Shown here in pieces: positions 1-44,524 of a stretch of 44,524 nucleotides of DNA. The notes beneath the pieces were generated by a model. The model did not search any database and had not been told where the DNA came from. It saw only the letters and a program-made list of their open reading frames with translations. The first letter of the stretch is position 1, and each line of letters begins with the position of its first letter. This DNA is from Candidatus Aminicenantota bacterium (GTDB taxonomy: Bacteria > Acidobacteriota > Aminicenantia > UBA2199), in NCBI GenBank assembly GCA_029938635.1, contig JAOZUQ010000018.1, forward strand, positions 1 through 44,524. Direction: 5' to 3'. The translations under genes and the position numbers were made by a program.

Positions 1-66
1 CTTCCTCAATTCTTCATTTTTGATCCAATCAAGTTCAGGCCATAGTTTTTTTACTCCTTCTGTCAT
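1..66 (-). CDS. N-terminus of a cut-off gene, possibly an HD-domain hydrolase
   Basis: Only the first 22 codons lie inside the window, running leftward off the edge. The start is an ATG at 66 with a good AAGGAG Shine-Dalgarno seven bases upstream, so this is a genuine gene start. The visible peptide begins MTEGVKKLWPELDWI and continues with an acidic/basic stretch ending EELRK. This resembles the opening of small HD-domain phosphohydrolases (pattern L-P-E-L-x-W-I-x-x-x-x-L-R), but 22 residues are too few to be sure. Function is therefore a guess from memory of family N-termini. Confidence 0.45.
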   Translation of the reverse strand, partial: MTEGVKKLWPELDWIKNEELRK

Positions 67-122
67 TTAAGACTCCTTATAAATAATTAAAAGTGCATTC
101 TATAAAAACCCCGCCTTAAAGT

Positions 123-143
123 AAAGGTACCTGTCCCCATTTC
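123..143. repeat. GTCCCC-type dispersed repeat, single half-site
   Basis: AAAGGTACCTGTCCCC followed by ATTTC. It is one of five copies in this window of a short element with consensus close to AAAGGYACCTGTCCCCTTTT. Such elements are widespread extragenic repeats; no transposase lies beside this copy. Confidence 0.6.
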
Positions 144-186
144 AGCCTCCAGCCATCAGCATTCAACCCACAGCTTCAGCAAAACA

Positions 187-315
187 AAATTCGAAGCACG
201 AAACACGAAACAAATTCAAATGACGAAAACACAAATGACCGAAACAAGAACAATATTAAATTTTTTGTTTTGAATTTTGATAATTTGGATTTCGAATATT
301 CGTATTTCGTGTTTT
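187..315. repeat. Low-complexity inverted intergenic repeat (GAAACACGAAA-type)
   Basis: The left part is built of TTCGAAGCACGAAACACGAAAC-like units followed by AAATTCAAATGAC-type units. The right part contains the near reverse complement (GGATTTCGAATATTCGTATTTCGTG), so the ends can pair. This looks like the dispersed, non-coding repeat of TTCGAA/CACGAAA units seen in many environmental genomes. No gene is visible between 67 and 343; besides this element the gap holds only the half-site at 123-143. Confidence 0.55.
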
Positions 316-343
316 CCCGCTTGAGGGGATCAACCCTTTTTAT

Positions 344-1339
344 TTACAAATCAACAGCATGAAGTTCCCATACTTCTTCATCCTCATTATCTATGAAATA
401 ATAAAATTTATCATTGTGAATAATAAAGAAGTCCCTTGTTGGAATAAATGTTGTTTTTAATATTTTCCCTTTGAAATCAAGAACCAGGAGTTCTATCCTG
501 CTATTTACAGTTTTGTATGTTGCAACATATAATTTTTTGTTGTCTCCGTGTATAAAACTAATATCAGGAAAATATTTCGGAAAAATAAAATTGCATCTTT
601 TTTTCATATATTCCCAGCTTTCTTTATTATCCTCTCTCATCTCTTTCAAATAATTTTCCTTAAATTCCTTAGTTACCTTGATCTTTTCTACGTCTTTAAC
701 AATTGTATTGATCTTCTCACCTTTGTGGTCATATATTTCGATACAAAACTCCTTATTTGTGTCAAATGAATAAATATAATCACCATCGGTCATTACACGC
801 TTACGTTTTTGAATCACTTCCAAATTCCTTTTTCCACTTCCCAGTCTGGAATTTGAACGTCTCTTATTATCAATAGTTGTCATTTCTTTTATTTCATTAA
901 ATTCAGGATCTAATAGTTTCATCTGTGTTGAACCAATCCCTTTTTTTCGATCAAAACTGAATTCTCTCGAAAGGTAGTTTTCTTTAACTTTATACAAAAC
1001 AGAATTTCTCGGTGATACTTTTTCTTCTATAAATTTTAACCTCCTTGTAAAAAATATAATTTTATCTATAAAGGATACAAACACTTTGTCCTGAAAAACC
1101 ATAATGCGAGGTTTATATTTAAACTCACCAGGGCCTTCACCCTTTTTCCCGAATTGTGTTATAAAATTAAAATCTTTCATTGAGAATATTTTTATCGTAT
1201 ATCCATCTACAACATAGAGATCGTCACCTTTAATCTGGAATATGGAAGGTTTAAAAATATCATCAAAAATTGCAATTTTCTCCCCAACAACAAAAAAAAC
1301 AATTAAAAATAGAAATAAAAATATTATAATTTTTTTCAA
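344..1339 (-). CDS. Secreted 6-bladed beta-propeller protein
   Basis: A protein of about 331 residues, exported or membrane-tethered through an N-terminal hydrophobic segment (LKKIIIFLFLFLIVFFVVGE). It carries FGKKGEGPGEF about 65 residues in, the hallmark blade motif (G-x-G-x-G-P-G-E-F) of 6-bladed beta-propeller proteins common in Bacteroidota and Aminicenantes-like genomes. The rest alternates short beta-rich repeats such as DGDYIYSFD and GDNKKLYVATY, as expected for propeller blades. An open frame extends to a TTG at 1354, but the TTG at 1339 has GGGGGG five bases upstream and starts the signal sequence directly, so I prefer it. Substrate unknown. It stands alone with repeat-filled gaps on both sides. 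Confidence 0.7.
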   Translation of the reverse strand: MKKIIIFLFLFLIVFFVVGEKIAIFDDIFKPSIFQIKGDDLYVVDGYTIKIFSMKDFNFITQFGKKGEGPGEFKYKPRIMVFQDKVFVSFIDKIIFFTRRLKFIEEKVSPRNSVLYKVKENYLSREFSFDRKKGIGSTQMKLLDPEFNEIKEMTTIDNKRRSNSRLGSGKRNLEVIQKRKRVMTDGDYIYSFDTNKEFCIEIYDHKGEKINTIVKDVEKIKVTKEFKENYLKEMREDNKESWEYMKKRCNFIFPKYFPDISFIHGDNKKLYVATYKTVNSRIELLVLDFKGKILKTTFIPTRDFFIIHNDKFYYFIDNEDEEVWELHAVDL

Positions 1340-1589
1340 AGCGCCCCCCTTCAAAAACTAATTACCCCATCCCTCTCTTAATTGATTCTATATATACTAA
1401 ACAAACAAAAAAATTTCAAATTTATTACAGCATCTTGGGTGATTCCTTTGGGGTGACAGTGCTTGACATTTTGACATTTTTAAAAAGTGATGCTTTCAGG
1501 TAAAAAAGTACCTGTCCCCTTTTTTGAGTTAAGGAGGGATTACACTATAAAGTTACGAAGTTACGCTACGTCCCTCTCAATTGAATATC
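1340..1589. other. Intergenic gap with one GTCCCC half-site
   Basis: No gene is visible here. The only recognisable item is AAAAAGTACCTGTCCCC plus TTTTTT at 1503-1525, a second copy of the GTCCCC half-site. Just downstream, at 1549-1590, a phrase containing AGTTACGCTACGTCCCTCTC and TCAATTG resembles AGTAACGCTATATTCCTC and TCAATTG near 30507-30531, suggesting a further degenerate dispersed sequence. Confidence 0.5.
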
Positions 1590-1609
1590 TTTAATTAACA
1601 GTGAAGAGA

Positions 1610-1618
1610 TGATATAAT
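1610..1618 (+). promoter_or_regulatory. argS extended -10 promoter
   Basis: TGATATAAT forms an extended -10 (TGN-TATAAT). The -35 position 17 bases upstream (TTTAAT) is weak. The predicted start of transcription leaves a 5' leader of about 24 bases with the GAAGGGAAG Shine-Dalgarno of argS. Confidence 0.5.
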
Positions 1619-1648
1619 TTTTCAGAGACAGCCGATAGAGAAGGGAAG

Positions 1649-3556
1649 ATGATAACTATACAAAAAGAACTGAGAAATGCTTTATATGAAGAACTAAAAG
1701 ACAAATATGAGATAAACAGGGAGGAGATCCAGTTCTCAATCCCCCCCTTAAGGAAATTCGGAGATATATCCACAACAATCCCATTCGTAATTGCGAAAAA
1801 GATCGGGGAGAAACCTTTCCTTATCGGTAAACAACTGGTCGAAAAACTCTCAGGCAAGATCCCCATGATCTCCGATATTAAGATAGAGGGTGGTGGATTC
1901 CTCAACTTCATATTGGACAGGGAGAAATTTCTGGACCATATTCTCAAGAAGAGAGAAAAGAGGCCTGAGAAGACCGGAGTAAAGGTAATTGTAGAGCATA
2001 CCTCCATAAATCCTAACAAATCAGCTCATATCGGCCATATCAGGAACTCCAGCCTGGGAGATACTCTTGCTAAAGCTCTTGTATTTCTCGGTTTTGATGT
2101 TGAAGTTCAGAATTACCTTGATGACACCGGGATCCAGGTTGCCGATGTGGTCTGGGGATTGCTGGAACATGATGGAAAGAGCATTGATGAGATATTGAAT
2201 ATGGAAAATCTTCCTGTGTTCCTATGGAAGAGGTATCCGTATTATAGTTCTCAGATCGCCGGAGATGAGAAGAAAAGTGAGTCACGTAATCTTGTTCATA
2301 AAAAGATCGAGGAAAAAGAGGACCCCTATTATTCAGTAAGTTCATATATTTCTGAAGTTGTAGTTAAGGACCACATTAATCTGATGGAACGGTTGAATAT
2401 CAGGTATGACAGCCTTGTGAAAGAGAGCGATATCATAGAACTTAAGTTGTTTGATGAGGCTGCAAAACTTTTGAAAGATAAAAATATAATGTACCTGTCG
2501 GAAGATCCTGAAAAAAAGGGGTGCTGGGTAATAAATTACAAAGGGGAGAATATAGAAAAGATCGTTGTCAGATCTAATGGAACCGCTACATACATAGCGA
2601 AGGATATAGCTTATGCCCTCTGGAAAGTTGGCCTTCTCGGAAAAGATTTTTATTTCACAAAATTCTTTGAATACAATGACGGGAAAATTATTCATATGTC
2701 AGGTTTTAATGAAAGTGATCTTGACTTAAATTATGGCAACGGTGACAGAGTATTCACAGTTATAGATGTAAGACAATCCTATCTGCAGAAGATAATCTCA
2801 GAAGAGGTAATAAAACCACTTGGGGAAAAAGAGAAAGAGAAAGAATATATCCATTTTTCTTATGAGATGGTTGCATTGACCCCCGGTTGCGTTGAAGCCA
2901 TGGGATTTGAATTATCAGATGAAGAGAAGAACAAATCATATATAGAGGTCTCGGGAAGAAAAGGAATTGCTGTCAGCGGGGAAGAACTTATTGATAAACT
3001 GATCGAAAAATCAAGAGGGGAAATATTGAAGAGGAATCCTGACCTGAGCAATGATGCTATCGATTCCATTGCAAGAGATATAGCTATAGGAGCATTGCGA
3101 TACTATATGATCAAGTTCAACTCAAATTCAGTGATATCGTTCGACTTTGATGATGCTTTATCGTTCGAAGGGGATACAGGCCCTTATATGCAGTACACGA
3201 TCGTAAGGATCAATAGTATCTTCAGGAAAATGGGCGAACCTGTGATCCTGCAGAGTTCTCCTGATATATCAATACTTGGCCCGGGTGAGGCGGAACTATA
3301 TTTTGATATTTTACTTCAAATCTCACTAATTGAGATCCAGCTTGATTATGCTGTTGAAAAGAGGGAAATATCATCGATCGCAAGCCATTCCTATCAACTT
3401 TGTCAGAAATTAAACCAGTATTATCACCAATATCCTGTTATTTCGGAGAAGAACAAAGAACTTAAGGAGTTGAGGATCGCACTTCTTATACTTTTCAGGG
3501 AGAATCTCTCCCTCCTTTTTGGAATCATGGGTATTCCGGTGCCGGAGAGGATGTAG
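1649..3556 (+). CDS. argS: Arginyl-tRNA synthetase
   Basis: Class I aminoacyl-tRNA synthetase charging tRNA-Arg in the cytoplasm; 635 residues, slightly longer than the usual 550-600. The N-terminal Arg-tRNA recognition domain covers about residues 1-100. The signature HIGH sits at 127-130 within NPNKSAHIGHIRNSSLGD. The second signature loop is EVSGRKGIAVSGEELIDKL, where SGRKG replaces KMSKS as in many ArgRS. The C-terminal DALR anticodon-binding domain includes DTGPYMQYTIVRINSI and ends GIPVPERM. The ATG is preceded by GAAGGGAAG. It heads a run argS, two membrane proteins and dtd with gaps of 8-16 bases or overlaps, so it is probably co-transcribed with another translation-quality gene. Confidence 0.97.
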   Translation: MITIQKELRNALYEELKDKYEINREEIQFSIPPLRKFGDISTTIPFVIAKKIGEKPFLIGKQLVEKLSGKIPMISDIKIEGGGFLNFILDREKFLDHILKKREKRPEKTGVKVIVEHTSINPNKSAHIGHIRNSSLGDTLAKALVFLGFDVEVQNYLDDTGIQVADVVWGLLEHDGKSIDEILNMENLPVFLWKRYPYYSSQIAGDEKKSESRNLVHKKIEEKEDPYYSVSSYISEVVVKDHINLMERLNIRYDSLVKESDIIELKLFDEAAKLLKDKNIMYLSEDPEKKGCWVINYKGENIEKIVVRSNGTATYIAKDIAYALWKVGLLGKDFYFTKFFEYNDGKIIHMSGFNESDLDLNYGNGDRVFTVIDVRQSYLQKIISEEVIKPLGEKEKEKEYIHFSYEMVALTPGCVEAMGFELSDEEKNKSYIEVSGRKGIAVSGEELIDKLIEKSRGEILKRNPDLSNDAIDSIARDIAIGALRYYMIKFNSNSVISFDFDDALSFEGDTGPYMQYTIVRINSIFRKMGEPVILQSSPDISILGPGEAELYFDILLQISLIEIQLDYAVEKREISSIASHSYQLCQKLNQYYHQYPVISEKNKELKELRIALLILFRENLSLLFGIMGIPVPERM

Positions 3557-3564
3557 GGACGAAA

Positions 3565-4038
3565 ATGAAAGCAAGAGTTATTTCACTCGTATTGATAATT
3601 CTGATTTTCAGTGCAGGATTTATTTTCTATGAGAAGAATAAAGGGAAATATGGTAAAGAGCTTCATGATTTAAGATCAGAACTCAATACTATAGAAGAGA
3701 ATCAGGTCAGAATAGTGGAGTTAAAGAAAACAAGAGCAGATTACTTCAAGAAGGTTTTTATTATAAACCGGCCAGGTGCCGTCAACTCATCCATTTCAGA
3801 TTTCATTAATGCCCTGATCAGGTTAGATAACCGTAAGGTAAGATTCACAGAGATCAGTATAAAAAGTAGGACTGGCGCCTTCGATTTCGAGATCACAGGT
3901 TTTTTTAACAGGATCAGAGATCTTGAAAATATGTCTGATAAACTGGAGAGTTCGACAGGAGCATTTATTCTGTCAAAGTTAATTACCGGTAAGAACAGAA
4001 ATTCATTTGTTCTGAAGGGTGAGGTCTCAGCAGAATGA
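3565..4038 (+). CDS. PilN/PilO-like single-pass membrane protein A
   Basis: 157 residues: a short basic N-terminus, one membrane segment (about residues 5-22), then a coiled-coil stretch rich in Glu/Leu (ELHDLRSELNTIEENQVRI) and a small alpha/beta domain (ISDFINALIRLDNRKVRFTEISI) ending in beta strands. This layout, followed by a second protein of the same layout, is that of PilN/PilO pairs (type IV pilus or type II secretion alignment proteins). Sequence identity to these families is not obvious, so the assignment rests on architecture and pairing. It starts 8 bases after argS and overlaps the next gene by four bases (ATGA). No other pilus genes are in the window. Confidence 0.5.
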   Translation: MKARVISLVLIILIFSAGFIFYEKNKGKYGKELHDLRSELNTIEENQVRIVELKKTRADYFKKVFIINRPGAVNSSISDFINALIRLDNRKVRFTEISIKSRTGAFDFEITGFFNRIRDLENMSDKLESSTGAFILSKLITGKNRNSFVLKGEVSAE

Positions 4039-4715
4039 AAAAAAGAAATTTCCTCAGAAAGATCTCTTTTATTCTTTTCCTTTTCTCTCTTCTTTTAATA
4101 TATCTATGGATATATCTATTCCCTTCTATAAAAAAAATTAATGTATTAAAGAGGGATATAAAAGAATATTCTTTAAGAATATCTATTGCACATATTGAAA
4201 AAGCTGTATTCGTCCAGAGTGATAATAAAGAGTTACAATTGTTCAGGGAAGTAGAACAGGAATTCGTACGGAAGTTGAAGGTTCAGGATATTTCAGAAGG
4301 TTCTTTTAAATCTACAATGAGAAAAACAGGAGAAAAGGCTGGTGTCATAGGACTCAAAATCTCGGAAGTGACTGATTCAGGAGAGGATGGAGGATTGAGT
4401 TCTTCTTTCGAAGGATTCCTGGGGATTAAAATAAAAAGGACAGAATTAAAATTTTCTGCCGGATTCAGATATGGCGCTGAGTTCATAAGGCTGTTTCCCA
4501 ATACAGGGCAATACCTTCTTATCAAGAGTATTAATGCAAAAAGATCAGGGTTATATTACATCTTCAATATCATTACAGAAAATCATTACAGAAATAATAC
4601 GGATACAGGGAACATTGTGAAGGGAGAACAAAATGATCTCATCGATATGGATTCATCAATTTTGAAAAAACCTGTATATCTCAGCCCGATGAAACTTAAA
4701 AAGAGCGTTAAATAA
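4035..4715 (+). CDS. PilO-like single-pass membrane protein B
   Basis: 226 residues with a basic N-terminus (MKKRNFLRK), a membrane segment at about 9-30 and a helical region (IKKINVLKRDIKEYSLRISI). A periplasmic domain follows, with KSTMRKTGEKAGVIGLKISEV and a beta-rich core. The order membrane helix, coiled coil, small ferredoxin-like domain is that of PilO/GspM-type proteins. The start codon overlaps the stop of the preceding gene, so the two are translationally coupled and probably form a heterodimer. Function is inferred from architecture only. Confidence 0.5.
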   Translation: MKKRNFLRKISFILFLFSLLLIYLWIYLFPSIKKINVLKRDIKEYSLRISIAHIEKAVFVQSDNKELQLFREVEQEFVRKLKVQDISEGSFKSTMRKTGEKAGVIGLKISEVTDSGEDGGLSSSFEGFLGIKIKRTELKFSAGFRYGAEFIRLFPNTGQYLLIKSINAKRSGLYYIFNIITENHYRNNTDTGNIVKGEQNDLIDMDSSILKKPVYLSPMKLKKSVK

Positions 4716-4731
4716 ACAAGGGAACAAAAAA

Positions 4732-5184
4732 TTGAGAATAGTTGTCCAGAGAGTAAGTTCAGCTGATGTCAAAGTAAACTCAAAAATAGTAGGGAAGATC
4801 GGTACGGGGTTGCTCATCTATGCAGGAATTGAAAAGGGTGATTCTGAAAGAGAAATTGAATTTGTAGCCGAGAAGGTTTTAAATCTACGAATATTCCCGG
4901 ATGAGGATGGGAAAATGGACAGGGCTGTTCTTGATATTCCCGGCGGCGCAATTTTATCGATTTCTCAATTCACTCTTGCTTCATTTATAAAAAAGGGTCG
5001 CAGGCCTGATTTTTCAAATGCATTAGAACCGGAAAAAGCCGAAAAACTTTACGATCATTTTTGTGAAAAACTTTCCAGTAAGATAAAAGTTGAGAGAGGT
5101 ATTTTCGGAGCCATGATGGACATTTCTTCAGTAAATGATGGACCTGTAACATTTATTATAGAGAAAAATTTTAATAATATCTGA
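4732..5184 (+). CDS. dtd: D-aminoacyl-tRNA deacylase
   Basis: Removes D-amino acids mischarged onto tRNAs. The protein is 150 residues, the standard length. SQFTL at 78-82 and the Gly-cisPro active-site motif NDGPVT at 135-140 are both intact, as is GAMMDISSVNDG before it. The start is TTG, supported by AAGGG upstream and by exact agreement with the usual N-terminus MR-V-V-Q-R-V. It is last in the argS run and converges with the penicillin-acylase gene, whose stop is only two bases away. Confidence 0.95.
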   Translation: MRIVVQRVSSADVKVNSKIVGKIGTGLLIYAGIEKGDSEREIEFVAEKVLNLRIFPDEDGKMDRAVLDIPGGAILSISQFTLASFIKKGRRPDFSNALEPEKAEKLYDHFCEKLSSKIKVERGIFGAMMDISSVNDGPVTFIIEKNFNNI

Positions 5185-5186
5185 TA

Positions 5187-7514
5187 TTACTCAGGAAGTA
5201 TCTCAATTTTATACTTTTTCAAAGGGGGATTTTCAAATAATCTATATTTTCCCGAAACATAAGAATTGATCTGATCATCATAAAATTTGCTCATGAAATG
5301 ACCACTCTGTCCTGAAGAATTGATCATCCTGGAATTTGAGTAATCGCTCATGTCAATTATCATCCTGAAAGTAGATAAATGTACAGTATTAAAATCTTTT
5401 CTATTCCTGAATGTTGCTACCATCACACAATCTTTCCCGCCTTTTATACCATAAGGACCCCGGTTGATAAAATATTTTAACGGGAACACCGAACCGAGCG
5501 GGTGTTTGTAAGCAAGTGTATGAATATTTGTCCAGTTCTGATCGCCTTTCTCTTTTTTCATCAGATAATCTTCATAAGTGAGAGTGAGGCTTCTCTCGAC
5601 CATATCTTTGAATTCTTCTTTCTGATCTGTATTTTTATCATCAGCCCAATTGTTTAGAACGGATGTGTCAAATTCCCCATCCGGATAATTGAGCAGCCTG
5701 TATATCCATGATCTTGAAATGAGAGAATGTGATTCTTCATCTTTAAATTCATCACGGAACATTTCATCTGAAAGGATCCTCTCAAATCTGTAAAAGAGCA
5801 ATGGGCCGATTCCCGAGTCTGCTCTAAGGTCCCACTTTTTAAGTTCATCAAGGACAAATACAGCTCCGGGAGATAGGGGCTTGTGATCCCGAATAATATT
5901 TAAAATGAATTCTCCGCTTTTCAAAAAAGTGTCAGTTTGAAAGGCCATATTATCTTCTACGGAAAGTTTCCCGCCTGTATTGAGCATCTCTGATATTCTG
6001 TCTGCTCTGAATGACGGGTACCAGTTTTTGGCAAACAGAGGGATCTCTCCCTCAGGTATTACCCTGTTGTTGGCTGTCGCCATAAACCCTTTCTCAGGAT
6101 TAATAATATAAGGTTTCTTCTCTTCATCATAGAAGCCCTTCCATAAGTTATTGATGGTATCACCAGAGAGGGGGAGGGCACCGTACCCCTTTGCTCTGAC
6201 CGGGATAAGCCCGGTTGGATAATAACCGATATTTCCTTCCGTATCGGCAAAAACGGCATTCTGGGCAGGAAATGACCATTTTCTTAAAGATCTTATAAAT
6301 TCCTCAATATTTTGAGAGAAATTCATTTCGAAAATTGCTTCAATGGCAGTTGAAGGATATTCATTGAGGGAATGCCTTGCCATATATGTTTCCCCTGATT
6401 TCATAACCGCCCCGAATTTTGAAACTTTAACTTTATATATAAAATCCTTCTCGCCTTTTATTTTTATCTTTTTTTCGATCACTTCATATTCTGTTTTTAC
6501 TCCATCCAGATAATAGTTATATTCATCTCCGGGGTCGGTTTTAAGAATAAAATAATCTATTACGTCTGTCCCTACGTTCGTAAATCCCCAACTGATCTTT
6601 GAATTCTGTCCTATTATAACGAAAGGAGATCCTGCGATTGAATTTCCTGACAATTCAATATCTCCAGATTTTAGTTTTAATTGATAAAAATATGATGGGA
6701 AAACATTGGAAAGGTGCGGGTCGTTACAGAGGATGGGTTTTCCACTTTTTGTCCTGCTCCCGGATATTACCCAATTGTTGCTCCCTATAAATTTTTCGAG
6801 ATTCTCAAGTTCTCTTTTGTAGGCAGCAGCAAGCGCTGAATTGTTCGTGAAATTTTTATACTCTTCGGGATTGATAATAGTGGAACCATGTGACCCGGAG
6901 AGAAGTTCTTCTGCCCTCTCTTTACCCAATGCAGAATATACTTTCATGTTATAAAGTTCGGATCCCGAACCGGCGAGTATGATCTCCATCCTTTTAATGA
7001 CGGCAAAAATATCCTTTATTTCCCATGGCTCCGGTGAATATCCCAGCAATTTGAATTCAGGTGGAAGGGAAAATTTCCCCATATAATAGTTGACACCTCT
7101 GCAATAGCTCTCCAGAACTCTTTTCAGCTTCGGGCTCATTGTTCTCATAGATCTCTTGATTCCCTCATCGATCATCAGGTCTTTCTGTTCCTTGTCCGAT
7201 TCCAGAACCCTTCTTCCAAAAACTTCGGAAAGTCTTCCTGTTGCCAACCTCCTGATAAGGTCCATCTGGAAAAGCCTGTCTGAAGCATGGACGAATCCCA
7301 TTGCCCAGAACATATCCTGTTTGTTCTCAGCTTCTATAAGGGGAACACCCCATTTGTCCCTCTCAATAACGATCTTGCCTGTGGTTTCTCCTGATGGGAT
7401 TACAAATTTTCCCGATATAACAGGTTTTGTTCCATTAAGATAAATGAAAAGTGCAATTGCAATTAAAATGATCAACAAAAATATTCCAAGGATTAGCTTC
7501 TTTAGTATCTTCAT
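5187..7514 (-). CDS. Penicillin acylase family (Ntn) amidohydrolase
   Basis: A 775-residue exported Ntn-hydrolase precursor. It has a basic N-terminus and hydrophobic segment (residues 5-26), an alpha-chain region and then the autoproteolytic junction G244-S245 in KFIGSNNWVISGSRT. Ser245 becomes the N-terminal nucleophile of the beta chain. SGKPILCNDPHL, the following oxyanion region and WGFTNVGTDVIDY are typical of the family, which includes penicillin G/V acylases and N-acyl-homoserine-lactone acylases. The substrate cannot be told from sequence. No Shine-Dalgarno precedes the ATG; instead a -10 element ends six bases upstream, suggesting leaderless translation. Divergent from the TolC-like gene. 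Confidence 0.9.
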   Translation of the reverse strand: MKILKKLILGIFLLIILIAIALFIYLNGTKPVISGKFVIPSGETTGKIVIERDKWGVPLIEAENKQDMFWAMGFVHASDRLFQMDLIRRLATGRLSEVFGRRVLESDKEQKDLMIDEGIKRSMRTMSPKLKRVLESYCRGVNYYMGKFSLPPEFKLLGYSPEPWEIKDIFAVIKRMEIILAGSGSELYNMKVYSALGKERAEELLSGSHGSTIINPEEYKNFTNNSALAAAYKRELENLEKFIGSNNWVISGSRTKSGKPILCNDPHLSNVFPSYFYQLKLKSGDIELSGNSIAGSPFVIIGQNSKISWGFTNVGTDVIDYFILKTDPGDEYNYYLDGVKTEYEVIEKKIKIKGEKDFIYKVKVSKFGAVMKSGETYMARHSLNEYPSTAIEAIFEMNFSQNIEEFIRSLRKWSFPAQNAVFADTEGNIGYYPTGLIPVRAKGYGALPLSGDTINNLWKGFYDEEKKPYIINPEKGFMATANNRVIPEGEIPLFAKNWYPSFRADRISEMLNTGGKLSVEDNMAFQTDTFLKSGEFILNIIRDHKPLSPGAVFVLDELKKWDLRADSGIGPLLFYRFERILSDEMFRDEFKDEESHSLISRSWIYRLLNYPDGEFDTSVLNNWADDKNTDQKEEFKDMVERSLTLTYEDYLMKKEKGDQNWTNIHTLAYKHPLGSVFPLKYFINRGPYGIKGGKDCVMVATFRNRKDFNTVHLSTFRMIIDMSDYSNSRMINSSGQSGHFMSKFYDDQINSYVSGKYRLFENPPLKKYKIEILPE

Positions 7515-7520
7515 GGGGAA

Positions 7521-7549
7521 AATATATATTGTTCTGAAGGTTGAGTCAA
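7521..7549 (-). promoter_or_regulatory. Promoter of the penicillin-acylase gene, likely leaderless
   Basis: On the minus strand TTGACT (7549-7544), a 17-base spacer and TATATT (7526-7521). Only TTCCCC separates the -10 from the ATG at 7514, so transcription should begin at or next to the start codon. Confidence 0.65.
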
Positions 7550-7622
7550 ATCGGGCTCAAATTCGGATAAGCGGAACTTTTTATTTTGAAATCCGTATCA
7601 AATCTATTGTTGGAGGAGTTCT

Positions 7623-9173
7623 ATGAGAAAAATTTTTGTAATTCTTATCTCTGTATTTATGGTTTGTAATATTTCTTTATTTTCTGAAGATGAAGTCAAA
7701 GATCTTACATTGAAGGAAGCAATATTCCACACAATTAAAAACAATATTGATATTCAAATTGAAATGACAAATGCTGAGAATGCCAGGCTTTCAAAGATTA
7801 TCAGTGATACGATCTTTATTCCGAACTTTTCAATGAATATGGTTACTTCGGAAACAAACCGGCCTTCAAGCGGAGTTCTTAGTGGTGCTGATATCAGTAA
7901 GAATGAAAATTACAATCTTGATCTGAAACTTGAACAGAGATTTGCCTTAGGTGGTACTTTTGCTATTGAGCTGAAAAATTCCAGAAGTAAATCCAATAGT
8001 ATATTTTCTACAATAAACCCTGTTCTTAATTCTGAACTTAAATTTTCGATCAGTCAGCCGCTCCTGAAAGGATTTGGTACTTTTGCTACAAGGAAAGACA
8101 TTCTGATCTCGATGAACGATCATATCCGCTCAAAGCATCAATTGAAAAGTACGATGATCGATCTAATTTATAATGTAGAGGATTATTATTGGAATCTTGT
8201 CTACACGATCCGCAGTATGGATGCTACGAATAAGTCACTCGAAAAAGCAAAAAAACTTCTGAAACAGAACGAGTTGAGAGTTAAGGTGGGGATTGCCGCT
8301 CCGATTGATATCCTTGAAGCCAAAGCCGAGGTTGCTTCTTATGAGAGCCAGATAATCCAGGCTGAACAAAATGTTCAAATAGCCGAAAATAATCTTAAAA
8401 AAATATTGAACTTAACTTCCGACAAATCTACAATAAACCCGGTTGATGATCCTGATACGATCAAAATTCCTGTTGATTTTAATGGATTTCTCCTGGAAGC
8501 CCTGAATAACCGCCCTGACATCAAGAGGGCAAAACTTGATATGGAGAATAATAAGCTAAGAGTAAAATATGCAAGAAATCAGCTGCTGCCTGATCTCCAG
8601 TTAACAGCATCCTATTATACGACCGGCCAGGGTGGTGATCAGCTTATCTACGGCCCCGGATCAATTTTTGAAGCAAGAGAAGTGATCGGAGTAGTAAAAA
8701 AAGATATATGGAATACAATCAATGATTCCATATCAAATATATACAAGAATTTCTCTATTGGATTGAACTTGAAGGTCCCCCTGAGCCTTAAAAAAGAGAA
8801 AGCTGAACTTATGAAGTCAAAGCTTAACCTTAAATCTTCTTTCCTCAGTTTCAAAAAAGTTGAGAATGATATTTATTCCGAAGTGATGGAAGTGGTAAAA
8901 GAACTTGAAACGAACCTGAAACTGGTTGAGTCAAATAAGATAGCTTTGAAGCTGGAGGAGCAGAAACTGAAGGCTGAAGAAAAGAAACTTTCGGTTGGAC
9001 TCTCCACAAATTACCAGGTCCTTAATTATCAGAGAGATTATGCGAATGCACAGACTAACAACTTGAAATCCGTTGTAGATTACAAGATGACCGTTGCTAA
9101 GATCAATAAGATCCTTGCAAGGACATTCCAAGTGTACAACATCAGTTTTTCTGATATCGGCAACACCGAATAG
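7623..9173 (+). CDS. TolC-family outer-membrane efflux protein
   Basis: 516 residues with a signal peptide (MRKIFVILISVFMVCNISLFS) followed by the usual TolC opening DLTLKEAIFHTIKNNIDI. The long helical hairpins with heptad character (for example AKKLLKQNELRVKVGIAAPIDILEAKAEVASYESQI) and the equivalent second repeat near the C-terminus (VESNKIALKLEEQKLKAEEKKLSVGLSTNYQVLNYQRD) are the two TolC repeats. It should form a trimeric outer-membrane channel. No inner-membrane pump or adaptor lies beside it, so its partner must be elsewhere. The ATG has a strong GGAGGAG. Confidence 0.9.
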   Translation: MRKIFVILISVFMVCNISLFSEDEVKDLTLKEAIFHTIKNNIDIQIEMTNAENARLSKIISDTIFIPNFSMNMVTSETNRPSSGVLSGADISKNENYNLDLKLEQRFALGGTFAIELKNSRSKSNSIFSTINPVLNSELKFSISQPLLKGFGTFATRKDILISMNDHIRSKHQLKSTMIDLIYNVEDYYWNLVYTIRSMDATNKSLEKAKKLLKQNELRVKVGIAAPIDILEAKAEVASYESQIIQAEQNVQIAENNLKKILNLTSDKSTINPVDDPDTIKIPVDFNGFLLEALNNRPDIKRAKLDMENNKLRVKYARNQLLPDLQLTASYYTTGQGGDQLIYGPGSIFEAREVIGVVKKDIWNTINDSISNIYKNFSIGLNLKVPLSLKKEKAELMKSKLNLKSSFLSFKKVENDIYSEVMEVVKELETNLKLVESNKIALKLEEQKLKAEEKKLSVGLSTNYQVLNYQRDYANAQTNNLKSVVDYKMTVAKINKILARTFQVYNISFSDIGNTE

Positions 9174-9190
9174 AAAAATAGTTTTTTCTA

Positions 9191-9219
9191 TTGCAAGGCT
9201 GAACCCGATTTATTATTAT
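9191..9219 (+). promoter_or_regulatory. tadA promoter, likely leaderless
   Basis: TTGCAA (9191-9196), 17-base spacer, TATTAT (9214-9219), then seven bases to the GTG at 9227. There is no Shine-Dalgarno. Confidence 0.55.
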
Positions 9220-9226
9220 TATCCCT

Positions 9227-9679
9227 GTGGACAAACTACCACTTTATTATATGAATATTGCCCTGGACTTTGCCTGTGAGGGTGAGAAGAGCGGGGAGGT
9301 CCCGGTTGGGGCTATTGTCGAATTTGATGGAAAAATTATCGGGAAAGGATATAATTGTCCGGTTTCTACATCAGACCCAACCGCTCATGCAGAAATAATA
9401 GCTATTCGTGAAGCAGGAGAACACTTCGAGAATTATCGCCTGACTGGTTCAGTTCTTTATGTAACTCTGGAGCCATGTATCATGTGTTATTCAGCTGCTG
9501 TGCATGCCAGGATAAAAAAGATATATTATGGAGCGGATGATCCGAAAGGCGGTGTTTTTTCAACCGGAGCATTTGAGAAGATCCAGCAGATCTTTAATCA
9601 TAATATTGAAATAGAATCCGGATTGCTGGCATCCGAATCCTCAGAATTATTGAAGACCTTTTTCAAAAATAAAAGGTAA
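9227..9679 (+). CDS. tadA: tRNA-specific adenosine deaminase
   Basis: Converts adenosine-34 to inosine in the anticodon of tRNA-Arg(ACG). The protein is 150 residues, normal for TadA. The zinc site is complete: H54-A-E56 (PTAHAEIIA) with the catalytic Glu, and P83-C84-x-x-C87 (EPCIMCYSA). The start chosen is GTG at 9227, giving MDKLPLYYMNIALDFA, the typical TadA opening; an ATG at 9251 would trim eight residues. Neither has a Shine-Dalgarno, but the GTG lies seven bases after a good -10, favouring a leaderless GTG start. Confidence 0.93.
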   Translation: MDKLPLYYMNIALDFACEGEKSGEVPVGAIVEFDGKIIGKGYNCPVSTSDPTAHAEIIAIREAGEHFENYRLTGSVLYVTLEPCIMCYSAAVHARIKKIYYGADDPKGGVFSTGAFEKIQQIFNHNIEIESGLLASESSELLKTFFKNKR

Positions 9680-9681
9680 AG

Positions 9682-9820
9682 ATCGGAGAGGCAGGGATTA
9701 CACCCTCGTTCATCACTCGGGCGCCTTCGGTGTCTTCACTTTGTTCAGCCATGAAGGCTCGCTTGAAGGCTCGCCTTTCGAACCCTAGGCACGGGTTCAA
9801 ATCCCTAACTTAGAAGAAAT
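9682..9820 (-). pseudogene. Decayed tRNA-Ser 3'-end copy and tRNA-like fragments
   Basis: The 18 bases ATCGGAGAGGCAGGGATT at 9682-9699 repeat exactly at 9819-9836, where they are the 3' acceptor and T-stem of the intact tRNA-Ser (minus strand). After the match the left copy has a damaged T-loop (ACACCCTCG instead of CGAACCCTGG). Between the copies are a 10-base direct repeat GAAGGCTCGC (9753-9762 and 9765-9774) and TTCGAACCCTAGGCACGGG plus TTCAAATCCCTAAC at 9777-9811, which also look like T-arm remnants. This is what tandem tRNA duplication with decay, or an old integration at the tRNA 3' end, would leave. Confidence 0.6.
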
Positions 9821-9907
9821 CGGAGAGGCAGGGATTCGAACCCTGGGAACCCGTGAGGGCTCAACGATTTTCGAGACCGTCCCGTTCAACCGCTCCGGCA
9901 CCTCTCC
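9821..9907 (-). tRNA. tRNA-Ser (anticodon CGA)
   Basis: Read on the minus strand, the 87-base sequence has a 7-bp acceptor stem GGAGAGG/CCTCTCC with discriminator G. It has a D-arm beginning TGCCGGAGCGG and an anticodon stem-loop ACGGT-CTCGAAA-ATCGT giving anticodon CGA, which reads the UCG serine codon. A long variable arm (TGAGCCCTCACGG region) marks class II tRNAs, and the T-arm is CAGGGTTCGAATCCCTG. CCA is not encoded. A TTGAAA-17-TATAAT promoter lies just upstream. Confidence 0.96.
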
Positions 9908-9928
9908 ATTCTGAAAATAATATGGATA

Positions 9929-9957
9929 ATTATACACAGAATTTTTGCCTGTTTCAA
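9929..9957 (-). promoter_or_regulatory. tRNA-Ser promoter
   Basis: Minus strand TTGAAA (9957-9952), exactly 17 bases, TATAAT (9934-9929), ending 21 bases before the tRNA 5' end. Confidence 0.7.
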
Positions 9958-10075
9958 TTGCTTTCAATATCAATAAACAAATATCATTCATTTCAGTATG
10001 AGTAGCTTTATCCGTGATTACTTTTGACTATCGCAAAAATGTTTATCATTTTTCGCTGGGCTAAAATCCTCAGTT

Positions 10076-10309
10076 CGATATTGGCGAGACTTCGGATTTG
10101 GCCCCGCAAAAGCAAAGCACGGAAGCGCCACTTATCTTGGGTATTAATATAACAGTTTTTACCTGTAGGGAGTTTCAGGCGTAGCCATCTATCTGCATTC
10201 GCGGGCCACCTCAGGGGTGACTCGGTAATATCGATCACCCCGGGGACAGGCAGCGTTAAGCGGATGATAACATCCGTAGCGGAGCAATGTAGATGATGGC
10301 GAAAGCCGG
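10076..10309 (+). repeat. Structured dispersed repeat, copy 1
   Basis: The segment 10161-10309 is about 80 percent identical by eye to the reverse complement of 39211-39360. Both copies contain GGCGTAGCCATCTATCTGC, a perfect hairpin CGGATG-ATAA-CATCCG (10261-10276) and a GGGGTGA...TCACCCC-type stem (10214-10240 in this copy). CGATATTGGCGAG at 10076-10088 pairs with CTCGGTAATATCG at 10220-10232 with one mismatch and one wobble, suggesting a larger fold. Short open frames crossing it (for example 10008-10238) look like by-products of the repeat. It could be a structured RNA or a mobile repeat; no transposase is present. Together with the tRNA and its remnants it fills the gap between tadA and rph. 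Confidence 0.65.
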
Positions 10310-10319
10310 AAGTGAAGAA

Positions 10320-11030
10320 TTATAAGTATTTATTAAGGATATTTATTATTTCATTGTTCTTTTCAATTCCGAGGTCTATTGCTTTAAAGAAAAGATCTTT
10401 TGGAATTGAACTCTCTTCAGCAAAACCTGTAACCTCAATGATATCTCCATCCTCATTGGAGACAATATTAATATCGGCATCAATATTGGAATCTTCCTCA
10501 AAATCTATATCAGCAAGAATTTCCCCGTCTTTAATTCCAATTGAGACAGCAGCTACAGGCTTGAATTCAGGGACTTCAAACAGCTTGTTCTCAAATACAA
10601 GATGTTTAAGCAGTTTCTTAAGTGCTATTACTCCACTATTAATTGATGCACACCTGGTTCCGCCATCAGCCTGGATAACATCCATATCAAGGAAGATACT
10701 GAAATCTTTGATCTTCTTAAGGTCAAACATATTTCTAAGGGAACGTCCGACAAATCTCTGGATTTCAATATTCCGTTTATCCATACGTCCGCCTCTTTCC
10801 CTCAGGAATCTTTGTTTGCCTGTAGAGCCGGGGAGCATTGCATATTCTGCACTAATCCACCCCTTTTTTTCACTTTTAGCGAAGAAAGGGACTTTTTCAT
10901 TAAACATTGCAGTACAGATTATCCTTGTGTTCCCCTGTTTGTATAGGAGTGATGCAGGCTGGTTTGTTATATAGTCCTCTTCTATCTGTATTTCTCTTAA
11001 CTCATTATTGCCTCTATCATTTGTTCTCAT
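10320..11030 (-). CDS. rph: Ribonuclease PH
   Basis: Phosphate-dependent 3'-5' exoribonuclease trimming tRNA 3' ends, usually a hexamer; 236 residues, normal length. Diagnostic blocks are intact: MLPGSTGKQRFLRERGG, MDKRNIEIQRFVGRSLR and DMDVIQADGGTRCASI. The ATG at 11030 has an AGAGGAAAT Shine-Dalgarno and overlaps the end of the upstream acyltransferase gene by 14 bases, so it is the last gene of the kdtA-lpxK-lpxL-rph operon. The structured repeat lies directly after its stop. Confidence 0.96.
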   Translation of the reverse strand: MRTNDRGNNELREIQIEEDYITNQPASLLYKQGNTRIICTAMFNEKVPFFAKSEKKGWISAEYAMLPGSTGKQRFLRERGGRMDKRNIEIQRFVGRSLRNMFDLKKIKDFSIFLDMDVIQADGGTRCASINSGVIALKKLLKHLVFENKLFEVPEFKPVAAVSIGIKDGEILADIDFEEDSNIDADINIVSNEDGDIIEVTGFAEESSIPKDLFFKAIDLGIEKNNEIINILNKYL

Positions 11031-11940
11031 TTATTTCCTCTTTTTTCTGGCCCTCTCTCTTCCTCCATCGGGCATGGAACCAGAACCAGTGGTCAGGATA
11101 TTCCCTGATCATATTTTCAATTAAACTCATGCACTTCTGTGTTAACTCTTTAATGTTCTTTTCATGATCGGGCCCTTTTTTGAAGTCCAGTTCTTTCCCG
11201 ATCTTGAGGAGAACTGAATCTTTTTGATAGGTCACGAAAAGGGGAATGACCGGAATACCTTTTTTCAGATAAAGTTGAGAAACCGTGGTAACAGCAATGA
11301 CCTCTTTCCCGAAAAAATTGACAGGGACCCCTTCTCTGGTAATTGTATTTTGATCGACAAGGAGATAGATCAAACCGTTCTCCTCCGTAACCCTTATTAT
11401 CTTTCTGAGGGAGCCCTCCTTGTATATCATGTCTGATCCCATGAAGGCTCTGAATTTTTTTACAATTTCTTCTGTCAGGGGGTTATCCATCTTTCTTGCA
11501 ATGCTGGAGATCCGAAATCCCAATTCTCTGTGAAGAATGAAAGGGATCAGTTCCCAATTTCCAAAATGGGCGGAGAAAAGGATTGCACCCTTTCCTTTTT
11601 TTAGAACATTTTGAATGTTTTCAAACCCCTCTACCTTCAGCTCCCCTACAACTTTATCAGGATCTTTCCCACCGAAAAGATAAATAATATCAATGAAGAC
11701 CGATAAAAAATGTTTGAAAATTCTTTTTTTAAGTAAATGTCTTTCCTGATCCGGAATTTCAGGGAAAGCGATCCTGAGATTTGAGTCGACAAGCTTATTA
11801 TATCTTTTGCCTGCAATGGAGAACACTCCGAGTGCAATTAAACTAAAGATTTTTTTTAGAAATAAAGGTGATATTTTAATAAAAAATATAAACATTTTGA
11901 GGCTGAAATATTCTACTCTATACCTTATATTGTGTTTCAT
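11017..11940 (-). CDS. lpxL: Lipid A late acyltransferase (LpxL/HtrB family)
   Basis: Inner-membrane enzyme adding a secondary acyl chain to Kdo-lipid A; 307 residues, the usual size. It has an N-terminal membrane anchor (LKMFIFFIKISPLFLKKIFSL), the catalytic H-x4-E motif H125-FGNW-E130, and later blocks typical of the family (LLVDQNT, GVPVNFFGKEV, DHWFWFHARWRKR). LpxL and LpxM cannot be separated by eye; the symbol is for the family. The start overlaps the lpxK stop in ATGA. Its neighbours kdtA and lpxK catalyse adjacent lipid A steps. Confidence 0.9.
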   Translation of the reverse strand: MKHNIRYRVEYFSLKMFIFFIKISPLFLKKIFSLIALGVFSIAGKRYNKLVDSNLRIAFPEIPDQERHLLKKRIFKHFLSVFIDIIYLFGGKDPDKVVGELKVEGFENIQNVLKKGKGAILFSAHFGNWELIPFILHRELGFRISSIARKMDNPLTEEIVKKFRAFMGSDMIYKEGSLRKIIRVTEENGLIYLLVDQNTITREGVPVNFFGKEVIAVTTVSQLYLKKGIPVIPLFVTYQKDSVLLKIGKELDFKKGPDHEKNIKELTQKCMSLIENMIREYPDHWFWFHARWRKREGQKKEEINENK

Positions 11941-12881
11941 TTTGTTATTGAAAGTACATAGCCCTTAAGATCAAAGCTGCATTTTATCCTGTTCTTCACA
12001 TAAATTAATGGGAAGCCGTCTTTGATCAAATCTGAAATTTTGATGAAATCTTTGTAAGTACAAATAAGGAATTCTGCTTTTACATTCTTCATTTCCCTGA
12101 TTAGCAGTTTAAGATCATCCGGAGTATATTCATGATGGTCATTGAAGCTTTTAAATCCTTTCAGATTCAGTTCGTCAAGATCCGATCTGAACCGGTCATT
12201 ATCTCCCAGCGCTGAGAACCCATAAACAGGAAGTCCCCCCGGATCGGCAGGCAGGCCTTCCTGGGTTTGAAAAGAGGTGAATTCAAAAGAATAATATCCA
12301 TGATCCCCTGTTTTGCGGATATGGTATCCTGATTTCCCCCCTTTATAGTAAAGGATGATATCTTCCTCACTTGCCATGAACTTAAAATTTCTCAGATAAA
12401 AATAGTCATGTTCAGGATTTATCATCATAATTTTAAGGTCTTTTTTGATGTTGGTCGACTGAAAACCGTCATCCAGAATTACAATTTTATTTCCCCTCCT
12501 GATACTGTTGATAATTGATTTTTTCCTGTTCCTTCCGGTAAATATATCAACACCGGGGAGTTCTTCAGATATCATTTTTACTTCATCGCCGATCTCTTTC
12601 CATGTATGGTGATCTTTTACAATAGTTCCTTTTTTTTCGCTTAACGACCCATATCCTCTGGTAACGATCGAAAACTTCTTTCTGGATTCTTTTAAAATTT
12701 CGGCAATTTCCAATACCATCGGAGTCTTCCCTGTCCCGCCAAAGGATAGATTGTCGACTGAAATTATTTTAATCTCTTTATATTCCTGTTTCCCGAGGCC
12801 TTTTAGCTTCAGAACTATAAATGATCCGGATTTGTATAGTATGGAAATAAAATTTAAAAATGGAGTTGTTATTTTAGAAAT
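11937..12881 (-). CDS. lpxK: Tetraacyldisaccharide 4'-kinase, apparent ATT start
   Basis: Phosphorylates the 4' position of the lipid A disaccharide at the inner membrane. The first ATG (12719) falls inside the Walker A motif GGTGKTP and so cannot be the start. The frame is open upstream and encodes a normal LpxK N-terminus: an amphipathic helix (ITTPFLNFISILYKSG), then KIISVDNLSFGGTGKTPM. No in-frame ATG, GTG or TTG exists before the TGA at 12906-12904. ATT at 12881 has AGGGAGG seven bases upstream, an ideal position, giving 314 residues (typical about 330). An in-frame CTG at 12812 is the only other near-cognate candidate; it has no good Shine-Dalgarno and removes the N-terminal helix. RGYGS and DDGFQ are also LpxK motifs. 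The 5' end overlaps kdtA by 13 bases. Confidence 0.88.
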   Translation of the reverse strand: MSKITTPFLNFISILYKSGSFIVLKLKGLGKQEYKEIKIISVDNLSFGGTGKTPMVLEIAEILKESRKKFSIVTRGYGSLSEKKGTIVKDHHTWKEIGDEVKMISEELPGVDIFTGRNRKKSIINSIRRGNKIVILDDGFQSTNIKKDLKIMMINPEHDYFYLRNFKFMASEEDIILYYKGGKSGYHIRKTGDHGYYSFEFTSFQTQEGLPADPGGLPVYGFSALGDNDRFRSDLDELNLKGFKSFNDHHEYTPDDLKLLIREMKNVKAEFLICTYKDFIKISDLIKDGFPLIYVKNRIKCSFDLKGYVLSITK

Positions 12882-14113
12882 TTCAGCACCTCCCTTATAG
12901 AAAACTCAATTGCACCAGATCTTTTCATCACAGATCTTTTAGCTTTTTCATTTATTACTTTGATGTCCTGATTCTTTAAATTCATCAATATGTTCAGGAG
13001 TGATTCTCCGGTATCTGCTATCGTATATACGCCATTCCCTGTAAGTTCTTTTCCTATCGCCGGGAAATTATTGAAACATGGGCCTCCAATTATTTTTTTT
13101 CCGAAAATTGCAGGTTCGTAAAGATTGTGTCCTCCAATTGCCGGGTCGTAACTTCCTCCCATAACAATGACATTTGCTACTTTTATCAGTTTAGTAAGAT
13201 GGCCCATCTTATCAAAAATAATAATATCACTATTTGCCTGCTTATCTCTACTCCAGACATTAAATGAGATATTGCTCATTTCCAGAGATGAAGCCAGGTT
13301 ATCGGTCCGGTTCGTATGCCTGGGTGCAATCATTATGAAATATTTTTCAAATAGTTCTTTTAATACCGGAATAAAGATTTCTTCATCGGATGCATGAGTA
13401 CTTGCGAAGAGGATTATTCTTTTTATCGGCTTTTTTATACCAAGAAGTTCAAATATCTTATCCGGACTATCAATTTTCCCTGATACAGCAACAGCTTCAT
13501 CAGCTTTTATGTTTCCGCTTATTTTTATGGAGTTTTTTTCAGCCCCCAGATCGATAAATTTGTCTCTGTAATTTTCCTCCTGAAGGAGAAAAAGGTCAAT
13601 TTTACGGAAAAATTTTCTGATAAAGAACGAAAATCTTTTATATCTGCGAAAAGCCTGCTCCGAGATCCTTCCATTGATGACCACCATCGGTATGTTCATC
13701 CTGTCTGTTATTGATATCCAGTTAGGCCAGATCTCCAGTTCATTTAGAATGATTATGGAGGGATCAATTTTTTTTATGAATCTTCTTACTACAAAGGATA
13801 GATCGAAAGGGCCGTTGATGATATCGATCTCTTTGAATGTTTCTTTTGCAATTTTAAACCCGGAAGGTGTTGTAACAGAGAGGATGATCCTTTTATCTGT
13901 TTTGATACGAAGAAGAGAAATAAAACTTTCAAGACTTTTCACCTCTCCGACGGATACTGCATGGATCCATATTGTCCCCTTTTCATCCGGTTCGATATCC
14001 GGGGAGAATCTTCCTTTTATTATTCTTCTATATTCCGGTTTAAAAAAGAACTTTGGATTGAGAGGGATGTATATTAGCAGAATAAGTATATAAAGAGCAT
14101 CAAGGAAAATCAT
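12869..14113 (-). CDS. waaA: Kdo transferase
   Basis: Transfers 3-deoxy-D-manno-octulosonic acid to lipid IVA at the inner membrane; 414 residues, normal for WaaA/KdtA. An N-terminal hydrophobic anchor (ALYILILLIYIPL) precedes WIHAVSVGEVKS with the catalytic Glu57. ILNELEIWPNW and INGRIS belong to the N-terminal GT-B domain, and GGSYDPAIGGHNLYEPA to the C-terminal donor site. First gene of the LPS-rph operon. No Shine-Dalgarno; an extended -10 ends six bases before the ATG. Its last codons contain the Shine-Dalgarno of lpxK. Confidence 0.95.
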   Translation of the reverse strand: MIFLDALYILILLIYIPLNPKFFFKPEYRRIIKGRFSPDIEPDEKGTIWIHAVSVGEVKSLESFISLLRIKTDKRIILSVTTPSGFKIAKETFKEIDIINGPFDLSFVVRRFIKKIDPSIIILNELEIWPNWISITDRMNIPMVVINGRISEQAFRRYKRFSFFIRKFFRKIDLFLLQEENYRDKFIDLGAEKNSIKISGNIKADEAVAVSGKIDSPDKIFELLGIKKPIKRIILFASTHASDEEIFIPVLKELFEKYFIMIAPRHTNRTDNLASSLEMSNISFNVWSRDKQANSDIIIFDKMGHLTKLIKVANVIVMGGSYDPAIGGHNLYEPAIFGKKIIGGPCFNNFPAIGKELTGNGVYTIADTGESLLNILMNLKNQDIKVINEKAKRSVMKRSGAIEFSIREVLKFLK

Positions 14114-14119
14114 TTTTTA

Positions 14120-14128
14120 ATTATATCA
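14120..14128 (-). promoter_or_regulatory. waaA extended -10, likely leaderless
   Basis: Minus strand TGATATAAT, then TAAAAA and the ATG at 14113. The -35 region 17 bases upstream is only a run of T. The six-base distance to the ATG implies a leaderless mRNA. Confidence 0.55.
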
Positions 14129-14169
14129 CACTGAAATACTTGAAAAAAAACATATTGAAAAATTGAATC

Positions 14170-14198
14170 TTGACTTTTAGGTGTATTTTCAATATTCT
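14170..14198 (+). promoter_or_regulatory. Promoter of the radical SAM gene
   Basis: TTGACT (14170-14175), 17-base spacer, TATTCT (14193-14198), nine bases to the ATG at 14208. This also argues that the GTG at 14181, which lies inside the spacer, is not the start. Confidence 0.55.
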
Positions 14199-14207
14199 GA
14201 AACGCTG

Positions 14208-15143
14208 ATGGACAAAGGGAACATGAATATAAAATATGAAGAGTTCAAAGGTGAGTTCGTAAAGAATTGCCCATGTTCACCTGAAGCAGTTTCATGCGGC
14301 TACTACAATATGAACCTGCACAAAGGGTGTCCGTTCTCATGCACATATTGTATCCTGCAATCCTATCTTGAAAGCAAGGACCCTGTTTTCTATACAAATA
14401 TAAACCAGGCCAGGGAAGAACTTAAAAAAGCAGGAAAGAATTTGAAGAACATAAGGATCAGCACCGGTGAACTGTCAGATTCGCTGGCTTATGAAAATGA
14501 GAACAATTATTCTGAAATAATACTCAAAATACTCCATGGGTTTCCCAAGATAGTTTTTGAGTTCAAAACTAAATCTGCAAATGTACAAAATCTTCTTAGT
14601 AAAAAACCTCTTAAAAATATAGTTGTATCATGGTCATTAAATCCTGAGAGGATAATCAAAATGGAGGAGCATAATACTGCATCTCTACCGGAAAGGCTGG
14701 AAGCGATGAAAAAAGTCCAGGAAGCGGGATATAAGGTCGGCATCCACTTTGATCCCATAATAATAACTGATAACTGGAAAGAGGAGTATAGGGAGCTTAT
14801 TAAAAATATTTCCGGGATCGTCTCTCCTGAGAATATTGCATGGTGGAGCCTGGGAGCTCTCAGATTTCCCGAAGAACTGAAAGAACACATTTTTAAATAT
14901 AAGGATTCAAAACTTTTTTCCGGTGAATTGATCAAGGGATATGATGGTAAGTACAGATATTTTAAACCGCTCAGGAAAGAACTTTTCCTGTTTGTCAGAG
15001 ATGAGATTTACAAATCAATTTCACCTGACACCCCTCTCTATCTATGCATGGAGGATAACGAAATGTGGAACGACATCTTCCCCGACCTGAACCCCGATCC
15101 TGACATCATCAACAAATACCTATACGACCACGCAATGAAATAA
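14208..15143 (+). CDS. Radical SAM protein of the spore photoproduct lyase (SplB) family
   Basis: 311 residues from the ATG chosen here. The [4Fe-4S]/SAM motif C-x3-C-x2-C is seen in GCPFSCTYCILQSYL, the form used by spore photoproduct lyase-like proteins (GCP...C.YC.LQ). RISTGELSDSLAYE, KTKSANVQNLL, VVSWSLNPERI and GYKVGIHFDPII follow the order found in this family, whose characterised member repairs UV-induced thymine dimers. Many homologues occur in non-spore-formers, where the substrate is unproven. The start is set at 14208 because the frame's earlier GTG falls inside the promoter. Stands alone; no operon partner. Confidence 0.8.
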   Translation: MDKGNMNIKYEEFKGEFVKNCPCSPEAVSCGYYNMNLHKGCPFSCTYCILQSYLESKDPVFYTNINQAREELKKAGKNLKNIRISTGELSDSLAYENENNYSEIILKILHGFPKIVFEFKTKSANVQNLLSKKPLKNIVVSWSLNPERIIKMEEHNTASLPERLEAMKKVQEAGYKVGIHFDPIIITDNWKEEYRELIKNISGIVSPENIAWWSLGALRFPEELKEHIFKYKDSKLFSGELIKGYDGKYRYFKPLRKELFLFVRDEIYKSISPDTPLYLCMEDNEMWNDIFPDLNPDPDIINKYLYDHAMK

Positions 15144-15171
15144 TCCAAAAGGGGATAAAATCACCAGTCAT

Positions 15172-15215
15172 AAAAGGGGACAGACACCTTTAATGAAAGG
15201 AGCCTGTCCCCTTTT
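15172..15215. repeat. Paired GTCCCC repeat forming a long hairpin
   Basis: AAAAGGGGACAGACACCTTT, a four-base loop AATG, then AAAGGAGCCTGTCCCCTTTT: two GTCCCC units in inverted orientation giving a near-perfect 20-bp stem. This is the only paired copy in the window. Lying between two plus-strand genes it may also act as a transcription terminator for the radical SAM gene, since it ends in TTTT. Confidence 0.75.
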
Positions 15216-15228
15216 GTAGTATGGTTTT

Positions 15229-15257
15229 TTGACTTTAGCAGTCAGGTTCAATACAAT
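15229..15257 (+). promoter_or_regulatory. cdd promoter, likely leaderless
   Basis: TTGACT (15229-15234), 17-base spacer, TACAAT (15252-15257), then nine bases to the cdd ATG at 15267. There is no Shine-Dalgarno. Confidence 0.65.
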
Positions 15258-15266
15258 GATTCCGTT

Positions 15267-15668
15267 ATGGAAAAGGATATAAAAGAACTGTATGATGCAG
15301 CGATGAAGGTGAAAGAGAAGGCATATGCTCCATATTCGGATTTTCATGTTGGCTCTGCTCTCAGGACAAAAAACGGGAAAATATTTACAGGATGCAATGT
15401 TGAAAATTCTTCATACGGAGTTACCATCTGTGCGGAGAGGAATGCGATATTTAAAATGGTAAGCGAAGGTGAACAGGAGATCGCATCTATCCTTGTAATA
15501 GGTGATACCGAAAAATTCCTTCCTCCATGTGGGGCCTGCAGACAGGTCATTGCTGAATTTTCGACGAAAGATACCCCTGTGATAATGTGTAATAAAAAGG
15601 GTGAATTTAAAGAATCAACCGTAGGGGAGATTCTCCCTTTCGGATTTTCTCTGAATGAGGACAGATAA
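15267..15668 (+). CDS. cdd: Cytidine deaminase
   Basis: Deaminates cytidine and deoxycytidine to uridine and deoxyuridine. 133 residues, the homotetrameric short form. Zinc site: C55-A-E57 in ICAERNA and C88/C91 in PPCGACRQ; NVENSSYG binds the ribose. It is first in a two-gene unit with the pyrimidine-nucleoside phosphorylase, 19 bases apart, feeding the microcompartment locus that follows in the opposite direction. Confidence 0.96.
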   Translation: MEKDIKELYDAAMKVKEKAYAPYSDFHVGSALRTKNGKIFTGCNVENSSYGVTICAERNAIFKMVSEGEQEIASILVIGDTEKFLPPCGACRQVIAEFSTKDTPVIMCNKKGEFKESTVGEILPFGFSLNEDR

Positions 15669-15687
15669 GGAAAGAACAGGAAAAGAT

Positions 15688-17037
15688 ATGAAGAATTTTA
15701 ATATGTATGAAATAATAATGAAGAAGAGGGACGGGAACACTCTTCAGAAAGAGGAACTTCAGGCGGTAATAGACGGGTATGTAGATGGTAGTATTCCCGA
15801 TTATCAAATATCGGCTCTTCTAATGGCCATATTTCTGAACGGACTTGATCAGAGAGAGACAGAGGACTTTACCAGTATTATGCTTAAATCAGGAGATAGT
15901 ATTTCTCTCGAAGGAATTGACGGGGTTAAGGTTGATAAACACAGCACGGGCGGAGTAGGGGACAAGGTCAGTTTTATAGTCTCACCGATCGTTGCTGCCT
16001 GTGGAGTAAGGGTCCCTATGCTTTCAGGAAGGGCTCTCGGCCATACAGGCGGGACACTGGACAAACTCGAATCGATCCCCGGCTTTAATGTTTTTCTTAA
16101 AGTGGATCAGTTCCGGAAGACCCTTGAAAAATGCGGGATGGTGATCTCAGGGCAGACAGACAATATTGTTCCGGCAGATAAAAAATTATATGCTCTCCGG
16201 GACACAACTGCCACGGTCAACAGTATTCCTCTCATAACCAGCAGTATAATGTCGAAAAAACTTGCACTCGGTACGGATGCCATTGTTCTTGATGTGAAGA
16301 CTGGGAGTGGGGCATTTCTCCCTGATATAAAAGACGGGATTGAATTATGTAAATCAATGGTTAATATCGGTGAAAAGAGCGGCAGGAAAACACTGGGACT
16401 TATAACTAATATGGATGAACCGCTCGGTACTGCAGTGGGGAATTCCCTGGAGATCATTGAATCGATAGAGTGTCTGAAAGGGAACGGTCCTGATGATCTG
16501 ATGAATGTCACATTCGCCCTTGGGGCATGTATGCTTATTGCTGCCGGAGCTGAAGATGATTTCGGAACTGCGATTGAAAAGCTTAAGGAGACTATCCGTT
16601 CAGGCAAGGCTCTGGAGGTTTTCAGAGAATTTATTGAGGCTCAGGGTGGTGATCCGAATGTTTGTGATGATTACACATTATTCGGTGATAGCAGTGCTGA
16701 ATGGGAGTTAAAAGCAGAAAGCAGTGGATATATAAGTTTTATTAATGCATTTGAGATCGGAATGAGTGCAATTGATATCGGAGCCGGCAGGAGAAAGAAA
16801 GATGATCTGATCGATCATACAGCCGGATTTATTTTTCATAAAAGATCCGGTGACAAGATTAAGTCAGGGGATACAATTATAACCGTTCGCTCTTCGGGAA
16901 AAGAGGATAGGACGGAAGTTGAGAAGCGGTTGTTGAATTCCATCAAGATCACGTCTGCTGCTCCCGACAAGCCTGAACTGGTATATTATTTTGCTGATAA
17001 GAATGGTATGTGGGATTGGAAGGAAGTTTCAGGATAA
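15688..17037 (+). CDS. deoA: Pyrimidine-nucleoside (thymidine) phosphorylase
   Basis: Splits thymidine, deoxyuridine or uridine with phosphate into base and (deoxy)ribose 1-phosphate. 449 residues from the ATG at 15688, chosen over an upstream in-frame start at 15655 because AGGAAAAG precedes it and the upstream part overlaps cdd. The family signature is intact: VDKHSTGGVGDKVS (phosphate site), SGRALGHTGGTLDKLESIPG and DVKTGSGAF. The sequence cannot decide between DeoA and the broader Pdp specificity. It converges on the BMC array, ending 17 bases from the last shell gene, with no clear terminator between. Its product needs a phosphopentomutase, not found here, to become the DeoC/RpiB substrate. 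Confidence 0.94.
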   Translation: MKNFNMYEIIMKKRDGNTLQKEELQAVIDGYVDGSIPDYQISALLMAIFLNGLDQRETEDFTSIMLKSGDSISLEGIDGVKVDKHSTGGVGDKVSFIVSPIVAACGVRVPMLSGRALGHTGGTLDKLESIPGFNVFLKVDQFRKTLEKCGMVISGQTDNIVPADKKLYALRDTTATVNSIPLITSSIMSKKLALGTDAIVLDVKTGSGAFLPDIKDGIELCKSMVNIGEKSGRKTLGLITNMDEPLGTAVGNSLEIIESIECLKGNGPDDLMNVTFALGACMLIAAGAEDDFGTAIEKLKETIRSGKALEVFREFIEAQGGDPNVCDDYTLFGDSSAEWELKAESSGYISFINAFEIGMSAIDIGAGRRKKDDLIDHTAGFIFHKRSGDKIKSGDTIITVRSSGKEDRTEVEKRLLNSIKITSAAPDKPELVYYFADKNGMWDWKEVSG

Positions 17038-17054
17038 GATCCGGATCCGGAATA

Positions 17055-17324
17055 TTATATTAAGTTTACCTGGTCAACAATTCCAACTATGATCGATCTT
17101 AGAGGAGCATCTTTGTCATCTACGATCTGCCGTGCAGAATTCCCCTCATCTATAACCAGGACTACTTCACCGGCTCCGGCCCCTACACTGTCGACCGCTA
17201 TAAGATAATCTCCGGTAGGATTCTTATTGCTGTCCAGCTTGTCTACTAATAGTAGTTTTTTCCCGTCATAGAACTCGTGATTAATGGTTGAATATATGGA
17301 ACCGGCAACTTTTCCGAGGATCAT
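17055..17324 (-). CDS. BMC-P shell vertex protein 1 (EutN/CcmL family)
   Basis: 89 residues beginning MILGKVAGSIYST, with AVDSVGAGAGEVVLVI and a C-terminal IVGIVDQV, the pattern of EutN/CcmL/CsoS4 pentamers that cap the vertices of microcompartment shells. Last gene of the BMC operon; its start overlaps the stop of the second BMC-P gene by four bases. Three different BMC-P genes in one locus is common in catabolic BMCs. Confidence 0.95.
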   Translation of the reverse strand: MILGKVAGSIYSTINHEFYDGKKLLLVDKLDSNKNPTGDYLIAVDSVGAGAGEVVLVIDEGNSARQIVDDKDAPLRSIIVGIVDQVNLI

Positions 17325-17605
17325 TCTTTTTCACCTTTAAGTATTTCCACACCATCAACTATCCCTATGATCGTATGATCGACCGGGACGAACCATGTTT
17401 CAAGAGCAAGTGCAGCTTCACGTCCACCTTCGTAATAAACCAACTCACCTTTTCCGGCCATATAGGTAGGATCTGCCGCAACGATCTGTCCCCCCTTCGG
17501 TTTCCTGTCCCTGTCAAGAGGCTGAATCAGGAGCATTGGTACCCCTTCAAGTCCCTCATAGATCACAGCAGGAGTAACGGTACCGATGACTTTTCCCAAT
17601 AACAT
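17321..17605 (-). CDS. BMC-P shell vertex protein 2
   Basis: 94 residues, MLLGKVIGTVTPAVIYEG, with VAADPTYMAGKGELVYY in place of the usual VD.VGAG.GE loop and closing HTIIGIVDGVEIL. Same EutN/CcmL fold as its neighbour but clearly diverged from it, so this is not a recent duplicate. It overlaps both neighbours by one to four bases, implying tight translational coupling. Confidence 0.94.
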   Translation of the reverse strand: MLLGKVIGTVTPAVIYEGLEGVPMLLIQPLDRDRKPKGGQIVAADPTYMAGKGELVYYEGGREAALALETWFVPVDHTIIGIVDGVEILKGEKE

Positions 17606-18213
17606 TATTGTTCTCCATCCCTGACAGATAAGGTAACGGAATCTTTAAAACTTGTGGAGGTGTTTATCTGATCAGATGTTTCTCCGACCGGCCTCGGGAT
17701 TATGGTTATATCCACAATAGAACCATTCTCCGCAAGGGCAACTTTGCTGATACTTACTGCTGTTTCGACCTCTTCCAGTTTCCCGGTAAAAATAACAACT
17801 CCTTTTCCTCCGAGATCATCCGCCATCCTGATCTCAATTATATCTACATCCGCTCCCTTGATCCCAGAGTCAGCCGCCCTGATAACTGAAGGGACGGACC
17901 GGGTCTCTATAGTAGCGATACATTCGCCTTTACATTTTTTCCTTTTTCCGAAAAGTGCATCGAAAACTATTTCATGGACATCGGGGAGGTGTAATGAGTC
18001 GGTTATTGAATCTCCTCCCGTCAGGAGTCCTTTTTTGTATGCCTCATCGACAGAGGCTACAGATCCTCCGATAAGTATAAGATATTTTCCACTATGTATA
18101 GATCCCGATCTGATCATTGATAATGGTGAGTGCTTAATCATTGTATCACTCGTCAATATTCCTTTAGCGACACTTTTAAGTTCTATAACGGCTATTGACG
18201 GGTATTTTTTCAT
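17605..18213 (-). CDS. BMC-T tandem-domain shell protein (single-layer type)
   Basis: 202 residues with two BMC domains: about 1-86 (SIAVIELKSVAKGILTSDTM, GGSVASVDEAYKKGL) and about 97-175 (CIATIETRSVPSVIRAADSG, GKLEEVETAVSISK). Such proteins assemble as trimers that mimic hexamers and occupy shell facets; PduT-type members carry an Fe-S cluster at the pore. Here two cysteines, C94 and C98, lie at the junction just before domain 2 (KKCKGEC), a possible metal or disulfide site. The last 25 residues after the second domain form a polar Ser/Thr-rich tail. Overlaps the aldehyde dehydrogenase gene by one base. Confidence 0.92.
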   Translation of the reverse strand: MKKYPSIAVIELKSVAKGILTSDTMIKHSPLSMIRSGSIHSGKYLILIGGSVASVDEAYKKGLLTGGDSITDSLHLPDVHEIVFDALFGKRKKCKGECIATIETRSVPSVIRAADSGIKGADVDIIEIRMADDLGGKGVVIFTGKLEEVETAVSISKVALAENGSIVDITIIPRPVGETSDQINTSTSFKDSVTLSVRDGEQ

Positions 18214-19637
18214 TATACTATTCTAAAATGGTCAACTAGGACACATCTCCTTTCTCTTGAAAAACTTCTCGGGTTGGTTATCCCTTCACCTGTGGGGCTG
18301 GCGATTGAGAATGAACAATATCCTTCTCCACCGAAACCAAGCCCGGCAACTGAGGGGCCGTTCTTTACAAAAATACTGCAGTTTATCTCTTTTGCCATCC
18401 GGCTCAGTTTGTCAATATTTTTTGAATGCATGACTGCAGTATGCCTGAATCCATGTTCGGCTTTAATTGCCACATCTATTCCATAATCAACATCCGATAC
18501 CCTGACCAGAGGGATGACCGGCAGAAGTTGTTCCGTCCATACGAGAGGGTGGTCCTCTATAACAGGTGCAACAGCTATCCTGATATCAGGAGAGACATCC
18601 ACGCCGATCTCTTTTAGTATTACCTGAATATTTTTCCCGATATAATTCTTATTTATTACTCCGGGTTTTCCCGGCCCTTTTTGTTCTGTGAAGAGAACTT
18701 TATCAAGTTTGGTGATCTGCTCTTCTGACAATACAATTGCATTATTTCTTGAAAAAGCATCAAGAAGTTGATCTGCAATCGATTCTACTGCAAATATCTC
18801 TTTCTCAAGGACACAGATGATATTATTGTCGAGAGAAGCTCCTTTCACTATACATTTTGCGGCGTTTTCAATGTCTGCTGTCTCATCCACAACTACAGGA
18901 GGGTTCCCGGGGCCGGCACAAATTGCCCGTTTCCCGCTCTCCATTGCAGCTTTAACAACAGCTTCTCCCCCGGTAACTACGAGGAGGTTTATGCCTGGAT
19001 GTTTCATTAGCTCGGAAGCTGTCTGGATTGTTGGAGATTCGACGGTTGTTACAACATTCTCGGGTCCTCCGGCCTCTGTAATAGCTTTGTTCAATAGCTG
19101 AATGTTATATATGCTTACTTTCTTTGCATTCGGATGAGCGTTGAAAACAACTGAATTTCCTGCGGCTAACATCCCTATTGTATTACAGATTATAGTTGAT
19201 GTCGGATTGGTCGATGGAGTAATGGAACCGATAACTCCATGTGGAGCAAGCTCCATTAATGTGAGGCCGTGATCTCCCGAGGATGCATCCGGTTTCAAGA
19301 TTTCGATACCTGGAGTTTTATTGATAACAAGATGGTTCTTCTGGATTTTATCCTCTAATCTTCCCATTCCCGTTTCGTCCCAGGCCATCTTTGCAAGTTC
19401 CTCAGAATAGTTCAACATCTCTTTTCTGATATTTGAAATGATCTCCACTCTTTTTTCCAGGGGAAGATCTACGAATTTTTTCTGGGCTATAGCTGCTGCA
19501 TTTACTGCCGAATCTACGGAAGTGAATATTCCGTTACCAATAGTTGAAACTATATTAATCTGATTATTCTCTTTATTAAGAAGAGAGACCACTCTCTCTG
19601 CGATACTGTCGATCTCTTCTTTTTTCAATGGTGCCAT
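18213..19637 (-). CDS. BMC-associated CoA-acylating aldehyde dehydrogenase
   Basis: 474 residues of the PduP/EutE-type family converting an aldehyde plus CoA and NAD+ to acyl-CoA. Catalytic Cys275 lies in NNIICVLEKE; PSTNPTSTIICNTIGML and CAGPGNPPVVVDE form the nucleotide and CoA site. Residues 4-20 (LKKEEIDSIAERVVSLL) are a short amphipathic helix followed by a polar linker, the layout of encapsulation peptides that bring cargo into the shell. With DeoC as neighbour the expected substrate is acetaldehyde and the product acetyl-CoA. It sits within the run of shell genes, as core enzymes usually do. Confidence 0.95.
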   Translation of the reverse strand: MAPLKKEEIDSIAERVVSLLNKENNQINIVSTIGNGIFTSVDSAVNAAAIAQKKFVDLPLEKRVEIISNIRKEMLNYSEELAKMAWDETGMGRLEDKIQKNHLVINKTPGIEILKPDASSGDHGLTLMELAPHGVIGSITPSTNPTSTIICNTIGMLAAGNSVVFNAHPNAKKVSIYNIQLLNKAITEAGGPENVVTTVESPTIQTASELMKHPGINLLVVTGGEAVVKAAMESGKRAICAGPGNPPVVVDETADIENAAKCIVKGASLDNNIICVLEKEIFAVESIADQLLDAFSRNNAIVLSEEQITKLDKVLFTEQKGPGKPGVINKNYIGKNIQVILKEIGVDVSPDIRIAVAPVIEDHPLVWTEQLLPVIPLVRVSDVDYGIDVAIKAEHGFRHTAVMHSKNIDKLSRMAKEINCSIFVKNGPSVAGLGFGGEGYCSFSIASPTGEGITNPRSFSRERRCVLVDHFRIV

Positions 19638-19717
19638 TTTGATCTCCTGAAAGATGAATGCCCTGAAACGGGAAGTTTAAAAAACTTTTCTTCCTTCTGT
19701 TCTGATCCGGACTTTGC

Positions 19718-20017
19718 TCAGTCGTCTGCGCCTTTTTTATAAACTGTTTTTCCCTCAACCTCCCAATTGTCTACAATGGCCATGACCACTGCATCACACG
19801 GGCGGTTTTCTGTCCTTTTTGTCTGTCTGGCCGAGCTTCCACTAGCATACAGGACGATCTCACCCACGCCGGCATCAACTGCATCGGCGGCAACTACAAT
19901 GCCACCTTTCACTTTCCCTTCGGAATCTATCTGTTGAAGGAGGAGGAACTTAAGTCCGTCCATACTTGATTCCTTCTGGGTTGATACAATAGTACCGATA
20001 ACTTTAGCGAGGATCAT
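19718..20017 (-). CDS. BMC-P shell vertex protein 3
   Basis: 99 residues, MILAKVIGTIVSTQKESSMDG, with VAADAVDAGVGEIVLYASGSSARQT and a closing VVMAIVDNWEV. It is a EutN/CcmL-family pentamer, with a slightly longer C-terminal tail (KTVYKKGADD). Lies 15 bases after the BMC-H gene and 80 bases before the aldehyde dehydrogenase. Confidence 0.95.
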   Translation of the reverse strand: MILAKVIGTIVSTQKESSMDGLKFLLLQQIDSEGKVKGGIVVAADAVDAGVGEIVLYASGSSARQTKRTENRPCDAVVMAIVDNWEVEGKTVYKKGADD

Positions 20018-20032
20018 ATTTTCTCCAAAAGG

Positions 20033-20341
20033 TTATTTGTCCTTCATTTCAGATTTTGCTTCTTTTGTCCTTCCTAATGGTATAACAGCATCAACATTCT
20101 GATGAGGCCTTGCAATGATATGGATAGCAACAACTTCACCAACCCTTGCAGCTCCAACTCTGCCGGCATCGCAGGCCGCTTTTACCGCTGCTACATCACC
20201 ACGGATTATTACACATACATATCCGCCGCCTGTTTTCTCATATGATACCAGTTCCACTTTTGCAGCTTTTACCATTGAATCTGCTGCCTCTACTGCTGCC
20301 GGAAAACTTCTTGTTTCTAACATTCCCAGTGCTTCTGCCAT
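20033..20341 (-). CDS. BMC-H hexameric shell protein
   Basis: 102 residues, the canonical single BMC domain: [52 protein letters not shown] and [12 protein letters not shown], as in PduA/EutM-type facet proteins. It is the only BMC-H in the locus, so it should be the bulk shell protein. The segment between strands, which lines the pore, reads [11 protein letters not shown], where PduA-like proteins have KIGSG. Strong Shine-Dalgarno (AGGAGGAAAAA). Confidence 0.97.
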
Positions 20342-20375
20342 TTTTTCCTCCTATTTAATCAATCATATATTTTAT

Positions 20376-20999
20376 TTATTTGTGATCTGTTCTTCCTGTT
20401 ACATCTTCGATCGCATTTACAGCTGCTCTCCATCCGACATCGATATCCTTCTCGTCTCCTCCGAGATATACCCTTCCGAAACTGCCGAATGATCTGACTT
20501 CCAGAATATTAATGGAAGCGGCTTTCTCAGCTTCGTTAGCTGCCAGAGCTGCATAGGCCGCAGGCTGGACCTCCAATACGAACATTGTTTCGCCGGGGAC
20601 TATCAGGTTGCCGTGTCTCATCCTGTTTATCAATTGGGTCTGATAATCATCTATATTTCTGATAACCTGTTGAGAATAGATCTTCGGTTTCCACCTGTCC
20701 TCTTCTTTACAGTCGAGAGCTTCCAGAATAGCTCTGCCGGCCTGTCTGACATCCGCCTGAGAATCAGAGTGGATCTCCAGCATCCCGAACAGCCTTTCAA
20801 CTATCTGCATACCTGGTGTCACATTTGTCGATTTTAATGCGATATCGGTTACTCTGTTGATTTCAATTCCGGGAGAGATCTCAATATAAAGTGAAGCCAT
20901 CCCGGCAACAGGGAGAAAGCCCTGTGCAATAGTACCCAGAAATGCTGCATACTGGGGTTGAAGCTTATCTAAAAAAACAAATGCTCTGAGATCAACCAA
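20376..20999 (-). CDS. BMC-T double-stacking shell protein (CsoS1D/CcmP-like)
   Basis: 207 residues with two permuted BMC domains. The opening [20 protein letters not shown], then [18 protein letters not shown] and GLLEVH-like [18 protein letters not shown], is the signature of the CsoS1D/CcmP group. Two such trimers stack face to face with gated pores. The second domain contains [25 protein letters not shown] and [17 protein letters not shown]. Gated pores of this type are proposed to pass larger metabolites, fitting pentose phosphates and CoA or NAD cofactors. It directly follows the RpiB-DeoC gene. Confidence 0.94.
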
Positions 21000-21012
21000 T
21001 TTATCCTCCTTG

Positions 21013-22428
21013 TTAAGATGAAACCGTTACTTCATTTGCCGCTTTCAGAATCTTTATTCCTGCACTTGCACCAATGCGGGTAGCGCCGGCACTGATCATG
21101 GCCGTAGCGTCTTCAAGTGATCTGATTCCTCCTGCCGCTTTAACTCCTATTCCTGATGTACGAACTATACTGCTCATTAGTTCGACATCGGCAGCTGTTG
21201 CTCCATGGGGGCCGAATCCGGTAGAAGTTTTAACAAAATCCGCTCTGGCCTTTTTCGATAATTGGCAGGCTCTCACTTTCTCATCATCAGTGAGAAGGGC
21301 TGCCTCTATTATTACTTTGCTATGAGCTCCTCCATCCTCGCAGGCTTCACAGACTGTCCTGATATCTCTATAAACCAGGTCATCGTCTCCACTCTTGAGG
21401 GCACCTATATTGATCACCATATCTATCTCTTTTGCACCATCCCTTATAGCTCTCCTCGTTTCAAAACCTTTTATCTCCGGGACATGTGCTCCTGACGGGA
21501 ATCCTACAACTGTACATACAATAACTTCAGTTCCTCTGAGTTCCTGCGCAGCAAGAGCTACATAACTCGGACTGATACATACTGCTGCAAATTTATATTC
21601 TTTTGCTTCAGCACAAAGTTTCCTTATATCATCTGCGGTTGCATCAGGTTTCAGCAGAGTATGGTCTATACAAGCGGCAATATCACTCGGAACACAATCT
21701 GCTCCTGTAGCATCATTATATCCAAGTCTGTCCACTCCGAATTCTATAAATTTCCTCAAAGTTTCAGGCTTTCTTTCTGTATGGACACCGCATTTACATA
21801 TCATATCCGTTTCGGCGATATCAATTTGTTTGATCTCAAGTGGTTTATTATCGGATGAGATCATGGATCTAACTTTTTCAGCTATCTGATCAATGTCCTT
21901 TTCTGTTATGTCAGCCAAATTATCCTCCCCGACAGAGTTTGCCTGAGAAACAGGATGATCAACCTGTGTCCTGTTGCTGTCCAGGGCATCTATCATTGCT
22001 ACCCTTTTCAGATGGCGGTCTGTCGTACATTCATGGGTCAAAAAAGTTTCAGTTATCTGCTTTGCAAGTTCTGTACCGGTAAGTCCGGCTCCGAGAGTAA
22101 GCAAATTCGCATTATTGTGCTCTCTGGCATTCACTGCTGTTGTAACATCATAACATAGAGCAGCTCTGACCCCGTTTATTTTGTTGGCAACCATGGAAGA
22201 ACCAATCCCGGCTCCATCAACCATTATCCCTGCATCTGCTTTCCCATCAGATACAATTGTCGCGACCCGGGCTGCAAATTCGGGATAGTTTACCGGATCG
22301 GTATTTTCGGGCCCGCAATCGATAATATTATAGCCTTTCTCTTCAAGAAATTTTTTCAGGATCTCTTTAAGGAGAAATCCACCATGATCGGATCCGATCG
22401 CAATTTTGTTGATCCTTTGAGTTACCAT
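21013..22428 (-). CDS. RpiB-DeoC fusion: sugar-phosphate isomerase + deoxyribose-phosphate aldolase
   Basis: 471 residues. Residues 1-145 are an RpiB/LacAB-family isomerase ([41 protein letters not shown]). The usual catalytic Cys of RpiB (CGTGIG) is replaced by Asp71. Residues 146-247 form a linker with an amphipathic helix at 174-194 and [17 protein letters not shown] at 211-227. Residues 248-471 are DeoC ([10 protein letters not shown]) with Schiff-base Lys400 in [10 protein letters not shown], Lys430 in GVKAAGGIR and Asp336 in EIDMVIN. DeoC splits deoxyribose 5-phosphate into acetaldehyde and glyceraldehyde 3-phosphate. The isomerase half would interconvert ribose 5-phosphate and ribulose 5-phosphate if active. 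It heads the shell sub-operon behind its own promoter. Confidence 0.95.
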
Positions 22429-22487
22429 TCCAATTTACCTTTCCGGGTACTTTTATTAAAAACACTGCAGTCTCCGAACATCAGAAT

Positions 22488-22516
22488 ATTTTAAGGTAAA
22501 GAGGAAATTATTTCAA
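22488..22516 (-). promoter_or_regulatory. Internal promoter of the RpiB-DeoC/shell sub-operon
   Basis: Minus strand TTGAAA (22516-22511), exactly 17 bases, TAAAAT (22493-22488), in the 128-base gap after the transporter gene. Downstream lies TGATGTTCGGAG, sharing TGTTCG with the operator-like inverted repeat at the head of the whole array. The leader is about 55 bases. Confidence 0.6.
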
Positions 22517-22556
22517 TAGAAGCTGTTGTAAATATGAATTTCCGGTACTTTCTCTG

Positions 22557-23909
22557 CTACCAGATCAGAACTCCTGCCAGGGTTGCAGTCAGAAGTGTCA
22601 CAAGGGCACCACCAAGGACAGATTTCAATCCAAGGGCTGCAATATCTTTTTTCCTGTCTGGAGCGAGAGGAGCTATACCACCAAGCTGGATGGCAATGGA
22701 TGAAAAATTTGCAAATCCGCAAAGAGCGAATGTGGCCATTGTGATCCCCTTGGGAGTCATTGCATTTGTCTTTATTATTTCGACAAGGTCAAGGTATGCT
22801 ACAAATTCATTTAAAACAATTTTTGTTCCGAATAACCGCCCGAAATCAAAGGCATCCTGAGCAGGGACTCCTATTCCTATTGCAAGATATTTCAAAGGCA
22901 GTCCAAGGATCAGTTGTAGAGATAATGGCTGCCCGAATTTAGATATCAGCCATCCGTTTATTCCAATAAGGGTTCCGAAGCTCTGGAAGAGGTAGTTAAA
23001 AAGGAATATGAAGGCAATAAAAACTATGAGCATTCCACCTACATTCAATGCCAGTTTCAATCCGTCTGCCGCACCATTTGCTGCTGCTTCAATAACATTG
23101 GATGCATTTTTTTCCACTTCCATTTTTACTTTCCCGAGTGTTACAGGAACCTTTGTTTCGGGATGGAGCATTTTGGCTATGACAATGGATGCCGGAGCAG
23201 CCATTAAACTTGCAGTGATAAGATGGATTGCAAATCCTAACTGAGCTTCGCTGACAGGAACTCCTTTAGCAACTGACATCGCATGCCCGAGCATCTGAAT
23301 ATAGCTTGCCATAACACCGCCTGCGACAGTTGCCATTCCTCCGATCATAATAGTCAAAAGTTCGGATCTTGTCATTGAGGCAATATACGGCCTGATCAGA
23401 ATGGGGGCCTCGGTTTGACCTATGAAGATATTTGCTGTATTGGAAAGAGATTCCGCTCCGCTTGTTCCGAGAAGTTTAGCCATGACAACAGCCATCCCTT
23501 TTACGACCAATTGCAGCACTCCGGTATAGTAAAGGACTGCAGTCAGGGCGGCAAAGAATATTATCGTCGGGAGGACCTGGAAGGCAAAAAAGAAGCCCAG
23601 GCTTCCCTCATTTCCGGGGCTTACAGCCAGAGAACCAAATACAAACAATGATCCTTCTGTAATAAAGCTGAGGATTTTCACAACCATTCCACCAAACCAG
23701 TTAAGCATATCTTTTGGCCATCCCAGAATGAAGAACCATGATCTGAATGTCTCACCATGGATAATGAAAACAGCGAAAATCAGCTGAATAGAAAGGCCGA
23801 CCCCGACAAGCTTCCAGCTGATCTTTCTTTTATTATTGGAGAATAAAAATGCTATTCCCAGAATTAATGCTACTCCGACCAAGCCTCTAAGAACTGTTGT
23901 TAATCCCAT
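22557..23909 (-). CDS. nupC: Concentrative nucleoside transporter (CNT/NupC family)
   Basis: 450 residues, a polytopic inner-membrane protein that imports nucleosides with H+ or Na+. The CNT signatures are present: TANIFIGQTEAPILIRPYI, GGMATVAGGVMASYI and GFANFSSIAIQLGGI near the C-terminus. The ATG has AAAGGAGTG. Placed between adenosine deaminase and RpiB-DeoC, it supplies substrate for both the cytosolic salvage enzymes and the microcompartment. Confidence 0.96.
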   Translation of the reverse strand: MGLTTVLRGLVGVALILGIAFLFSNNKRKISWKLVGVGLSIQLIFAVFIIHGETFRSWFFILGWPKDMLNWFGGMVVKILSFITEGSLFVFGSLAVSPGNEGSLGFFFAFQVLPTIIFFAALTAVLYYTGVLQLVVKGMAVVMAKLLGTSGAESLSNTANIFIGQTEAPILIRPYIASMTRSELLTIMIGGMATVAGGVMASYIQMLGHAMSVAKGVPVSEAQLGFAIHLITASLMAAPASIVIAKMLHPETKVPVTLGKVKMEVEKNASNVIEAAANGAADGLKLALNVGGMLIVFIAFIFLFNYLFQSFGTLIGINGWLISKFGQPLSLQLILGLPLKYLAIGIGVPAQDAFDFGRLFGTKIVLNEFVAYLDLVEIIKTNAMTPKGITMATFALCGFANFSSIAIQLGGIAPLAPDRKKDIAALGLKSVLGGALVTLLTATLAGVLIW

Positions 23910-23930
23910 TTCACTCCTTTAGTAAGCAGG

Positions 23931-25145
23931 TTATTTTAATCCGAATTTTTTTTCTATCTCATCATAATAATTCAGGACTGTCCTTACATATCTTCTTTTT
24001 CTCAGATATGATCCGGGAAAGAAGCTTCTTTTGAATCCGTAGACTACTATGTCCCTCAGGTCTTTATGGGAAATATCGAACGTATTAACAGCTTTAAATA
24101 TTTCATCACTCACTGTGGTTGAGGATACTGTTCTGTTGTCGGTACAAAATGTGACAGATAATCTTGCATCTTTCATTTTTTTGAAAGGGTGATCATCCAG
24201 TGTTTTATATTCAGGACTGGTCTGCATATTGGATGTAAGGCAAACTTCAATGGTGACTCTCCTGTCGGCTATATACTGTGCCAGGTCATTTACATAATCT
24301 TTCTTGTCAATAATATCGGCATTTTTTATTCTATCTGAATCGAAAAGGTGGAGGCCGTGTCCTATTCTGTCAGCATGCAATTCTGTTATTGCCTGGAAAA
24401 TACTTTCAGGGCCGTATGCCTCACCGGCATGAACAGTTTTACTGAGAAAGCTCTTATGTGCAAGGTTATAGGCATATTTATGATCAACTGCAGGATAACC
24501 CTCTTCCATACCTGCCAGGTCGAATCCGACTACCGGAATCTCATAGTTGTCACGTGCATCCACTGATGCTCTTACAAGTTCCTGAGAAGCAAGTGAGAAT
24601 ATCCATTTTTTGTCCGAATATTTGTGAACATTCAGCAGATCATCAAAATATGCAGAGAATCCAAAATCAAACATTCTCATCGCACAGGAAATTATACCGT
24701 ATTCGAATGGTGGTTCAGATCCGGAGTTTATTGCATCTTTCCTGTTGAATTCATCTTTAGCTCTCTTCAGCCCGTTGTTAACCGATTTAAGAACGTCAAT
24801 TATCCCGAGATCATCACTTTGATGTAATTGAGGTGCAAACCTGACCTCTATATATCTGACACCCTCATTAATATTGTCCAATGCAAGTTCATAGGATATC
24901 CGCTCAAGGGATTCGGATGTCTGCATTACAGCACCTGTATAGAAGAATCCTTTAAGATACTCTCCCAGGTTTTCATATTTTTCTTTAAATATTGTCTCTT
25001 TAAGCCCTTCCACTGTTCTGGAGGGTAGTTCTATCCCTGCTTCATCGGCTAGTTCAATAAGGGTATCAAGCCTCACGGAACCGTCCAGATGCAGATGAAG
25101 ATCTGTTTTTGGTATTGCTTCAATAAATTTACGTGTTATTTCCAT
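23931..25145 (-). CDS. add: Adenosine deaminase
   Basis: 404 residues, somewhat longer than the E. coli enzyme. Zinc ligands and catalytic residues are visible: HLHLDGS near the N-terminus, the HAGE motif (VHAGEAYGPESI) and RIGHGLHLFD. The metal-binding Asp is in FCTDNRTVSST, where the more common form is TDDP; a TDN form is known in some bacterial adenosine deaminases. The product inosine or deoxyinosine would need a purine nucleoside phosphorylase, not present in the window. Its start overlaps the phosphoribosyltransferase gene by 17 bases. Confidence 0.9.
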   Translation of the reverse strand: MEITRKFIEAIPKTDLHLHLDGSVRLDTLIELADEAGIELPSRTVEGLKETIFKEKYENLGEYLKGFFYTGAVMQTSESLERISYELALDNINEGVRYIEVRFAPQLHQSDDLGIIDVLKSVNNGLKRAKDEFNRKDAINSGSEPPFEYGIISCAMRMFDFGFSAYFDDLLNVHKYSDKKWIFSLASQELVRASVDARDNYEIPVVGFDLAGMEEGYPAVDHKYAYNLAHKSFLSKTVHAGEAYGPESIFQAITELHADRIGHGLHLFDSDRIKNADIIDKKDYVNDLAQYIADRRVTIEVCLTSNMQTSPEYKTLDDHPFKKMKDARLSVTFCTDNRTVSSTTVSDEIFKAVNTFDISHKDLRDIVVYGFKRSFFPGSYLRKRRYVRTVLNYYDEIEKKFGLK

Positions 25146-25707
25146 TTTTTTTTACTCCCTGGATCAATTTTGAAACTTCAGGTTTATGTTTCTCGATCTC
25201 TCCGTCTGATAAACCGTCCAGCTCATGAGGAAAAATAAGCCAGTTTGATGTTTCGTGAACATAATAATCAGGAATGAATTCAGTCTTCCTGTTTTCCGGT
25301 TTGTAATATGTTGTTGCGATCCTGATATTTTCCGGTGTGTTCTTTCTGGATTTTGTTTTGAGAGAGTTCAAGACCGCCTCTATGCTCAAACCCGTATCAA
25401 ATACATCATCCACTATCAGGAGTCTGTCCTCAAAATTGATATTGTCAGATATGTAATCGAGTCCGTGTACTCTGATCTCTTTATTTCTCCTGTCAATTCC
25501 TTCATAAGATGAGGTTCTGATAGCGATATGGTCGGTTTTTACTCCGAAATAATCTAACAGCTCCTGAACGGCTATCCCTACAGGTGTACCGCCTCTCCAT
25601 ATCCCGACAATATAGTTGGGCCTGAAACCGCTTTCGAATATTTTAATTCCCAGGCGGAATGAATCTTCAAGTAATTGTTGTGCACTAATGAATTCTTTTT
25701 CTACCAT
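25129..25707 (-). CDS. Purine (hypoxanthine-type) phosphoribosyltransferase
   Basis: 192 residues of the type I phosphoribosyltransferase fold. The PRPP-binding motif is RLLIVDDVFDTGLSIEAV, and YIVGIWRGGTPVGIAVQELL is the pyrophosphate-loop region. Probable role: salvage of hypoxanthine or guanine released downstream of adenosine deaminase. Base specificity cannot be fixed by eye, and a xanthine preference is possible (compare Gpt/Hpt). It is coupled to add by overlap and lies 23 bases from udk. Confidence 0.82.
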   Translation of the reverse strand: MVEKEFISAQQLLEDSFRLGIKIFESGFRPNYIVGIWRGGTPVGIAVQELLDYFGVKTDHIAIRTSSYEGIDRRNKEIRVHGLDYISDNINFEDRLLIVDDVFDTGLSIEAVLNSLKTKSRKNTPENIRIATTYYKPENRKTEFIPDYYVHETSNWLIFPHELDGLSDGEIEKHKPEVSKLIQGVKKNGNNT

Positions 25708-25730
25708 AATAAATTCCCCTGAATAAACCT

Positions 25731-26369
25731 TCAGCTATTTTTGTGACCTTTATTTAAATGACCTTCGATAAGGTTTACAACCATTGCTGTTGAGATCGGG
25801 CTTTTTCCCTCCGGTATAATTATATCAGCGAATCTCCGGCTGGGTTGTACAAAAGCAAGGTGCATCGGTTTTACTGTAGCAAGATATTGGTTGATTACAG
25901 AATCCAGACTTCTGTTCCTCTCAACTATATCCCTTTTCAGCCTTCTTATAAATCTTATATCACTATCGGTGTTCACAAAGATTCTGACATCCATCAGGTC
26001 TCTCAGCTTTTCCTCAACGAATATCAGAATGCCGTCAACAATTATGACCTCAGCCGGTTTTTTAATAATACCTGTCTTTTTTCTTGAGTGGGTTTTAAAA
26101 TCGTAGATCGGTGATTCAACTTCCTTCCATTCAAGGAGATTTTCGAGGTTTGATATTAAAAGTTCGGTCTCAAGAGAATCAGGATGGTCATAATTGATAT
26201 TTTCTCTTTCGAGAAGAGGGAGGTGGTTGTTGTCCCTGTAATAGGAATCATGCTGTAATGTTACTACATCCAGCGGATTAATTTCTTCAATTATGGAATT
26301 AATGATCGTAGTTTTTCCGGAACCGCTTCCTCCTGCTACACCAATTACGAGTGGCTTATTCTTTTCCAT
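25731..26369 (-). CDS. udk: Uridine kinase
   Basis: 212 residues, phosphorylates uridine and cytidine. The Walker A GVAGGSGSGKTT opens the protein; TLQHDSYYRD, NYDHPDSLET and VEVIIVDGIL-like AEVIIVDGILIF follow in the family order. Continues the nucleoside-salvage run. The 67-base gap upstream contains TATAAT three bases before the ATG and no Shine-Dalgarno, so its expression signal is unclear. Confidence 0.95.
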   Translation of the reverse strand: MEKNKPLVIGVAGGSGSGKTTIINSIIEEINPLDVVTLQHDSYYRDNNHLPLLERENINYDHPDSLETELLISNLENLLEWKEVESPIYDFKTHSRKKTGIIKKPAEVIIVDGILIFVEEKLRDLMDVRIFVNTDSDIRFIRRLKRDIVERNRSLDSVINQYLATVKPMHLAFVQPSRRFADIIIPEGKSPISTAMVVNLIEGHLNKGHKNS

Positions 26370-26436
26370 TATTTTATTATAAGACTTTACAACTTTATTA
26401 TATAATTTTCAAGTTTATTGAGAGTTAGTTCTCTGC

Positions 26437-27006
26437 TTAAATTACAGGTAACCTGGCAGAGTAACATTTCCTGCATACAGAGGTGTATTTGTCATTTCCT
26501 CCGAGCTCGATCTGCTCCCCTTCGTTTACAGGCTTTCCATCCTTGAACTTTATCAGCATGGTTGCTTTTTTTGTGCAATACCAGCAAACTGTTTTAACTT
26601 CCTCGATCTTGTCTGCCAACAGAAGCAGGGCTTCACTTCCCGGAAATAACTGGTTCCTGTAATCGTTCTTAAGCCCGTAAACAATTACCGGAATATTCAA
26701 TTCGTCTACTACTTTTGTAAGTGTGATGACCTGGTCCCTGGTAAGGAATTGACCTTCATCGATCAGGATGCAGAAAGGGCTCTCTTTTTCCGCAATCCCG
26801 TAAAGATCTGTTTTGGAATTGATCATGATGGCATCCCGCTGGAATCCCATTCTTGAAGTTATTTTCCCTTCGCCATACCTGTCATCGATCGACGGCGTAA
26901 AGAGGAGAACTTTCTTGTTCTGTTCCTCATAATTATGAGCAATTTTCAATACTTCAGTTGACTTTCCGGCGTTCATCGTTGAATGTCTATAGTATAATTG
27001 AGCCAA
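26437..27006 (-). CDS. tdk: Thymidine kinase
   Basis: 189 residues of the zinc-binding type II thymidine kinase. It has the P-loop STMNAGKSTE, the Walker B ILIDEGQFL, and the lasso-domain cysteines CWYC and CRKC that bind zinc. The start is TTG at 27006, supported by GAGGAGG seven bases upstream and by the standard N-terminus AQLYYRHSTMNAGKS. It begins ten bases after the 5'-nucleotidase gene. Confidence 0.96.
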   Translation of the reverse strand: MAQLYYRHSTMNAGKSTEVLKIAHNYEEQNKKVLLFTPSIDDRYGEGKITSRMGFQRDAIMINSKTDLYGIAEKESPFCILIDEGQFLTRDQVITLTKVVDELNIPVIVYGLKNDYRNQLFPGSEALLLLADKIEEVKTVCWYCTKKATMLIKFKDGKPVNEGEQIELGGNDKYTSVCRKCYSARLPVI

Positions 27007-27016
27007 TTTTGCCTCC

Positions 27017-29302
27017 TCAGTTTTTATTGTATTTTACTAATTTTATCCTTTCATATGCAATATTTTCAGAGATATTTTTAATTCCCCTGATATATTCCGA
27101 GAGGATATTTTCAAGATCTTTTTTGATGATTTCTGCTTCTGCTGTGAATTTTTTCAGTGAATAGGAATTGTTATATTCAAATTCGATTAATGAGACTTTG
27201 TATGATCTTTCCTCATTGAATGATTTGTCCCCGGAAAGGTGTAGATCAATTTTATGAACCCGGTTCCCTTGATCATAAAATATGGTGTAGGATCCGCCTG
27301 AGATCTGCAGATCGATATTGTTCTTCTGCTGCGCCCTTTTAAATATGAAATCCTTCAATTGTTTTCCGGTCAGTTTTACATTTACAACTTTGCTGCGCTT
27401 TATAAAACTGTAAAGGTCGGGGAGTGCTTCTCGGTATATTTTTTTCCCTTTTCCGATGGTTATATTGTTTCTTAATAATCTGGTGGGGAATAGCGCAAGG
27501 TCAGAACCTGTGTGGGCCCTCATTGCATCAGCAACCATGTTTCCGGAAGGAGAATTCTTGTAGAATTTTTTCTTTGCCGTATAAATGTCAGTTTTAGTAA
27601 TCCCCAGAGTTTTAACTATGCCTGTATATACGATTTTCTCCTCAGATCTTACAACATTCGAATAGTTCAGTTGTTTGTTCAGATTGGTGAAGAATCTAAT
27701 CATAATGTCTACTGTTTTCGCATTTGTAGACCGGCCCGGGTCTTTGTGGTTGAATTCATATGAACTAACGATATAGTTGTTCATTCCGACTCTGTAGGAT
27801 CTATCCGCCGGAATCCTGTAACCTTCCAGGTCGAACAATTCAACTTTAACAACCTTCTTGTTAAGGTCTCTTGTGACTCTGTATGTCAGCCCGGATGGAA
27901 TAACATCGATACCTCTATGTCCCTCGAAATCATTCTTAATAAGCTCCTTGATCTCTGCTGTACTCATCCTCATCTCGACTATATAATTCCCGAAAGGATG
28001 CATTGTATAGATATCTTTAGCCTTAACTTTCCCTGACAATCGGTTTATCCTTATCCCGCCCTTATTATAAAATATCATATCCAGCCCGAGATCCTCCCGG
28101 ATGGCATCTGTGACCATAAGGCCCAGGTCATGTCTGCCTCTGATAGTAGTATTTATATCGGCAAGAACCTTGTTGAGAGAACTGCTGTTGTTAAAATCAG
28201 CAATAAGTTTATCCACCTCTTTGTTGCTGGTTTTAATATCATCAAGATCAATGACCAAGCCCTTTTTCTCCAGAATTTTTCCATCTTTTACGACAATGTC
28301 AATTCTTCCGAGATAGTCGGCATGAGCACCAGCCTGTGCTATGAGCACTCCATTCTCAAGTGAAGGGTTCCTGATCAATGAATGGGAGTGCCCCCCGATT
28401 ATCAGATCAAGTTCGCCCATATTTCCGGCAAGTTTTTTATCACCTTCAATTCCAAGATGGCTGAGTGCGATGAATACATTATTGTCTTTTTTTAAATGTT
28501 TGAAACTAAGTGCTGAATCAGTTCCATTAACAAATTTAAGTCCTTTAACATTGTCCGGCAGAGTACTGGGGATGCCTGAATGCGACTCTGTCTGGATCAG
28601 GCCGAGTAGAACAATTTCTACTCCATCCTCAGTTTTTAATATTGCATAAGGGACCGGTTGGGGGAAGTCCGGGTCATTGCTTTTTACATTACTGCATAAC
28701 ATCGGAAAATTTGCTCTCTCAATGAAACTTTTTAATATTTTTTTCCCGTAATCAAAATCGTGATTTCCGATCGCACCTGCATCAAACTTCATTTTGTTCA
28801 TCAGGATCAGCAGAGGTTCGCCTTTCGGATCATATTGATCGACAACCGGATTTCCGCTGAAGTTGTCTCCCGCCTGGACAAGAAATACATTGGGGTTTTC
28901 TGCTCTCTCTGATTCCACAATATATGCGATTTTCCCCATGTTATTTATATTTCCGTGAATATCATTCAGGTGAAATATTGTTATCTTAGTTTCTTTGCTG
29001 TCAGCCCAGTTCAACAGGCTCCCGAGGATCAGAATGGATAAAGCAATCAGGATTATAGTAAAAATGTGTTTTGACTTTTTCATATTTTTCTCCGGTGGGG
29101 AGTTTTTCTCAATCCTGAAAATTTCATCCCCGGTCAATGCTCCGCTCAGATAGTATTTATTCCCGTCCAGATCTTTAATATCGGTATTTCCCTGCTCTAT
29201 ATCTTTATAGACTTTTCTGGAAAATTTCCTGACGGCATCTCCAATAGTTGCCCCCTCGAATATCTCAAGGGGGCATCCATTTATAATCAGTTTAAGTGAC
29301 AC
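27017..29302 (-). CDS. Membrane-anchored 5'-nucleotidase with N-terminal beta-grasp-like domain
   Basis: 761 residues. Residues 1-66 look like a small ThiS/ubiquitin-like domain (LIINGCPLEIFEGATIGDAV ... GDEIFRIEK) on the cytoplasmic side, followed by one membrane helix (about 79-97). Then comes a UshA-type metallophosphatase with HLNDIHGN, QAGDNFSGNPV, GNHDFDYG, ALSHLG and GGHSHS. Two C-terminal 5'-nucleotidase domains appear in tandem. The first (RHDLGLMVTDAI, FYNKGGIR) has lost the usual S-x-L-G-N-L motif; the second (SGNMVADAMRAHTGSDLALFPT) is nearer canonical. It should dephosphorylate nucleotides outside the cytoplasm, supplying the transporter two to six genes downstream. Confidence 0.88.
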   Translation of the reverse strand: MSLKLIINGCPLEIFEGATIGDAVRKFSRKVYKDIEQGNTDIKDLDGNKYYLSGALTGDEIFRIEKNSPPEKNMKKSKHIFTIILIALSILILGSLLNWADSKETKITIFHLNDIHGNINNMGKIAYIVESERAENPNVFLVQAGDNFSGNPVVDQYDPKGEPLLILMNKMKFDAGAIGNHDFDYGKKILKSFIERANFPMLCSNVKSNDPDFPQPVPYAILKTEDGVEIVLLGLIQTESHSGIPSTLPDNVKGLKFVNGTDSALSFKHLKKDNNVFIALSHLGIEGDKKLAGNMGELDLIIGGHSHSLIRNPSLENGVLIAQAGAHADYLGRIDIVVKDGKILEKKGLVIDLDDIKTSNKEVDKLIADFNNSSSLNKVLADINTTIRGRHDLGLMVTDAIREDLGLDMIFYNKGGIRINRLSGKVKAKDIYTMHPFGNYIVEMRMSTAEIKELIKNDFEGHRGIDVIPSGLTYRVTRDLNKKVVKVELFDLEGYRIPADRSYRVGMNNYIVSSYEFNHKDPGRSTNAKTVDIMIRFFTNLNKQLNYSNVVRSEEKIVYTGIVKTLGITKTDIYTAKKKFYKNSPSGNMVADAMRAHTGSDLALFPTRLLRNNITIGKGKKIYREALPDLYSFIKRSKVVNVKLTGKQLKDFIFKRAQQKNNIDLQISGGSYTIFYDQGNRVHKIDLHLSGDKSFNEERSYKVSLIEFEYNNSYSLKKFTAEAEIIKKDLENILSEYIRGIKNISENIAYERIKLVKYNKN

Positions 29303-29321
29303 TTACTAAAAACCTTATCTG

Positions 29322-30167
29322 TTATTTAGCCAGCTTATCCAGTTTTGAAGGGATCGAAAGGATAGCTCTTACAATATCGATAGCAAGGAAAATAAAAACA
29401 AAAACTATATAGGCAATAAGAGGAAGCAGCGCAACTATTGCTATTGTCTGAAAATCTCCACTTACTCTCTGCCAAGCAATTGACATTCCAAACCCCTCTT
29501 TGAACAATCCGAAAGAGTTGATGAACATCAGAATTGTTGTAATAACAATCCCGATACCGAAAATGATCGGAATGAGTTTCATGAATGATTTAAGGAAGAA
29601 TGTGACTATCCCTATCGCTTCCTGTCCCGCTGAAGTTTCGGGAACTACATCTAATGTTATTGTTTTAGGGTTAAGTGCAAGGAGTGCGAATAACTCAAGT
29701 ACTACAAACGTTGCCAGTCCGTTCAAAAATGGTGAAAAAGCCCCAAGTTTGATAGCCAGATATGAGTTGAACAAAAGAGCCAGAACGCCGCCCAGCATGA
29801 ATAAAAGACCCATACTGTCCAGAAATGCGGAAGAAGATAATCCTGTTTTATTGTTCTCTATCAACTTATCTCCTGCATTGGCAAACCTTACAGCCACATA
29901 CTGCAGGATAAAGAATCCTAACGCATATGCGAGGCCTGTAATAAACGCTTCGAATGATTCCATTCTGATCGCTGCGATGAGTCCTATCAGCAAAGCGAGT
30001 CCGGAAGCAAAATAAAAACCGCAATTACCAAAGATAAGAAGCCATTTTTTCAAAAATTCGAATAGCTTCTCGCTAAGCACACTTCTCATCACATCGATAA
30101 ATTTTGCTATAAGGTTAAAAACCCAATTGCAGCTCTTTTTGTCAGCTGCTTTTTTCTTAACTGCCAT
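29322..30167 (-). CDS. Polytopic membrane protein of unknown function, first gene of the array
   Basis: 281 residues. After a short charged N-terminus (MAVKKKAADKKSCN) there are about five to six hydrophobic segments (for example FYFASGLALLIGLIAAI, GLLFMLGGVLALLFNSYLAIKLG, LIPIIFGIGIVITTILMFI, TIAIVALLPLIAYIVFVFIFLAIDI) and no recognised motif. I do not recognise the family. It has a strong AGGAGG, a near-ideal promoter, and is 19 bases from the 5'-nucleotidase, so it is expressed with the nucleoside genes. A role in uptake or anchoring of that enzyme is possible but unsupported. Confidence 0.75.
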   Translation of the reverse strand: MAVKKKAADKKSCNWVFNLIAKFIDVMRSVLSEKLFEFLKKWLLIFGNCGFYFASGLALLIGLIAAIRMESFEAFITGLAYALGFFILQYVAVRFANAGDKLIENNKTGLSSSAFLDSMGLLFMLGGVLALLFNSYLAIKLGAFSPFLNGLATFVVLELFALLALNPKTITLDVVPETSAGQEAIGIVTFFLKSFMKLIPIIFGIGIVITTILMFINSFGLFKEGFGMSIAWQRVSGDFQTIAIVALLPLIAYIVFVFIFLAIDIVRAILSIPSKLDKLAK

Positions 30168-30193
30168 TAAATCCTCCTTTTGTTAGTAGATCT

Positions 30194-30215
30194 CGAACAA
30201 TTAATTTTATGTTCG
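30194..30215. promoter_or_regulatory. Operator-like inverted repeat over the -10 of the nucleoside/BMC operon
   Basis: CGAACA, ten bases, TGTTCG: a perfect 6-bp inverted repeat embracing the -10 element and the predicted transcription start. This is the expected position for a repressor site. TGTTCG also occurs just after the -10 of the internal promoter at 22488-22516. No regulator gene lies in the array. Confidence 0.55.
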
Positions 30216-30232
30216 GTAAAAAATATTGTCAA
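30204..30232 (-). promoter_or_regulatory. Main promoter of the nucleoside/BMC array
   Basis: Minus strand TTGACA (30232-30227), exactly 17 bases, TAAAAT (30209-30204). The consensus -35 makes this one of the strongest promoters in the window. It would drive the 15 minus-strand genes from 30167 down to 17055, helped by the internal promoter. Confidence 0.7.
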
Positions 30233-30579
30233 GCAAGATGAATGGCTGTCTGTTAAAAATACTTTACTTCTCTTGCCATTGCCCTAACTAAGCCAAAAGT
30301 AACAAACTCAAAAACGAAGGCACCGTCCCCATTGTTAAAGGTCTTGAGGCTATTGCTTATTATGCAGTTATTGTGAATTCTGAAAAAAAACATTAGAAAG
30401 TTTCTTTGTTAAAGAAAATTAATAAAAGAGGTTCAGGTAATGTAGAGATATGTGAACAGATCCCATCAACTGAGATTTAGGGAATTACCGAAGAAAATTT
30501 CTAATAAAGTAACGCTATATTCCTCAATTGTTTATGCAATATAAATGCTTATTAAAAAAAAATATTTACAAATAATTGC
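30233..30579. other. Gene-free gap with a degenerate GTCCCC element
   Basis: No credible gene. GAAGGCACCGTCCCCATTGTT at 30316-30336 is a weak copy of the GTCCCC repeat. AGTAACGCTATATTCCTC and TCAATTG at about 30507-30531 echo the sequence before argS near 1555-1583. Confidence 0.45.
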
Positions 30580-30608
30580 TTTAAATAATTTATATTTAAC
30601 TTTATAAT
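30580..30608 (+). promoter_or_regulatory. Promoter of the small lipoprotein gene
   Basis: TTTAAA (30580-30585), 17 bases, TATAAT (30603-30608) within a very AT-rich stretch; 31 bases to the ATG, with AGGGAGG between. Confidence 0.5.
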
Positions 30609-30639
30609 GAATATGATATTTAGAAAAAAGGGAGGAAAT

Positions 30640-30978
30640 ATGAAGAAAAAATTAATGATTTTGCTGATTGCAGCGTTATTCGTTGCAATGGTGTTCAGCA
30701 CTGGTTGTAAAAAGAAGTTTGACATCACGGGAGTATGGACTGTCAACACTTCAATACTTGGGATGACTATCCAAACCCAAGTAACCTTTAGTGGATCCAG
30801 AGACTCAGGAGTATTTATAGATGATACCGACCTGACTGGTTCTTACACCGTTAATGGTGATAATGTCAGTTGGGAATATAGTTTGGGTGCTGTATACACT
30901 GGTGTAGTTGATAATGACAATTCAATGCACGGAACTAAGGATGGTTATATAACTGGTACCTGGACAGCTGTAAGGTAA
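30640..30978 (+). CDS. Small lipoprotein with lipocalin-like core
   Basis: 112 residues from the ATG at 30640, chosen because AGGGAGGAAAT precedes it; an upstream in-frame ATG at 30607 has no such signal. The signal peptide MKKKLMILLIAALFVAMVF ends at a lipobox STGC, so the mature protein is a lipidated KKKFDITGVWTVN... form. The rest is beta-rich with repeated G-x-W and Thr-rich strands (ITGVWTV, GSYTVNGDNVSWEY, GTWTAVR). This is the look of small lipocalin-like proteins that start with a GTW motif. It has its own promoter and terminator, so it is a single-gene unit. Ligand unknown. Confidence 0.75.
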   Translation: MKKKLMILLIAALFVAMVFSTGCKKKFDITGVWTVNTSILGMTIQTQVTFSGSRDSGVFIDDTDLTGSYTVNGDNVSWEYSLGAVYTGVVDNDNSMHGTKDGYITGTWTAVR

Positions 30979-30989
30979 TCATATTGTAA

Positions 30990-31020
30990 AATAAGGGAAG
31001 GACTCGATCCTTCCCTTATT
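30990..31020 (+). terminator. Rho-independent-like terminator after the lipoprotein gene
   Basis: AATAAGGGAAGGA, loop CTCGA, TCCTTCCCTTATT: a perfect 13-bp stem 11 bases after the stop codon, ending in TTATTTAT. The A-rich left edge would also let it work on the other strand. Confidence 0.85.
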
Positions 31021-31296
31021 TATCAGTTAGAATTCTTCTTTTTGTAGAAGTGTATTATAAAGTCTTAGTTTCGTATTTGAGATTCTTAATATAAATTCAT
31101 CAGAAGAATTATATAGCATTCACCCTTGCGTTTCACATTCATGAACAGGCTTCAATCAGAGAAGGTATTACCTCTGCACGCCTGAAATACTGGTCATTTC
31201 AATAAGCTCAGTGGCTGAATTGTTGAAATTTACCCTAACTCCTGATCCATTCCTCCTGCTTTTATAATTGATTCTATAGAATTATTTTCTATCTTT
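31021..31296. other. Gap between the terminator and the anti-sigma gene
   Basis: No intact gene. On the minus strand 31168-31266 encodes an open stretch ending SRRNGSGVRVNFNNSATEL, then IEMTSISGVQR and a stop. It faintly resembles the C-terminus of STAS anti-sigma-antagonist proteins. It has no start and a stop just upstream, so at best it is a remnant. Confidence 0.3.
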
Positions 31297-31305
31297 TGAT
31301 ATACT
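31297..31305 (+). promoter_or_regulatory. Extended -10 of the anti-sigma gene, likely leaderless
   Basis: TGATATACT, then CTTTTC and the ATG at 31312. No Shine-Dalgarno and no clear -35 (TGN compensates). Confidence 0.5.
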
Positions 31306-31311
31306 CTTTTC

Positions 31312-31728
31312 ATGCTTACCGGCAGGAAAATATCTACTGATTTTGTCAGCAATTTAAAATTCACGGAATTCACCGTATTCATCCTTAATTTTTTAAAGAA
31401 CATTCTTCATATATCGGATGATGATATGTTCAAGATTGAGATCTCCCTGAGAGAAGTAATTAATAATGCTATTATTCACGGGAATAAATCCGATCCGAAT
31501 AAAAGGGTCTTCCTGGATTTTGAGTGGAAGGATCGGATATTAAAATTAACTGTAACCGACCAGAATACTGATAAGATCGATTTTAATGGAATGTTTGAAA
31601 GAATTAAGTCCAAAGATGTCCTTTCGCTCAATGGGAGGGGTATTCTGATCATGAACAATTATATGGATAAGGTTGAATTTTCAAATATTGAATCAGGAAC
31701 AAGGGTAGTCCTTGAAAAAGCTGTATGA
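31312..31728 (+). CDS. RsbW-like anti-sigma factor / serine kinase (HATPase)
   Basis: 138 residues of the RsbW/SpoIIAB GHKL-ATPase fold: N-box KIEISLREVINNAIIHGN, a D-x-N motif in TVTDQNTDKIDF, and the G-box LNGRGILIMNNYMDKV. Such proteins bind a sigma factor or phosphorylate a STAS antagonist. No partner STAS or sigma gene is adjacent, though rpoD lies 10 kb away. It overlaps tsaB by four bases (ATGA), so the two are coupled. Confidence 0.88.
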   Translation: MLTGRKISTDFVSNLKFTEFTVFILNFLKNILHISDDDMFKIEISLREVINNAIIHGNKSDPNKRVFLDFEWKDRILKLTVTDQNTDKIDFNGMFERIKSKDVLSLNGRGILIMNNYMDKVEFSNIESGTRVVLEKAV

Positions 31729-32420
31729 GCCTCACTTTCTCTATTGACACCAGTTCCCCCAATTGTTCTATTGCACTCCTTGAGGAAAAAAAAATTCTTA
31801 CAGAATACAATTTTATTTCCTCGGGAGAGTTGTCTGAAACACTTGTCTCCTACATTGATTCCATTTTCTCATCTTCAAAGATCGGAGCTGAAGATATCGG
31901 ACTGATAGGCGCTTCCACCGGCCCCGGGCTATTCACCGGTATCAGAGTGGGACTTGCGACTTTAAAAGGTGTCTTTTTCAACAATCCTGTTCCTGTTGTT
32001 CCTGTCAGCTCTCTGGAAGCAGTAGCTGCAAAATTATTTTATACAGGAAAGACTGTTTTCCCCATCCTTGATGCTCGTAGAGGAGAAGTTTATTATGCTT
32101 CTTACCGTACAGAGGACAACAATCTGAAAACAATTATCCCACCTGCTCTCATAAAAGCAGAGGAGTTAAAAGAAGTAATAAAAGAGGAAAAAAACATATG
32201 TTTTACCGGAGCAGGAGTTTCCGTTTATCATGATCTCCTTAAGGAAGATTTCCCGGAAAGTATTATAGTGGAAAGATCTCCATTTATAGCGAGTGAGATC
32301 GGACATATTGCATTATCAGAATTTGAAGCTGGTAATTTCATGAAAGGGACAGATTCCCTGGAACCGTCATATGTAAGGATCCCGGATGCAGAAAAAAATT
32401 TCAGCCCCCGGAAAGATTGA
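31725..32420 (+). CDS. tsaB: tRNA threonylcarbamoyladenosine biosynthesis protein TsaB
   Basis: Partner of TsaD in making t6A37 on tRNAs. 231 residues, normal length. Diagnostic blocks are FSIDTSSPNCSIALL at the start, GASTGPGLFTGIRVGLATLKG, and FPILDARRGEVYYA. Lies between the anti-sigma gene and rimI; the tsaB-rimI pairing is common across bacteria. Confidence 0.95.
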   Translation: MSLTFSIDTSSPNCSIALLEEKKILTEYNFISSGELSETLVSYIDSIFSSSKIGAEDIGLIGASTGPGLFTGIRVGLATLKGVFFNNPVPVVPVSSLEAVAAKLFYTGKTVFPILDARRGEVYYASYRTEDNNLKTIIPPALIKAEELKEVIKEEKNICFTGAGVSVYHDLLKEDFPESIIVERSPFIASEIGHIALSEFEAGNFMKGTDSLEPSYVRIPDAEKNFSPRKD

Positions 32421-32853
32421 GCCGGCAACGCCGGATGATCTTGATCACATCCTGAGCATTGAAAAAGAAAGTTCCCCGAACCCATGGAAAAGGTCATATT
32501 TTGAAGATGAGCTTACGGGGAGGTTATCCACTATACTTGTTTTCAAGGGCTTGGAGGAAGAAAGGATAAAAGGATTTATTATATTCCGGAAAATTGATGA
32601 TATTGTCGAAATTAATAATATTGCTGTTTGTATCCGGGAACGGAGAAAGGGAATAGCCGAGAGTTTGTTGTCTTTTTTGAAAACCTTTGCGGCAAGAGAA
32701 AGTGTTACTGAAATTTTTCTGGAAGTAAGATCACAAAATTCAGGTGCGGTAAAACTATATGAAAAATTCGGTTTCAAATTTTCCGGGATAAGAAAGGGTT
32801 ACTATAACAATCCGAAGGATGATGCCTGGATGTTCAGACTTGATATTAATTAG
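32386..32853 (+). CDS. rimI: Ribosomal-protein-alanine N-acetyltransferase-like GNAT protein
   Basis: 155 residues. GNAT motif A is seen in INNIAVCIRERRKGIAESLL (V-x-x-x-x-R-x-x-G pattern), with EVRSQNSGAVKLYEKFGFKFSGIRKGYY, the RimI-type C-terminal block. It overlaps tsaB by 35 bases in another frame. The position after tsaB supports RimI, which acetylates the N-terminus of S18. Its stop overlaps the stop region of the convergent HD-GYP gene by four bases. Confidence 0.88.
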   Translation: MQKKISAPGKIEPATPDDLDHILSIEKESSPNPWKRSYFEDELTGRLSTILVFKGLEEERIKGFIIFRKIDDIVEINNIAVCIRERRKGIAESLLSFLKTFAARESVTEIFLEVRSQNSGAVKLYEKFGFKFSGIRKGYYNNPKDDAWMFRLDIN

Positions 32854-33941
32854 TTGTTTCTGGAGTGATATTTGCTGACTTTATCAAAAGCTTTCTGTCC
32901 TTCCTGTTCCCACTCTTTAAGTGAAAGAGAGAAAAAAGCACTAATTACTTCCGGGTCGAACCTTGTTCCCGAGCATTGTTTCAATTCTTTTTCAGCTTCT
33001 TCGAAAGAGAGGGCATCTCTGTATGAACGGTGTGAGGTCATAGCGTCAAGAGCGTCTGCAACTGCAAATATTCTTGCTGCCCATGGGATCTCATCTTCTT
33101 TTAATTCACCCGGATAACCGGTTCCATCAAAGTTTTCATGATGATGAAGAACGATCTTTGATGCCTCTTCCAGAAATTTTATATTGCTGAGTATCTTATA
33201 TCCTGCACCGGGATGGGTACGCATTATCTCCCATTCTTCTTCGTTAAGTTCGGAAGGTTTCCTTAAAATAGAGTCCGGAATTCCTATCTTGCCTATATCG
33301 TGAAGGAGTGACCCATACTCAAGAGTTTTAAGTTTGTCGGGATCTGATATTCCCATCAATTCAGCCAGCTTCATTGCATATTGCAAAACCCTGACCGAAT
33401 GTCCCTGGGTTTCCTCGTCTCTCATATCGAGTGCAGTAGCAAGTGATTCTAATGTCATGAGGTATGTTGTGTCTAATTCATCTAATGCGTTTTTCAATTC
33501 TTCCGTCCTCTCAGCAACTTTTTTCTCAAGTTCACGTTGATATTCACGGTTCTCAAGTGTCAGCCTTCTTTTGTCAATTGCTTTATCGACAATGATTCCG
33601 ACTTCAGCAAGTTTAAATGGTTTTGAAACATAATCGTATGCACCTTTGGACATAGCTGAAATAGCTGATTCAATGTCTTTTACAGCGGAGATCATTATCA
33701 CAACAACATCTTCGTCAATTTGTTTGATATCTCCAAGAAGATCAAGGCCTGATCTTCCCGGCATCCTGATATCGGACATAACTATATCGATATCCGGATT
33801 ATCCTTGAAAATTGCCAGTGCATCAAATGCATTCTCGGCAAGGAAAAACTGAAATCCCTTGTCCTCGAGAAAATCTCCTAAAAGTTCTCTTATATCACGT
33901 TCATCATCTGTTATGAGAACTTTATATTTTTCCTTTTCCAT
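32850..33941 (-). CDS. Response regulator with HD-GYP domain (RpfG type)
   Basis: 363 residues. The receiver domain covers 1-120: TDDERD acidic pocket, phospho-acceptor Asp57 in IVMSDIRMPG, and Lys107 in SKPF. A coiled-coil linker follows (YQRELEKKVAERTEELKNAL), then an HD-GYP domain with HSVRV, H214-D215 in LLHDIGKIGIPD, HHHENFDGTGYPGEL and ADALDAMTSHRSYRDA. HD-GYP proteins hydrolyse cyclic di-GMP; all metal-ligand motifs appear intact. No histidine kinase is adjacent. Only 13 bases from metK, so probably co-transcribed with it. Confidence 0.95.
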   Translation of the reverse strand: MEKEKYKVLITDDERDIRELLGDFLEDKGFQFFLAENAFDALAIFKDNPDIDIVMSDIRMPGRSGLDLLGDIKQIDEDVVVIMISAVKDIESAISAMSKGAYDYVSKPFKLAEVGIIVDKAIDKRRLTLENREYQRELEKKVAERTEELKNALDELDTTYLMTLESLATALDMRDEETQGHSVRVLQYAMKLAELMGISDPDKLKTLEYGSLLHDIGKIGIPDSILRKPSELNEEEWEIMRTHPGAGYKILSNIKFLEEASKIVLHHHENFDGTGYPGELKEDEIPWAARIFAVADALDAMTSHRSYRDALSFEEAEKELKQCSGTRFDPEVISAFFSLSLKEWEQEGQKAFDKVSKYHSRNN

Positions 33942-33954
33942 ATACCCTTTTGTT

Positions 33955-35118
33955 TCAATTCACCCCTGACAATTTTTTTAATTCTTCAACTTTGTCGAGT
34001 TTTTCCCAGGGGAAAGAATCTCTTCCGAAATGGCCGTAAGCAGCCGTTTGCTTAAATATCGGTTCTTTTAACCCAAGCTCTTTTATGATATCAGCCGGTT
34101 TAAGAGGGAACACTTCGTTGATAAGTTCAACGATTCTCTGTTCATCGATCTTTCCGGTTTCGAATGTGTTTACCATTATAGATACCGGGACTGCAACTCC
34201 TATTGCATAGGCCAGTTGAACTTCACATCTGTCAGCAAGTCCTGCAGCCACAATGTTCTTTGCAATGTATCTGGCAGCATATGCTCCAGATCGGTCAACT
34301 TTTGAAGCATCTTTTCCGGAGAACGCCCCCCCTCCGTGTCTTCCCATACCGCCATAAGTATCAACAATGATCTTCCTGCCTGTGACACCTGCATCAGCCT
34401 GAGGCCCGCCGATAACAAATTTGCCGGTAGGATTTACAAAAAACGTTGTATTTCCATCAACAAGATCACCAAGAACAGGTTTTATCACTTTTTCGATGAT
34501 ATCCTCTTTTATTTTTGTATGTTCAAGTCCGTCTTCATGCTGGTTGGAAATAACAACAGTTGTTATTTTTTTGGGTTTCCCATCATTATATTCTACGGTT
34601 ACCTGCGATTTCCCGTCAGGCCCGAGATATGGGATAGTCCCGTTCTTCCTGACCTCGGCCAGTTTTTTTGTGAGTTTGTGAGCCATATCAATAGGGAGGG
34701 GCATGTAGTTCTCGGTCTCGTTTGTTGCATATCCGAACATCATACCCTGATCTCCGGCCCCCTGTTCCCTGTATTGGCCATCTTCTGAATTTACACCCTG
34801 GTAAATGTCGGATGATTGTTCTTCAAGATGAACAAATACTGCAGTTGTATCTGCATCCATACCGAAACTTGATTTTGTATATCCGATCTCTTTAAGAGTA
34901 TCTCTTACTATTTTTGGTATTTTCACATAACAGTTGGTAGTTATTTCTCCGGCTACAACAACGGCTCCGGTCTTAATTAAACATTCTATGGCAACTTTTG
35001 ATTCTTTATCTTGAATAAGACATTTATCCAGAATGGCGTCTGAGATCTGGTCGCAGATCTTGTCAGGATGTCCTTCAGTAACTGATTCAGATGTGAAAAG
35101 GTATCTTCCTTTAATCAT
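33955..35118 (-). CDS. metK: S-adenosylmethionine synthetase
   Basis: 387 residues. Starts [28 protein letters not shown], with [12 protein letters not shown] (ATP site) and [20 protein letters not shown] (phosphate loop), all diagnostic. The start at 35118 is preferred over an in-frame ATG at 35139 because GGAGGAATA precedes it. It makes SAM from methionine and ATP and could supply the radical SAM enzyme as well as methylation. It has its own consensus promoter. Confidence 0.97.
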
Positions 35119-35142
35119 TATTCCTCCGTGTATTATCAAACG

Positions 35143-35171
35143 ATGTTAGCAGAATTAAAAATATGTGTCAA
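35143..35171 (-). promoter_or_regulatory. metK promoter
   Basis: Minus strand TTGACA (35171-35166), 17 bases, TAACAT (35148-35143), giving a short leader with GGAGG. The leader is too short for a SAM riboswitch. Confidence 0.65.
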
Positions 35172-35180
35172 TTTAAACAC

Positions 35181-35203
35181 CAATATCAGCAGCTCTGATA
35201 TTG
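35181..35203. promoter_or_regulatory. Hairpin upstream of the metK -35
   Basis: CAATATCAG, loop CAGCT, CTGATATTG: a perfect 9-bp inverted repeat ten bases upstream of the metK -35. It has no U-run, so it is more likely a protein-binding palindrome than a terminator. Confidence 0.4.
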
Positions 35204-35228
35204 ATGCCTGCAGCGGTCAACAGGCTGT

Positions 35229-35257
35229 TAAAAAACAGGAAATTTTAACTTCCTGTG
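35229..35257 (-). terminator. Rho-independent terminator of the aldolase gene
   Basis: On the minus strand ACAGGA, a ten-base loop containing the TAA stop, TCCTGT, then TTTTTA. It separates the aldolase from metK. Confidence 0.65.
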
Positions 35258-36156
35258 TATATCTTAAAAGCTTCTTCAACGCTTTTATCATGGATCGTAA
35301 TAGCTGAAGTCGCATTTGCAATACGAACAGCATCCTCAAGGGATTTCTGATGAATATTTCTCCCTGTAGCGTTCCCCATTGCTCCTGATATATGGATCTG
35401 ATCATGCAATTGTTGAAGGAAAAACTGCGGATCCGTACTTGACCCTCCGGCACAGATTACTTTTGTTTTCCCGGCGGCCTTGATAGATCTTTTAAAAACT
35501 TCGGCCGATTTCTCACCATCTTTTTTCGGGTAATTTACTTTTACAAAATCTGACCCCAGAGTAGCGGCTACTCCGGTAGCACCGGCTATCAGATCCGGGT
35601 CCTTCTCATCTTTTACAGACTGGCCTCTCGGATATATCCACAATACTGATACCAATCCGTGCTGATGGCAATGGCGTATGGCCTGAACTGCCTCTCTGAT
35701 CATTAAATGTTCAAACTCGCTGCCGAGATATATTGTGTAGCCTACACCGAGAATATTCAGTCCTGATTTGTTTTTAAAATCAATCACCTGATCCATGTCA
35801 ATATGCTGAAGTGATACCGGATCTTTATGAGAGGTCTTAACCAGATTTGTTTTTGAGTTCAACTTAACAAGGTAGGGAACTTCCGGATAATCACTGCCAT
35901 ACATTGATATTAATCCCAATTGAGTTGCAAAAACACCTATCTCAGCTTTATCAGCTATCCTGAAAAGGTGTTCGGGGTCATTATCATCCTCATGGATGTT
36001 TTCACCGTAAAAATCTGCATTCAGGTGTTCAACTTTCTGATCACCTGCAAAAAGCATTAATCTGCCGGATCCCAGTGTGATCTCATCGGCATTTGACAGA
36101 TATTCATTTATACTCCCGTTAGGGACATCTGTCGGAATATGTATCTCATTATCCAT
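35245..36156 (-). CDS. Class I fructose-bisphosphate aldolase, DhnA/FbaB type
   Basis: 303 residues of the archaeal-type class I aldolase (DhnA/FbaB/LsrF) family: LMLFAGDQKVEHLN near the N-terminus, the Schiff-base lysine in SDFVKVNYPKK and CAGGSSTDP at the phosphate site. Most likely fructose 1,6-bisphosphate aldolase. It could take up the glyceraldehyde 3-phosphate arising from DeoC, though it is not in that locus. It has its own terminator. Confidence 0.85.
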   Translation of the reverse strand: MDNEIHIPTDVPNGSINEYLSNADEITLGSGRLMLFAGDQKVEHLNADFYGENIHEDDNDPEHLFRIADKAEIGVFATQLGLISMYGSDYPEVPYLVKLNSKTNLVKTSHKDPVSLQHIDMDQVIDFKNKSGLNILGVGYTIYLGSEFEHLMIREAVQAIRHCHQHGLVSVLWIYPRGQSVKDEKDPDLIAGATGVAATLGSDFVKVNYPKKDGEKSAEVFKRSIKAAGKTKVICAGGSSTDPQFFLQQLHDQIHISGAMGNATGRNIHQKSLEDAVRIANATSAITIHDKSVEEAFKIYTGS

Positions 36157-36205
36157 TTTTCCTCCTGAACGGTTATTATCCTATATGAGTGCTTTTTTTT
36201 CAACA

Positions 36206-36241
36206 AAAAAAAAGGGAAAGGCGTGAACCTTTCCCCTTTTT
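36206..36241. terminator. Bidirectional terminator between the FadL-type and aldolase genes
   Basis: GGGAAAGG, a short loop, CCTTTCCC, flanked by a run of A on one side and TTTT on the other. It follows the FadL-type gene on the minus strand. Confidence 0.8.
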
Positions 36242-36257
36242 ATTTAATGTAGTGTTA

Positions 36258-37532
36258 TTAGAAAATGAATGTAAGACTGATGGTGGGAACCAGCATACTC
36301 ATCCCGTGTGTTCCTGGCATTGCTTTGCCGAGAGACATATCAGCTTCTCTGTCAGCTCCGCTTAAATATTCGAAGCCTGCATCGAGAATTAACTTTTCAG
36401 TGTGATAACCGAATCCTACGGTAAACACATTGTAAGAGATACTTGGAAGCAGGATGTTGAGTGTTGTATCCGGTGATGGAGCCGGATCGGAATAATAACC
36501 ACCTCTTAATGAAAATGTGTCAGATAGTTTGTAGTCGAATCCTACTCTTATCTGAGTTGCATCTTCCCACATCAATTCGTAAGTAGCATTATCAATTAAT
36601 TTTCCTACAAATGGTAATGTTGCGCTCCACATTGGATCCTCAGTTGTAGCTGGGATCTCACCAAGTTCTGACCACTGAGTATATTGAACATCAAAAGCTA
36701 TTGTAAGCTTATCAGTAGGTTTAAATGCAACACCTGCACCAATCCACATCGGCCATGTGATCTCTCTTGTGGACTCGACGGAATCATTTAATCCCGGGAT
36801 CGGTACTGCAGCGCTTAAACCTTCAAATGCAATATCGCCTTTAAGTTCAAGCTTCTGAGGTGTTTTAAAAGTGAATCCGAAGCTAAGCTTGTCTGAAGGT
36901 TTAAAAAGTGCACCGAAAGTTGCACCGAATCCAATTCCAGTAGCTTCTTCAGTGAACTGAAACCCATTTCCCTGTCTGTACATGTCGAGCATACCGTATG
37001 TGACATTCAGGGTAACTCCCAATGATAATTTGTCACTTACTTTGTAAGCTACAACAGGTGAAAAGGTTATTCCTCCAACCTGACTTTCCCATTTATAAGC
37101 TTTTGTATTTAACGGGAATCCTGTGTTGAAAGGTTTAAGATCCGCTCCATCCCAATAAGCGCCTGCACCTGATGTTGCATAAACTGTCAATCCGAATACC
37201 AGTTTATCAGACAGTGGTTTATAATATGTAAGAGCAGGAGCCGGGAACATCTTGCTCTCTGTCTCCATATCAATCCCTGCCGGAGCGTATTGATAAGTTC
37301 CGGTTGGAATTATAACGGATGAAAAAACAGATAAGTTTGCTTTATCCATCTGTGTTAATCCTGCAGGATTCCAGAATACTGCACTATAATCATCTGCGAC
37401 TGCAATAAATGCACCACCCATACTTATAGCTTTCGTACCCATTCCATTTAGATTTAATCCATTTGAATATGCGCCGAACGAGATTCCTAACATAAGTACA
37501 ATAATGCTGACAACTTTGAACATATTTCTCAT
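36258..37532 (-). CDS. OmpP1/FadL/TodX-family outer-membrane transporter
   Basis: 424 residues: signal peptide (VVSIIVLMLGISFGAYS), then NGLNLNGMGTKAISMGGAFIAVADD YSAVFWNPAGL, the family's N-terminal hatch sequence. Repeated amphipathic beta strands follow (YKVSDKLSLGVTLNVTYG, FKPSDKLSFGFTFKTPQ, FKPTDKLTIAFDVQYTQW) and a C-terminal strand ends in Phe (TISLTFIF), typical of outer-membrane barrels. Family members carry long-chain fatty acids or hydrophobic compounds. Single-gene unit with a clear promoter and terminator, so probably abundant. Confidence 0.92.
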   Translation of the reverse strand: MRNMFKVVSIIVLMLGISFGAYSNGLNLNGMGTKAISMGGAFIAVADDYSAVFWNPAGLTQMDKANLSVFSSVIIPTGTYQYAPAGIDMETESKMFPAPALTYYKPLSDKLVFGLTVYATSGAGAYWDGADLKPFNTGFPLNTKAYKWESQVGGITFSPVVAYKVSDKLSLGVTLNVTYGMLDMYRQGNGFQFTEEATGIGFGATFGALFKPSDKLSFGFTFKTPQKLELKGDIAFEGLSAAVPIPGLNDSVESTREITWPMWIGAGVAFKPTDKLTIAFDVQYTQWSELGEIPATTEDPMWSATLPFVGKLIDNATYELMWEDATQIRVGFDYKLSDTFSLRGGYYSDPAPSPDTTLNILLPSISYNVFTVGFGYHTEKLILDAGFEYLSGADREADMSLGKAMPGTHGMSMLVPTISLTFIF

Positions 37533-37553
37533 ATATCCTCCTATTTAGGCTAG

Positions 37554-37582
37554 ATTATATTTTTTTTATATTAAAAAAACAA
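37554..37582 (-). promoter_or_regulatory. Promoter of the FadL-type gene
   Basis: Minus strand TTGTTT (37582-37577), 17 bases, TATAAT (37559-37554), followed by a leader of about 20 bases with AGGAGG before the ATG. Confidence 0.65.
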
Positions 37583-37632
37583 TATAATTATAATCTTTAA
37601 CAAATAGAACCAGAAAGGGATTGTTTAAATTG

Positions 37633-39144
37633 TCAGATAATAAGACTGGTACCGTCCATTTCAGTAGGCTTCTCTATGCCGATAATTTTCAGGATTGTGG
37701 GTGCTATATCACTTAGTTTGCCCCCTGATCTCAGTTCTGAATATTCTATTCCCATCAGGGTTAACGGGACGGAGTTCGTAGTATGTGAGGTCATTGGTGA
37801 CCCGTCTTTGAGTTTTGTCTCTTCTGCATTTCCATGATCTGCAGTCAGGATCACAATACCGTTCTTCTCAAGGATTGCTTTAGAAACTTTTTCTGTACAG
37901 AGATCAACCGTTTCTACAGCTATTACTATTTTATCAAAAACTCCTGTATGCCCCACCATATCGCAATTTGCATAATTGACAATTATAAGGTCATATTTGT
38001 CCGACTTGATCTCATTGATCAGTTTTTCAGTTATTTCGAGTGCGGACATCTCAGGTTTTTTATCATATGTGGCAACTCGCGGGCTGTTTATCAGTATCCG
38101 CTCTTCTCCCGGGAACGGGTCATTTTTAAGTGCATTAAAAAAAAATGTTACATGGGCAAATTTTTCTGTTTCGGAAATTCGTAATTGTTTAAGTCCGTTC
38201 ACTGATATAATTTCACCAAGAATATTTTTGTATGTCAGTTCGGGAAAAATCTCTTTAAAGTTTCCGTTATCGTAATAATGGGTCATTGTAATGAAATCCA
38301 GATTATGACGGATAGTATCGAATTCTGAAAATTCTTTCTCAACTATTGCTTTGGTTATCTGCCGGGTCCGGTCAAATCTGAAGTTAAAAAATATAAAAGT
38401 ATCATTCTCGCTGATACCGCCATAATCTATCACACATGGATCTATAAATTCATCTGTTATGCCTTCATCATAGCTGCTCTTTACAGCCTCTTCCCAGCTT
38501 CCGGATTTCCGTCCTTCTCCTTTCATTACTGCCCGGTATCCTTTTTCTGTCCTCTCCCATCTTTTGTCCCTGTCCATCATGTAGTATCTTCCTGTTACAG
38601 AAACTATCTTTCCTGTCCCGATCCTGTTTATCCCTTCCTGAAGAAATTGCAGGTGGTTCAGAGCTGATTTCGGAGGAGTATCCCTGCCGTCCGTTATTGC
38701 ATGAATGAGAACTTTTGACGCTCCTTCATCTTTCGCAATTTTCAGTATCTCAAGGCAGTGCCGGGTTACAGCATGAACACCCTCTTCCTGGATAAGGCCC
38801 ATCAGGTGGATAGCACTACCTCTTTTAACAGCAGATTTTATAGAATTTCTGATCGTCTGATCCTTGAAAAACTCACCATTCTTAACAGCATTGTCTATCC
38901 TGGTGAGGCTTTGGTAAACAATTCTCCCGGAGCCGATATTCAGGTGCCCGACCTCACTATTCCCCTGATAACCATCCGGCAACCCTACATCAAGTCCCGA
39001 TGTGTTGATCAATGTTGTCGGGAATTCCTTCTCTATTTTATCTGTGAAAGGTGTTTTTGCTTTAAAAATCGCATTCGAATCAGTTTCTGCACCTTTTCCC
39101 CATCCATCTCTTATTATCAAACAAATTGGCTTTTTCAATTTCAT
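37633..39144 (-). CDS. gpmI: 2,3-bisphosphoglycerate-independent phosphoglycerate mutase
   Basis: 503 residues of the alkaline-phosphatase superfamily, converting 3- to 2-phosphoglycerate in glycolysis. LIIRDGWG starts the metal site, GLPDGYQGNSEVGHLNIGSGR holds the nucleophilic Ser, and GRYYMMDRDKRWERT and LTADHGNAE complete the active site. These are GpmI motifs; DeoB, a related superfamily member, lacks this pattern. The second structured-repeat copy lies upstream in the same orientation. Confidence 0.96.
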   Translation of the reverse strand: MKLKKPICLIIRDGWGKGAETDSNAIFKAKTPFTDKIEKEFPTTLINTSGLDVGLPDGYQGNSEVGHLNIGSGRIVYQSLTRIDNAVKNGEFFKDQTIRNSIKSAVKRGSAIHLMGLIQEEGVHAVTRHCLEILKIAKDEGASKVLIHAITDGRDTPPKSALNHLQFLQEGINRIGTGKIVSVTGRYYMMDRDKRWERTEKGYRAVMKGEGRKSGSWEEAVKSSYDEGITDEFIDPCVIDYGGISENDTFIFFNFRFDRTRQITKAIVEKEFSEFDTIRHNLDFITMTHYYDNGNFKEIFPELTYKNILGEIISVNGLKQLRISETEKFAHVTFFFNALKNDPFPGEERILINSPRVATYDKKPEMSALEITEKLINEIKSDKYDLIIVNYANCDMVGHTGVFDKIVIAVETVDLCTEKVSKAILEKNGIVILTADHGNAEETKLKDGSPMTSHTTNSVPLTLMGIEYSELRSGGKLSDIAPTILKIIGIEKPTEMDGTSLII

Positions 39145-39210
39145 ATATCCTTATATTCTAAACCTGAATTAATTATAACATCATTCCTCTGATTTAAAAG
39201 AGTACTAAGC

Positions 39211-39360
39211 TTAGGCTATCGCCATCATCTGCTTCGCTCCCGCTCCGGATGTTATCATCCGTCTCCGCTGCCCGGCCTCGGGGTTCACGATATTGGCGAG
39301 TCACCCCTCCAGGCCCGCGAGAGCAGATAGATGGCTACGCCTGATACTTTCCCTACAAGT
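39211..39360 (-). repeat. Structured dispersed repeat, copy 2
   Basis: Reverse complement of copy 1 (10161-10309), about 80 percent identical by eye. It carries the same CGGATG...CATCCG hairpin (39247-39262) and the same GGCGTAGCCATCTATCTGC block. The GGGGTGA stem retains a shorter GGGGT/ACCCC pairing. The 39361-39560 stretch beyond it shares only scattered words (CGCCACTT). Short frames crossing it (39285-39539 and 39293-39493) are not convincing genes. The gap 39145-39644 contains nothing else except the GTCCCC half-site at 39582. Confidence 0.65.
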
Positions 39361-39581
39361 AAAATATCATTCTTTTTGTGAGGGAACGAAACAGAGTGGA
39401 TGGGAACCGGTTTTACCGAAGTGGCGATGTTCCGAAGGAAAAAAGCTTCTGTCTGAGTATGCTTCTTTAGAAGCATGCGAGTTGGCTTTTTAATGCCGCT
39501 GAATAATTCCCGGTCAGATGCGTCGTGGTAAACGAACAAATGAATGATATTTGAAAATTCTCAATGTCAAAAGAAAGCCTG

Positions 39582-39602
39582 AAAAAGTGCCTGTCCCCTT
39601 TT
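39582..39602. repeat. GTCCCC-type dispersed repeat, single half-site
   Basis: AAAAAGTGCCTGTCCCC followed by TTTTA, lying just upstream of the MBL-fold gene, within an open stretch that could be misread as coding. Confidence 0.6.
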
Positions 39603-39644
39603 AATAAGATTGGTGTTTTGTTATATTATTTAGGGAGAATAAAA

Positions 39645-40262
39645 TTGGCAGAATATAAAAAGATCGTTGTCGGAGAGCTTGAAGTTAATTGTTATCTTGT
39701 ATATTCAAAAGAATCAAAAAAGTGTTTTATCCTTGATCCGGGTGACGAAAGTGAAAAGATCATAAAGATCATCCGTGATATACAATTGATCCCTGAAGCT
39801 GTAATCCTTACACATGCCCACATGGATCATTGCGGAGGTGTCTCACTCATCCTTTCAGAATTTGATGTCCCTCTAATGATGCATGAGAAAGAACTCCCTG
39901 TACTCCGGTCTGATATAAACAAAGAGTTCTCAGCTGCTTTGGGACTTTCAATACCGGATGTTCCGGATCGATATATCACTGAAGGTGATGAGATAGGGGC
40001 TGATGATCTGAAAATCAGAGTGATCCTTACACCGGGCCATACTCCTGGTTCGATCTGCCTGATGGCCGGCAATCATCTGTTCACCGGTGATACTCTTTTT
40101 GCAGGATCAATTGGCAGGACAGATCTTCCGGGAGGAGATTTTAGTGTAATTCAAAATTCTCTTGAAATTTTAAAGCGATTTCCGCCTGAAACATTTATCC
40201 TCCCGGGACATGGAGATACTACAACTTTGAAACAGGAATTGGAATACAATCCATTTTTATAG
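39645..40262 (+). CDS. MBL-fold metallo-hydrolase (glyoxalase II-like)
   Basis: 205 residues. The zinc motif T-H-x-H-x-D-H is in LTHAHMDHCGG, preceded by FILDPGDE; LTPGHTPGSICL, FTGDTLFAGSIGRTDLPGG and LPGHGDTTTL supply the remaining metal ligands. This pattern is that of YcbL/glyoxalase II-like thioester hydrolases; the substrate is uncertain. The start is TTG at 39645 with AGGGAG seven bases upstream; the frame continues upstream only through the GTCCCC repeat. It lies 14 bases before the recombinase gene. Confidence 0.88.
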   Translation: MAEYKKIVVGELEVNCYLVYSKESKKCFILDPGDESEKIIKIIRDIQLIPEAVILTHAHMDHCGGVSLILSEFDVPLMMHEKELPVLRSDINKEFSAALGLSIPDVPDRYITEGDEIGADDLKIRVILTPGHTPGSICLMAGNHLFTGDTLFAGSIGRTDLPGGDFSVIQNSLEILKRFPPETFILPGHGDTTTLKQELEYNPFL

Positions 40263-40276
40263 GTTATTGAATATAA

Positions 40277-41191
40277 ATGTTCAATAAAAATGAATATCGT
40301 GCTGAACTGAACAGGTACAGGGTTTTCCTCGATATTGAAAAGGGGCTTTCCGGGAATACTCTCAGCTCATATACCGGAGAACTGGAAAAGTTTGAAAAGT
40401 TTCTCGAAAAAGAAGGGATTGACTATCTGAATGTTACCGAAGAGGATATTATGGAATTTGTAAAGGTTGAATCGAGGAAGGGACAATCTGCTTCAACTCA
40501 GTCACACATGATCTCTGTTCTTAGGAGTTTTTACAAATATCTGGTAATTGATGAAAAGGTCGAAGCAAATCCTGCTTCTTCTATTTCATTTCCCAAAAAA
40601 TGGAAAAGTATCCCGAAATACCTTTCGAAAAGTGAAGTTGTCGATCTTATCAATGCTCCGGATATGGGGAAAAATACAGGAATAAGGGACAGAGCAATCC
40701 TTGAGTTAATGTATGCTTCCGGTCTCAGAATATCTGAAACCATAGGACTGAAATTTGAAAATATTTTTCTTGAGGATAACTTTCTAAGGGTGATGGGGAA
40801 GGGGAACAAGGAGAGGATAGTTCCATTCAACAATAAAGCAAAAGAGGAGCTTGTCTTTTATCTCAATCAGGCTCGATCGAAATTATTAAAGGAAAAAACT
40901 TCAGATATTCTTTTCATAAACAAGAATGGAGGGTCGTTAAGCCGGCAGGGGCTTTGGAAAGTTGTAAGAGGATATGGGGTGAAAGTCGGGATCTCAAAAA
41001 CATTGACCCCGCATATGCTTCGTCATTCCTTTGCCACCCATCTCCTTGAACAGGGTGCAGATCTCAGATCCATCCAGATGATGCTGGGGCATTCAAACAT
41101 TTCCACTACAGAGATTTATACCTTTGTTGCTAAAGACAGGGTTAAAAAGATTTATGACAAACTTCATCCCAGAAGCGATGAAGAAAATTGA
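40277..41191 (+). CDS. xerD: Tyrosine recombinase XerC/XerD
   Basis: 304 residues, the size of XerC/XerD chromosome-dimer resolvases. An N-terminal SAM-like DNA-binding domain covers about 1-100. The catalytic set is complete: Arg151 in SGLRISE, Lys175 in GKGNKER, His246-x-x-Arg249 in TPHMLRHSFATH, His272 in LGHSNIS and Tyr281 in TEIYTFV. C versus D cannot be decided by eye. Nothing around it marks an integron or prophage, and its neighbours are housekeeping genes, favouring the chromosome-dimer role. Its stop is two bases from the convergent rpoD stop. Confidence 0.92.
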   Translation: MFNKNEYRAELNRYRVFLDIEKGLSGNTLSSYTGELEKFEKFLEKEGIDYLNVTEEDIMEFVKVESRKGQSASTQSHMISVLRSFYKYLVIDEKVEANPASSISFPKKWKSIPKYLSKSEVVDLINAPDMGKNTGIRDRAILELMYASGLRISETIGLKFENIFLEDNFLRVMGKGNKERIVPFNNKAKEELVFYLNQARSKLLKEKTSDILFINKNGGSLSRQGLWKVVRGYGVKVGISKTLTPHMLRHSFATHLLEQGADLRSIQMMLGHSNISTTEIYTFVAKDRVKKIYDKLHPRSDEEN

Positions 41192-41192
41192 T

Positions 41193-43070
41193 CTATTTTA
41201 TATTTTCCGGCTTATCAAGAAAGCTGACAAGTTTCTTTGATTTTTTCTTAAGTTTTCTAAGTGCTTTCGCTTCGATCTGCCTGATTCTTTCCCTGGTTAC
41301 CTGAAATTCCTGGCCAACTTCTTCAAGAGTATGTTCATTGCCGTCAATTAATCCGAATCTCATTTCTATTACACGTGCCTCCCGTTCTGTCAGGGTGGAG
41401 AGTACATAATTCAATTGTTCTCTGAGATTCATCTGGTTTATCATTTCAGGAGGTGAAGCTGTTTGATCATCCTCAAGAAAATCTCTTAGATGAGACTCAT
41501 CATCCCCGACAGGTGTTTCAAGTGATATCGGTTCCTGGGCGATCTTCATGATCTTGCGGATCTTATCGGAGGTGAATCCTGTTTCAGATCCGATCTCTTC
41601 TTCAGTTGGTTCTCTGCCCAGCTCCTGAACAAGTCGTCTCTGTGTTCTGTTTATTTTATAGATAGTCTCTATCATATGAACCGGAATTCTGATCGTTCTT
41701 GCCTGATCGGCAATTGCCCTTGTTATTGCCTGCCTTATCCACCATGTTGCATAAGTTGAGAATTTATAGCCCCTCTGGTATTCAAATTTTTCCACAGCTT
41801 TCATAAGCCCTATATTGCCTTCCTGTATAAGATCTGAGAATTGGAGTCCCCGGTTAATATACTTTTTTGCAATTGACACAACAAGCCGGAGGTTGGATTC
41901 CACAAGATCATTTTTCGAGAACTCGATAAGCCTCTGACCATTCTCAATATCTTTACAGGTTTTGAATAGATCTTCAGGGTTGATATCATATTTTTTATTA
42001 AGCCCTTCAAGTCTGTTCTGGTAGTTGGAGATCTCTTCTTTCAGGTTCTTTAATTCTTTTCCTCTTTTGCCTATTGATTCCTGTTCCAGTTTGGTAATTC
42101 TTCCCTGGATATGCATATAGTTCTCTTTCAGTTGTTTTATCCGGTACATGAACGATTTCTTGTGTTCCTGTCTCAGGGACATGCTCTGTATCAATTGGGT
42201 GATCTCGACCATTTTCCTGGCAATGGCAAAGTTGGATAATTTACTGCCCTTATCAACTTTAAGTTCTCTCTTAAGTTGATTTAATATTTCAAACTGCTTC
42301 AGAAAATGGTTTCTTACCCTTTGTTTCTTTGATTCATCCAGGATGTCTTCGTTCACATCAATTACATCATCTATGTCTTTAACACCTTCAAGAATATCAA
42401 CACCAAGATCGATCACGGAATTGAGGACTATATTTGTTTTTGAAAGGGCCTTAACTACTTTTTTTTCTCCCCTTTCGATCTTTTTTGCTATTACAACTTC
42501 TTCACTTCTTGACAGCAGGTTAACTCCTCCCATTTCTCTGAGGTATTGCCTTACAGGGTCACCGACTATATCACTTTTCTCCTGACCCGGAGATGTGGTT
42601 TTCGGTTTAGGGATATTGACCAGCTTGATCTCGTTTTCTTTTAAAAAAAGTTTAAGAAACTTCAGATTGGTCTTGATCACTTCTTCACTGTCGAAAAGGC
42701 TGGAGATGTAAGTATTCTCAACTATTCCGAAATGTTTTTTTGAACGCCTAACAATTGACTTTAACTCTTTCTTATATTCTGTCAGATAGTTGTTATACTG
42801 TTTTAATCTTTCAGAATTCATGACAGATTTTTTTCTGGCTATTTTTATACTCAGTGTGCTCAGCCTGGAGGTGATCTCTTTTTTCTGTTTCATCAGATTG
42901 TTCTCTTCAAGAAATCTGGTGAAATCCTCCCGTTCTATTTTATTGCCATTCTTTTTGGATAATTCTATCAGTTCATCGTACATTTTTGAGGAAATTGTTG
43001 TATCCGTTTTTTTAGTATTTTCTTTCTTTTTAGCGGGTTTTTTCACTGTTTCGGTTTTACTGTTTGGCAA
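41193..43070 (-). CDS. rpoD: RNA polymerase primary sigma factor
   Basis: 625 residues. The N-terminal region is very lysine-rich ([12 protein letters not shown]). Region 1.2 is [21 protein letters not shown]; a long non-conserved helical segment follows. Region 2 ([56 protein letters not shown]) melts and binds the -10. Region 3 follows, then region 4 ([28 protein letters not shown]) binds the -35. The start is TTG at 43070 with AGGAGGAG upstream, inside the end of dnaG (14-base overlap). It fits the TTGACA-17-TATAAT promoters found throughout the window. Confidence 0.97.
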
Positions 43071-44523
43071 TATCTCCTCCTAATGAGACTTTATATTTTT
43101 GCTGATTAAACTTATTTTTTATATTTATAAGTTTTCTGATCTCTTCGATATTTCCTTCCCTCTCTGCTCTTTTGATCTTTTTTCCTATCTCTGAGATCTC
43201 TACTTCATTCAGTATTCTGAAAAAGCTTACCATAGATGATTCTATATTTTGTTCCAATACACTGTTATCTCCTGATACCTCATCAATGCTGTCGAATACT
43301 ATTCTCAATGTGATATTCTCCGGCGGACTCAACTCTTCCTGTAGCAGATCATAGTTCAGGATGCTATGTGATGCATAATTTGAGAATATTTTTTTTAACA
43401 GATTCCCGATATTCAGAACAGAATACAAACGTGAAGTAAATAGCGGTTCTATCATATTTATAAATGAGGGTTCTTTCAGGACGGACTGCAGCAGGATCTT
43501 TTCGGATGTGAACAATTCAACCGGTTCCTGTGATTTTGTACCTCTTGAATGAGTGGTTTTTGAAAGATCAAATTCTTTCTCTCCAACATTGAAAAAATCG
43601 GCGGCAATAGTAATATATCCCTCTTTAACGATCGGATCATCGAATTTATTAATGTATTGGGCAACTTCCCTTACTGCATCTCTCTTTTTTTCCGGAATCT
43701 TATCTGCATTATACTTTTTTGTTAAAGTGTTGATAATGAACCTTAAACCATCTTCAGAAGATCCGGCAGTTTTTTCGAATTCTCCTGATCCGTATTTCCG
43801 GATAAAATCATCCGGATCTTTCTCACCTTTTAAATTAAAGACACGAGGATTCAGGTTTTGCTCAAACATCCGTTCAATTCCTCTTATTGTTGCATCTATA
43901 CCTGCAGCATCTGAGTCATAGCCTATGATTATTTCATCTGAGACCCTTCTCAGAAGATGTATTTGTGCGGATGTCAATGCAGTCCCGAGCGAAGCTGAAA
44001 CATTTTTGATACCATGCTGATACAGGGATATAACATCAAAATATCCTTCAACAAGTATTGAGGATTTTTTCTCTCTCATGAATTGTTTTGTTATATTAAA
44101 ACCATAAAGGTTTTTTCCCTTGATGAACAAGGGCGTTTCAGGTGAGTTAAGATACTTTATTTTGTCATCAGATATGGTCCTTCCCCCGAACCCTATGACT
44201 TTCCCAGATTCCGAAAAGATCGGGAAGATTATCCGTCCTCTGAAACGGTCGTAGACCTCACCCTTACTATTTTTGATCAGGAGTCCCAATTCTATGCACA
44301 TATCCAGATCAATTGATTTACTTTTCATGAAATTCAATAATCCATCCCATCTGTTAAGAGCATATCCAAGTGAGAAGTCTTTTATTGTTTTTTGGGAGAT
44401 GTCACGGTCTGTCAGATATTCCGCAGCTTTAGTCCCTTCTCCGGAACCGTAGAGGTTGCCTGAAAAATATTTGAGGGCGGTATCATTTATTACCGCATAT
44501 TTTTTTTCCCTGGAATAGTTGAA
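43057..44523 (-). CDS. dnaG: DNA primase, N-terminus cut by the window edge
   Basis: 489 in-frame codons are visible and the frame is open to the edge, starting [20 protein letters not shown]. The zinc-binding CHC2 domain and perhaps 90-100 residues are missing beyond 44524. A TTG at 44334-44337 is internal and not the start. The TOPRIM domain is clear: [46 protein letters not shown] and [11 protein letters not shown]. The C-terminal part is the helicase-binding region, weakly conserved. dnaG followed by overlapping rpoD is the conserved macromolecular-synthesis pair. Confidence 0.96.
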
Positions 44524-44524
44524 T

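Follow-up and report, generated by a model that had tools for sequence, protein, structure and literature searches.

Two copies of a composite repeat in the window

The window, which is the whole 44,524-nucleotide stretch of DNA that was analysed, carries two copies of a structured repeat in opposite orientation. Copy 1 lies between the genes for tRNA-Ser and RNase PH (rph) and copy 2 lies upstream of gpmI; Pfam and ARAGORN annotation bears out rph and gpmI as the neighbours proposed in the initial annotation (Table 1). A likely tRNA-Ser promoter, with its -35 and -10 elements at 9957-9929, and a -10-like box of gpmI at 39166-39177 place copy 1 and copy 2, respectively, upstream of the likely promoter of the next gene, where an insertion would be tolerated.

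The similarity of 10161-10309 to 39360-39211, put at roughly 80 percent in the initial annotation, was recovered in a whole-genome search as an inverted match with 81% identity over about 150 bp (E = 2.8e-32). The hairpin described as invariant, CGGATGATAACATCCG, was located in both copies, at 10261-10276 on the plus strand and at 39246-39261 on the minus strand; a double change in this hairpin, CGTATG/CATACG, occurs in two further copies of the unit. The GGGGTGA stem, whose pairing had been called partly retained, is indeed intact in copy 1 and partly re-paired in copy 2 (GGGGTGA...TGAACCCC). The span 10076-10309, on the other hand, cuts through a second unit. In copy 1, two divergent members of one family, A and B, are joined in inverted orientation as a dimer, and copy 2 consists of a unit B adjoining a third palindromic module, C, which, judged by fold energies on both strands, folds better on the strand opposite to B.

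Table 1. Positions of the repeat units, their motifs and the neighbouring genes in the window
Feature	Position	Strand	Remarks
tRNA-Ser	9820-9908	-	Pfam/ARAGORN annotation of neighbours
Motif E, left terminal repeat	9978..9993	+	CAAATATCATTCATTT; frames many composites of the window's genus
Unit A of copy 1, three-way-junction unit	10001..10134	- (sense)	R2 144 bits, R3 117 bits, full length
Apical core motif CTCGCCAATATCG, hairpin P2 of unit A	10076..10088	-	conserved in A, B and g8/g9 units
Unit B of copy 1 (element of the initial annotation)	10175..10309	+ (sense)	R1 140.6 bits
Apical core motif CTCGGTAATATCG, hairpin P2 of unit B, copy 1	10221..10233	+	
Hairpin P3 CGGATGATAACATCCG of unit B, copy 1	10261..10276	+	
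RNase PH	10320-11030	-	Pfam/ARAGORN annotation of neighbours
gpmI (iPGM)	37633-39144	-	Pfam/ARAGORN annotation of neighbours
Unit B of copy 2, upstream of gpmI	39212..39344	- (sense)	R1 156 bits, full length; 81% identical to copy 1
Hairpin P3 of copy 2	39246..39261	-	
Inner E motif, terminal repeat between C and B	39362..39371	-	AATGATATTT on minus strand
Module C of copy 2, palindromic partner of B	39374..39537	-	89-91% identical to C consensus
Outer E motif of C-B composite	39538..39553	-	CAAATATCATTCATTT on minus strand
GGGGACAGGCAC half-palindrome, separate repeat system neighbouring copy 2	39578..39598	-	same site in G002 and G001

The kinship of A and B was established with two covariance models: R1 rests on 14 B copies, and R2 on 14 A copies taken on the opposite strand. 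R1 recovers A copies at full length (E 2e-9 to 2e-3), among them unit A of copy 1 (E 2e-3), and R2 likewise recovers B copies at full length (E 1e-7 to 7e-4). Since the separately built models find each other's copies, the two units of copy 1 are homologous and form an inverted dimer. This also accounts for the pairing of CGATATTGGCGAG (10076-10088) with a downstream segment, from which a larger folded unit had been deduced. The complementarity to CTCGGTAATATCG is real (11 of 13 positions), with the partner one base away from the position first given, at 10221-10233, but it arises because A and B are inverted and each carries the same apical hairpin, CTCGNNAATATCG. A single larger fold joining the two segments was rejected on these grounds.

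Modules, distribution and mobility

The genome to which the window belongs is a Candidatus Aminicenantes MAG of 3.05 Mb in 137 contigs, and it holds about 28 near-full-length copies of the unit of about 134 nt. Individual units measure 125-135 nt and composites 200-450 bp. The three modules, namely B, A directly to its left in copy 1 and C beside B in copy 2, occur as A alone, as B alone and as A-B, C-B and C-A composites, which may also be nested; in the composites read, the partners are inverted and diverged from each other. Motif E (CAAATATCATTC) has 28 sites in this genome, against one for a reversed control pattern. All 40 copies examined lie outside open reading frames of at least 120 aa and are thus intergenic, and their orientation relative to the neighbouring genes is near random. 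In a reading by eye, without statistics, of composites L001-L004, L006, L010, L013, L017, L018, L022, L048, L077 and L080, paired units appeared always to be divergent, with their 5' ends facing, and no tandem or convergent pair was noticed. Module C comes with an extra segment of about 75-100 nt that holds hairpins (GACCTGACAAAGTCAGG and others) in L023, L014 and L004, and without it in other C copies.

Beyond this genome, R2 gave 26 matches in G015, together with copies in G019 and G003, and further searches added G005, G009, G008 and a single copy in G129, a member of a different family. Matches were thus found in 10 of 142 genomes of the class, with at most about 30 copies per genome, and they span six genera of the window's own family and one of another family, seven in all. 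An exact B pattern searched in 84,980 species genomes matched five times, twice in the Aminicenantes MAG RS_8_64 and once each in three unrelated genera, the latter being about the number expected by chance. A search of Rfam (4227 models), which the initial annotation had proposed, matched no family to the units at gathering or permissive thresholds. Viral contigs, phages and plasmids yielded no copies, and no published description of Aminicenantes repeats was found in the open-licence literature.

Orthologous sites were located by flank queries, which covered the first 13 of 16 prepared sites. Copy 1 is absent from the orthologous tRNA-Ser/rph site of the congener G001, and one further copy (C60_6k) is absent in both congeners. 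Other orthologous sites are reduced to remnants, and the gpmI site in G002 keeps the outer arm of B with its interior replaced by a GGGGACGG palindrome. One intergenic spot can hold different palindrome families in different congeners (C98 and C132_24k in G001; C17 and win2 in G002; L078/L028). Units of type B were also seen in the loop of GGGGACGGTTC palindromes, as if these palindromes were insertion targets or tolerated hot spots.

Signs of transposition come from the relatives G015 and G019, in which the unit sits within a 204-bp element whose copies are 96-100% identical, have constant ends and carry terminal inverted repeats (CCWWAATYCACC...) at both ends. An exact 4-bp target duplication was read at 7 of 17 independent sites, and three more sites match at three of four bases. 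Variants with the same ends include longer forms of 258-264 bp, deleted forms of 67 bp and re-cargoed forms of 188 bp with the target duplication GAGC. In the 258-264-bp variant of G015 (L210-L213, L217), the 3' side of P2 is swapped for a hairpin segment, CAATATAGGGAAGATGCAGTGCATC..., with the ends unchanged; L210 has a TTAT target duplication. Target duplications, which the initial annotation had proposed to look for at the copy edges, can thus be read at part of the sites in these relatives; they are unreadable for the window copies and their genus, where nesting blurs the boundaries.

The terminal repeats themselves are lineage-specific, being CAAATATCATTC in the window's genus and CCWWAATYCACC in others, so that any mobilising enzyme common to the whole family is hypothetical. 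In the window's own genome, pairs of E motifs bound only part of the composites, and terminal inverted repeats are often missing in its genus. Neither a transposase-bearing copy nor a matching transposase was found in the incomplete assemblies, which break at the repeats, and searches with long E-E pairs or terminal-repeat pairs found no autonomous copy. The G000 contigs C12, C56, C60, C63, C89, C132 and C137 start or end inside or beside copies of A, B or C, and the assembly gaps could therefore hide an autonomous copy.

A three-way-junction fold on one strand

Copies folded one by one give the same shape as the consensus, a three-way junction with a closing stem (P0/P1) and two hairpins (P2 and P3), and unit B of copy 1 has an RNA fold z of -7.3. 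The apical motif of P2 is CTCGNNAATATCG in most lineages of the window's genus and in g8/g9; units of g2, g4 and g7 and the copy in G129 are without its AATATC part. The loop of P3 is TGANNACA or CGANAACG. These loops, CTCGNNAATATCG in P2 of A, B and g8/g9 and TGANNACA/CGANAACG in P3, are kept while the stems around them change.

In a model-fitted alignment of 19 sequences, which is biased toward its own structure, 93.0% of the cells form pairs, compared with 70.6% after shuffling and 37-53% with the partners slid; the covariation score is 0.527 versus 0.176, and double changes occur in 27 of 32 pairs. An unguided MAFFT alignment still has double changes in 16 of 21 pairs. The initial annotation had made its proposal depend on further copies and on covariation in the stems: the copies are many and the covariation is clear.

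The fold is also strand-specific. The sense orientation was assigned from homology rather than from fold energy. On the sense strand the fold is the better one in 14 of 14 B copies, 12 of 13 A copies and 16 of 17 G003 copies; copies of one genome share ancestry and are not independent. Among lineage representatives, the sense fold is the better one in 17 of 18 with RNA parameters and in all 18 with DNA parameters. Cells that depart from Watson-Crick pairing are mostly G-U and not A-C (10 columns versus 1, 9 versus 2 and 16 versus 5), although G-U was allowed when the consensus structures were predicted, which bears on these counts. Such a strand bias points to a folded transcript or a single DNA strand; it would not be expected from double-stranded palindromes or from arm-to-arm correction, both of which treat the strands alike. 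This suggests that one strand has been kept able to fold and may work as RNA rather than as idle repeat DNA.

Interpretation and comparison with known systems

It is very unlikely that the units are idle palindromes in double-stranded DNA, with no selection on a fold and with arms that stay complementary only through template switching or arm-to-arm correction. Species and copies do differ by swapped or deleted palindrome interiors (win2 in G002; L214, L221, L227), as in hairpin-prone DNA. Arm correction is strand-symmetric, however, whereas the exceptions to pairing are G-U rather than A-C and nearly every lineage has its better fold on the sense strand; unpaired loops, moreover, are retained amid changing stems. 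One-strand covariation and conserved loops are what a functional RNA shows, and a host regulatory RNA or RNA element (a small RNA, leader or terminator), duplicated and only secondarily dispersed, would display both. We nevertheless regard this explanation as very unlikely: the copies are tied to no particular genes or single orientation, they are missing at orthologous sites of congeners, those in the window lie upstream of the likely tRNA-Ser and gpmI promoters and not inside these transcripts, and up to about 30 copies with terminal repeats and target duplications point to an element.

A REP or REPIN origin, in which a short palindrome is moved by a RAYT (a Y1 tyrosine transposase) with a single strand folding during transposition, would account for the strand-specific fold and for the inverted unit pairs, which resemble those of REPINs. 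Y1 transposases are present in all eight genomes searched, four of them in the window's own genome, and unit B begins with GGCGTAGCC. However, the palindrome on the flanks of two own-genome Y1 genes is another one, GGGGACGG...CCGTCCCC, and the 12 Y1 regions examined, from four genomes, contain no A, B, C or G015-type unit. The chemistry of Y1 transposition does not fit 4-bp target duplications such as those in G015/G019, the GTAG head occurs only in B and some A units and is absent in other lineages, and the fold is a three-way junction rather than a simple REP hairpin, all of which makes this origin highly improbable. The second, unrelated palindrome system, GGGGACGG/GGGGACAG, was seen in the window at 39578-39598 and at two other loci (L299, G000:C56; L301, G000:C12). 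The GGGGACGG/GGGGACAG palindromes flanking the two RAYT-like genes are probably the true REPIN of the window's genus.

The initial annotation's choice between a non-coding RNA family, a REP-like element and a degenerate mobile element resolves into parts. Mobility is upheld by the dispersed copies, the empty orthologous sites and, in a relative, terminal repeats and 4-bp target duplications; the core has an RNA-like, strand-specific and covarying structure; a strictly REP-like nature falls away, this genome's RAYT-associated repeats being a different palindrome. No indication emerged of the recombination between the inverted copies that the initial annotation had considered possible. The repeats are best read as a new family of MITE/BOX-like elements whose core is RNA-like. 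We consider it likely that they form a small, non-autonomous, intergenic mobile family of Aminicenantes that depends on a putative DDE transposase acting in trans and whose sense strand acts in folded form. The unit occurs singly or in inverted, divergent pairs, such as A-B in copy 1 and C-B in copy 2, and the terminal repeats at its flanks differ from lineage to lineage. The enzyme that moves the element would be a transposase of DDE type acting in trans, and the sense strand may act as a folded transcript that helps the element to spread or persist, with folded single-stranded DNA in this role as the less likely alternative.

The three-way-junction core is older than the terminal repeats. 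More tentatively, the junction may be a functional RNA of the mobile element, needed for its spread or persistence, for example through binding by the mobilising protein, and would then represent a new RNA family that has switched terminal-repeat frames between genera. Interspersed repeats of small size usually pass for inert hairpins that transposons have left behind. In the present family, compensatory changes have kept the fold of one strand across genera, with one instance in a second family, while the terminal repeats changed, as would be expected of a functional RNA carried by mobile DNA. The work also yields a covariance model of this new structured family, which belongs to a widespread uncultured phylum, and an explanation for one class of assembly breaks in the genomes concerned.

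Prokaryotic MITEs are gene-free, intergenic elements of 50-500 bp with terminal inverted repeats that are moved in trans, have target duplications in young copies and form stable secondary structures (PMC10969869). The units and composites described here are likewise short, gene-free, intergenic and multi-copy, with terminal inverted repeats in G015/G019. Unlike MITEs, they have a core fold that compensatory change on one strand has preserved from genus to genus and that has outlasted the terminal repeats; no parent IS was identified, and in the window's genus terminal repeats are often missing and target duplications are unread. The BOX elements of Streptococcus pneumoniae consist of separable modules in variable combinations, are intergenic, would be folded if transcribed, and vary in boundaries and interiors between strains (PMC3049150). 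By architecture alone, the present family resembles them in its separable modules, variable make-up and intergenic location, but its modules are inverted homologous units rather than boxA-boxB(n)-boxC tandem arrays, and it belongs to a different phylum.

REP, REPIN and BIME sequences share with the family a palindromic, intergenic and non-autonomous nature and the occurrence of inverted pairs (PMC2817692, PMC3116915). The units described here, in contrast, are not beside RAYT genes, are without a conserved GT(A/G)G head, form a three-way junction of about 134 nt instead of a simple hairpin and, in a relative, have a 4-bp target duplication. Finally, the HEARO or omega RNA of IscB and the reRNA of TnpB are comparable as structured RNA-like segments on a mobile element; the present units differ from them in matching no Rfam family, in having no nuclease gene seen alongside and in having target duplications.

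Follow-up and report, generated by a model that had tools for sequence, protein, structure and literature searches.

Where does translation of lpxK, the gene for the lipid A kinase LpxK, begin when its reading frame holds no conventional start codon ahead of the ATP-binding loop of the product? The question is raised by a locus of the Aminicenantes genome G000, contained in a window of 44,524 nucleotides, the whole stretch of DNA analysed here. The first-pass annotation of this DNA placed the start at an ATT codon. The comparison with related genomes makes it very probable that lpxK of this genus is indeed translated from AUU at 12881-12879, with the help of an extended Shine-Dalgarno (SD) sequence and probable coupling to the overlapping waaA gene, after the old ATG was lost. 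The relevant features are listed in Table 1.

Table 1. Features of the lpxK locus in the window and of the tamB locus elsewhere in G000
Feature	Position	Strand	Remarks
lpxK (tetraacyldisaccharide 4'-kinase)	11937..12881	-	314 codons from ATT plus stop; PF02606, TIGR00682, 4ehx
Proposed AUU start codon of lpxK	12879..12881	-	no in-frame ATG, GTG or TTG upstream of 12719; kept in G001; same position as the ATG of G007
Shine-Dalgarno AGGGAGG	12889..12895	-	spacing 7 to ATT; 9 bp with CACCUCCUU counting the next bases
GTT at the lpxK ATG place of most other family genera	12903..12905	-	waaA codon Phe TTT instead of Cys TGY
In-frame TGA closing the lpxK frame upstream	12906..12908	-	from the codon listing
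First conventional start (ATG) of the lpxK frame	12717..12719	-	just after Walker A GGTGKT
waaA (Kdo transferase)	12869..14113	-	stop TAA 12871-12869, 10 bases past the first ATT base; lpxK starts inside the last codons
LpxL/HtrB-like acyltransferase, downstream	11017..11940	-	ATG 11940-11938 overlaps the lpxK end (11937); same lipid A gene cluster
tamB (PF04357)	L076:768-4202, G000 contig C4	-	with L093, L094, L095, L096, L097

The lpxK reading frame

The product of the frame matches the Pfam LpxK family PF02606 with 161 bits against a cut-off of 27 (profile positions 4-314 of 328), TIGR00682 with 136 bits against a cut-off of 92 in the profile search, and the solved LpxK structure 4ehx with an E value of 1.9e-22. 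The frame is full-length and free of stops from the TGA at 12908-12906 down to the stop at 11937. A codon-by-codon listing of the minus strand from this TGA to the ATG at 12719 contains no ATG, GTG or TTG, in agreement with the first-pass annotation, which had also held that a complete family N-terminus is encoded ahead of the first ATG; the PF02606 match begins 7 residues past the ATT. The same annotation placed the first ATG inside the P-loop. This codon is indeed the one at 12719 but encodes the M of GGTGKTPM, just after the P-loop. The Walker A motif GGxGKT is retained in LpxK begun at ATT and lost from LpxK begun at ATG 12719, which would be too short for a working kinase, with the whole Walker A loop missing.

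The immediate surroundings of the ATT likewise proved to be as described. AGGGAGG (12895-12889), which lies within the final codons of waaA (TAA at 12871-12869), is followed by the seven bases TGCTGAA and then by ATT, and the GTG in the SD region (12889-12887) is out of the lpxK frame, being read in the waaA frame through VLKFLK to the TAA at 12871-12869.

Conservation within the genus

The codon in close relatives, a comparison that the first-pass annotation had suggested, turned out to be the same. The comparison is with G001, another species of the genus, which was assembled separately; its LpxK and that of G000 are 82% identical. G001 has the same ATT and likewise no conventional lpxK start ahead of the Walker A loop. 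The SD and the ATT are conserved: the 18 bases around the ATT, GGTGCTGAAATTTCTAAA, are identical in G000 and G001, and a search of 34 genomes found this pattern in these two only, once in each, at the lpxK starts. The overlap of waaA and lpxK is also kept in G001. G002, the remaining genome of the genus and 63% complete, gave no match to LpxK or WaaA, and the evidence at the genus level comes from two genomes; the ATT is kept in both members that hold lpxK and is absent from other genera.

Among 14 control genes shared with the G001 contig, which were judged by eye to be real genes, with many antisense or shadow open reading frames (ORFs) set aside, the conventional start falls on the same codon in both species for 13 and is displaced by one codon for the other (15267). 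Between positions +12 and +162 of the lpxK frame, 25 codons differ between G000 and G001, 16 synonymously and 9 nonsynonymously. Between -24 and -1, four codons have changed, three of them nonsynonymously (F/L, Y/N and G/R; codons read by eye), and the same changes in the waaA frame include two synonymous ones and one Arg/Lys replacement. Small as the numbers are, the pattern of substitution favours a start at ATT over one at GTT.

Loss of the ancestral ATG within waaA

Outside the genus, 25 lpxK loci of the family (L004-L028) were compared, in 22 of which the motif at the end of waaA is readable (contig ends truncate L007 and L008, and the motif did not capture L006). Of these 22 loci, 20 have an lpxK ATG that lies out of frame across a Cys codon of waaA (xxA-TGy, that is, TGC or TGT after A). 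In G000 and G001, waaA has GAG TTT or GAG TTC (Glu-Phe) in this place, and the lpxK triplet is GTT; the C-terminal stretch of waaA around the changed codon is homologous between the genus and its relatives. It looks as if a plain substitution in waaA destroyed the old lpxK start, the ATG having apparently turned into GTT because the Cys codon of waaA became Phe (GAG-TTT).

The Cys is likewise missing from G007, a more distant member of the family, whose lpxK begins with an ATG exactly 24 bases on, at the position of the ATT. In G000 and G001 (counting from ATT) and in G007 (counting from ATG), 47 residues precede Walker A, with an ungapped N-terminal alignment; in more distant members of the class, 45-46 residues do so where this is readable (G035 and G038). 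According to the first-pass annotation, the ATT would be refuted if relatives had a conventional start located elsewhere. Such relatives exist, namely the 20 loci described above, but their ATG is GTT in the genus; therefore, the comparison documents the loss and relocation of a start and does not refute the ATT.

The lpxK start has also moved in genus g4 (L006 from G005 and L028 from G011), in which waaA has Asp-Cys and the ATG is missing from its usual place. L028 departs from the common phase, L006 has GTG and TTG candidates just past the waaA stop, and the conventional codons of this genus are found further downstream.

Strength of the Shine-Dalgarno site

With the anti-SD taken as CACCUCCUU, the SD/anti-SD duplex at the ATT has an energy of -14.2 kcal/mol in G000 and -9.4 in G001, at a spacing of 7. 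None of 243 conventional starts of sampled G000 ORFs of at least 200 codons reaches -14.2 kcal/mol, whether the first or the best early start is taken, and -9.4 is reached by 29 of the 243 (first) or 41 (best early). As a measure of chance, 16-codon windows were taken from the interior of sampled G000 ORFs: among 2804, none has ATT, ATC, ATA or CTG behind an SD that reaches -14.2, and 78 have a near-cognate codon behind an SD at the strength of the sister species (-9.4).

The 3' end of 16S rRNA was not found in G000 with two sequence patterns applied to 34 genomes (0 of 34 with the first, 3 of 34 with the second). The second pattern located it in G010 and G012, of the same family, and in G041, of the same class. 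The ends in G010 and G012 carry GCTGGATCACCTCCTT, and the anti-SD of G000 was assumed to be canonical, as taken from these two family members. The local RNA fold at the lpxK start is unremarkable (z 0.81), and a search of positions 11000-15000 against Rfam gave no matches.

Proposed mechanism of initiation

Given such a site, the 30S subunit would be held at the start by the unusually long SD in the last waaA codons (9 bp with a canonical anti-SD), and fMet-tRNA would pair with AUU through the first two bases. We infer coupling to waaA, in that the AUU site is probably supplied by ribosomes that terminate this gene at the TAA, 10 bases further on. The ancestral lpxK ATG across the waaA Cys codon was lost upon the replacement of Cys by Phe, with the start shifted 8 codons downstream, and the use of AUU would lower the yield of LpxK.

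Other genes without a conventional start

The search for comparable genes covered 663,675 bases of G000 (about 22%), that is, the 44,524-nt window and 40 further stretches. In it, 550 ORFs (320 + 230) reached the minimum length of 100 codons, and the 40 + 24 with the longest start-free 5' parts were read; an AUU-started gene with a chance conventional codon near its 5' end is invisible to such a screen. Only lpxK and tamB, as judged by eye among the ORFs read, are convincing start-less genes. The other candidates had conventional starts lower down, were shadow ORFs, or lay at contig edges or N-runs.

In tamB of G000, no in-frame ATG, GTG or TTG occurs for 139 codons. All six genomes read have a T run early in the frame (nine Ts; 13 in G003). 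Upstream of the run, the +1 frame offers a GTG or ATG, at a distance of 29 bases in five of the six and of 26 in G003. When read with one extra base, tamB encodes a charged-hydrophobic membrane anchor, which looks like programmed slippage at a signal anchor. A run of at least nine A or T is found in 31 of 320 sampled ORFs and is not rare by itself.

Alternative explanations

Because tamB appears to slip, slippage had to be tested for lpxK as well. If ribosomes shifted by -1 as they approach the waaA stop, a WaaA-LpxK fusion would result and an lpxK start would be superfluous. waaA is the sole ORF in another frame that reaches the open lpxK frame, the needed shift is -1, the same lineage seems to use slippage in tamB, and an SD is present upstream, as it is at some programmed frameshift sites. 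Yet, neither an X XXY YYZ heptamer nor a homopolymer of at least five bases occurs between -24 and the waaA stop in G000 or G001, the A4 at which a single slip might occur is interrupted in G001, which has AAAC, and G007 and other genera have separate conventional lpxK starts. All starts in other frames were enumerated in both species, together with heptamers and homopolymers, and none fits; lpxK, unlike tamB, has no T9-like run. We consider a frameshift very improbable. An error of sequencing or assembly that hides an ATG or GTG, an alternative raised by the first-pass annotation, or decay of the gene, is even less probable. Although G000 is a draft assembly of 137 contigs, the separately assembled G001 has the same bases, and the full-length, stop-free frame, with its mostly synonymous differences, argues against both error and decay.

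An improbable candidate for initiation elsewhere in the frame is the GTT at 12905-12903, where the old start was; AGGGAGG would then be merely waaA coding sequence. This triplet is kept in G000 and G001 exactly at the ATG place of the 20 relatives and is preceded by a weak SD (-5.1 and -5.0, respectively), and a GTC start has been shown in Streptomyces sigR (PMC5472188). Against the GTT stand an SD far weaker than that at the ATT (-14.2 and -9.4), the nonsynonymous character, in the lpxK frame, of three of the four changed codons at -24 to -1, with the waaA frame preserved, and the need for wobble at codon position 1. The last is disfavoured by an in vitro survey of IF3 in which only Watson-Crick pairs are tolerated at codon positions 1 and 2 (PMC10158994). 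Near-cognate codons past the ATT, such as ATA 12872 and CTG 12812, are in frame; however, ATA 12872 is CTA in G001 and has an SD energy of -5.1, the positions further on, up to +54, lack an SD, and a later start shortens the N-terminus relative to the family, so that the use of such a codon is highly unlikely. The AUU at 12881-12879 remains the preferred start.

Relationship to known near-cognate starts

The E. coli infC gene, which encodes IF3, starts with AUU, and IF3 reportedly represses this start. lpxK resembles it in that AUU is the start of an essential gene. The first-pass annotation drew this parallel, and here its interpretation divides: the ATT start is well supported, by the same ATT in G001 and the ATG of G007 at this position, but the analogy with autoregulation of the infC type fails. 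IF3 represses its own AUU, which LpxK, not being an initiation factor, cannot do, and ATG is the infC start in each of G000, G001 and G002, the three genomes of the genus, as read from the IF3 profile match.

Across the class, 7 of 30 infC loci (L041, L043, L044, L047, L049, L050 and L052) have no ATG, GTG or TTG upstream of the IF3 match and carry ATT, ATC, ATA or CTG candidates, as expected for infC of the AUU type. In 9 of the 30 (L054, L056-L061, L063 and L064), an ATT directly precedes the ATG (ATTATG); all of these belong to the family of G000 and none to its genus, as if an old AUU had been kept beside a new ATG.

E. coli pcnB also has an AUU start and is similar to lpxK as a gene other than infC, although it belongs to another pathway; we know of no overlapping gene at its AUU. 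In Staphylococcus aureus, cvfC1 (AUU) and ccpN and infC (both AUA) start behind very strong extended SDs, as detected by Ribo-Ret and reporters; the output of the AUU and AUA starts is about 10% of that of AUG in reporters in poor medium, and the ccpN start is conserved between S. aureus and B. subtilis (PMC13009471). A conserved AUU or AUA start behind a very strong extended SD is common to these genes and lpxK, which differs in being a lipid A gene known here from sequence, with the ATT genus-wide at most and the SD within an overlapping gene. The GTC start of Streptomyces sigR is repressed by IF3 (PMC5472188) and offers a likeness in that a non-canonical start keeps one product of a gene cluster low; it differs in the codon, in belonging to a regulator gene and in having been demonstrated experimentally.

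Natural AUU starts are very rare: among closely related prokaryotes, a comparative study gives a single switch from AUG to AUU in 61,358 ancestral AUG starts (PMC5622118). The switches described there resemble that of lpxK in that AUG was lost and a strong SD probably compensated for it, and differ in having occurred at the same site, whereas the lpxK start moved 8 codons. Initiation at non-canonical codons is reportedly inhibited when IF3 is in excess (PMC2268962). In the openly accessible literature, we found no published AUU start of lpxK, and we found no literature on the N-terminal helix of LpxK. AUU initiation is a known kind of start, for which lpxK would be a new gene.

Implications

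It is conceivable, but rather doubtful, that AUU was selected as a throttle, with LpxK, which comes from the same cluster as WaaA and the LpxL-like acyltransferase, held low and sensitive to IF3, and thereby to the growth state, such that 4'-phosphorylation of lipid A follows translation capacity.

For annotation, the consequence is that gene finders limited to ATG, GTG and TTG would cut LpxK after its ATP-binding loop. For the evolution of start codons, the new lpxK start most likely arose through the loss of the old one inside the overlapping waaA, to judge from the sequences compared. The locus would thereby illustrate how a start can be lost in steps: the start was part of an overlap between two coding sequences, was destroyed as the neighbouring protein changed, and gave way to a near-cognate codon rendered usable by a strong SD. 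In well-studied bacteria, lpxK is an essential gene of lipid A synthesis, so that it is well suited to testing whether the supply of the lipid A kinase is set by a weak start codon.
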